From Acidobacteriota bacterium (lineage in GTDB: Bacteria; Acidobacteriota; Terriglobia; Terriglobales; Acidobacteriaceae): DNA of 35,540 nucleotides. The DNA lies in NCBI GenBank assembly GCA_021793405.1, contig JAJYSV010000043.1, positions 1 through 35,540 on the forward strand, read 5' to 3'. How positions within the stretch are numbered: position 1 is the stretch's first letter; each line of letters opens with the position of its first letter. The position numbers were made by a program, and so were the translations under genes. Positions 1 to 35,540 of the stretch are shown here, piece after piece. Under the pieces are notes generated by a model. It worked only from the letters and a program-made list of their open reading frames with translations, was not told where the DNA came from and searched no databases.

Positions 1-1
1 G

Positions 2-1045
2 TACCAGCCGATACTCAAGGCCGTCTGCGGGCGCAATGCTGACCGAGCGAAAGGGTTTGCAGAAACCTGGGGCTATCAATCCGTGGAAACGGATTGGCGG
101 ACTCTTGTGCAGCGGCGGGATATCGACGTGATCGATATTGCCAGTCCGAACGATACGCACGCAGAGATTGCCATTGCTGCCGCCAAGGCAGGGAAAATGG
201 TGCTTTGCGAAAAACCCCTCGGGCGCACCGCGGCGGAAGCCAAAGCGATGACGGATGCCGTGGAGTCAGCCAACGTGCCGAACATGGTTTGGTACAACTA
301 TCGGCGCGTGCCGGCCGTCGTTCTGCTGAAGCAACTCCTGGACGAAGGACATTTCGGTCGCATTTTCCATTACCGGTCGAAGTTCCTGCAGGATTGGACG
401 ATTTCGAAAGATTTGCCGCAAGGTGGTGAGGGGCTGTGGCGTTTGGATCTGTCCGTTGCAGGCAGTGGCGTCACCGGCGACTTGCTCGCGCACAACATCG
501 ACATGGCATTGTGGCTGAACGGACCCATCACGGAAGTTACGGCCATGACGGAAACGTTTATCAAAGAGCGCAAGCACAACCTGACCGGCACGGTTGAGCC
601 GGTGCGAATTGACGATGCCAGCGCATTCTTATGTCGCTTTGCAAATGGATCGCTCGCTACCTTCGAGGCCACGCGGTACGCGCGAGGTCACAAGGCGCTC
701 TTTACTCTGGAGGTCAACGGAGAGCACGCTTCTGCGGGCTGGGATCTCCATGACCTTCACCGTCTGCAATACTTTGACCATCGAGATGAATCGCGATTGC
801 GCGGATGGAAGAGCATTCACATTACGGATAGCGATCATCCCTATATGAAGCATTGGTGGGTACCTGGGCTGCAAATTGGCTATGAGCACACATTCATTCA
901 TCAGATTGCCGATTTTCTTGGGGCGATTGGGAAGAATGGAAAAATATCGCCATCCTTTGCAGATGGGCTCGCCACGGAGTATGTGACCGATGCGGTCCTG
1001 AAGTCTGCAAAGACCCGGCAGTGGGAAAAGGTAGAAACCGCATAG
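2..1045 (+). CDS. Gfo/Idh/MocA family oxidoreductase, 5'-truncated by the window edge
   Basis: The reading frame is open from base 2, so the gene begins upstream and the N-terminal Rossmann glycine motif is missing. The visible part starts with a stretch typical of the family (LKAVCGRN, then a GYQSV-like segment). An internal GTG at position 83 could be mistaken for the start, but homology-like sequence continues upstream of it. The characteristic EKP motif is present (VLCEKPLGR), preceded by the N-x-T-H segment of the nucleotide-binding fold. The C-terminal part holds the alpha/beta substrate domain with the G-x-H/L-A-H-N-ID-x-A helix. Family members are NAD(P)-dependent oxidoreductases acting on sugars, inositols or glycosides. 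The downstream DUF1080 gene begins 39 bases later on the same strand, and this pairing suggests keto-sugar or glycoside metabolism. The exact substrate cannot be read from the sequence. Confidence 0.9.
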
Positions 1046-1084
1046 TTATTTCGTATTCGCGAAAAGTTTTGAGGAGGAAGAGCG

Positions 1085-1945
1085 TTGTCCAGGCATATCC
1101 GAACGCGTTACGTTATCGTTGGCAGCTGTTTGGTCGTGGCTGCTTGTCTGATCGTCTCGATCCATCCATTCACCGGACGGCAACTTGCCGCTCAACAGGT
1201 TTCTGCCAGTGCTGGGAGTCATGCGCGCCCAGCCCACCATAGCGGGGGCTTCACCCAGCCTGAACCCATCGACTTTAACGATCACGATGGATGGGTGCAG
1301 ATCTTTGATGGTAAGACGCTGAAAGGTTGGGACGGATCTCCCGATGTATGGCACGTAGAAGATGGGGCAATCGTCGGCGAATCGAGTCCGCAACATCCTT
1401 CCGGTACCACCAATATCATCTGGCGAGGCGGTGAGCCGGCTAACTTCGAACTGAAGATGGAGATGAAACTTGAAGGCTCCGGCGCGAATGGCGGGATTCA
1501 ATACCGCAGCATCAACATCTCTCCCGCGACAGAGAAGGCGCGCAGTCGGAAATATGCCAAGTGGGACATGCGAGGGTATCAGGCGGATTTCGATTACGGG
1601 AACCACTACACGGGCCAACTGTACGAGCAAGGTGCCGGGCGCGGAATTATTGCGTGGCGAGGCCAGATGGTAGAAACGGATCAAGGCAAAGCACCCCGGC
1701 TGCTGGCCACATTAGGCACTCCCGACGAGCTCAAGGCTTTCATCAAACCGGGCGAGTGGAATCAGTACGAGGTGATCGCCGATGGAAACACACTGATTCA
1801 CATCATCAACGGACACGTGATGGCTATTCTGGTCGACAACGATCCAACATTCAGCCAGTCGAAAGGGCTGATCGGCTTCGAGATTGAAGGCGGGGGTGTT
1901 GTGAAGATTTCGCAACGCAACGTGTGGCTGAAGCAATTGCCTTAA
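1085..1945 (+). CDS. Secreted DUF1080 (3-keto-disaccharide hydrolase-like) protein
   Basis: This is a 286-residue protein. It has a basic N-terminus and a hydrophobic segment at about residues 8-28, containing two cysteines (C15 and C21). The V-A-A-C at 18-21 resembles a lipobox, so it may be a lipoprotein rather than a freely secreted protein. The start is TTG, preceded by a strong GAGGAGGAAG ribosome-binding site. From about residue 66 the sequence shows the DUF1080 pattern: F-D-G-K-T-L-x-G-W, then V-x-D-G-A-I-V, then F-x-L-K-M-E-x-K and N-G-G-I-Q-Y-R-S. The fold is a concanavalin-like beta sandwich. Some family members act on 3-keto-glycosides made by Gfo/Idh/MocA dehydrogenases, which fits the upstream neighbour. 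Its stop codon overlaps the stop of the convergent cytochrome gene. Substrate assignment is inference. Confidence 0.88.
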   Translation: MSRHIRTRYVIVGSCLVVAACLIVSIHPFTGRQLAAQQVSASAGSHARPAHHSGGFTQPEPIDFNDHDGWVQIFDGKTLKGWDGSPDVWHVEDGAIVGESSPQHPSGTTNIIWRGGEPANFELKMEMKLEGSGANGGIQYRSINISPATEKARSRKYAKWDMRGYQADFDYGNHYTGQLYEQGAGRGIIAWRGQMVETDQGKAPRLLATLGTPDELKAFIKPGEWNQYEVIADGNTLIHIINGHVMAILVDNDPTFSQSKGLIGFEIEGGGVVKISQRNVWLKQLP

Positions 1946-2511
1946 AAAGCCAGGCGAGCTTCTTCCGCTTCGAGCTTCTTTGTATCGATACTTGAGACCT
2001 TCTCCAGATCTCCGATGGACTTGAAATCGCCATTCACTTGGCGATAGTGAACGATCGTCTTCGCGTCTTGCAGAGACAATGACAATCCTGTGGCCAGTTC
2101 CTGTGCCGTCGCCTTGTTCACGTTAATTTTTCCCGCGGACGGCGGAGGAAAATTCTTGACCAGATAATCCAAAATGTCATTGAAATCGTCGTCGCTGCCT
2201 GCTGCACCGAGCGTCGCCATTTTTGTGATCGTATTTTCCCATCCCTCGCGAGTTTGTCCATTGGCTATCACGTTGTCTGGAGAATGACATTTGCTGCAAA
2301 CGCGAATCAGTGTGTCTTTTCCCGGCCCTGCCGGCAGTTCGGGATGCGCAAGTGGATGCGTCTGCTGCTGTGGAGACTGCTGCGAATGCCCCTGTGCATA
2401 CGTTGGCACGCAAGAAAGCGCGTACATATTACCCAAAGCCACAGCCAAGATTGCAAAGCTCTTCAGGCGATGAGAATCGCCGCGAAGAGCCGTGTTTGGG
2501 TTCCGGTGCAC
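1942..2511 (-). CDS. Secreted single-CxxCH cytochrome-like protein with C-terminal helix-hairpin-helix domain
   Basis: This 189-residue protein starts at GTG, preceded by a GAGGAG ribosome-binding site about 7 bases upstream. Residues 15-40 look like a signal peptide ending near Y-A-Q. A single haem-attachment motif C-S-K-C-H lies at residues 72-76, followed by a short helical domain with a G-W-x-x-x-I-x-x-M segment like those of quinoprotein-dehydrogenase-type cytochromes. From about residue 129 the sequence changes to a ComEA-like helix-hairpin-helix domain (I-N-V-N-K-A-T-A-x-E-L, then a repeat around F-K-S-I-x-D-L). The visible architecture is signal peptide, haem domain, HhH. An electron-carrier role in the periplasm is plausible. 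The HhH part may bind DNA or act as a protein contact; which is unknown. It converges on the DUF1080 gene with a 4-base overlap. Confidence 0.85.
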   Translation of the reverse strand: MHRNPNTALRGDSHRLKSFAILAVALGNMYALSCVPTYAQGHSQQSPQQQTHPLAHPELPAGPGKDTLIRVCSKCHSPDNVIANGQTREGWENTITKMATLGAAGSDDDFNDILDYLVKNFPPPSAGKINVNKATAQELATGLSLSLQDAKTIVHYRQVNGDFKSIGDLEKVSSIDTKKLEAEEARLAF

Positions 2512-2701
2512 CGAGTACTCCTCACGGAAAGGATGGTAGATTGCGTGAACTCCTACTCATTATCAGTATATTCAGTTCTTTTCACAAGCGGCACTCGGGC
2601 GACAACGGCTGCGGAGCGGAATTCTGTAGCTGTCTTCCAGGCCGTTCAGTGAACAGAGCTGAATGCTGTCAGTCGAAGGGAGTTGATGGAAGTGGCTTCC
2701 A

Positions 2702-3172
2702 ATAATCAGGAAACCAAGGGCCATCGGTTTGGGTGTACCGGTGGAAGTGGATGAAACCTTCATCGGCGGCAAGCCACAGAAGATGCACCGCGAAAGACGA
2801 CTCAAAATACAGAACGGAACCCACGCCAATAAGAAGATGGCAGTCATGGGCATGCTCGACCGGGAAACCCGGCAGGTCCGCGCCAAGGTTGTACCCAACG
2901 TCAAGCGGGAGACCCTACAGGCCGAGATCCTCAGCCAGATCGAGCATAAATCCACCGTCTACACCGACGGCTGAGCAGGCTATGACACTCTTAAAGCGCA
3001 GGAGTTCGTCCACGAGACCGTCAACCATTTGAATGAATACTACAACTTCGCCTGCAGACTCAAAACCTTAAAAGGGCTTACACCCTACGAGTTCATCTGC
3101 AAATCCCGGACAAAAGAACCCCAACGCTTCAGACTGAATCCAACCCATCAAACTCCGGGACCAAACAGCTAG
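2702..3172 (+). pseudogene. Chimeric transposase remnant: IS1595-type fragment joined in frame to IS481-type C-terminus
   Basis: One reading frame runs from about 2702 to a TAG at 3170-3172, broken only by a TGA at 2972-2974. The first part (to about 3028) carries IS1595/ISXO2-type transposase motifs: V-E-V-D-E-T-F-I-G-G-K, K-M-A-V-M-G-M-L-D-R-E-T, S-T-V-Y-T-D, and after the TGA A-G-Y and H-E-T-V-N-H. The TGA falls where the family normally has tryptophan (T-D-x-W-A-G-Y), so it is a simple nonsense change. From about 3029 the sequence becomes the conserved IS481 integrase-core C-terminus: Y-N-F-x-x-R-L-K-T-L-K-G-L-T-P-Y-E-F-I-C-K, then R-F-x-L-x-P-x-H-Q-x-P-G-x-N. The first two catalytic aspartates of the IS1595 part remain, but its third acidic residue is lost at the join. 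It is not functional. No terminal inverted repeats were recognised. Confidence 0.82.
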
Positions 3173-3197
3173 AGCCTTGGAGGCTTATGCTCTAGCT
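3167..3197. terminator. Perfect 9-bp inverted repeat at the end of the ribF cluster (possible terminator)
   Basis: AGCTAGAGC at 3167-3175 pairs with GCTCTAGCT at 3189-3197 across a 13-base loop. The repeat overlaps both the stop codon of ribF (minus strand, 3192-3194) and the last codons of the transposase remnant. On the minus strand it is followed by CTGTTTGG, which is only a weak T-run. It could end the leftward ribF operon, or be a chance or insertion-related palindrome. Confidence 0.4.
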
Positions 3198-4172
3198 TTC
3201 TGGGATTTCCGTCTGCGACGAGGGTTCTCCTGCAACAGCCTCGTGCAACCCGAAGTAATGGCGGGCGCGGGCCACATCGCGTGCAATTTGCTCCTTTAGC
3301 GCCTCGGGTGAAGGCCATTCGATTTCGTCGCGGATGCGGTCGAGAAAGCGAAGCTGAAGGTGAGTGGTCTCATCCAGGGAAATCGGATGAAAGTCTAGGA
3401 TGTGGCTTTCCACTGCGAAAGATTCCTTGCCAAAGGTAGGTCGGTTTCCGGCGTTGGTAACGGACGGAAATATTTCGTCATTCAGTTCCAGGCAGGTAAT
3501 ATACACGCCGTTCGCTGGCAGCAGTTCGTTGTATGGTGCCAGATTGATGGTGGGAACGGTATAGCGCGAACCGTAACCGCGACCAGCGGCCGGCATGGAA
3601 AATATTTCGAAAGGACGACCCAGCAGTTGGCGGGCTGCGCGCATGTTTCCGTCCGCGATCGCCGCTCGCACTGCGCTGCTGGACACAATTGTTCCCCGAC
3701 GCGTGGTGGGCGGATACACGCGGACTTGAAAACGTAACTCCTCCCCGAGAATCGCCAGTTCGTTCACATCGGCGAGAGCACCGGCTCCAAAACGGAAATT
3801 TCTTCCCTCGTGCACTTCTACGGCTCCCAGCGCTTCGGCGAGGATCTTGTGCGCGAATTCCCGCGCCGTCAGCCGAGAGAGGGCGTTGGTAAAAGGAAGA
3901 ATGAGTACAGCTTCGATCCCGGTCTGCGCCAGAAGGTCCAGCTTATGATCGAGCGGAGTAATGAGGCGAAGGGGGACCTCTGGACGCAAGATACGGCCGG
4001 GATGGGGATCGAAGCTCACGGCGATCGAACATGCATTCAGGTCATGAGCACGCCCGATGACTTCCGCAATGACAGCCTGATGTCCACGATGCACGCCATC
4101 AAAATTTCCGATGGTCACAACCGAAGGCCGGAAATTGGCGGGAATTTCTTCAATGGAATGGAAGATTTGCAT
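3192..4172 (-). CDS. ribF: Bifunctional riboflavin kinase / FAD synthetase
   Basis: RibF phosphorylates riboflavin to FMN and then adenylates FMN to FAD in the cytoplasm. The 326-residue length is normal. The N-terminal nucleotidyltransferase domain shows T-I-G-N-F-D-G-V-H-R-G-H (residues 21-32) with the HxGH-like signature, then S-F-D-P-H-P and a conserved R-x-G-x-x-F stretch (F-R-F-G-A-G-A). A G-R-P-F-E segment marks the transition to the C-terminal kinase domain, which has the G-x-G-x-G-S-R-Y-T-V-P-T-I-N motif followed by P-A-N-G-V-Y. The ATG start lies two bases after the stop codon of the upstream MBL hydrolase gene on the same strand, so the two are probably co-transcribed and translationally coupled. 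No FMN riboswitch is visible upstream. Confidence 0.96.
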   Translation of the reverse strand: MQIFHSIEEIPANFRPSVVTIGNFDGVHRGHQAVIAEVIGRAHDLNACSIAVSFDPHPGRILRPEVPLRLITPLDHKLDLLAQTGIEAVLILPFTNALSRLTAREFAHKILAEALGAVEVHEGRNFRFGAGALADVNELAILGEELRFQVRVYPPTTRRGTIVSSSAVRAAIADGNMRAARQLLGRPFEIFSMPAAGRGYGSRYTVPTINLAPYNELLPANGVYITCLELNDEIFPSVTNAGNRPTFGKESFAVESHILDFHPISLDETTHLQLRFLDRIRDEIEWPSPEALKEQIARDVARARHYFGLHEAVAGEPSSQTEIPES

Positions 4173-4174
4173 GG

Positions 4175-4957
4175 CTATAGCTCGATGGGAATGCGTAGCC
4201 CGTCATAGGCCATGTGGACATGGGATGGCAATTCGTTTTCGGTCTCGGCATGACCCAGATCGTGGGCGATATGCGTAAAATACGCTCTCCTCGGGCGAAT
4301 TTTTTCTACGAACTTCAAGGAAGTTTCCAGGTTCGAGTGACTCGGATGCGGGGTTCGGCGCAAGGCATCCAGAATTAACAGATCCAGATTTTGCAACAAG
4401 GAAAAACTTGCCTCGGGAATATCGCTCATGTCCGTCAGGTACGCCGCACTGCCAAATCGGAAGCCGACAGTTTCCAGGGCTCCGTGCAATAAGGGAACGG
4501 CAACAAAGTCAGCGCCAAATAGATGTGTATGCGCCTCCAGCGCGCGAAGCTCAACCCGCGCTTTGTACGGATAGAGATTGCTCTCGGAAAAAGTGTATTC
4601 AAAAACGTGCCGCAGCACGTCTGTTGTGGTCTGGTCCGCATACAGAGGGATTTTGCCTGAACTCTGAAAGCTGAGGGGCCGCAGATCGTCGAGGCCCAGA
4701 ATATGGTCCGCATGGGCATGCGTGTACAGCACGGCGTCGATGTGACGCAGACCTTCACGGATGGCCTGCTGACGAAAATCGGGCCCGGAATCGATCAGGA
4801 TGCAGCGTTCGCTGTCCCCGTCGCGAAACAAGACAGAAATTGAAGGCCGTAAACGGCTGTCTCTGGGATCGCTGGAAGTACAGACGGGGCAACTGCATCC
4901 CAGTGTCGGGACGCCCATGGAAGTACCACTGCCTAAAAAAACGAGTTCTGCTTGCAT
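4175..4957 (-). CDS. MBL-fold metallo-hydrolase, PhnP-like
   Basis: This is a metallo-beta-lactamase fold hydrolase of the PhnP/RNase Z-like group, about 260 residues. Early in the protein it has F-L-G-S-G-T-S-x-G-V-P followed by a paired-cysteine segment (C-S-C-P-V-C), as in PhnP proteins where cysteines bind a structural zinc. The metal centre signature is T-H-A-H-A-D-H-I-L-G-L-D-D, with further family positions at L-L-H-G, Y-L-T-D-M-S and a C-terminal T-H-I-A-H. The likely reaction is phosphodiester hydrolysis, possibly of a cyclic phosphate; the substrate is not determinable. I chose the ATG at 4957 because an AAAGGTG ribosome-binding site precedes it. An in-frame TTG at 4978 would add seven residues. 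It sits between the DUF1844 gene and ribF in a leftward cluster. Confidence 0.9.
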   Translation of the reverse strand: MQAELVFLGSGTSMGVPTLGCSCPVCTSSDPRDSRLRPSISVLFRDGDSERCILIDSGPDFRQQAIREGLRHIDAVLYTHAHADHILGLDDLRPLSFQSSGKIPLYADQTTTDVLRHVFEYTFSESNLYPYKARVELRALEAHTHLFGADFVAVPLLHGALETVGFRFGSAAYLTDMSDIPEASFSLLQNLDLLILDALRRTPHPSHSNLETSLKFVEKIRPRRAYFTHIAHDLGHAETENELPSHVHMAYDGLRIPIEL

Positions 4958-5002
4958 CCGCACCTTTCGCCATCGCAAGCCATTTCGGCGGTTCCGCTTC
5001 GC

Positions 5003-5638
5003 TTACTTGCGTCCCGAGGGTTTCTGCTGCGAAGGATTGGCGGCATTGCGCGCGATTGCATTGGTGATCTCGAGGAACATCATCCGCAGCTCGAACAAGG
5101 CGCTCTCCAGCAGACGCTGCTCGTCGAGGGTCAGGTTTCCTTTCGTTTTTTCCGCCAGAACACCCAGCAGATCGATGGTCTGACGCGCCCCCATCAGATC
5201 AACGCGCGGCTTTTCACCGGGCTGCGTCCCCGCGCCCATGCTCATCATCGCGGTCATGTACATGGACTGCACCAGATGATCGAAAACGACGGGGCCCAGA
5301 TGGGAGGAATCGGGTGCCTTGGCGCGCAGCAGATCGTCGAGTTGTTGTGTGGTCTGCTGGTAGGCCGCATTGGATTCCGCACTCTCCTGCGCTGTGGGCC
5401 CTTCTGGAAGCGCGCCGGCAGCCGACTCTTCGTTGCCAGCAGAACTGGCGTTCGATGCCGGGAGGGACTCCGCCGCATTTGCTCCGACCGAGGCAGTCGA
5501 AGAAGCTGGTTGCGGCGTCTCGGTTTGTCGCACTTGTTGCTCTTTAGCCGCGTTCTGCGCTGCTTCAGGACGAATTTCTCCATCGGAAGAAATTTTGCGG
5601 CGATCGATAAATGTGACCTGCGGTTCTTTTTCTGACAT
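5003..5638 (-). CDS. DUF1844 domain protein
   Basis: About 211 residues from the ATG at 5638 (M-S-E-K-E). In-frame starts also exist at 5650 and 5683, and a GGAAGGAA stretch sits just before 5650, so the exact start is open. Residues after the first 15 contain F-I-D-R-R-K-I-S-S-D-G, a common beginning in acidobacterial DUF1844 proteins. A long low-complexity middle rich in Ala, Ser, Glu and Gln follows. The C-terminal domain has L-V-Q-S-M-Y-M-T-A-M-M-S-M-G, then D-L-x-G-A-R-Q-T-I-D-L-L-G-V-L and a conserved T-L-D-E-Q-R-L-L-E-S-A-L-F-E-L-R-M helix. The family's biochemical function is unknown. It lies between ygfZ and the MBL hydrolase on the same strand. Confidence 0.88.
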   Translation of the reverse strand: MSEKEPQVTFIDRRKISSDGEIRPEAAQNAAKEQQVRQTETPQPASSTASVGANAAESLPASNASSAGNEESAAGALPEGPTAQESAESNAAYQQTTQQLDDLLRAKAPDSSHLGPVVFDHLVQSMYMTAMMSMGAGTQPGEKPRVDLMGARQTIDLLGVLAEKTKGNLTLDEQRLLESALFELRMMFLEITNAIARNAANPSQQKPSGRK

Positions 5639-5689
5639 AAGAGAACTCATTTCCTTCCAACAGTCCGTTAATCCTACCGCCATAGTTCC

Positions 5690-6851
5690 TTACGGCTGTA
5701 CCGCGTTATTGACGAAGTCAAATGGAAGTCGCGATGGACTTACGCTCGTTTCATTTGCTGTCAATGTCGCGTTGCGCTCCAGCGCCTCGCGTCGAATCGT
5801 ACCAAGCGCCACCACTTTTTCCCCGATGCCCTGAAGCGAGACCCGGACGACGCTGGTGATCTCGCCTACCGGTTTGCCGTCTGCGAGCAGAGATGTTTTG
5901 GCTGTCGGTCTTGCATCTTCCAGTACGAAACCACTCAGTGTTCGATGCACGTTACCGCGGGAACGAACGCGTTCGACGATTTCCTGGCCAAGATAGCAGC
6001 CTTTTGTGAAGTGAAGTGCGCGCGTCTGGTTGGTTTCCTGGGGCAGATCTTTGTTCGTTATGTCAACGGAATACGCGGGCGTTCCTTCCAGGATTCGCAA
6101 CTGTTCGATGGAAATCGAGCCGCAGGGCGTGGCGCCGACAGCATTCAGTGCTCCCCATACATCAAGCGCGCTTTCCTGTTCTATCCAGATCTCGTAACGT
6201 GCCACCAGTGGGCTGTGCGCTGCCACGCCAACAATGGGATGGCCTTGCCAGGATGCTTCGACGAGATGCCGGGGTGACGAAGCAACCGGCAGTCCGGCCG
6301 CTGCAATTTTCTCAGCGGCCAGCGGCCCGGAAATTCCGATCGCGGTCCATCCTGGCTGTGGTTCGAGGGCCACGTCATCCATGATGATGTAGTGATCGAG
6401 GAAAGCAGTGAGCGCCGCGATTTGCGCATGGTCGGTTTCAAGCCAGAGTGCGTCCGCGCGCCGGTAAATGTCAAGGTCGCCCTGAATACGGCCCTGAGCA
6501 TTCAGCACAAACCCATAGCAGCCCGTGTTCTCTTCTAGCCCGGTGACGAAACTTGTGACCATGCCATTGAGCCAACGCAAGCGATCTTCGCCGGTACAAC
6601 GAAGAAAACAACGCCAGCCAAGATCGTAGGCTCCGGCGGCAGTCAGGAGCGCGGCAAGTTCGTCGGGCGCACTGGAAAATACTTCTGGCGTCCGTGCGCC
6701 GCGATACTCACCAAGTCTCTGGGAAAAGCGCTCTCCGAGCGCGTTCGCCAATGGAGTTGCAGGCGCTAGGGTAGATAGTTCCGTATCCGCAGCTCCGGCC
6801 GTTGATCCTCCGGAATTGATTTCGAAACGATTGGGGATGGAATTGCTCATA
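5690..6851 (-). CDS. ygfZ: YgfZ/CAF17-like folate-binding iron-sulfur maturation protein
   Basis: A 387-residue member of the GcvT-related YgfZ family, which uses a folate to support assembly or repair of certain Fe-S proteins. The diagnostic K-G-C-Y-x-G-Q-E motif is present (H-F-T-K-G-C-Y-L-G-Q-E-I-V-E-R), with the conserved cysteine that separates YgfZ from true aminomethyltransferases. Other family features are the N-terminal L-R-W-L-N-G-M-V-T-S segment, a G-R-I-Q-G-D-L-D-I-Y segment, and D-I-T-N-K-D-L-P-Q-E before the signature. The open frame extends upstream to 7270, but that part overlaps the divergent protease gene and is not protein-like; the ATG at 6851 is the sensible start. It is the first gene of a leftward cluster of four. 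Confidence 0.92.
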
Positions 6852-6935
6852 GCGGCCAGTGCGGATCGTCTCACAAAGGTACACTCCAAATTATAGCGGG
6901 GATGCAAAAATATCAGTCTTTTGGAAGAGGGTTGC

Positions 6936-8600
6936 ATGAAGCATGACAAGTCTTCGTCGGATTGCCGCCTGGCGCAAAGCCGGGCGCGCAGCGCATGGTT
7001 GCCGGCGGTTCGTCGGGGTGTGGCTCTTTTCTGTCTGCTGCTCCCGTTCCTGGCACAGGGAATCCAGCTGCCGTCGCCAACCACGACCCCGTCTGCATCC
7101 ACAGACCAGCCGCCGTCAGAGTCAAGTCGGAGCGCCGCATCCAACCCTTCGAAGCCGACCCAGCCCACGCACATTACACCGGAGCAGGCCCAGCAACTAT
7201 TCAACTCAGTCGATGCAATTTTGCAGTTCGACGGCAAAGAAACTGGCCTGCCGGTTCTGCATCCTGTCAAACGCCGTTTGGTGACCCGCGATGAAGTCGA
7301 GCATTACCTGACGCAGCAGTTGCATGATGATCGCGCTGCGAAGCGCCTGCAACGCAGTGAGTTGGTGCTCAAGAAGTTCGGACTACTGGACCGCGATTTC
7401 CAATTGCAACCATTTCTTGTTCGGCTACTCCGCGAACAGATTGCCGGATACTACAACGACAAGACCAAAACTGTGAATCTGCTGGACTGGATTCCCCCCG
7501 AGGAACAGAAGCCGGTGCTGGCACACGAGTTGACCCATGCCCTGCAAGACCAATACATTCATCTTGAAAAATGGGACAGGTCGGATGATCGGGCGATCGC
7601 GAAAAACGCGCAGCAGGATAACGAGCACATCGCTACCGACGAAGAAGATACGGTCCGAGATGCCGTGATTGAAGGGCAGGCAATGGCGGTTTTTATCGAC
7701 TACATCCTGGCTCCGAGCGGAAAAACCCTTCTCAATGCGCCGCAGCTTGCCGACAAAATGAATGACGCGATGAGTGACAACACAGACTCACCAACGCTTG
7801 CCAATGCCCCTTTGGTGCTGCAGCGTTCGCTGATATTTCCCTATGTGGATGGCTTGGATTTTGTGCGGGCGGTGTTGGCCGCCAAAGGCGAGCAAGCGGC
7901 ATTCGCCGGAATGCTGCACCACCCGCCCACATCGACATATGAAATTATGACTCCCAAGATTTACCTCGATCATCAGGCGGTGCCGCTGCTGCATATGCCG
8001 GACATCCATCCCCTGATCGACCCGCTTTATCGTCCATACGATGTCGGCGTGATGGGCGAATTCGATGTGCAGGTCATGGCGGAACTTTTCGGCGGCCCTG
8101 CGATGGCGGCAGCGCTGGCTCCGGCATGGCGAGGCGGGATTTACTATGCAGCCCAAAGTAAGGCGGCCAGGACCGAGGACGCGCAGGATTCTACCGCATC
8201 GCTCGCGTTGCTGTACCTGTCACGCTGGGCAACCCCACAAGCGGCGCAAGCCTTCGCTACCATCTATGCGCGTGAGATACCGCGCAAATACGATCATGTG
8301 ACGTCCGTTCCGGATGCCAACTCTGACTCCGGAGATACAGCAGTCACCCATCAAATCTGGGACACATCGGAGGGTCCCGTCCTCATTGCTGTCTCCGGCA
8401 AGACAGTTTTTATCAGCGAGAGTTTCCCGCTGGACCTGGCGCGCAAGCTCGAGTTTGTGATGATGGGCAGCATTGCAGAGAGCTCCACCAGCGTGGTCGC
8501 GCAATCGGAGATACCTCGCAGGGACTTGACCTCGGACTTGCGGCATTCGCTGTTTGCCACATTAGCTCCGGAGCGGTTCAACGAGTGCACGGTATACTAA
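6936..8600 (+). CDS. Secreted putative HExxH metalloprotease
   Basis: 554 residues from an ATG preceded by GGAAGAGGG about 4 bases upstream. A TTG 15 bases earlier is less likely. A basic N-terminal region and hydrophobic core (V-A-L-F-C-L-L-L-P-F-L) give a signal peptide, followed by a Pro/Ser/Thr-rich linker. A zincin motif H-E-L-T-H lies at residues 197-201 in L-A-H-E-L-T-H-A-L-Q-D-Q. About 45 residues later comes A-V-I-E-G-Q-A-M, which fits the glutamate ligand of a gluzincin. The rest is a large alpha-helical domain without a motif I can name. The protein probably acts in the periplasm or at the cell surface. It is divergent from ygfZ, with an 84-base shared intergenic region. The protease call rests on the motif only. 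Confidence 0.75.
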   Translation: MKHDKSSSDCRLAQSRARSAWLPAVRRGVALFCLLLPFLAQGIQLPSPTTTPSASTDQPPSESSRSAASNPSKPTQPTHITPEQAQQLFNSVDAILQFDGKETGLPVLHPVKRRLVTRDEVEHYLTQQLHDDRAAKRLQRSELVLKKFGLLDRDFQLQPFLVRLLREQIAGYYNDKTKTVNLLDWIPPEEQKPVLAHELTHALQDQYIHLEKWDRSDDRAIAKNAQQDNEHIATDEEDTVRDAVIEGQAMAVFIDYILAPSGKTLLNAPQLADKMNDAMSDNTDSPTLANAPLVLQRSLIFPYVDGLDFVRAVLAAKGEQAAFAGMLHHPPTSTYEIMTPKIYLDHQAVPLLHMPDIHPLIDPLYRPYDVGVMGEFDVQVMAELFGGPAMAAALAPAWRGGIYYAAQSKAARTEDAQDSTASLALLYLSRWATPQAAQAFATIYAREIPRKYDHVTSVPDANSDSGDTAVTHQIWDTSEGPVLIAVSGKTVFISESFPLDLARKLEFVMMGSIAESSTSVVAQSEIPRRDLTSDLRHSLFATLAPERFNECTVY

Positions 8601-8646
8601 TCACCGCGCACTCGTATCGGGCAATACAGGGTCTCAAGGTATATCG

Positions 8647-9540
8647 ATGGCTATGAGCGAAGGAGTACATCCCAGAATGTTTCGTGCAGAAATTGGAATT
8701 CTCGGCGGCAGCGGGCTCTATCACATGCCTGGATTGACGAATGCACATGAAGAGCAAATCAGCACGCCATTTGGAGATCCCTCCGACTGGCTCACATTCG
8801 GCGAGTTGCATGGGCGCAGGGTGGCGTTTCTCGCGCGGCATGGGCGGGGCCACGGCATCGTGCCTTCCGACATCAACTATCGCGCGAACATTTACGCGAT
8901 GAAACAGGCAGGGGTGAACGCGATTCTTTCCATTTCCGCTGTCGGTTCCTTGAAGGAAGAACATAAGCCCGGAATATTTCTCGTGCCGGACCAGTATATC
9001 GACCGCACCTATGCGCGGCGCAGCACCTTCTTCGGTCCCGATGTGGTGGCTCATGTATCGATGGCCGATCCGGTATGCGCGGAGCTCGGTAGCGCGATTA
9101 TGACCGCGTGTGGCAGCCTGGACGTTCACGCAACCCGGGGTGGGACCTATGTCTGCATAGAGGGTCCGCAGTTTTCGACCAAGGCGGAGTCTAACCTCTA
9201 CCGATCATGGGGAGCGGACATGATCGGGATGACCAACCTGCAGGAAGCCAAGCTGGCGCGCGAGGCGGAGATTTGTTACGCGACGCTAGCCATGGTAACA
9301 GACTACGATTGCTGGCATCCTGGCCACGATTCGGTCACGACCGAGCAGGTTGTCGCCATACTGAACCAGAATAATGCCGCTGCGCTCAAAGTGATGGATG
9401 CGGTCGTGGCGGCTTTGCCGGCAAAGCGGAATTGCCACTGCCAGTCCGCGCTGAAAGGCGCGATCCTGACCCGGCCTGCGCTAATTTCTCTGGCAACACG
9501 ACAGAAGCTCGGTCTATTGCTGGAAAAGTATCTGCCATAG
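8647..9540 (+). CDS. mtnP: S-methyl-5'-thioadenosine phosphorylase
   Basis: This enzyme cleaves 5'-methylthioadenosine with phosphate to adenine and 5-methylthioribose-1-phosphate, recycling the by-product of polyamine and related S-adenosylmethionine pathways. The 297-residue protein shows the PNP/MTAP family landmarks: I-G-I-L-G-G-S-G-L-Y near the N-terminus, a phosphate-site R-H-G-R-G-H, N-Y-R-A-N-I-Y-A, S-A-V-G-S-L, C-I-E-G-P-Q-F-S-T-K-A-E-S, and G-M-T-N-L-x-E-A-K-L-A-R-E-A-E followed by V-T-D-Y-D-C-W. The start could also be the third codon (ATG at 8653) or a Met at 8677. A PfkB kinase gene follows on the same strand, 62 bases downstream. No other methionine-salvage gene is in the window. 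Confidence 0.95.
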   Translation: MAMSEGVHPRMFRAEIGILGGSGLYHMPGLTNAHEEQISTPFGDPSDWLTFGELHGRRVAFLARHGRGHGIVPSDINYRANIYAMKQAGVNAILSISAVGSLKEEHKPGIFLVPDQYIDRTYARRSTFFGPDVVAHVSMADPVCAELGSAIMTACGSLDVHATRGGTYVCIEGPQFSTKAESNLYRSWGADMIGMTNLQEAKLAREAEICYATLAMVTDYDCWHPGHDSVTTEQVVAILNQNNAAALKVMDAVVAALPAKRNCHCQSALKGAILTRPALISLATRQKLGLLLEKYLP

Positions 9541-9602
9541 CCTACGGATTTCTGGCGGCGTCTGCAGAGAACAAAGTAAGCATAGGAAAGAATTTTGCGC
9601 AT

Positions 9603-10538
9603 ATGTCGATTCTCGTTGTCGGTTCTGTCGCATTTGATAGCATCCGCACCCCCAGCGGCGCGGTAGATCGTTGCCTGGGTGGAGCCGCCACCCACTTTGC
9701 CCTGGCGGCCAGCTTCTTTACACAGGTACGAGTCCTTGGGGTTGTGGGAGAAGATTTTACCGCTGAGCACGAAGCGATCTTCCACGCGCGCGGAATCGAT
9801 ACGAACGGAATTGAGCGTGTCGCCGGCAATTGTTTTCACTGGACGGGTGAGTATCGCGAGAATCTGAACGAGGCGCATACGCTGCGCACGGACTTGAACG
9901 TCTTCGAGCACTTCCAGCCCAAGATACCCGACGCATACCAGGACAGTGAGTTCCTCTTCCTGGCGAACATCGATCCTGTGCTGCAACACCAGGTGCGTCG
10001 GCAGATGCCGCGCGTGCGCATGGTCTGCGGCGACACGATGAATTACTGGATCACCGGCCATCAGCAGGGCCTGGCTCGCGTGCTGCGGGATCTCGACGTT
10101 CTGCTCATCAACGATGGCGAGGCCAAACTGCTGGGCGAAGAAGCAAATCTGGTGCGGGCCGCCGAGCGCATCATGCGGATGGGCCCCAAAGCACTTATCG
10201 TGAAGCATGGGGAGTATGGCGCAACCGCATTTTTTGGCGACCACTCGTTTCCAGGGGGGGTGCGCAATCGGTTCTTCCGCGCGCCGGCTCTGCCGTTGGC
10301 GGAAGTAGTCGACCCCACCGGCGCTGGAGATTCGTTCGCTGGCGGATTTTTTGGCTACCTGGCGTCGCAGCCGGAAATTACTCCGGGACAGTTTAAGCGA
10401 GCGATGTTTTATGGCGGTGTGATGGGTTCGTTTGCAGTGGAGCGCTTCGGTACGGAGCGGATGCAGGCCCTCAGTCGCGAAGAAATCGACCAACGCTTTG
10501 CGAGCTTTCAGGAGCTTTCGCATTTCGATGCCGAGTAA
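9603..10538 (+). CDS. PfkB/ribokinase-family sugar or nucleoside kinase
   Basis: A 311-residue PfkB-family kinase. I use the ATG at 9603 (M-S-I-L-V-V-G-S-V-A-F-D), because the longer open frame overlaps mtnP and is not conserved-looking. The N-terminal substrate-side motif G-G-A-A-T-H-F-A and the C-terminal ATP/anion-hole signature D-P-T-G-A-G-D-S-F-A-G-G-F are both present, with the catalytic Asp in the latter. The family phosphorylates sugars or nucleosides with ATP. Placement directly after mtnP suggests a role in ribose or adenosine salvage, but this is inference and no specific substrate motif is recognised. Its end overlaps the start of the next gene by 11 bases, indicating an operon. 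Confidence 0.9.
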   Translation: MSILVVGSVAFDSIRTPSGAVDRCLGGAATHFALAASFFTQVRVLGVVGEDFTAEHEAIFHARGIDTNGIERVAGNCFHWTGEYRENLNEAHTLRTDLNVFEHFQPKIPDAYQDSEFLFLANIDPVLQHQVRRQMPRVRMVCGDTMNYWITGHQQGLARVLRDLDVLLINDGEAKLLGEEANLVRAAERIMRMGPKALIVKHGEYGATAFFGDHSFPGGVRNRFFRAPALPLAEVVDPTGAGDSFAGGFFGYLASQPEITPGQFKRAMFYGGVMGSFAVERFGTERMQALSREEIDQRFASFQELSHFDAE

Positions 10539-12174
10539 CAAGCGGAGTCTCTCTTCGAGTCGCAAGGCTGGCGTCCCCACTCTCCGGGAAGAAATGAAGC
10601 TGGTGTCGACGTTGGCGATCCTGCTAACCGCGGCTGCTCTAGCCTATTGCGCCAGACATGGGTATCTCTTGCTCTACGGGGATGCCGTTGCGCATCTGCA
10701 CATTGCCCGCCGCATCTTCGACTCGCTCAATCCCGGCTTCAGTCAACTGGGTTCGGTATGGCTGCCCTTGCCGCATCTCTTACTGCTGCCCTTTGTGCAG
10801 CGCACCGACTGGTGGCAGAGTGGATTAGCTGGCGCTATTCCGTCCATGGCCAGTTATGTACTGGCGTGTGCTGGCATCTATCGGTTGGCGCGGAGATGGA
10901 TGCGGCCTTTACTGGCCATATTGGTTTTTGCTGCGCTTGCCCTGAATCCCGGCCTGCTGTACATGTCAGTTACAGCCATGACAGAGCCGCTGTATCTGGC
11001 CTTGATGATATGGAGTGCCGTACACCTGACATCTTTTGAGGCGGCGCTCCGCGAAGCAGATGCCGCAGCCGCGCGTCGGGCCCTGGTGAGGCTCACGCTT
11101 GTCCTGATCGCCGCCGTATTTACTCGATATGACGGATGGATACTCGGCACCTTGGCATGGCTGATGGCGGCATATTGGACGCTGCGGCGCGGGTGGTGGA
11201 AAGAGCCCGCCAATGCAAGGGTCTTTGTCGTCTGCACATTACTTTTACTGGCCGCTCCGCTGAGCTGGCTGGGATACAACTGGCGCATGTATGGGGATCC
11301 GCTGGATTTTCTGCGCGGCCCGTATTCCGCGAAGGCCATCGCTGAGCGGACGACAAAGCCAGGCTCGTTGCCATACCCGGGCTGGCATCATCTGTGGTGG
11401 GCTTTCCTCTACTATGTGAAATCGGCAAAGATGGGAGCGGCACCCTTGCGGTGCGGACGATGGCTTCTGCTGATGACTGCAGCCGGAACGGCATATGCCG
11501 TCGTGCAGTATCGGAGTCGCGCGTTACCGGCTGCAATTCTGTTCTGGTTGCCGGTTCCATTTTACGCATATTCAGTGGCCTACGGCTCTGTGCCAATCTT
11601 TTTGCCGGTATGGTTTCCTCATTCGTACTACAACACACGATATGGCATGGAAATGCTACCGGCGTTTGCCCTGTTTCCGGCATTTGCAGTGTTGGCGGCG
11701 GTGAACAAGTGGCCGCAACGGAAGCGTGTAATCGCTGCATTTGCGCTGGCCATCATCGTTGCCGGCAGCGCTTTCTTGTTGCGCGATACTCCGCTCGTTT
11801 TCCAAGAAGCGAAAGCCAATGCCGCGACGCGGATTCCGTTTGAGAGGGCCCTGGCGGAGAAACTGATTTTGCTGCCTCCCCAGGCGACGCTATTGATGTA
11901 TACATCAGCCCACGTAGGTGCATTGCAGCAAATTGGATTTCCACTCCGTCAAACCATCAATGAGGGAGACTACAAACTCTGGCACGACGCGCTGGCGGAT
12001 CCAGCGGCGGCGGCCGATTACATTATCGCCATTGACGGTGATCCCGTTGCACAGGCTGCCCAAAAGCATCCGCAGAACTTGGAGCTTTTATTCGTCATCT
12101 GTAGCACCGGTCAGCCATGCGCGCGCATCTATCGCTCGACCCTGGGAGCTCGTCTGGAGGTGTCGCCCAGCTAG
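10528..12174 (+). CDS. Polytopic membrane protein, GT-C/glycosyltransferase-39-like
   Basis: About 548 residues from the ATG at 10528; an alternative ATG at 10594 would begin right before the first membrane segment. Many hydrophobic helices are visible. An acidic first loop, D-A-V-A-H-L-H-I-A-R-R, is in the position where GT-C glycosyltransferases carry their catalytic Asp. It is followed by Q-L-G-S-V-W-L-P-L-P-H-L-L-L-L-P, a pattern I associate with uncharacterised acidobacterial membrane glycosyltransferases. The C-terminal 120 residues look soluble. The likely role is transfer of a lipid-linked sugar at the periplasmic face; donor and acceptor are unknown. It overlaps the PfkB gene by 11 bases and ends about 100 bases before a strong terminator. 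Confidence 0.7.
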   Translation: MPSNKRSLSSSRKAGVPTLREEMKLVSTLAILLTAAALAYCARHGYLLLYGDAVAHLHIARRIFDSLNPGFSQLGSVWLPLPHLLLLPFVQRTDWWQSGLAGAIPSMASYVLACAGIYRLARRWMRPLLAILVFAALALNPGLLYMSVTAMTEPLYLALMIWSAVHLTSFEAALREADAAAARRALVRLTLVLIAAVFTRYDGWILGTLAWLMAAYWTLRRGWWKEPANARVFVVCTLLLLAAPLSWLGYNWRMYGDPLDFLRGPYSAKAIAERTTKPGSLPYPGWHHLWWAFLYYVKSAKMGAAPLRCGRWLLLMTAAGTAYAVVQYRSRALPAAILFWLPVPFYAYSVAYGSVPIFLPVWFPHSYYNTRYGMEMLPAFALFPAFAVLAAVNKWPQRKRVIAAFALAIIVAGSAFLLRDTPLVFQEAKANAATRIPFERALAEKLILLPPQATLLMYTSAHVGALQQIGFPLRQTINEGDYKLWHDALADPAAAADYIIAIDGDPVAQAAQKHPQNLELLFVICSTGQPCARIYRSTLGARLEVSPS

Positions 12175-12276
12175 TGATTTTTGGCATGCCGGCGGGCGAG
12201 CATGGGCAACCGCTGCACAACACTTCCCTGCGCACCGGTGGAAACTGGGAAATCCCCTTCAAGTGAAAGAAAAACG

Positions 12277-12311
12277 AAAAGGCTCGGCGATGGATCGCGC
12301 CGAGCCTTTTT
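12277..12311. terminator. Strong bidirectional intrinsic terminator
   Basis: AAAAGGCTCGGCG (12277-12289) pairs perfectly with CGCCGAGCCTTTT (12298-12310) around an 8-base loop, followed by T. The A-run on one side and T-run on the other let it work in both directions. It lies between the rightward mtnP/PfkB/membrane-protein operon and the leftward gene at 12356-13279. Confidence 0.9.
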
Positions 12312-12355
12312 CGATTATTCCCCGACTGAACTTTCGCAGCGTCTAAGAAGAGTTA

Positions 12356-13279
12356 CTATTCGTGGAAAGCTACCAGCGACATAGGTTGAGTCAACCCGAA
12401 GACTACTTCAGAATCCTTGGGAAGGACCGCCTGTTTGTCTTCGAGCAGCCAGTGCGCGCCAACATAGCCCGCGGCTGCTCCTCCAAGCACCAGCGCAGCG
12501 GGCCCGCCAGCGATCATAAAACCTGCAGCTGCGGCGCCCCCGCCCAGCAAGCCTGCCTCCGCAACAGTCCGCTTGCCGTGGGCAACACTGACAACATTGC
12601 CTTCGACATCCGGTTTGACTTTGCGGAAATTCCCCAGATCGTAGACTTCGGCATGAAGGAAATACCGCATGCCATCAGGCATGTCCACTTCATCCGGGCG
12701 CAGTCGAATAGACGCCCCGCCGGTAATACGCCGCCCTTCACTGACGGACGTCACGCGACCGGTCACGATAGAGCCAACCGGAATGACGATGCGACCGTTT
12801 TTCATGACCGGCTGAATGAGACGAGCGCTGAAGATTGACCCCGGCTGTGTCGTCGCTGTGGACAGTTGCTGGTTGAGCGATACCGTCAGCGTGGTTCCTT
12901 CCGGCAATTGATTCGGGCCGGCTGGAACGCTGATCACAACACCTGAATCATCCCCAGGACCAGCCGGAGGCACGCTGGTGACAATGTCGCTGTCCTCAGA
13001 ATCCGCAGAACGTGTAGCGAGTCCCGGATGTTGGATGTACTGATGATCCTGGGGAGATGTCGGAACGGGTTCGATGTGTGCTGTCGGCTGGCTCACAGAC
13101 AGGGAGTTCGCATCCGAAGAGTCCGATGTCGCTGGGTTTGTTGATGTGAGATCATTGGTCACGATCGGGTCGTTTGGCGGATTGGAGACTCCCTGGTACG
13201 GGCTCGGTTTTGCAGTTTGCCCAAATGCAGTGGCCGCAACCATCGCTGCGGCGAGACTTGTTGTTGCGAAAAATTTCAT
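12356..13279 (-). CDS. Secreted protein of unknown function with glycine/alanine-rich membrane-like segment
   Basis: 307 residues from the ATG at 13279, chosen because GAGGGTGG sits about 5 bases upstream. Residues 1-22 form a clear signal peptide (M-K-F-F-A-T-T-S-L then A-A-A-M-V-A-A-T-A-F-G-Q). A disordered Ser/Thr/Pro/Asp-rich stretch follows. The next domain includes P-E-G-T-T-L-T-V-S-L-N-Q-Q-L-S-T and I-V-I-P-V-G-S-I-V-T-G-R-V-T, resembling the beta-rich domain of acidobacterial secreted proteins and faintly that of VirB10/TrbI. Near the C-terminus is a Gly/Ala segment (L-L-G-G-G-A-A-A-A-G-F then A-L-V-L-G-G-A-A-A-G-Y) like a glycine zipper, followed by L-P-K-D-S-E-V-V-F-x-L. It is probably a cell-envelope protein. 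I do not recognise a specific function. Confidence 0.7.
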   Translation of the reverse strand: MKFFATTSLAAAMVAATAFGQTAKPSPYQGVSNPPNDPIVTNDLTSTNPATSDSSDANSLSVSQPTAHIEPVPTSPQDHQYIQHPGLATRSADSEDSDIVTSVPPAGPGDDSGVVISVPAGPNQLPEGTTLTVSLNQQLSTATTQPGSIFSARLIQPVMKNGRIVIPVGSIVTGRVTSVSEGRRITGGASIRLRPDEVDMPDGMRYFLHAEVYDLGNFRKVKPDVEGNVVSVAHGKRTVAEAGLLGGGAAAAGFMIAGGPAALVLGGAAAGYVGAHWLLEDKQAVLPKDSEVVFGLTQPMSLVAFHE

Positions 13280-15278
<1,999 letters not shown>

Positions 15279-15330
15279 GCTCGAAAGCTGTAGAGTGCCA
15301 TAAAAAATCGCTAGTGATCGGTCGACTGAC

Positions 15331-17448
15331 CTATCGGGAAGACTCCGGCAAGGGATTTGCAATATAGCGGGCCAGCACCGCAGAGCACATCTGCTCCTTG
15401 CTTGTATTGAGCGTCCAAGACGCCGTTGGTGCAGGTGCATCCGGCCGAGGACGGTCAAGATCGATCACTGCAATTTGACCATCGTCGTACAGCGAGTGGT
15501 ATTGCGTTCGGAGTTGGTCGAACTGATGATCCGCCAATACCGACATCCAGAACAATACATAAAGTTCCCTGGAATAGAGTCCAGGCTGCTCTAGAGAGAC
15601 GCAAGCCCCTACGTCGTACCAAGGGGAATAGCGATAGTCGTAGAGGACATAGCGAACGGAATTCCGCCGCAGGTAGCTGGCCAGTTGTGTGGAATTCTCG
15701 CCATACGGCCATCCCGGCGGAGGACTCGCTGCACCGGGCCAATCCATCACATAAATTTTGTGCGCTTGGTAGTTGAACAGATACGGGCGACCGACGTTCT
15801 CCAGTGCGGTTTCTCGATCTGGCAGGACTGCTTCCACGGCTTGATATTCGGCGCTCATCTGAGGACTGGCTAATGCGACGCCACTCAAGCTTGCACGCAG
15901 CGACCTTCGATAGTCCCCCTCCTCAATACGCACTTGCCTGAAGGGTCGCGGATTATGCCCTGCTGCATCGTAATAAAACATCATTCCGGCCAGCGACAGA
16001 ATCCCCACATACGATGCTAGCCGGACTTTGGCTGCGCCTGGATACTCACGAAGCGCGGCTCCTGTAACCGCATAAAAGATGACAATGGCACATAAAAATT
16101 GCGGGAAGTTATATCGCCAGATGAAGTCTCCTCCACTGCGATAATTAAATGCTGTGATTGCCAGTGCGGACGCCGCCAGAATCCAGAGACTAATCCGGAA
16201 TCTTTTATTCTGAACGCCAGTTAATAACTGAACGCAAATCAGAACAGCTAAAGCAATACCCTGCAGAAACACTTTTATAACTGAACGATGGGTGGAGAAC
16301 CTCGACATAGAGCGAAATAGACCATAGGCGCTATAATCCACGCCGGAGCCCAGAATCGGGAACATATAGGTCCCACTTGTCATTTTCATGGCAATCATCC
16401 AACCCACCAAGACGACGAACGAGCCGGAGCCAATAGCGATCAGAGGCCAATGATTCTTGATTTGTTTGGGTCGCCAGACAGTAAATAAACAAGGAACAAG
16501 TGCATACGCACCGACGATCGGAACGTAGGTTGATTTGAGCGAAATTATCGCTCCGCCGATAACGCCGATGAGCAGTGCATTTCTCAATCGACTTACATGC
16601 TCATTTTCTTCTATCTGAAATATCAGCCAGATCATCCCGAATAAAATAGAAATGGGCAGGACGACAAACGTAAGGTTGATGGTTTCTTGAGGCGTAAGGT
16701 AAACCAGAAGCTCCAGCAACGCTATCTGAAATGTCGATAGACCAAAGAATATTCCTACATCGAACAATGCCCCCGCCAAGAGGATAAAGCCCAGCGTACG
16801 ATCGGCCATCGCGATGTGCGGCAGAGAGGTTGCAGCCACCACGAAACTTTGCAGAAGATATGCGCCGCCGAGACTGGAAATCACGCGCCGATCGCTAAAA
16901 GGATCAGCTGCAAAGTGATGGACCGCCAGCATTTTTTGAGGAAAAATCAGGTAGGCGGCGCTGTCGTCGCTGACATTAAAGTTGCCGAGACGAACGGTTG
17001 CAGCAACACGAAGAAAGAGAATCAGAAGTGCGATGCCTAGGAACAGCTTCGACCAACGGGTAGCTTCAGTCCAGAAGGGGAGCCACCTGTATTTTTCAGG
17101 GCGTTGTCGGCGCAGCGCAATGTAGAACACTAATCCAATTGCAGTCAGCGCGAACAGGATGCTCGGATAAATTGCATGAAGCAGATTGAGCCATCCACCC
17201 AGAAAAACAATGGCCCCGATTCCCAGTGAGCAAGCGACCGAAGCGGGCAAACGCTGCACCCGGAAAAGTTTTCCCGTCAATCTGCCCCAACCGGCAAAGC
17301 TGACAAGCAGAAGCCAGGCCCAGATAAGTGCCCCCGCAAACGCTGCGAGCGACCGAAGGGTGATCGGTTGCGGCAGGCCGGTTACGGAAGGATAGGTGGG
17401 CAGGTTGAGATTCGTCAGCGTCTGCGCCAGCGAAGTCGGAAGTTGCAT
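15331..17448 (-). CDS. Large polytopic membrane protein, possibly a GT-C-type glycosyltransferase
   Basis: 705 residues with roughly a dozen hydrophobic helices over the first 500 residues and a soluble C-terminal domain. After helix three or four there is a loop with N-V-S-D-D-S-A-A-Y, an acidic pair in the usual catalytic loop position of GT-C membrane glycosyltransferases. Beyond this, no motif identifies a substrate. The C-terminal region contains Y-V-L-Y-D-Y-R-Y-S-P-W-Y-D-V-G, a compact domain common in such proteins. A role in envelope polysaccharide or lipid glycosylation is possible but not shown. Stretches between about 16.1 and 16.8 kb look more AT-rich than the neighbours, hinting at a different history. 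The gene is monocistronic and converges on enolase. Confidence 0.65.
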   Translation of the reverse strand: MQLPTSLAQTLTNLNLPTYPSVTGLPQPITLRSLAAFAGALIWAWLLLVSFAGWGRLTGKLFRVQRLPASVACSLGIGAIVFLGGWLNLLHAIYPSILFALTAIGLVFYIALRRQRPEKYRWLPFWTEATRWSKLFLGIALLILFLRVAATVRLGNFNVSDDSAAYLIFPQKMLAVHHFAADPFSDRRVISSLGGAYLLQSFVVAATSLPHIAMADRTLGFILLAGALFDVGIFFGLSTFQIALLELLVYLTPQETINLTFVVLPISILFGMIWLIFQIEENEHVSRLRNALLIGVIGGAIISLKSTYVPIVGAYALVPCLFTVWRPKQIKNHWPLIAIGSGSFVVLVGWMIAMKMTSGTYMFPILGSGVDYSAYGLFRSMSRFSTHRSVIKVFLQGIALAVLICVQLLTGVQNKRFRISLWILAASALAITAFNYRSGGDFIWRYNFPQFLCAIVIFYAVTGAALREYPGAAKVRLASYVGILSLAGMMFYYDAAGHNPRPFRQVRIEEGDYRRSLRASLSGVALASPQMSAEYQAVEAVLPDRETALENVGRPYLFNYQAHKIYVMDWPGAASPPPGWPYGENSTQLASYLRRNSVRYVLYDYRYSPWYDVGACVSLEQPGLYSRELYVLFWMSVLADHQFDQLRTQYHSLYDDGQIAVIDLDRPRPDAPAPTASWTLNTSKEQMCSAVLARYIANPLPESSR

Positions 17449-17852
17449 ACAAGGGTCCTCAATTTGCGGCCGCAGTTCATCTTTAGCATACCTAGAAAGC
17501 GAAAGTTGTCAGATGAGTTGAACTGAATGATCGATCTACGCCGTGACGCCCAGAGGAGGTTTCTCCGCTGCGTATCTGCTGTCTTCTGAACGCATGGGTT
17601 TCGAATACTTCCGGCCACGGGATCTTACGCATCATTGCTGTTGCAAAAAAAAGGAGGCCCGTACAGTTGGCGAGACGTTTCGCCTCCGCGTTCCCAAGAT
17701 GCTCGTCAAGCGCAAGCAAGGAGCGTCAAAATCGTGGCCGGATTGGAACAGAAATAATCAGCTGGCGCCACGCAGGAATTTGATACTCTCCTTATTGCCC
17801 GGTAAGGCGCGTCGGAAGGATCTTCAAATTGCGTCTAAATTATTCATTCGAT
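17449..17852. other. 404-base intergenic region between membrane protein and tRNA-Val
   Basis: I find no supported gene. A 117-codon rightward frame (17543-17896) runs into the tRNA and ends with the translated-tRNA peptide A-A-G-F-E-P-A-T-S, a known false-ORF signature. The segment should contain the promoter of the leftward membrane-protein gene and the 3' end of the tRNA-Val transcript. Confidence 0.5.
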
Positions 17853-17927
17853 TGGTGGGCGCTGCAGGATTCGAACCTGCGACTTCCACCGTGTGAAGGT
17901 GGCACTCTACCGCTGAGTTAAGCGCCC
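17853..17927 (-). tRNA. tRNA-Val (anticodon CAC)
   Basis: Read on the minus strand, the acceptor GGGCGCT pairs with AGCGCCC. The D-arm ACTC/GAGT holds the loop AGCGGTA, and the anticodon stem CCACC/GGTGG encloses TTCACAC, giving anticodon CAC (valine, GTG codons). The T-arm GCAGG-TTCGAAT-CCTGC is perfect. The discriminator A and CCA are encoded, giving 75 bases in total. Confidence 0.96.
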
Positions 17928-18058
17928 GGGCTGGCTATGGGCTGAATACCCGGCAAGTGGGGGCCGAAAGGGCCCGTGCCAGATAAAGTGGCATGAAACA
18001 AAGATGCCGTGAAGCGTCTCTCTGCGACCCAGTATACGCTAGAATCCGGACACACCAC

Positions 18059-19123
18059 ATGGCTGCGATGGACGGAAATCCGGGGCGCAATGGAGCGCGG
18101 GAAATCGGCAGGCGCCAGCGAGGGGAGGAATCCATTTCGCGGGATGCGGACTGGCCGGATGATGAACATGCGAATGATTTCGCGTTCAGCGGCGATGGCC
18201 CCGAAGACGATGAAATCTCCTTGAGAAAAAGCCATCGCAATGCCGACCAGGCCGTATCGCGCGGTTCAAATCCAAACGGATCCCAAGAGGCCGAATCCGC
18301 GGAAAATGAAGAAGATTCTCCGGGCGAACCGGACCCCGGTTACGAGGGGGTCGAGGACGGACTTACCGATGCCTCCGATGCGCAAGCCAGCTCCCAAATT
18401 GACCAATTTTGGGCGGAAGAAGCGCAACTTTCCTCGACAAAGAGTGTTCCAGAGGATATGGGCACGATTGCGCTGGAACGCATCCCGCTAAACGAACGAG
18501 CTGCCCGGCAAGTAGGTTTCGGTCTGGCGGCTCAACTCGCTGGCGACATGGGCAAGATGACCGATGCCGAGATCATGCAGCGTGCCGGCGCGGGGGACGA
18601 GGCTTGCTTTGAGTTTCTCGTTGCAAAGTATCGACGCCCCATCATTAGCTTTTTGTACCGCATAGTGCATAATCAGGCCGTGGCCGAAGAGTTGGCGCAG
18701 GAAGTTTTTCTGCGGGTCTATCGGGCCCGGGCGACCTACCGGGCGGAGGCTCGTTTCTCCACTTGGCTGTATCGGATCGCGTCGAACATGGCCATCAACC
18801 ATGCTCGAGATACGAAATTCGAGCGCGCATCGTCCAGTATCTTCCTGGATCAAACCGACGAGGAGACTGGAACCAAACCGGACGTGGCGGATCTTCAACC
18901 AATTGCGGAACAAAACTTGTTACAGGATGAGAGGATACAGCGCATTCGGGAGCATGTGATGGCATTGCCGGAGCGGCAACGGATGGCCGTTGTGATGCAC
19001 AAGTATCAGGACATGGACTACAGGCAGATCGGCGCTGTTCTTAAATTAAGCGAATCTGCAACGAAGTCGCTTCTGTTTCGCGCGTACCAGACCCTACGAG
19101 AACGGCTAAAGGAATTTGCGTAA
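18059..19123 (+). CDS. ECF-type RNA polymerase sigma factor with long acidic N-terminal extension
   Basis: 354 residues from the ATG at 18059 (a second ATG at 18068 is equally possible). From about residue 166 it is a standard RpoE-like sigma factor. Region 2 shows E-I-M-Q-R-A-G-x-G-D-E-A-C-F, Y-R-R-P-I-I-S-F-L-Y-R, A-E-E-L-A-Q-E-V-F-L-R-V-Y, and F-S-T-W-L-Y-R-I-A-S-N. Region 4 shows L-P-E-R-Q-R-M-A-V-V, Y-R-Q-I-G-A-V-L and S-A-T-K-S-L-L-F-R-A. The first 165 residues are very acidic, with many Glu, Asp and Ser, and look disordered, which is unusual for this family. A zf-HC2 anti-sigma gene follows after 27 bases and is its probable regulator. A TATACG sequence in the tRNA-to-gene gap might be a -10 element. 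Confidence 0.92.
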   Translation: MAAMDGNPGRNGAREIGRRQRGEESISRDADWPDDEHANDFAFSGDGPEDDEISLRKSHRNADQAVSRGSNPNGSQEAESAENEEDSPGEPDPGYEGVEDGLTDASDAQASSQIDQFWAEEAQLSSTKSVPEDMGTIALERIPLNERAARQVGFGLAAQLAGDMGKMTDAEIMQRAGAGDEACFEFLVAKYRRPIISFLYRIVHNQAVAEELAQEVFLRVYRARATYRAEARFSTWLYRIASNMAINHARDTKFERASSSIFLDQTDEETGTKPDVADLQPIAEQNLLQDERIQRIREHVMALPERQRMAVVMHKYQDMDYRQIGAVLKLSESATKSLLFRAYQTLRERLKEFA

Positions 19124-19150
19124 AATTTTCTGAAAGGAGATAGCTGCGCG

Positions 19151-19669
19151 ATGAGATGTGAACGGTTTCAATCATTTCTGCCCGACATGGTTCTCGATCC
19201 GGCCCGTGTGCCGGCGGATGTGCGGCAGCATCTCGGCGAATGTCCCCGTTGTGAAAACGACTGGAATGAATTGCACTCCACTATGCAACTGCTGGATGAG
19301 TGGCGTGCGCCGGAGCCGAGCCCCTATTTCGACACCCGGCTCGCGGTGCTCCTTCGCGAAGCAAAGGAATCGGCGGCACCAGGATGGCTGGAGCGCATGC
19401 GCTTACGGTTGCTATTTGGAAGCGATCTCAGACTGCGCCCGGTTGCGGCAGCGGCTTTTGCTCTACTGTTAGTCGTTAGCGGCGGATCGTATTTTGGAGT
19501 CGTAAGCCTAAATCATACGTATCCCCAACAGCAGCAGGCAGTTTCTGCCACTGTAAATGACCTGGAGCTTCTCGATTCCAATGCGAAAACGCTGCAGGAG
19601 CTGGCTGCATTTGACGATACGACTGGAGATGCAAATTCCATGGCCACTGCTGGAAGTTTGTCCAACTAG
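19151..19669 (+). CDS. Membrane-anchored zf-HC2 anti-sigma factor
   Basis: 172 residues, preceded by an AAAGGAGAT ribosome-binding site. The N-terminus holds a zinc-binding anti-sigma domain with the H-x3-C-x2-C motif (Q-H-L-G-E-C-P-R-C), preceded by C-E-R-F-Q. A single transmembrane helix lies near residues 98-118 (A-A-A-A-F-A-L-L-L-V-V-S-G-G-S-Y), followed by a short polar outer region. The domain would hold the upstream sigma factor at the membrane until a signal releases it. Gene order and spacing support a sigma/anti-sigma pair; the inducing stress is unknown. Confidence 0.9.
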   Translation: MRCERFQSFLPDMVLDPARVPADVRQHLGECPRCENDWNELHSTMQLLDEWRAPEPSPYFDTRLAVLLREAKESAAPGWLERMRLRLLFGSDLRLRPVAAAAFALLLVVSGGSYFGVVSLNHTYPQQQQAVSATVNDLELLDSNAKTLQELAAFDDTTGDANSMATAGSLSN

Positions 19670-19786
19670 CAGTCGCTCGGAGACGCAGCGAGACGTGTTT
19701 TTGGCGCATGACGCGGTGGTGGCAATACGCAACGGTGGATGGGAGCAGCGCGTAGGTGTATTTAGCCCTGCGATGCAAATGTGGAA

Positions 19787-20506
19787 ATGGTTTGTCTTGG
19801 GAGAAATCGTAGGGCCGTTCCTGCGTTGTTAGCCTCACTGCGCATTCGCCGTACTGCGGTTTTTTTTACCTCCCTTCTCCGCTGGACTTTTGTCGTTATG
19901 ACGTGTTGGATTACTCTGCTGACCAGCACCGCAGGCTGGGCTCGTCCTCGTCCCTATCGAAATGGGTACTGGATGGCCACCGGATGGTACCAGAACCGTC
20001 GCGGAGCTGCAGGCAATAGTGGAGGTCACAGTGGTGCGCAGGGCCGCTCCTTCGCTCCCTTGAATGAGCAACAACATTTAGGCCCGTGGCTAAACCAACA
20101 TCGAAATATGTCACTAGGAGCGCAGGAGCGTGCGCTGCGGAATGAACCCGGCTTCAATCGTCTTCCTCCAGCCACGCAACAAAGACTGTTCAAGCGGTTG
20201 CAACAACTTAGCGCGTTGCCACCTGCGCAGCGTGCACGCACTTTGGACCGCTTGGAAACTTGGGAACGGCTGTCACCCGGACAACGCCAGCAGGTCCGCA
20301 ATGGCATCCAGCAAGTGAACCAAATGCCCTTGGCCCGGCAACAAATGATGCACAGAGCGGTCCGGGATCTAAGCGAATTTCCGCCCGATCAGCGCCAGTC
20401 GATTTTGAATTCTCCTCAATTTCGGCATCAGTTTTCCGACAATGAGCGGCAAGTTCTAGGAACTTTAATGCTTGCCCAGCCTTACACTCCACTCAGATCC
20501 CGATGA
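19787..20506 (+). CDS. Secreted DUF3106 protein
   Basis: About 239 residues. The start is uncertain: ATG at 19787, GTG at 19781 and TTG at 19826 are all in frame and none has a clear ribosome-binding site. A hydrophobic segment (F-F-T-S-L-L-R-W-T-F-V-V then I-T-L-L-T-S) ending at A-G-W-A looks like a signal peptide. The mature part starts with a Gly/Arg-rich stretch. From about residue 90 come DUF3106-type repeats: L-P-P-A-T-Q-Q-R-L-F-K-R-L-Q, L-P-P-A-Q-R-A-R, W-E-R-L-S-P-G-Q-R-Q-Q and F-P-P-D-Q-R-Q-S-I-L-x-S-P-x-F, each of the form hydrophobic-P-x-x-Q-R. Such proteins commonly follow sigma/anti-sigma pairs in Acidobacteriota and may be envelope stress components; their function is not established. 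Confidence 0.8.
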   Translation: MVCLGRNRRAVPALLASLRIRRTAVFFTSLLRWTFVVMTCWITLLTSTAGWARPRPYRNGYWMATGWYQNRRGAAGNSGGHSGAQGRSFAPLNEQQHLGPWLNQHRNMSLGAQERALRNEPGFNRLPPATQQRLFKRLQQLSALPPAQRARTLDRLETWERLSPGQRQQVRNGIQQVNQMPLARQQMMHRAVRDLSEFPPDQRQSILNSPQFRHQFSDNERQVLGTLMLAQPYTPLRSR

Positions 20507-20574
20507 TGCAGTCAAATCGGCGAAATGGAGCGAATTCCTGTATGTGCGGGCACAGTAGAACAATCGCAGATAGT

Positions 20575-20603
20575 TTGACCACATCCGCTCCGCTCGTTAT
20601 CAT
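20575..20603 (+). promoter_or_regulatory. Sigma-70-type promoter for tRNA-fMet
   Basis: TTGACC (20575-20580), a 17-base spacer and TATCAT (20598-20603) match a housekeeping promoter with one mismatch in each box. Only five bases separate the -10 box from the first tRNA base, so transcription would start at or just inside the 5' end of the mature tRNA. Confidence 0.7.
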
Positions 20604-20608
20604 GGAAT

Positions 20609-20685
<77 letters not shown>

Positions 20686-20721
20686 AAGAATCAACAACTT
20701 ACAAAGATTGCATTTCCAAAC

Positions 20722-20740
20722 TCACTCCCATTCACTCCCA
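20722..20740 (+). repeat. Two direct copies of TCACTCCCA between tRNA-fMet and integrase
   Basis: TCACTCCCA occurs at 20722-20730 and again at 20732-20740, a ten-base period (about one helical turn), in the 75-base gap between the tRNA 3' end and the integrase stop codon. The position fits an arm-type integrase or excisionase binding site. The repeat itself is certain; the role is inferred. Confidence 0.5.
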
Positions 20741-20760
20741 ATAAGAAAATCTGGTCATTT

Positions 20761-21906
20761 TCAGGCGCTCGCCTTCACAGGCTTGAGCACCATTTTGACC
20801 ACCTTCCCGTTGGCTTCCCGTTTCGATGCCGGCATGGCCTGACCGTAGACGTTCATCGTCGTCTGGATCGAAGCATGACGCATCAGTTCCTGCTGCACCT
20901 TCATCGGAGCACCTGTCTCATCGAGCCACGAACGATACGTGTGACGGAACGTGTGCCAGCCGATCGGTCCCAATCCAAGCCTGATCCCGATAGGCCGCAA
21001 GTGCCTCTTCTGGATCTCGGTCGGATAGTAAGGTCGGTTCGTGACCGGATTCGGAAATACCCAACCTTCTTGCGTCGGCGGGCATTCTTTACTCCAGGCA
21101 AGCAAAACCTCCAGCAAGGATTCATGAACAGGAACATGGTCTCGGGAATACTCCGTCTTCACGTCGTCCACGCGCCCATTCACGATGCTTCGTTGAACGA
21201 GCAGCAGTTGACCTTCAAAATCGAAGTCTTCCCATTGCAATGCCGCGATCTCGCTCACGCGAAGTCCGAGGCACTGGGCCACAATCACCATCGTGCGGAA
21301 CGGCTCTTTCAGTTCCGCAACAATCGTGTCAAAGGCTTCCACAGTGAGAATCACGGGACGCTTGCGGCGCTTGGTACAGTCCTTCACCCGCACCATCTCA
21401 ATGGGGTTGCGGCGCTCGTTGAAGAGTTCCCAGCGTGCTGCACATTCGTAGATCAGGTGCATTACGCCGCGGATATGCGCTTTCGTTTTGGGTGCCATAT
21501 CCATATTCTTCAACCAGCCCTCCACGGCCATGGGTCGAATCTGGCCGAGCAAGTATTCACCCCAACGGGGACGAATGTGCAATTTGATATTCGACAAGTA
21601 CGATTTCTGAGTGGAGTACCGCGCGGGCAGCTCTTCCTCGATGTACCGGTCGCAAAGTGCGGCAAAAGTCACCGTGCCTAGATGGTACTGTGGGTTTTCA
21701 GCGTTGAGTTTTAGGAGAATTGCTTCGACGGCTTTCCGTGCAAGAGCCTCGGTTTTGTACTGATTGGTGGTGCCGATAGAACGAGCCTTTCTGACTCGTG
21801 TTCCATTGGGGCCGCTCTCGTAGTACCGAAACTCCCAGACGTCGGCGCTCTTCGCCCGCTTCTTGAGCACTAAACTTCCGAATTGATATCGTGTGCGTGC
21901 AAACAA
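20761..21906 (-). CDS. int: Tyrosine-type site-specific integrase of a mobile element
   Basis: 381 residues. The N-terminus resembles an AP2-like/SAM-like arm-binding module (Y-E-S-G-P-N-G-T-R-V-R-K), then a core-binding domain around residues 65-165. The catalytic domain has G-L-R-V-S-E-I-A-A-L-Q-W (first Arg), then H-T-F-R-H-T-Y with the H-x-x-R pair, L-M-R-H-A-S-I-Q-T-T-M, and the nucleophile region N-V-Y-G-Q. All expected catalytic positions are therefore visible. It performs integration and excision by strand exchange at a tRNA attachment site. It ends 75 bases downstream of tRNA-fMet and reads toward it, the standard layout of an int gene at a left attachment site. An HTH excisionase-like gene lies just upstream. 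Confidence 0.94.
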   Translation of the reverse strand: MFARTRYQFGSLVLKKRAKSADVWEFRYYESGPNGTRVRKARSIGTTNQYKTEALARKAVEAILLKLNAENPQYHLGTVTFAALCDRYIEEELPARYSTQKSYLSNIKLHIRPRWGEYLLGQIRPMAVEGWLKNMDMAPKTKAHIRGVMHLIYECAARWELFNERRNPIEMVRVKDCTKRRKRPVILTVEAFDTIVAELKEPFRTMVIVAQCLGLRVSEIAALQWEDFDFEGQLLLVQRSIVNGRVDDVKTEYSRDHVPVHESLLEVLLAWSKECPPTQEGWVFPNPVTNRPYYPTEIQKRHLRPIGIRLGLGPIGWHTFRHTYRSWLDETGAPMKVQQELMRHASIQTTMNVYGQAMPASKREANGKVVKMVLKPVKASA

Positions 21907-22010
21907 GGGTTCCTCCTTGAATTCACGGCACAGATGGCTGACTCAAGGGTACGCTGAAGAAGCCTGTGCATTCCAGGCAAATTCAAGTCAGGCCCATGCT
22001 GTGCCTGGCG

Positions 22011-22244
22011 TCAGCTCGCCATTTTCTGTTGAATCCATTCGGCAAGCGTGGAAGGCAAAAAACGCCAGAGCTTGCCCACCTGCACGCCGGAAATCTGACC
22101 TCGGCGCACCATCCGCTGGAGCGTTCTGGGGTGAATGCCCAGAAACTTTGCGGCTTCATTGCTGTCGAGCAGCGGTTCTGCTCCTCGACCCAGCATCGGC
22201 AGCAATGGCTTGGACGGGACGGTTCTTTCTTTCAGGTCTGTCAT
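22011..22244 (-). CDS. Excisionase-like helix-turn-helix protein (MerR/HTH_17 type)
   Basis: 77 residues from the ATG at 22244, with CGGAGG about 6 bases upstream. The longer frame from 22322 lacks such a site. The core reads L-L-D-S-N-E-A-A-K-F-L-G-I-H-P-R-T-L-Q-R-M-V-R-R-G-Q-I-S-G-V-Q-V-G-K-x-W-R-F, split here between helix-turn-helix and wing; it is a textbook excisionase/DNA-binding domain with a final W-I-Q-Q-K. It probably acts as recombination directionality factor for the adjacent integrase, or as a small regulator of it. The int and this gene are on the same strand about 100 bases apart. Confidence 0.85.
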   Translation of the reverse strand: MTDLKERTVPSKPLLPMLGRGAEPLLDSNEAAKFLGIHPRTLQRMVRRGQISGVQVGKLWRFLPSTLAEWIQQKMAS

Positions 22245-22644
22245 GCGCGGCCTCCGTGAGTTTCCAGGCATCGCATGGACAGCTTGTATGCACACGCCAC
22301 GACGGCTGGAATCAAAAGACACCGATTATGCCCGTGATTTCACGAACATGATCTATAGATGAGGTTGATCCTTCTCGATGCAAGGCGTCCAATGAGTTTT
22401 GGGAATTCCATTATTCGCAGCGCGAATGAGTGACCGTTTTCTGCATGGCTCCAATCCCGCGCCGCCGCGAATTCCCAAAACAGTGTCAATAAGCGATGAA
22501 TTTTTTCTTCCACCGAAGAATCAAGGTTGACTATGGGCCGAGATTTCCACATACTGTGCAAAACGCGGCAACAATTAGCGTTATCAATAACATCTGCCAT
22601 GGCTAACTACCGAACTCTCTGGCTTGTGCTCCCCGGAGGTGGTT
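22245..22644. other. 400-base region between excisionase-like gene and LysR gene
   Basis: A leftward 86-codon open frame (22340-22600) lies here but has no ribosome-binding site at either of its ATG codons, and I recognise nothing in it. The region must contain the divergent start signals of the excisionase-like and lysR genes. Confidence 0.4.
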
Positions 22645-23595
22645 ATGTCTCGCAAAATGGAAGTCCGCTATTTCCTCGCGGCCATTGCTCTTGCAGAAGA
22701 GCTGAACTATACGCGTGCCGCGAATCGTGTCGGCCTCACCCAATCTGCTTTCAGCCGCCAGATTTTTGAACTGGAAGAACAAGCTGGCGTGCCCTTGTTC
22801 ACGCACGGTCATAAGAAAAAGGTAGAAATCACGGATGGCGGACGTGCGTTCGTTGCCGAAGCACGCGCCACTGTCATGCATGGAGAACGGGCCTTTCAAG
22901 TTGCCAAGGCTGCCGATCTTGGCACAGAGCATGTCCTGCGCCTGGGCCGTTCCCCGTACACAGACCCACAGTTGATCTCAAGAGCGCTCTCTCTGCATCT
23001 GCCGCTATACCCCAATCTGAATGTCCAGGTGAAGAGCGAGTTTTCCTGCGACTTGGCGCAGAGGCTCCTGTCCGCCGAAATGGACGTGGCGTTTATTACG
23101 CAGCCGCCAGAGACGCCACTGCTCACAACTGTATTGGTCGCACAGGCACCTTTGCATGTGGCGATGTCGGAAAGCCACGTGCTGGCCGCGAAGCAGACAT
23201 TGTCCATCAAGCACCTAACCGATACATGCTGGATTCTTTTTCAAAAGCAGGTCCATCCGCTGGTGTATGGGGCGATCGTGAATATCGCAGATTCAGACAA
23301 AGTCAGATATAAAAACATCCATCACATTGTCAATTCGGAGGAAGCGCTCCATCTCGTATCGGAGACTGGAGGAATCACTTTCCTGACCCAAGCCACAGCG
23401 ATGCGCAGCGCACGGCCAGGCATGGTCTTCCGTCCGCTGAGCGATCCTGCCTTGATGCTGGGTACGTACATGGCTGTACGTGCGGATAATTCTTCGCGCC
23501 TGGTCAGCGAATTCGTTCGAGCGTTTATGAAGAAGTCGGCACAGATGGCGCACGTTGCGACCGACGTGCAACTGCGTCTGCCAATGGGCGCATAA
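22645..23595 (+). CDS. LysR-family transcriptional regulator
   Basis: 316 residues from the ATG at 22645, which has CCGGAGGT upstream at good spacing. An alternative TTG-type start at 22624 is weaker. The N-terminal winged helix is typical: Y-F-L-A-A-I-A-L-A-E-E-L-N-Y-T-R-A-A, then L-T-Q-S-A-F-S-R-Q-I-F-E-L-E-E-Q-A-G-V-P-L-F. The C-terminal periplasmic-binding-protein-like domain has D-V-A-F-I-T-Q-P-P and a S-E-T-G-G-I-T-F-L segment. LysR proteins usually regulate a divergent neighbour in response to a small ligand; no convincing divergent gene is present. It lies in the island cargo upstream of the SIR2-HerA pair. Its target and ligand are unknown. Confidence 0.9.
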   Translation: MSRKMEVRYFLAAIALAEELNYTRAANRVGLTQSAFSRQIFELEEQAGVPLFTHGHKKKVEITDGGRAFVAEARATVMHGERAFQVAKAADLGTEHVLRLGRSPYTDPQLISRALSLHLPLYPNLNVQVKSEFSCDLAQRLLSAEMDVAFITQPPETPLLTTVLVAQAPLHVAMSESHVLAAKQTLSIKHLTDTCWILFQKQVHPLVYGAIVNIADSDKVRYKNIHHIVNSEEALHLVSETGGITFLTQATAMRSARPGMVFRPLSDPALMLGTYMAVRADNSSRLVSEFVRAFMKKSAQMAHVATDVQLRLPMGA

Positions 23596-24059
23596 CTACT
23601 ACATTTGGTTTGAGTAAGGCAGCCCTTCTTGGGCAGCTTCCGAGTCGGTGAAAATTCAGGAGTAGACGATTGGCGTGGGGCAGCGCGCACGCTCGCCAAG
23701 GCTTCCATTTGTGCAATGTTCTGTTCGCGCCAATGGAGATTCCGCTTGCTTTCGTGGGACAAGCAGATTCGTAAATACTGGCCGACCTCCCATTACTAAA
23801 CCAGACGTGGCAGTCTCAAAGCTGACATCTTAGTTAAAACGGAATCCACGAGTTCATTGAGATGAAGATCGGGTCCTTCACCGCGATCATAGGGGTGCCG
23901 TTGTCTATCGCTCGTGAGCGGGCCCTTTTGGGACACGCATGCACCGGCTTTGCATACAATTAGTGATGGGCTGATTCGTAGCGGGGTCGGGCGCAGGACT
24001 AAGGGCAGCGATAGTCGGCTGCACCACACCAACGAACAACGATTGGGGACAGCAACGCT
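23596..24059. other. 464-base intergenic region upstream of the SIR2-HerA operon
   Basis: No supported gene. Several short frames on the minus strand are Arg-rich, overlap the SIR2 start and are not protein-like. A TACAAT at about 23955-23960 could be a -10 box for the defence operon, but I see no good -35 at the right distance. Confidence 0.4.
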
Positions 24060-25100
24060 ATGGCACGTGTATTCAACCTTGACACGGCGGCTGAGGACAT
24101 TCGCAAGAACCTCGCTCGGTCGTTCCAATCCGCCAACATCAACTTTCTGATTGGCTCAGGTGCGTCGTATCCAGCAATCCCATCAGCAGGCGCTGTGGAA
24201 GAAGAAATCGCCGCCCTCTTTGAGTCGGACGATGAAAATGCAGCCTATCTGAAGCTATACGATTTTCTTGCGACCATCCAGGCTCCGACGAACCGCCTTA
24301 TCGCGGGTGCCACCGATGCCAATAACACGACGACCGTCGCGAACTACACGGATTACCTCGGCATTATCGAAGCGATCCTCGGCGAACGACGCACTTCGCT
24401 GCTGCCTAAGCATGCAACGATCTTCGCGACGAACTATGATCTATTTATTGAACAGGCATCGCTTTCATACGCAGCCATGCGACTGAACGACGGCTTTAGC
24501 CGCGTGCCCAGCCTTACGGGGCGTGCGGAATTCTCCTCACGAACATTTTTCACGACAACCTCAAGCACGGGGAACCTTTATAACTATAAGGTCGATATCC
24601 CTTGCATTAACCTCATAAAACTGCACGGGTCGCTTTCCTGGAAAAAGGATGGGGACAGCATTCTCTTCTCAGTGGAGAACAGCGCCCTCTTACCAGGCAC
24701 GAAGACGGCTGCGCAGGCGAAAACGTTCGTGGATACATTTGCGGTTGTTTTACCTCATGCTGAAAAGTTTCACAAGACATTGATGGACGACACTTACTAT
24801 GAGCTTCTTAGGATTTATCAAAATGAGTTGGATCGCGAAGGAACTTTGCTGGTTTCTTTCGGATTCTCGTTCGGGGATTCTCACATCCTCGGGATCACCA
24901 AACGTGCACTGAGGAACCCGACGCTCAGGTTAGTCGCATTTGCGTTCAAGGATGCGGATCGGGAGACATTCCTTGAGCGATTCGACGGTTACAACAACGT
25001 CGACATCATCGCACCCGGCACCCTCACAAACATAGACTTCGCTAAGTTCAATGGGGTGTTGCGGGGCATTCTACCGGGCCTTGCCGAGAAGAAAAAATGA
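24060..25100 (+). CDS. SIR2-domain NADase-type effector of a SIR2-HerA defence pair
   Basis: 346 residues. The N-terminal Rossmann-like SIR2 domain has the nucleotide motif N-F-L-I-G-S-G-A-S-Y-P (residues 28-38). The catalytic Asn lies in F-A-T-N-Y-D (N125, D127) and the His in K-L-H-G-S-L-S-W (H189). A later V-S-F-G-F-S-F-G-D-S-H-I (about residues 266-277) is the conserved SIR2_2 C-terminal strand. In phage defence such proteins hydrolyse NAD+ and so shut the infected cell down. The HerA gene starts inside its last codons (ATGA overlap at 25097-25100), a strong sign of a translationally coupled two-gene system. Nothing else is fused to it. The effector function is known for the family, not tested here. 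Confidence 0.9.
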   Translation: MARVFNLDTAAEDIRKNLARSFQSANINFLIGSGASYPAIPSAGAVEEEIAALFESDDENAAYLKLYDFLATIQAPTNRLIAGATDANNTTTVANYTDYLGIIEAILGERRTSLLPKHATIFATNYDLFIEQASLSYAAMRLNDGFSRVPSLTGRAEFSSRTFFTTTSSTGNLYNYKVDIPCINLIKLHGSLSWKKDGDSILFSVENSALLPGTKTAAQAKTFVDTFAVVLPHAEKFHKTLMDDTYYELLRIYQNELDREGTLLVSFGFSFGDSHILGITKRALRNPTLRLVAFAFKDADRETFLERFDGYNNVDIIAPGTLTNIDFAKFNGVLRGILPGLAEKKK

Positions 25101-26953
25101 ACGTCACAAAACTCACTCAAGACGCTGTTCTGAGAATCGGCGAGGTCGCAGCTGTCGACGGGCGGAGAATCTACGTCCTTGTTGACAAGAACAAGAACCT
25201 CTCCGACATATTTCTCGATGGCGACATATTGAGAAACATATCTGTCAACAGTTATATCGAAATACGTAAGGGCTTCCTGAGCCTTATAGGCAGGGTAGAA
25301 GGCGAAAAGATCGAAGAAGACTATCCTGCTCCGACTAATGAGAAAGTCGAATTCGCGAACAGGAACAAACGAATATTGACCGTGGCACTTTCTGGATACA
25401 TAGACGAGCACGGCAAGTTTACTGGTGGAACGAAGGAACTGCCCCTAATCGGAAACGAAGCGTACATCGTTACCCGAGAGAAGATAAATCGAGTCCACAA
25501 TCTCATTCAAGACGATGGCTCACCGTCCATTGTGATAGCGAGCATCGAAGGGCACGATTTCGATATCGAGCTTCCGGTAGATGGATTGTTCAACAGCCAT
25601 ATCGCCATTTTTGGCAATACGGGTAGCGGCAAGTCCAATACGCTTGCGTATCTCTACCAGGAATTCGTGCGCGTCATGACGGCGCGAAACGCTACGGCCT
25701 TCTCAGAGAAGGCGCGCATTCTGCTGTTGGACTTCAATGGAGAGTACACAGATCCTCAATGCATATCGCCCAGCAAGAAGGTCTACAGTCTTTCAACGCG
25801 TGGGGCTGGGGCCGACAAGCTGCCGATGAAAGAAGACGACCTCCTGAACATCGAAGTCATCTCGATTTTGGCAGATGCAACCGAGAAGACTCAAAAGCCC
25901 TTTTTAAGTAGAGCCGTGCGATTCTACAAGAAAGTAATGAACGCAAACGATGGAGACCCTGAGGGGTACATTAAGAACATCCTGCGTAACCGCGTGAAAG
26001 ACGTTTTACAAATGAGCGATAAAGTCCGCGCGTTCCTGCTTCTTGACTACTTTAGAGAGATATTGCCTTCTGAGGACGCGCATGGTGATCCGGTGGATAT
26101 TGCCTCTGATTTGACGTGGCACAACACGGCTAATGAATTCTGTATTAGACCGGCTGTTGCCGGTAACTACCTCGCACAAAACCCTAATCGCATCACAGAC
26201 ACATATCTTTATAAATACATCGATACTTTTACGCTTGGTGACAGTTTTCTCTCTAGGCTCATCGTATTTTTATATCTGCAATTAATCCACGACGTTCTCG
26301 CAAACCGGGCGCAGAACGAGCATGTTGTGCACGTGATAAACAGGCTAAAGGCAAAGAAAGGCGACATTGACAAGATTTTCGACTTGGGGAGTGGTGCGGC
26401 CTTTTGGCAAAGCAACTTTGTTGTCGTTAGCCTGACGGACGTCAATCTAGAGATGAAAAAGACTTTGCCACTGTTGCTAGCCAAGAAGCTCTACTCGGAG
26501 CAGAAAGAAACGGGACAAGACAGGTCTCTAAGCATCGTGATCGACGAGGCGCACAATATTCTTTCCACGGAATCCTTCCGTGAATCGGAGAGCTGGAAGG
26601 ATTATCGATTAGAGACTTTCGAGGAGATAATCAAAGAAGGCAGAAAATTCGGCGTATTTGTTACGATTTCTAGTCAGAGACCGAACGACATTTCACCCAC
26701 GATCACATCGCAGGCCCATAACTACTTCATACATAGGCTCCTGAACGAGCGTGACCTAAAGGCGATTGCGAGCGCCGTTTCGTACATAGACCGGGTTACG
26801 GAGGAGTCCATACCGACATTGCCAACGGGAACCTGTATTTTCAGTGGCATCGCGAGCCCGATGCCGTTGAAGATAAATGTAAAACCCCTCCTCGGGGATG
26901 CTCGGCCGCAAAGCGAAACACGTAAATTCGGCGTCATTGTTCCACTGGCGTGA
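25097..26953 (+). CDS. herA: HerA/FtsK-type ATPase partner of SIR2
   Basis: 618 residues. Residues 5-165 look like the HAS-barrel region of HerA. The Walker A is G-N-T-G-S-G-K-S (173-180), followed by L-L-L-D-F-N-G-E-Y. The Walker B is L-S-I-V-I-D-E-A-H (478-486) with the catalytic Glu present. The sensor/arginine motif I-S-S-Q-R-P (524-529) and H-R (546-547) complete a hexameric DUF87/HerA ATPase core. A helical insert sits between 260 and 430. In known SIR2-HerA systems the ATPase assembles with the SIR2 subunit and couples DNA or nucleotide sensing to NAD+ loss. It overlaps the SIR2 gene by 4 bases. Confidence 0.92.
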   Translation: MNVTKLTQDAVLRIGEVAAVDGRRIYVLVDKNKNLSDIFLDGDILRNISVNSYIEIRKGFLSLIGRVEGEKIEEDYPAPTNEKVEFANRNKRILTVALSGYIDEHGKFTGGTKELPLIGNEAYIVTREKINRVHNLIQDDGSPSIVIASIEGHDFDIELPVDGLFNSHIAIFGNTGSGKSNTLAYLYQEFVRVMTARNATAFSEKARILLLDFNGEYTDPQCISPSKKVYSLSTRGAGADKLPMKEDDLLNIEVISILADATEKTQKPFLSRAVRFYKKVMNANDGDPEGYIKNILRNRVKDVLQMSDKVRAFLLLDYFREILPSEDAHGDPVDIASDLTWHNTANEFCIRPAVAGNYLAQNPNRITDTYLYKYIDTFTLGDSFLSRLIVFLYLQLIHDVLANRAQNEHVVHVINRLKAKKGDIDKIFDLGSGAAFWQSNFVVVSLTDVNLEMKKTLPLLLAKKLYSEQKETGQDRSLSIVIDEAHNILSTESFRESESWKDYRLETFEEIIKEGRKFGVFVTISSQRPNDISPTITSQAHNYFIHRLLNERDLKAIASAVSYIDRVTEESIPTLPTGTCIFSGIASPMPLKINVKPLLGDARPQSETRKFGVIVPLA

Positions 26954-27354
26954 TGGACAGCGCGGGAAGCTTTGCCTTGTCACGGGCAACGACGGGTTCC
27001 CCGTGTTGGCCTACTTTCGCAAACAGCATAAGCACTCATTGAGCATCTGCTACGAGCGATTCTCAGGATCACTCCCCTTAAACGCCAATGTCGCCAGAAA
27101 TGGTTCTCGGTTGATGCAAAATCGCCTTCTCGTGAACTGGGCCTCATGGAGACGCTCAGTTGAGGACGCCATCGCGGACACGCGGGCAGATCGCTGGCGA
27201 GTGACGCGTTACTCGGAGACAATCGGCGGATCGACGCGGCAAGCAGTGTCAAGGCAGTTACTGGGTGCCTACAAGCACGTCGGGTGGGCAGAGTCGGGCC
27301 TGACGCGGAGCGGCAGCACGTAAGAGGGCGGGAACGACGGGCTGGCATAAGAAA
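26954..27354. other. 401-base region after HerA
   Basis: One rightward frame stays open from inside the HerA 3' end to 27323 without a good start or recognisable motif; a leftward frame also spans most of it. Neither is convincing. The only clear element is the parB-side terminator at its right edge. Confidence 0.4.
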
Positions 27355-27379
27355 ACGGAGCCTGTGTTGCAGGCTCCGT
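27355..27379 (-). terminator. Intrinsic terminator of the parB-like gene
   Basis: ACGGAGCCTG (27355-27364) pairs perfectly with CAGGCTCCGT (27370-27379) around TGTTG. On the minus strand the stem is followed by TTTTC. It stands 20 bases past the stop of the leftward ParB-like gene. Confidence 0.85.
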
Positions 27380-27398
27380 CAAGGTTTGGTTGTTGGAA

Positions 27399-28994
27399 TT
27401 ATGCAGCGGTGGTCTTCTTCGCTGGTTTGGGTTGCGCTTTCGGACTCGCCTTCTTTGCAGCTTGCGCCTTCTCTTTCGCGGTGAACTCCTGCTTCACTTT
27501 GAGAGCGATGGCGTCAGTGTCCACCTTATAATGCTCGGCTGCTTCCTTGAGCACGTTGCTGGCATCCGGCTGCGTCCGCGCTGAATGGAGAATGACCATC
27601 TCCATCAGCAGCCGTGCGAGTTCGCCTTCCTCGGCTTTGCGGATGTAGGCAGATAGCAGCCTCGGAATCGAGTCACTGTCTTTTGCCTTCTTGATGCCGC
27701 GATTGCGGGCGACAACCTCCAGCCGCCGTTCGTCCAGCATGGTTGCAACCCGTTCCACGATAAAAAGCAGGTCGCGTTTCATCAGCCGCACGGGAACGGC
27801 GGCGACAATGGCATTCAGGACGCGCAAGCCAGTTGCCTGGGCCAGTGCTTCCTCGCGACGCTGCTTCTCCTGCTCGGCCTTCCCATTGGTATCTGTGGTA
27901 GGCTTCTGCTTTTTGGGGTGGTGAACCGGGCAGTTCGCATCGGCACAGATTTTGCGGAGTTCGCCTTTCTCGGTGCCTTCCGTGATGATGGCCTCGGTCG
28001 TGGATTTGCAAGTCTTGTACTCCGGCCAGTCGCGCTGCTTGTTGTTCTGCGGTTTCTCCTGCTTGATCTCGATGTACTGGTTGCGCGGGATGGCCGCGCT
28101 ACCTGCGGCTGGTTGGCCGTAAGCAGCGGAGATTTGTACCAGCTTTGGTTTCGCCGCGAGGGTCTTCGCAACGTGCGCGTCCACCTTGGTCTGGTAGCAA
28201 GCGGGGTCGGTACAAGCGTCCTGCTGAATGTCCGCAAATAGCAGCTTGTTGTGTCCCGTCCGCTTGGGACAATCGAGACAAGCGCCAGCTTGTGGGTTGA
28301 GGGTCGCGTCACTTTTGGAAAATGGCGCGTCCTTCAAGATAAGTAGGATGTTGTGTTCGATCCATTGCTGGAGATTGCGGACGGGGAGCAAGATACGTTT
28401 GCTCTTGCTGCCGCCTCCCCAGTCTTCACGGAAGCAAGCGGCGAGTGCCTGTTCCTGTTCTGCTGGCTGGAGTTTTGCCAGTAGCAGCGCATGGCCAACG
28501 CCGATTTCATCTTTGTAAAATGCCTCGACCACTGCCGGAGAAAGTTCCGTCAGCTTAAGGCGTTGCGCGACATAGGTGGGTGATTTTCCTGTCTTGGCCG
28601 CGATCTGCTCGATGGAGTATTTCGGCTCCTCCAGATTGAGCAAAGCGCGGAAACCCTGCGCTTCCTCCAGTGGATGCACGTCCCGCCGCTGGAGATTCTC
28701 GATCAACTGCGCCTCCAGTGCTTCCGCGTCGGTAAGGTTGACGATGCGGACGGGGATGGTTTCAGACTCGGCCATTTGCGCGGCGCGGTAACGCCGTGCT
28801 CCGGCAACGATCTCGAAGCTGCGTTCATTCAAAGGCCGCACAAGCAGGGGCGAGAGAACGCCCTGACTGCGAATGCTTGCGGCCAGTTCTTTGAGGGCCG
28901 CATCCTCGAAGATGCGGCGTGGGTTGGTCTTCGATTCGGTCAATACGGCGAGTGGAAGGTTGCGGTATTCGCTGGTTGCGATAGAGGTAGACAT
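27399..28994 (-). CDS. ParB/RepB/Spo0J-family protein with cysteine clusters
   Basis: 531 residues from an ATG with AAAGGAG upstream. The N-terminal ParB/sulfiredoxin-like nucleotide domain shows T-N-P-R-R-I-F, G-V-L-S-P-L-L-V-R-P and the G-A-R-R-Y-R-A box (65-71), then E-N-L-Q-R-R-D-V-H-P-L-E-E. A KorB/ParB-type HTH follows (Y-S-I-E-Q-I-A-A-K-T-G-K-S-P-T-Y-V). Unlike Spo0J, it carries cysteine pairs that look metal-binding: C239/C242 with C261/C266, and C350-x4-C355-x2-H358-H359. The tail is Lys/Ala/Pro-rich. No parA is adjacent. This type is found on plasmids and integrative elements, where it may aid stability or regulate transfer genes. The gene lies 80 bases after ardC on the same strand. 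Confidence 0.85.
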   Translation of the reverse strand: MSTSIATSEYRNLPLAVLTESKTNPRRIFEDAALKELAASIRSQGVLSPLLVRPLNERSFEIVAGARRYRAAQMAESETIPVRIVNLTDAEALEAQLIENLQRRDVHPLEEAQGFRALLNLEEPKYSIEQIAAKTGKSPTYVAQRLKLTELSPAVVEAFYKDEIGVGHALLLAKLQPAEQEQALAACFREDWGGGSKSKRILLPVRNLQQWIEHNILLILKDAPFSKSDATLNPQAGACLDCPKRTGHNKLLFADIQQDACTDPACYQTKVDAHVAKTLAAKPKLVQISAAYGQPAAGSAAIPRNQYIEIKQEKPQNNKQRDWPEYKTCKSTTEAIITEGTEKGELRKICADANCPVHHPKKQKPTTDTNGKAEQEKQRREEALAQATGLRVLNAIVAAVPVRLMKRDLLFIVERVATMLDERRLEVVARNRGIKKAKDSDSIPRLLSAYIRKAEEGELARLLMEMVILHSARTQPDASNVLKEAAEHYKVDTDAIALKVKQEFTAKEKAQAAKKASPKAQPKPAKKTTAA

Positions 28995-29074
28995 GATGGC
29001 TTCTCCTTTGTGTGGACGTGCGTGGATAGGGAGAGCGGACAGCCGTTGGCCGTCCGCCCATTGGTTGCGGTGGA

Positions 29075-29983
29075 CTAGCTGGCGGCTGCCATTGCATCTT
29101 GCGGTTGCTGTTCCTCCGTCTCCGGCTTCGTTTCCAAAGCGGCCAGAATGACGGCAGAGGCTTTCTGGATGACCTCAAGGCTTTCAGCCAGCAGCGATGC
29201 GTTGCCGTGGTAAAGCTGGATGTAATCGGCGGACGCGGTTCCCGTCTGGAGGCCAACGGCCTTGCTCACTACAAACGCGATGGCCTCGGCTTCGGTCTCG
29301 CGGACTGTCTTGGTGGTCTGAGTGCGGCGTTCGGCTTTGTGCAACATCTCGTGAGCTAACTCATGCACAAGGGTTGCGAACTCCTCGGCCTTCGACTGAC
29401 CGGGAAGCAAAACAATCTTGCCACCATAGCTCATGCCCATTGCTGGCGCGATGCGTTCGTTGAACTCCAGCTCGATGCCTTGCGCGGTGATGAAGTCAAT
29501 TAGACGGTCGCGCTGTTCGCCGACTTCGCCCTTTACGCCGTCCATGCCGGGAAGTTCTTTGCCTTCGGTCTGCAAAACATCGAAGACATAGACGGCGCGA
29601 AAGCCAACTAAGACAGGCACGTTTTGTTTGGTGATGTCCTGCTCTGCCTCGGCATCCTTCTTGCGCTTGGTGCCGATCATGGGCGCGAGAATTTGAATGC
29701 CTTTCTCGCCTTTCTTCACGCGGCGACCAAGCTGGTTCCACGCATACAGTCCGGCAACGCGGGTTGCATCGGGCTTCTGGCGTGCAATCTGGAGAATGTT
29801 TCCAAAGCTGTAGTTGTGAAAGTTACTCATGGCTGTCAGATACGCCGTGAGTGAGTCGCTCTGTCCCGCCTCAAGCTGCTCGATGAGGAAGTCCACATTT
29901 TCGCGGATGAGTTTCTGCGTCGCGTTTTCATTGCGCGGCGTGCCTGTGCTGTTGCTGCTGCGATTGTTGTTGGTTGATAACAT
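29075..29983 (-). CDS. ardC: ArdC-family antirestriction protein (ssDNA-binding domain plus metallopeptidase)
   Basis: 302 residues from the ATG at 29983, directly after AAGGAG. A longer frame from 30142 is not protein-like. The N-terminal ssDNA-binding domain has S-N-F-H-N-Y-S-F-G-N-I-L and V-A-G-L-Y-A-W-N-Q-L-G-R-R-V-K-K-G-E-K-G-I. The C-terminal zincin-like domain has H-E-L-A-H at 207-211 and the downstream glutamate ligand region E-T-E-A-E-A-I-A-F (230-238). ArdC proteins from plasmids protect incoming single-stranded DNA and can blunt type I restriction. It begins about 500 bases from hsdR, transcribed away from it, so it is probably a transfer gene of the element. The parB-like gene follows. 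Confidence 0.9.
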   Translation of the reverse strand: MLSTNNNRSSNSTGTPRNENATQKLIRENVDFLIEQLEAGQSDSLTAYLTAMSNFHNYSFGNILQIARQKPDATRVAGLYAWNQLGRRVKKGEKGIQILAPMIGTKRKKDAEAEQDITKQNVPVLVGFRAVYVFDVLQTEGKELPGMDGVKGEVGEQRDRLIDFITAQGIELEFNERIAPAMGMSYGGKIVLLPGQSKAEEFATLVHELAHEMLHKAERRTQTTKTVRETEAEAIAFVVSKAVGLQTGTASADYIQLYHGNASLLAESLEVIQKASAVILAALETKPETEEQQPQDAMAAAS

Positions 29984-30014
29984 TGTTTTTCTCCTTGGTG
30001 TCCCGTTTGGGAGT

Positions 30015-30047
30015 GGTTTGTCCTTCACAAAGCGCAGCGGACAAACC
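30015..30047. repeat. Perfect 9-bp inverted repeat GGTTTGTCC/GGACAAACC upstream of ardC
   Basis: GGTTTGTCC at 30015-30023 and GGACAAACC at 30039-30047 with a 15-base loop. A smaller palindrome TCCC-gttt-GGGA stands at 30001-30012 and CCCG-gacgaa-CGGG at 30046-30059. They lie within 80 bases of the ardC start, in its leader or promoter. Confidence 0.6.
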
Positions 30048-30114
30048 CGGACGAACGGGCACCAAGGCAGAACGAGGGCAGCGGAGGTGGGAGGCTGGAG
30101 GGTGGGCGCGGCAA

Positions 30115-30142
30115 GTGCCAAACACGTACCATCGTTTGGCAC
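30115..30142. repeat. Perfect 9-bp inverted repeat GTGCCAAAC/GTTTGGCAC (operator or origin candidate)
   Basis: GTGCCAAAC at 30115-30123 and GTTTGGCAC at 30134-30142 are separated by ten bases, giving a centre-to-centre distance of 19 bases, suited to a dimeric regulator. It could be the operator of ardC or hsdR, or part of a transfer origin. It does not match the canonical chromosomal parS sequence. Confidence 0.55.
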
Positions 30143-30174
30143 GCAGACGGCGCTGGCCCGAACGGACGCAGAAA

Positions 30175-30207
30175 GGCCCGTTCAGCGCAGCTTCATGCGC
30201 TGGGCCG
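30175..30207. repeat. Interrupted hairpin GGCCC/AGCGCA with TGCGCT/GGGCC
   Basis: AGCGCA-gcttca-TGCGCT forms the inner stem. Flanking GGCCC and GGGCC extend it with a four-base bulge (GTTC) on the left arm. It is the last of four hairpins in the ardC-hsdR spacer. Confidence 0.4.
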
Positions 30208-30499
30208 TCACCGGAGCGGCACGAAGTGGAAAAAAGACGCGCGCAGCGCCTACTGAGCTTTTGTTTTGAAGTCACGACATTTCGATTTGGGATCACTCAG
30301 GACGCTGGAAGTGGCCTCAAATGTAGACATGCAGTGGGGATACAAAGACATCCGTTGATCGAGAGCAGTCCCGTGGCGCGACGGTGAGTGCTATGCTTAT
30401 ATCCGCAAGATGCTGAACGGGAATGCCTTAATAGCGAGCCGGCAGGATCGTTTTTTCAGTCCGAAAGTACAGGCCAGCGTCCAGATTCTCTGACGAATT

Positions 30500-33031
30500 A
30501 TGAAAGAAGCGACAGCACGCATCAAGATCAATCATCTCCTCAATGCAGCGGGGTGGCGCTTCTTCCCGGAAGGCAAGCAGCCAGCGAATATACGGCTGGA
30601 GCAGACTGTCAACATCACCGAAAGTGAACTGGATGCTCTCGGTCAGGATTTTGAAAAGACGACGAAGGGTTTCATCGACTTTCTCTTGCTCAACGAAAAG
30701 GGCTTCCCGCTGATCGTCCTTGAAGCGAAGGCCGAAGACAAGAATCCTTTGGTCGGCAAGGAGCAGGCTCGTCGCTATGCACGCTCGCAAAATTGCCGTT
30801 TCGTGATTCTCTCGAATGGAAATCTCCACTACTTCTGGGACCTGGAGCGTGGAAATCCATACGTTATAACTTCTTTTCCGTCACCGGTATCCGTGGTCAG
30901 CTATCAGCACGTCACGCCCGATCCGCAGCGCATTGTCGAGGAACAAGTAAAGGACGACTATATTGTTCTCACACAACGTCCGGGGTATCAATCTGAGGCA
31001 GCGTGGCTGAATCAGGCCGAGCGTTCTGACTTTATCGCGACCAACAGGCTGCGATTTCTTCGGCCTTACCAAATAAGAGCCGTACATGCAGTCCAGTCAG
31101 CGGTTCAGACAGGCAAAGACAGATTCCTGTTTGAAATGGCGACAGGCACAGGAAAGACACTTACCGCCGCCGCAATCATCAAACTCTTTTTGCGCTCTGG
31201 GAATGCCGGGAGAGTTCTCTTTCTCGTAGATCGCCTGGAACTTGAGGATCAGGCAAAGAAGGCTTTTGCCGCCGTCCTCTCCAACGACTACAAGACCGTT
31301 ATCTTCAAGGAGAATCGGGACGACTGGCGACATGCTGAAATTGTTGTCAGCACTGTTCAGTCCTTTCTCTTTAACAATAAGTATCAGACGCTCTTTTCGC
31401 CGACTGATTTTGACTTCGTCATCTCCGACGAAGCACATCGCTCTATAGGCGGAAATGCTCGTGCCGTCTTTGACTATTTCATCGGCTACAAGCTCGGCCT
31501 GACGGCAACGCCACGGGATTACCTCAAGAAGTTTGACAGAGTGAATCCCAAGACGAAAGACCCTGGGGAGTACGAGCGGCGTCTCCTGCTCGATACCTAC
31601 AGAACCTTTGGATGCGAGGATAGCCAGCCGACGTTTCGCTACACCTTGCTGGATGGCGTCAAGGATGGCTACCTCATCAATCCAACGATTGTCGATGCCA
31701 GGACTGGTATCACCACGCAGCTTCTGTCGGAGCAAGGCTTCGTCGTCGATTTCAAGGATGAAAACGGCGGCGATCAGAGTGCCAGCTACAGGCAAAGCGA
31801 GTTTGAGCGCAAGTTTTTTGCCGATGCGACGAACAAGCTGTTTTGCAAGACATTCCTTGAACACGCTTATCGCGATCCCATCAGTGGCGAGATCGGGAAG
31901 TCCATCATCTTTGCCGTGAGCCAGAACCACGCCGCGAAACTGGCGCAGATTCTCAATCAGATGGCGGACATCATGTTTCTGGGGAAATATCAGTCGGACT
32001 TTGCTGTACAGGTCACGTCACAGATTGATAACGCGCAGCAGATGACCATCAACTTTACGAACAATAAACTGCTTGGCTCAGGAAATTTCATTTCCTCATA
32101 CAAGACCAGCAAGGCTCGCGTCTGTGTCACTGTTGGCATGATGACAACCGGTTACGATTGCCCGGACATCCTGAATTTGGGTCTTTTCCGGCCAATCTTT
32201 TCTCCAACAGATTTTATCCAGATTAAAGGTCGGGGCACGCGCAAGCACAGCTTTCCTGAAGAGCTTTTCGATGATGCGCACAAGGCAGACATCGCGGCTT
32301 TAGAGAAAACCGCGTACAAGCTATTCGACTTCTTCGCCAACTGCCAATACTTTGAAGAGGAGTTCAACTACGACGAGGTCATCAGGCTCCCGAAACCCAC
32401 TGGACCGGGAGAGCCCGTAGAAGGCGGCACCCCAGTCATAATCGGGGGCACCTACGATCACGCCGGCGACGATATTCTTTCGACTATTAAAGAGGAGGTC
32501 GTTGGACCGGAGGGGATGCGGATCGACCGCATGTTCTTCGCTCGGTTTGAAGACGCGGTTCGAGAGAATCCAATCATTGCAGCCAGTGTGGAAGCGGGCC
32601 AGTGGGATCGCGTGATTGACTACATCAATCGAGAGGTGTTCGATAAACCATCAGAGTTCTACACGCTCGACAAACTTCGCCGGGCCGCAGATGTAGATCG
32701 GCGACTCACGCTGCGGGAGATTCTTGAAAAGGTCTTCGGCTTGATTCCGCGCTTCAAATCCAAGGATGAGCTTCTGGAAGAAGAGTTCGCCAAGTTTGTC
32801 GCCGATTACAAGCCAGAAGAGTCGGAGGCGATTCCCGCAATTAAAAATTACTTCAAGGCTTACGTTTCCAGCGATCAGATTCGGCACATTATTGAGACCA
32901 AAGACTACGCTGATTTAGCGACCAATTCCATTCTCTCCAGCCGCGACTTCAAAGAGGTTCCGGTGGCCTACAGGACGCTCATTCCTGAATACATCAAGGA
33001 CTACGTCTCATTGAATCAGTTCGCTCCATAG
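30500..33031 (+). CDS. hsdR: Type I restriction enzyme HsdR (EcoEI-like) subunit
   Basis: 843 residues. The N-terminal nuclease core has F-I-D-F-L-L (D60) and V-L-E-A-K (E75, K77), the PD-(D/E)-x-K pattern. The helicase motor follows, with R-P-Y-Q-I-R-A-V, Walker A A-T-G-T-G-K-T (about 214-220), D-E-A-H (310-313), then T-A-T-P and D-E-A-H-R-S-I-G-G. Later motifs include M-M-T-T-G-Y-D-C-P-D and I-Q-I-K-G-R-G-T-R, the motif VI region. The C-terminus matches the EcoEI-type helical domain. HsdR translocates DNA and cuts at a distance when the recognition site is unmethylated. Its stop is 8 bases before the start of the hsdMS fusion gene, so the two form an operon. Confidence 0.95.
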   Translation: MKEATARIKINHLLNAAGWRFFPEGKQPANIRLEQTVNITESELDALGQDFEKTTKGFIDFLLLNEKGFPLIVLEAKAEDKNPLVGKEQARRYARSQNCRFVILSNGNLHYFWDLERGNPYVITSFPSPVSVVSYQHVTPDPQRIVEEQVKDDYIVLTQRPGYQSEAAWLNQAERSDFIATNRLRFLRPYQIRAVHAVQSAVQTGKDRFLFEMATGTGKTLTAAAIIKLFLRSGNAGRVLFLVDRLELEDQAKKAFAAVLSNDYKTVIFKENRDDWRHAEIVVSTVQSFLFNNKYQTLFSPTDFDFVISDEAHRSIGGNARAVFDYFIGYKLGLTATPRDYLKKFDRVNPKTKDPGEYERRLLLDTYRTFGCEDSQPTFRYTLLDGVKDGYLINPTIVDARTGITTQLLSEQGFVVDFKDENGGDQSASYRQSEFERKFFADATNKLFCKTFLEHAYRDPISGEIGKSIIFAVSQNHAAKLAQILNQMADIMFLGKYQSDFAVQVTSQIDNAQQMTINFTNNKLLGSGNFISSYKTSKARVCVTVGMMTTGYDCPDILNLGLFRPIFSPTDFIQIKGRGTRKHSFPEELFDDAHKADIAALEKTAYKLFDFFANCQYFEEEFNYDEVIRLPKPTGPGEPVEGGTPVIIGGTYDHAGDDILSTIKEEVVGPEGMRIDRMFFARFEDAVRENPIIAASVEAGQWDRVIDYINREVFDKPSEFYTLDKLRRAADVDRRLTLREILEKVFGLIPRFKSKDELLEEEFAKFVADYKPEESEAIPAIKNYFKAYVSSDQIRHIIETKDYADLATNSILSSRDFKEVPVAYRTLIPEYIKDYVSLNQFAP

Positions 33032-33039
33032 AGGACATA

Positions 33040-35448
33040 TTGTTAGATACGAACACGAAACGAAGGATCGATACTGCGCGAGACATTCTCGTAGGCAAGG
33101 TGCCTGACCCAAAATCCCAAGTGGAACAGATTACCATCGCCCTCATCTACAAGTTCATGGATGACATGGACGCAGAATCGGAGGAGATGGGTGGAAAGCG
33201 AAAATTCTTCACCGGGAAATTTGCGCGCTACGGCTGGGCAAAGCTCATGCGTTCTGGTCTCGGCGGACATGAGATGCTCAATCTTTATGCGGAAGGCATT
33301 ACCAAGATGCCGGAGAACCCCGGCATCCCGCTGCTGTTTCGAGAAATCTTCAAGAATGCCTACCTGCCGTATCGTGACCCGGAAACGCTGAAGAGCTTCC
33401 TCAAGATCATCGACGAATTCAGTTATGACCATTCCGAGCGTCTCGGCGATGCCTTTGAGTATCTGCTCTCTGTTCTGGGTTCGCAGGGGGATGCTGGTCA
33501 GTTTCGCACGCCGCGCCACATCATCGACTTTATTGTGGCAGTCGTCGATCCCAAGAAGAATGAAACCATTCTCGATCCGGCCTGTGGCACGGCTGGCTTT
33601 TTAATCTCGTCCTACAAGCACATCCTCAGTGCTAACACGGATGCCAAAGGTAAGGTCAAGCTCACGCCGGATGAGAAGGCCCGTCTCGCCCGCAACATCA
33701 AGGGTTACGACATTTCCCCGGACATGGTGCGTCTCTCGCTGGTGAATCTGTACCTGCATGGCTTTCCTGATCCGCACATCTACGAATACGACACACTTAC
33801 ATCGGAAGAGCGCTGGAAAGAAACTGCCGATGTCATTCTTGCCAACCCGCCTTTTATGTCTCCGAAGGGCGGCATCAAGCCCCACAAGCGTTTCTCCATT
33901 GATGCCAAGCGCAGCGAAGTTCTTTTCGTGGATTACATGGCCGAACATCTCACGCCCACTGGCCGAGCCGGAATTATTGTTCCCGAAGGCATCATCTTCC
34001 AGAGCCAAGGTGCTTACAAAGACCTACGGAAGATGCTCGTAGAAAACTCCCTGGTTGCCGTGGTCTCGCTCCCGGCGGGCTGCTTCAATCCCTACTCTGG
34101 CGTAAAGACTTCCCTTTTGATCCTCGATAAGTCCCTCGCCCGGCAGAGCGATACCATCGGCTTCTTCAAGGTAGAAAACGATGGCTTCGGTCTGGGTGCC
34201 CAGCGCCGCGCCATCGAAAAAAATGATTTGCCGCAGGTCAAAGCTGAACTCGACCTTTATCTCCGCGCACTGCGGAGCCGTGAGTCGCCCGCCGATCTCC
34301 AACTGACTTACGGGCTGATCGTGCCAAAAGCAAAGATCGCAGCGAATGGCGATTACAATTTCAGTGGCGAGCGGTATCGCGAGGGTGTAGTGAGTACGCA
34401 TTCCTTTCCGCTCATTTTTCTTGGCGAAGCTGGCCTGTTCCGTGTGGAAAGTGGCGGGACTCCAAAGTCAGACATGGAAGAATATTGGAATGGAGGAATT
34501 CCATGGGCGACATTGGTGGATCTTCCAGCAACGGACTTCATATCTGAGATCTTCACTACGAAGCGGACTATTTCGGAACAAGGACTGCGCGAATCCGCTG
34601 CGAAGATGATCCCGGCAAACTCAGTCATAGTTTCGACTCGTGCGACGATTGGACGCATTGCTATCAACCGCGTTCCCATCGCGACAAATCAGGGATTCAA
34701 GAACGTCGTGATCGAAGATTCGACGCGGGCGGTGCCGGAGTATGTGGCACTCGCGCTCACTAAGCTTGTGCCTACTATGGAAGCGTGGGCGACAGGTGGC
34801 ACGTTCGCGGAGATTTCAAAATCCAAATTCTGTGAACTCCAAATCCCACTGCCGCCGCTGGAGGTGCAGAAGGAGATCGTGGCGGAAATTGAGGGCTACC
34901 AGAAAGTCATCGACGGTGCCCGCGCCGTCCTCGACAACTACCGCCCCCACATCCCCATCCATCCCGACTGGCCAATGGTCCCACTTGGCGAGCTGTGCGA
35001 GAAAATTCAATATGGACTCTCGGTTCCACTAAATACGGAAGGTTCAGGCTTCAAAACGTTTCGTATGAACGAACTTGTCGAGGGAAGTTGTGTTGATCGG
35101 GGCGAAATGAAGTGCTCCGAAATCTCAGCCAATGAGTTCAATAAATACCGGCTCACACGCGGAGACGTTCTCTTCAATCGCACGAATAGCTTTGAGCATG
35201 TAGGCCGGACCGGAATTTTCGATTTGGAAGGTGAATACTGTTTCGCGTCATACCTGATCCGGCTCATAATCTTAAAAGGCTACGCTGATCCTTTCTATGT
35301 CAACGCCTTCATGAACTCGGACGGCTTCCAGCAAGGGATCAAGCAATTTGCCAGTCGCGCGATTGGCCAGTCGAACATCAATGCCAAATCGCTTGCGAGC
35401 TATCCCATTCCTCTTCGTAAGCGTCCGGCTCTCGCCGTATGGACATAA
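33040..35448 (+). CDS. hsdM: Fused type I HsdM-HsdS (methylase plus specificity) protein, altered C-terminus
   Basis: 802 residues. The TTG start follows GAGGA. Residues 1-175 are the HsdM helical N-domain. The SAM motif I is L-D-P-A-C-G-T-A-G-F-L (178-188) and motif IV is N-P-P-F (269-272), marking an N6-adenine methylase. From about 455 the sequence is HsdS: a first target-recognition domain (S-G-G-T-P, E-Y-W-N-G-G-I-P-W), then a coiled-coil spacer L-P-P-L-E-V-Q-K-E-I-V-A-E-I-E (about 604-618), then a second domain starting W-P-M-V-P-L-G-E-L (645-652). This second domain ends at S-N-I-N-A-K-S-L-A-S-Y-P-I-P-L (residue 792), then R-K-R-P-A-L-A-V-W-T and stop, without the usual final helix. 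A fused MS subunit would need only HsdR to complete the enzyme. Confidence 0.9.
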   Translation: MLDTNTKRRIDTARDILVGKVPDPKSQVEQITIALIYKFMDDMDAESEEMGGKRKFFTGKFARYGWAKLMRSGLGGHEMLNLYAEGITKMPENPGIPLLFREIFKNAYLPYRDPETLKSFLKIIDEFSYDHSERLGDAFEYLLSVLGSQGDAGQFRTPRHIIDFIVAVVDPKKNETILDPACGTAGFLISSYKHILSANTDAKGKVKLTPDEKARLARNIKGYDISPDMVRLSLVNLYLHGFPDPHIYEYDTLTSEERWKETADVILANPPFMSPKGGIKPHKRFSIDAKRSEVLFVDYMAEHLTPTGRAGIIVPEGIIFQSQGAYKDLRKMLVENSLVAVVSLPAGCFNPYSGVKTSLLILDKSLARQSDTIGFFKVENDGFGLGAQRRAIEKNDLPQVKAELDLYLRALRSRESPADLQLTYGLIVPKAKIAANGDYNFSGERYREGVVSTHSFPLIFLGEAGLFRVESGGTPKSDMEEYWNGGIPWATLVDLPATDFISEIFTTKRTISEQGLRESAAKMIPANSVIVSTRATIGRIAINRVPIATNQGFKNVVIEDSTRAVPEYVALALTKLVPTMEAWATGGTFAEISKSKFCELQIPLPPLEVQKEIVAEIEGYQKVIDGARAVLDNYRPHIPIHPDWPMVPLGELCEKIQYGLSVPLNTEGSGFKTFRMNELVEGSCVDRGEMKCSEISANEFNKYRLTRGDVLFNRTNSFEHVGRTGIFDLEGEYCFASYLIRLIILKGYADPFYVNAFMNSDGFQQGIKQFASRAIGQSNINAKSLASYPIPLRKRPALAVWT

Positions 35449-35540
35449 GCGTGTGCGTGGGCGACGATCTGTTTGTGAGCGATGCGATTGAAGTTGGTGT
35501 GGATGGTGGCCGGGCGAAGCGGGTGTATCGCACGGCGGAG

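Follow-up and report, generated by a model that had tools for sequence, protein, structure and literature searches.

The window, i.e., the whole stretch of DNA that was analysed, is contig C35 of genome G000 (35,540 bases) and runs to the contig end. Its features are listed in Table 1. An HsdR-like gene is followed, after a gap of 8 bases, by the hsdMS frame, which consists of 802 uninterrupted codons and opens with TTG; the preliminary description of this DNA had likewise placed HsdR directly upstream.

Table 1. Features of the restriction-modification locus and of its surroundings in the window.
Feature	Position	Strand	Evidence or remark
tRNA-Met	20609..20685	+	last 45 bases (20641-20685) repeated exactly at G000:C51:25260-25304
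Tyrosine integrase of the putative host island	20761..21906	-	Pfam Phage_integrase 1.4e-19
HsdR-like restriction/motor subunit, 843 aa	30500..33031	+	Pfam ResIII 1.5e-38, HSDR_N 7.2e-09
Disrupted hsdMS open frame	33040..35448	+	802 aa, native codons up to 35415
HsdM part, residues 1-448	33040..34383	+	Pfam N6_Mtase 133-448; alignment
TRD1 of HsdS, residues about 465-602	34432..34845	+	Pfam Methylase_S; at most 90% identity with relatives
CR1, central conserved helix, residues 603-634	34846..34941	+	phmmer match to the CR2 query; helix 611-637 in the L045 model
TRD2 of HsdS, residues 639-792, the last native residues	34954..35415	+	PADLOC Specificity_I 644-792
8-bp target duplication TCCTCTTC	35409..35416	+	copy 2 behind the IS right end on G000:C51
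IS66-like element, left end (GTAAGCGTCCGG...)	35417..35540	+	recurs in the same genome; ended by the contig
Start of IS tnpA, 34 codons	35439..35540	+	overlaps the final 10 bases of the hsdMS frame

In the HsdR translation, D60, the stretch E75-A-K77 and the motif GTGKT were recognised by eye, and the length of the protein is similar to that of the uncut HsdR frames of relatives, which mostly have about 840–870 aa. The best NCBIfam subfamily model was EcoAI/FtnUII, with 217.6 bits, below the cut-off of 550. The name "Type IMS" is proposed, in passages of PMC3510504, for M-S fusions with one or two TRDs and a separate HsdR; the upstream frame is such a separate HsdR, with a nuclease and an SF2 motor.

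The Pfam domain search of the 802-aa protein found N6_Mtase at residues 133–448 (2.7e-48) and Methylase_S in two stretches (the best at 465–620, 1.5e-27), and the alignment placed the catalytic motifs DPACGTAGF and NPPF at residues 179–187 and 269–272 of the HsdM part. The fusion of HsdM and HsdS in one open frame and the presence of the methylase motifs, both asserted in the preliminary description, agree with these results. The PADLOC Type I methyltransferase model spans residues 5–451, the specificity models reach residue 792, and the far end (744–887 of 932) of a single long MTase_I model matches the S part of hsdMS. Assignment to Type ISP or Type IIG was considered and rejected, as nuclease and helicase domains are missing from the 802-aa chain (Pfam) and HsdR is encoded separately.

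A scan of 84,980 species genomes gave at least 596 pattern matches and at least 559 relatives, of which the best 80 were kept; the query was the 802-aa fused protein, so fused forms are favoured among these best 80. Together with ten loci from a viral collection, they make up the 90 loci compared here. The best 80 of the at least 559 relatives come from many phyla, according to the record titles; their methylase frame has at least 800 aa in 69 cases, 640–799 aa in 8 and fewer in 3, and an HsdR-like frame lies upstream in 76. In the viral-collection loci, the frame reaches at least 800 aa in 7 of 10, and HsdR is present in all 10. The M part alone was used as the query in 396 genomes of the phylum, hence this count is free of the fused-query bias, and it matched in 9 of them at E ≤ 1e-60. 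Eight of the matches, the window included, are close HsdM relatives that are 72–100% identical and have open frames of 819–912 aa; the ninth is 39% identical and has a 737-aa frame. By these sequence comparisons, fusion is the normal state of this lineage. It had been stated that fused MS subunits are much less common than separate genes, which does not hold within the lineage, where fusion is the rule, and a missed stop/start between M and S near residues 440–455 was rejected, because the relatives are equally fused (69 of the best 80 with ORFs of at least 800 aa and all eight close HsdM).

Matches were also obtained in 2291 plasmid records, 18 of which cover at least 80% of the query in one place. 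The best of the 25 plasmid matches listed is Paracoccus zhejiangensis pPZ02 (51.6%), which has an HsdR-like gene upstream of the match; E. coli plasmids aligned to residues 1–617 account for the remaining 24. The IncF-typed E. coli plasmid NZ_CP116482.1 encodes a 677-aa protein annotated as N-6 DNA methylase, with 47.6% identity to window residues 1–617. Like the window, it has an HsdR-like gene upstream, but its length suits a single TRD (M-half-S) and a gene of a TrlF-family ATPase lies downstream.

The conservation of the fused gene is uneven. Across the 90 loci (the best 80 of at least 559 relatives plus ten viral), the M part matches in all 90, with a median identity of 84%, and CR1 in 85, at 90%. 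BLAST matches to the window TRD1 were obtained in just 43 of these loci and to TRD2 in 52, the latter with a median identity of 28%. For TRD1, a stretch of L048 reaches 90% identity, and for TRD2, a stretch of Pseudanabaena L052 reaches 80% over 151 aa. The six best TRD1 matches among those listed (L048, L049, L051, L054, L046 and L053) and the six best TRD2 matches among those listed (L052, L044, L056, L123, L064 and L045) have no member in common. As the two sets are disjoint, the TRDs reassort within the fused gene, in which the blocks around them are conserved. The earlier suggestion that fusion limits how specificity can be swapped is at odds with such variable TRDs on a conserved M part.

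The preliminary description had located both HsdS half-domains in the frame. TRD1, CR1 and TRD2 are indeed present, but the second half-domain is without its C-terminal conserved helix, CR2. This helix is absent from the window protein and was detected by phmmer in 80 of the 90 loci (the best 80 of at least 559 plus ten viral); two CR matches past residue 500 are present in 75 of the 90. The 802-aa product is composed of TRD1-CR1-TRD2 only, not of two TRDs each with a helix, and Type IMS membership applies to the interrupted hsdMS gene as a whole, not to this product.

The frame had also been taken for a complete protein, which proved incorrect: native coding extends through residue 792 (position 35415), the first base of codon 793 is 35416, and residues 793–802 (RKRPALAVWT) are encoded from the IS junction. 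Some tblastn alignments to relatives extend as far as residues 794–800. The final 124 bases of the window are found again at the ends of further contigs of this genome, where they open GTAAGCGTCC in every case, after dissimilar flanks. The start of the repeat, GTAAGCGTCCGG, is present in seven left ends (C35, C59, C89, C14, C137, C50 and C135), the flanks of which all differ, and the genome holds 7 left and 6 right ends of the element. The right end on C51, ...CCGGACGCTTAC, is an inverted repeat of GTAAGCGTCCGG, identical at 12 of 12 positions. Target duplications are exact (8/8) for the pairs C35-C51 and C135-C18 and agree at 7/8 for C59-C103 and C89-C38; the left ends C14, C137 and C50 have no partner as good as 7/8.

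In passages of PMC11946415, IS66 ends in Frankia open GTAAGCG and are accompanied by 8-bp direct repeats, and the terminal repeats are given as 20–30 bp. The element described here has GTAAGCG inverted-repeat ends, with an exact repeat of 12 bases that is shorter than the published 20–30 bp, and an 8-bp target duplication, exact in two pairs. The 34 tnpA codons in the window alone gave no Pfam match; the longer tnpA copy on C135 matches HTH_Tnp_1 (8e-10). A search for the IS66 transposase in the own genome returned a degraded fragment only, and the degraded IS66 relative on C108 carries TnpB_IS66 (5.4e-15) together with part of an IS66 transposase. The element is named IS66-like because the interior of an intact element is absent from the assembly. 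PLSDB contained no match to the last 141 bases at E ≤ 1e-5, so their derivation from a plasmid was rejected.

It could be argued that the 802-aa frame encodes a whole and functional fused enzyme with two TRDs, the odd C-terminus of which is natural variation, since the frame is open, both TRDs are there and the relative L121 likewise has 802 aa. However, L121 retains the CR2 tail, and the bases from 35417 onwards are shared with other contig ends bearing unrelated flanks. Moreover, in comparison with the 80 helix-bearing relatives, the last ten residues of the window agree at none of ten positions in 78 and at one in 2, and the absent tail is located on C51. This explanation is very improbable and already largely refuted. 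The case shows that a gene truncated by an insertion and lying at the end of a contig can be mistaken for a complete protein when only the raw sequence is read.

The missing C-terminus was found in the own genome at C51:131-262, with 70% identity (9.8e-16; the next match had E = 2). On this contig, TCCTCTTC comes directly after the IS right end, and the remainder of HsdS comes after TCCTCTTC. The frame behind the IS reads PLPPFAMQQAIVAEIEAEQ..., consistent with relatives, and this remnant agrees with the same 80 relatives at that place in 6.4 of ten positions on average. Among the six right-end contigs, TCCTCTTC is found at 8/8 on C51 only; with six right ends, the chance of an exact 8-base match is about 6 in 65,536, assuming equal base frequencies.

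The last 45 bases of the tRNA-Met gene form an exact repeat, with a single copy on each of the contigs C35 and C51, both in the same direction. No tRNA gene was called at the C51 copy, and none at an imperfect third copy on C99 (93% over query 1–71). The genes between the exact repeats include ParB and ArdC and, on C51, TrwC relaxase, TrwB coupling protein, TrbL, TrbI, CagX and a VirB4-like protein. An integrase, att repeats, a relaxase, a coupling protein and type IV secretion genes are the gene content of an integrative conjugative element, and the 45-bp repeats are the putative att sites of the island that hosts the system. We conclude that C35 and C51 are probably two ends of one island, which the repeated element within hsdMS has broken apart in the assembly; no contig spans the element, and the adjacency is derived from the agreement of two independent repeats, the 8-bp duplication and the 45-bp tRNA repeat.

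The scan for relatives of the system in 200 genomes, 82 of which had some match at E ≤ 0.001, revealed a close copy in G174 only, which belongs to the same class; no genome of the window's own genus or family contains one, which fits a mobile island. The intact G174 protein is an 860-aa fusion with 60% identity, and its match ends at window residue 792. In G174, hsdMS is followed by a gene that had no match in the genome of the window at E ≤ 0.01.

As the contig terminates in a repeat and no sequence spans it, the repeat ends might have been misjoined in the assembly, the true gene being uninterrupted or elsewhere. Such a chimera is hardly credible, however, given that the 8-base duplication is exact at one right end only, that the duplication on C51 is immediately followed by the frame of the missing tail and that the exact 45-bp att repeat ties the same two contigs. 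The most probable reading (about 0.85) is that the window holds hsdR and the 5′ nine-tenths of a two-TRD Type IMS hsdMS, that both belong to an integrative conjugative element, and that an IS66-like element has inserted into hsdMS and disrupted it.

To assess the missing part, the intact relative L045 (843 aa) was modelled with AlphaFold2 from a 52-row alignment of 51 of the 90 relatives and the window, with a mean pLDDT of 85.2 and a pTM of 0.54. Its HsdS part resembles 1YF2 (VIA Z 29.3, 373 residues, rmsd 4.1) and its M part 2OKC (VIA Z 33.3, 404 residues, rmsd 4.7). The best Foldseek match of the whole model was PDB 7eew (E 5.7e-26; VIA Z 30.9, 582 residues, rmsd 34), which we take to be the intact methyltransferase of V. 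vulnificus YJ016 (638 aa) described by Seo et al. 2022. Like the window gene, 7eew has both the M and the S function on one polypeptide (the entry is titled "intact MTase"), but its 638 residues seem to leave room for one TRD only, judging from the length, and the identity is 18–19%. In the L045 model, CR1 is the helix at residues 611–637 and CR2 the helix at 797–835, and window residue 792 aligns with residue 794 of L045. The entire CR2 helix is therefore lost through the insertion.

In Type I enzymes, the motor-nuclease HsdR joins the methylase core and the two TRDs read the halves of a bipartite target; the enzymes methylate adenines, and they translocate and cleave DNA that is unmethylated. 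The intact relatives would be organised in the same way: HsdR would join their methylase core, the two TRDs would read the halves of a bipartite target, and CR1 and CR2 would come together in an antiparallel clamp, which would set the distance between the TRDs and provide the seat of the M domains. They would methylate adenines and would translocate and cut unmethylated DNA. The expectation that the enzyme is built from two polypeptides fits these intact relatives, but the window allele is disrupted by the IS66-like element. The two conserved helices are described in passages of PMC3874165 as an antiparallel coiled coil spacing the TRDs, and because CR2 is lost from such a pair, the window allele, given the insertion, has quite probably lost its function. 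Without CR2, the clamp would be unable to close inside one chain, and without a closed clamp, neither methylation nor restriction would take place. The cell would survive this loss because HsdR without a methylase core is taken as inert. An uninterrupted hsdMS copy may be present elsewhere in the population.

The insertion might also have altered the enzyme and not destroyed it, if the truncated chain paired with itself via CR1, which is intact in the window, left TRD2 idle and methylated a palindromic target set by TRD1. There are precedents for this in passages of PMC3874165: in EcoDXXI hsdS::Tn5 (Meister 1993), Tn5 truncates hsdS and the active product has a new palindromic target, and in EcoR124I-delta50, a truncated HsdS works as a dimer. 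Active engineered fusions of a Staphylococcus aureus enzyme, among them an M-half-S form that is a dimer, are reported in passages of PMC6158711. Moreover, five of the 90 loci (the best 80 of at least 559 plus ten viral), L054, L057, L080, L086 and L130, resemble natural single-TRD MS forms, with 645–671 aa and one C-terminal CR match. EcoDXXI hsdS::Tn5 is similar to the window in that a transposable element truncates a Type I specificity part; it differs, according to the same passages of PMC3874165, in its separate M and S subunits, the insertion inside the C-TRD and the active product. Known truncations stop either past CR1 or within TRD2, whereas the window keeps the whole of TRD2 without its helix. 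In addition, homodimers are known from Type IC only, according to passages of the 2013 review PMC3874165, and the window CR1 matches the CR2 query at positions 1–32 of 45, whereas the single-TRD forms match up to 44–45. Such a change of specificity is unlikely, and loss of function is the preferred outcome.

The closest comparison in the literature is the fused EcoKI M and S of Roberts et al. 2012, which was active in vivo and needed extra HsdM in vitro (passages of PMC3510504). As in the window gene, HsdM is joined in-frame to a two-TRD HsdS in this EcoKI MSFusion, and HsdR is separate. The MSFusion is engineered and, in those passages, depends on free HsdM in vitro, whereas the window-type fusion is natural and lineage-wide, with the window allele truncated by the IS. 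Unlike the EcoKI case, no second HsdM frame was present in any of the 90 loci (the best 80 of at least 559 plus ten viral) within the 3.7–12.6 kb covered per locus. The S. xylosus system, as far as it is described in the passages available, has separate genes and is not a fusion. A search of titles, abstracts and passages of the open-access literature found no natural HsdMS fusions; only the engineered ones of PMC3510504 and PMC6158711 concern M-S fusion, and the term "Type IMS" occurs in one paper of the open-access literature searched. The window gene is most likely an ordinary, broken example of a known layout, and the interrupted whole a natural Type IMS gene.

The 1:2 ratio of M to TRD in AloI-type enzymes is called a mystery in passages of PMC3874165. 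The intact two-TRD fused relatives, in which no separate HsdM was seen, offer a direct test of an assembly of one M with two TRDs. Two-TRD Type IMS proteins without free HsdM might form (MS)2 together with HsdR, so that two of the four TRDs would be spare and maybe read a second target; in the window, the IS66-like insertion would then have left a CR1-paired (MS)2 with a new palindromic TRD1 target. We consider this doubtful; if true, specificity would have been changed by transposition in a fused system.

A HEPN-like gene, mostly encoding about 245 aa, follows hsdMS in 27 of the 90 loci (the best 80 of at least 559 plus ten viral) and begins at most 12 bases past the hsdMS stop in 15 of the 27. 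R125, N126 and H130 are invariant in the alignment of 21 of the 27 copies, from which L059, L069, L073, L091, L101 and L125 were omitted as partial, overlong or unneeded; the copy of L047 contains unknown residues. The gene had no match in the genome of the window at E ≤ 0.01, PADLOC and NCBIfam gave no usable match for the protein, and a literature search by title and abstract found no paper on such a gene among the hits listed. The Pfam HEPN_RiboL-PSP match was below the cut-off (0.0032 and 0.034). The model of the protein has a pLDDT of 93.1, and Foldseek returned no match for it at E ≤ 0.001. The two best VIA rows among the Foldseek candidates are HEPN proteins, 2hsb (Z 8.2, 114 residues, rmsd 3.8) and sacsin HEPN (Z 8.0, 120 residues, rmsd 4.0), and HEPN titles make up 7 of the first 16 VIA rows, a level attainable by helical bundles by chance. 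A HEPN RNase might plausibly be coupled to Type IMS restriction.

The hsdR-hsdMS genes are carried by an integrative conjugative element inserted at tRNA-Met and divided between the window and contig C51 of the same genome (G000), the gene content of which includes TrwC/TrwB, type IV secretion genes, ParB and ArdC. The SIR2-like and HerA/DUF87 genes located in the same island are, judging by their sequences, a defence-type pair. As contig C51 additionally carries a SMODS/DncV-like nucleotidyltransferase and an AAA_15 ATPase, the island therefore holds several defence-type genes. The ArdC-type antirestriction gene is separated from hsdR by 357 bases, and the two genes share the mobile element. 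A copy of the tRNA-Met 3' end together with its downstream bases was found on contig C99 (locus L158), where no tRNA gene was called; this copy is perhaps the trace of a related island.

Features of the island, of the related loci and of other contigs of G000
Feature	Position	Strand	Remarks
Integrative conjugative element at tRNA-Met	window 20609-35540 + G000:C51:124-25304		exact 45-bp att repeats
SIR2-like + HerA/DUF87 gene pair	window 24060-26953		PADLOC SIR2 6.2e-113, HerA 1.4e-204
SMODS/DncV-like nucleotidyltransferase (CBASS-type cyclase) + AAA_15 ATPase	G000:C51:2426-3565 and 21568-23478		
ArdC-type antirestriction gene	window 29075-30142	(-)	Pfam ArdcN
~245-aa downstream protein, example loci	L082:7087-7821; L116:7036-7782; L119:4716-5459		
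Copy of tRNA-Met 3' end + its downstream bases	G000:C99:17709-17780	(-)	L158; 93%
Stretch resembling IS left end	G000:C28:36510-36630		70% identical; contig interior

Downstream of hsdMS, 27 of the 90 related loci (the best 80 of at least 559 genome relatives and ten viral-collection loci) encode a further protein, mostly of ~245 aa, which in 15 of these 27 starts within 12 bases of the hsdMS stop. The motif R-N-x3-H is invariant across 21 aligned copies, and the predicted fold of the protein is HEPN-like; it may be an RNase that is linked to Type IMS restriction systems.

One of the relatives (L043) is the IncF-typed E. coli plasmid NZ_CP116482.1, in which genes for HsdR, a fused methylase of single-TRD length (677 aa) and a TrlF-family ATPase adjoin the transfer region. 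Among the matches listed, 23 further E. coli plasmids match over the same residues of the window protein as this plasmid does.

The conserved C-terminal helix of the HsdS part is absent from the frames of L071 (410 aa), L085 (597 aa), L092 (536 aa), L114 (661 aa), L055 (813 aa) and L088 (691 aa), which may reflect either frequent broken alleles or assembly errors.

For the other copies of the IS66-like element that disrupts hsdMS, the flank bases of the end pairs C59-C103 and C89-C38 agree at 7/8 positions, and the left ends on contigs C14, C137 and C50 have no partner with 7/8 or 8/8 flank bases in G000. Rearrangement through this element is possible in the genome. The stretch on contig C28 resembling the left end, beside which a frame was read by eye as LysR-like, is perhaps an old remnant.
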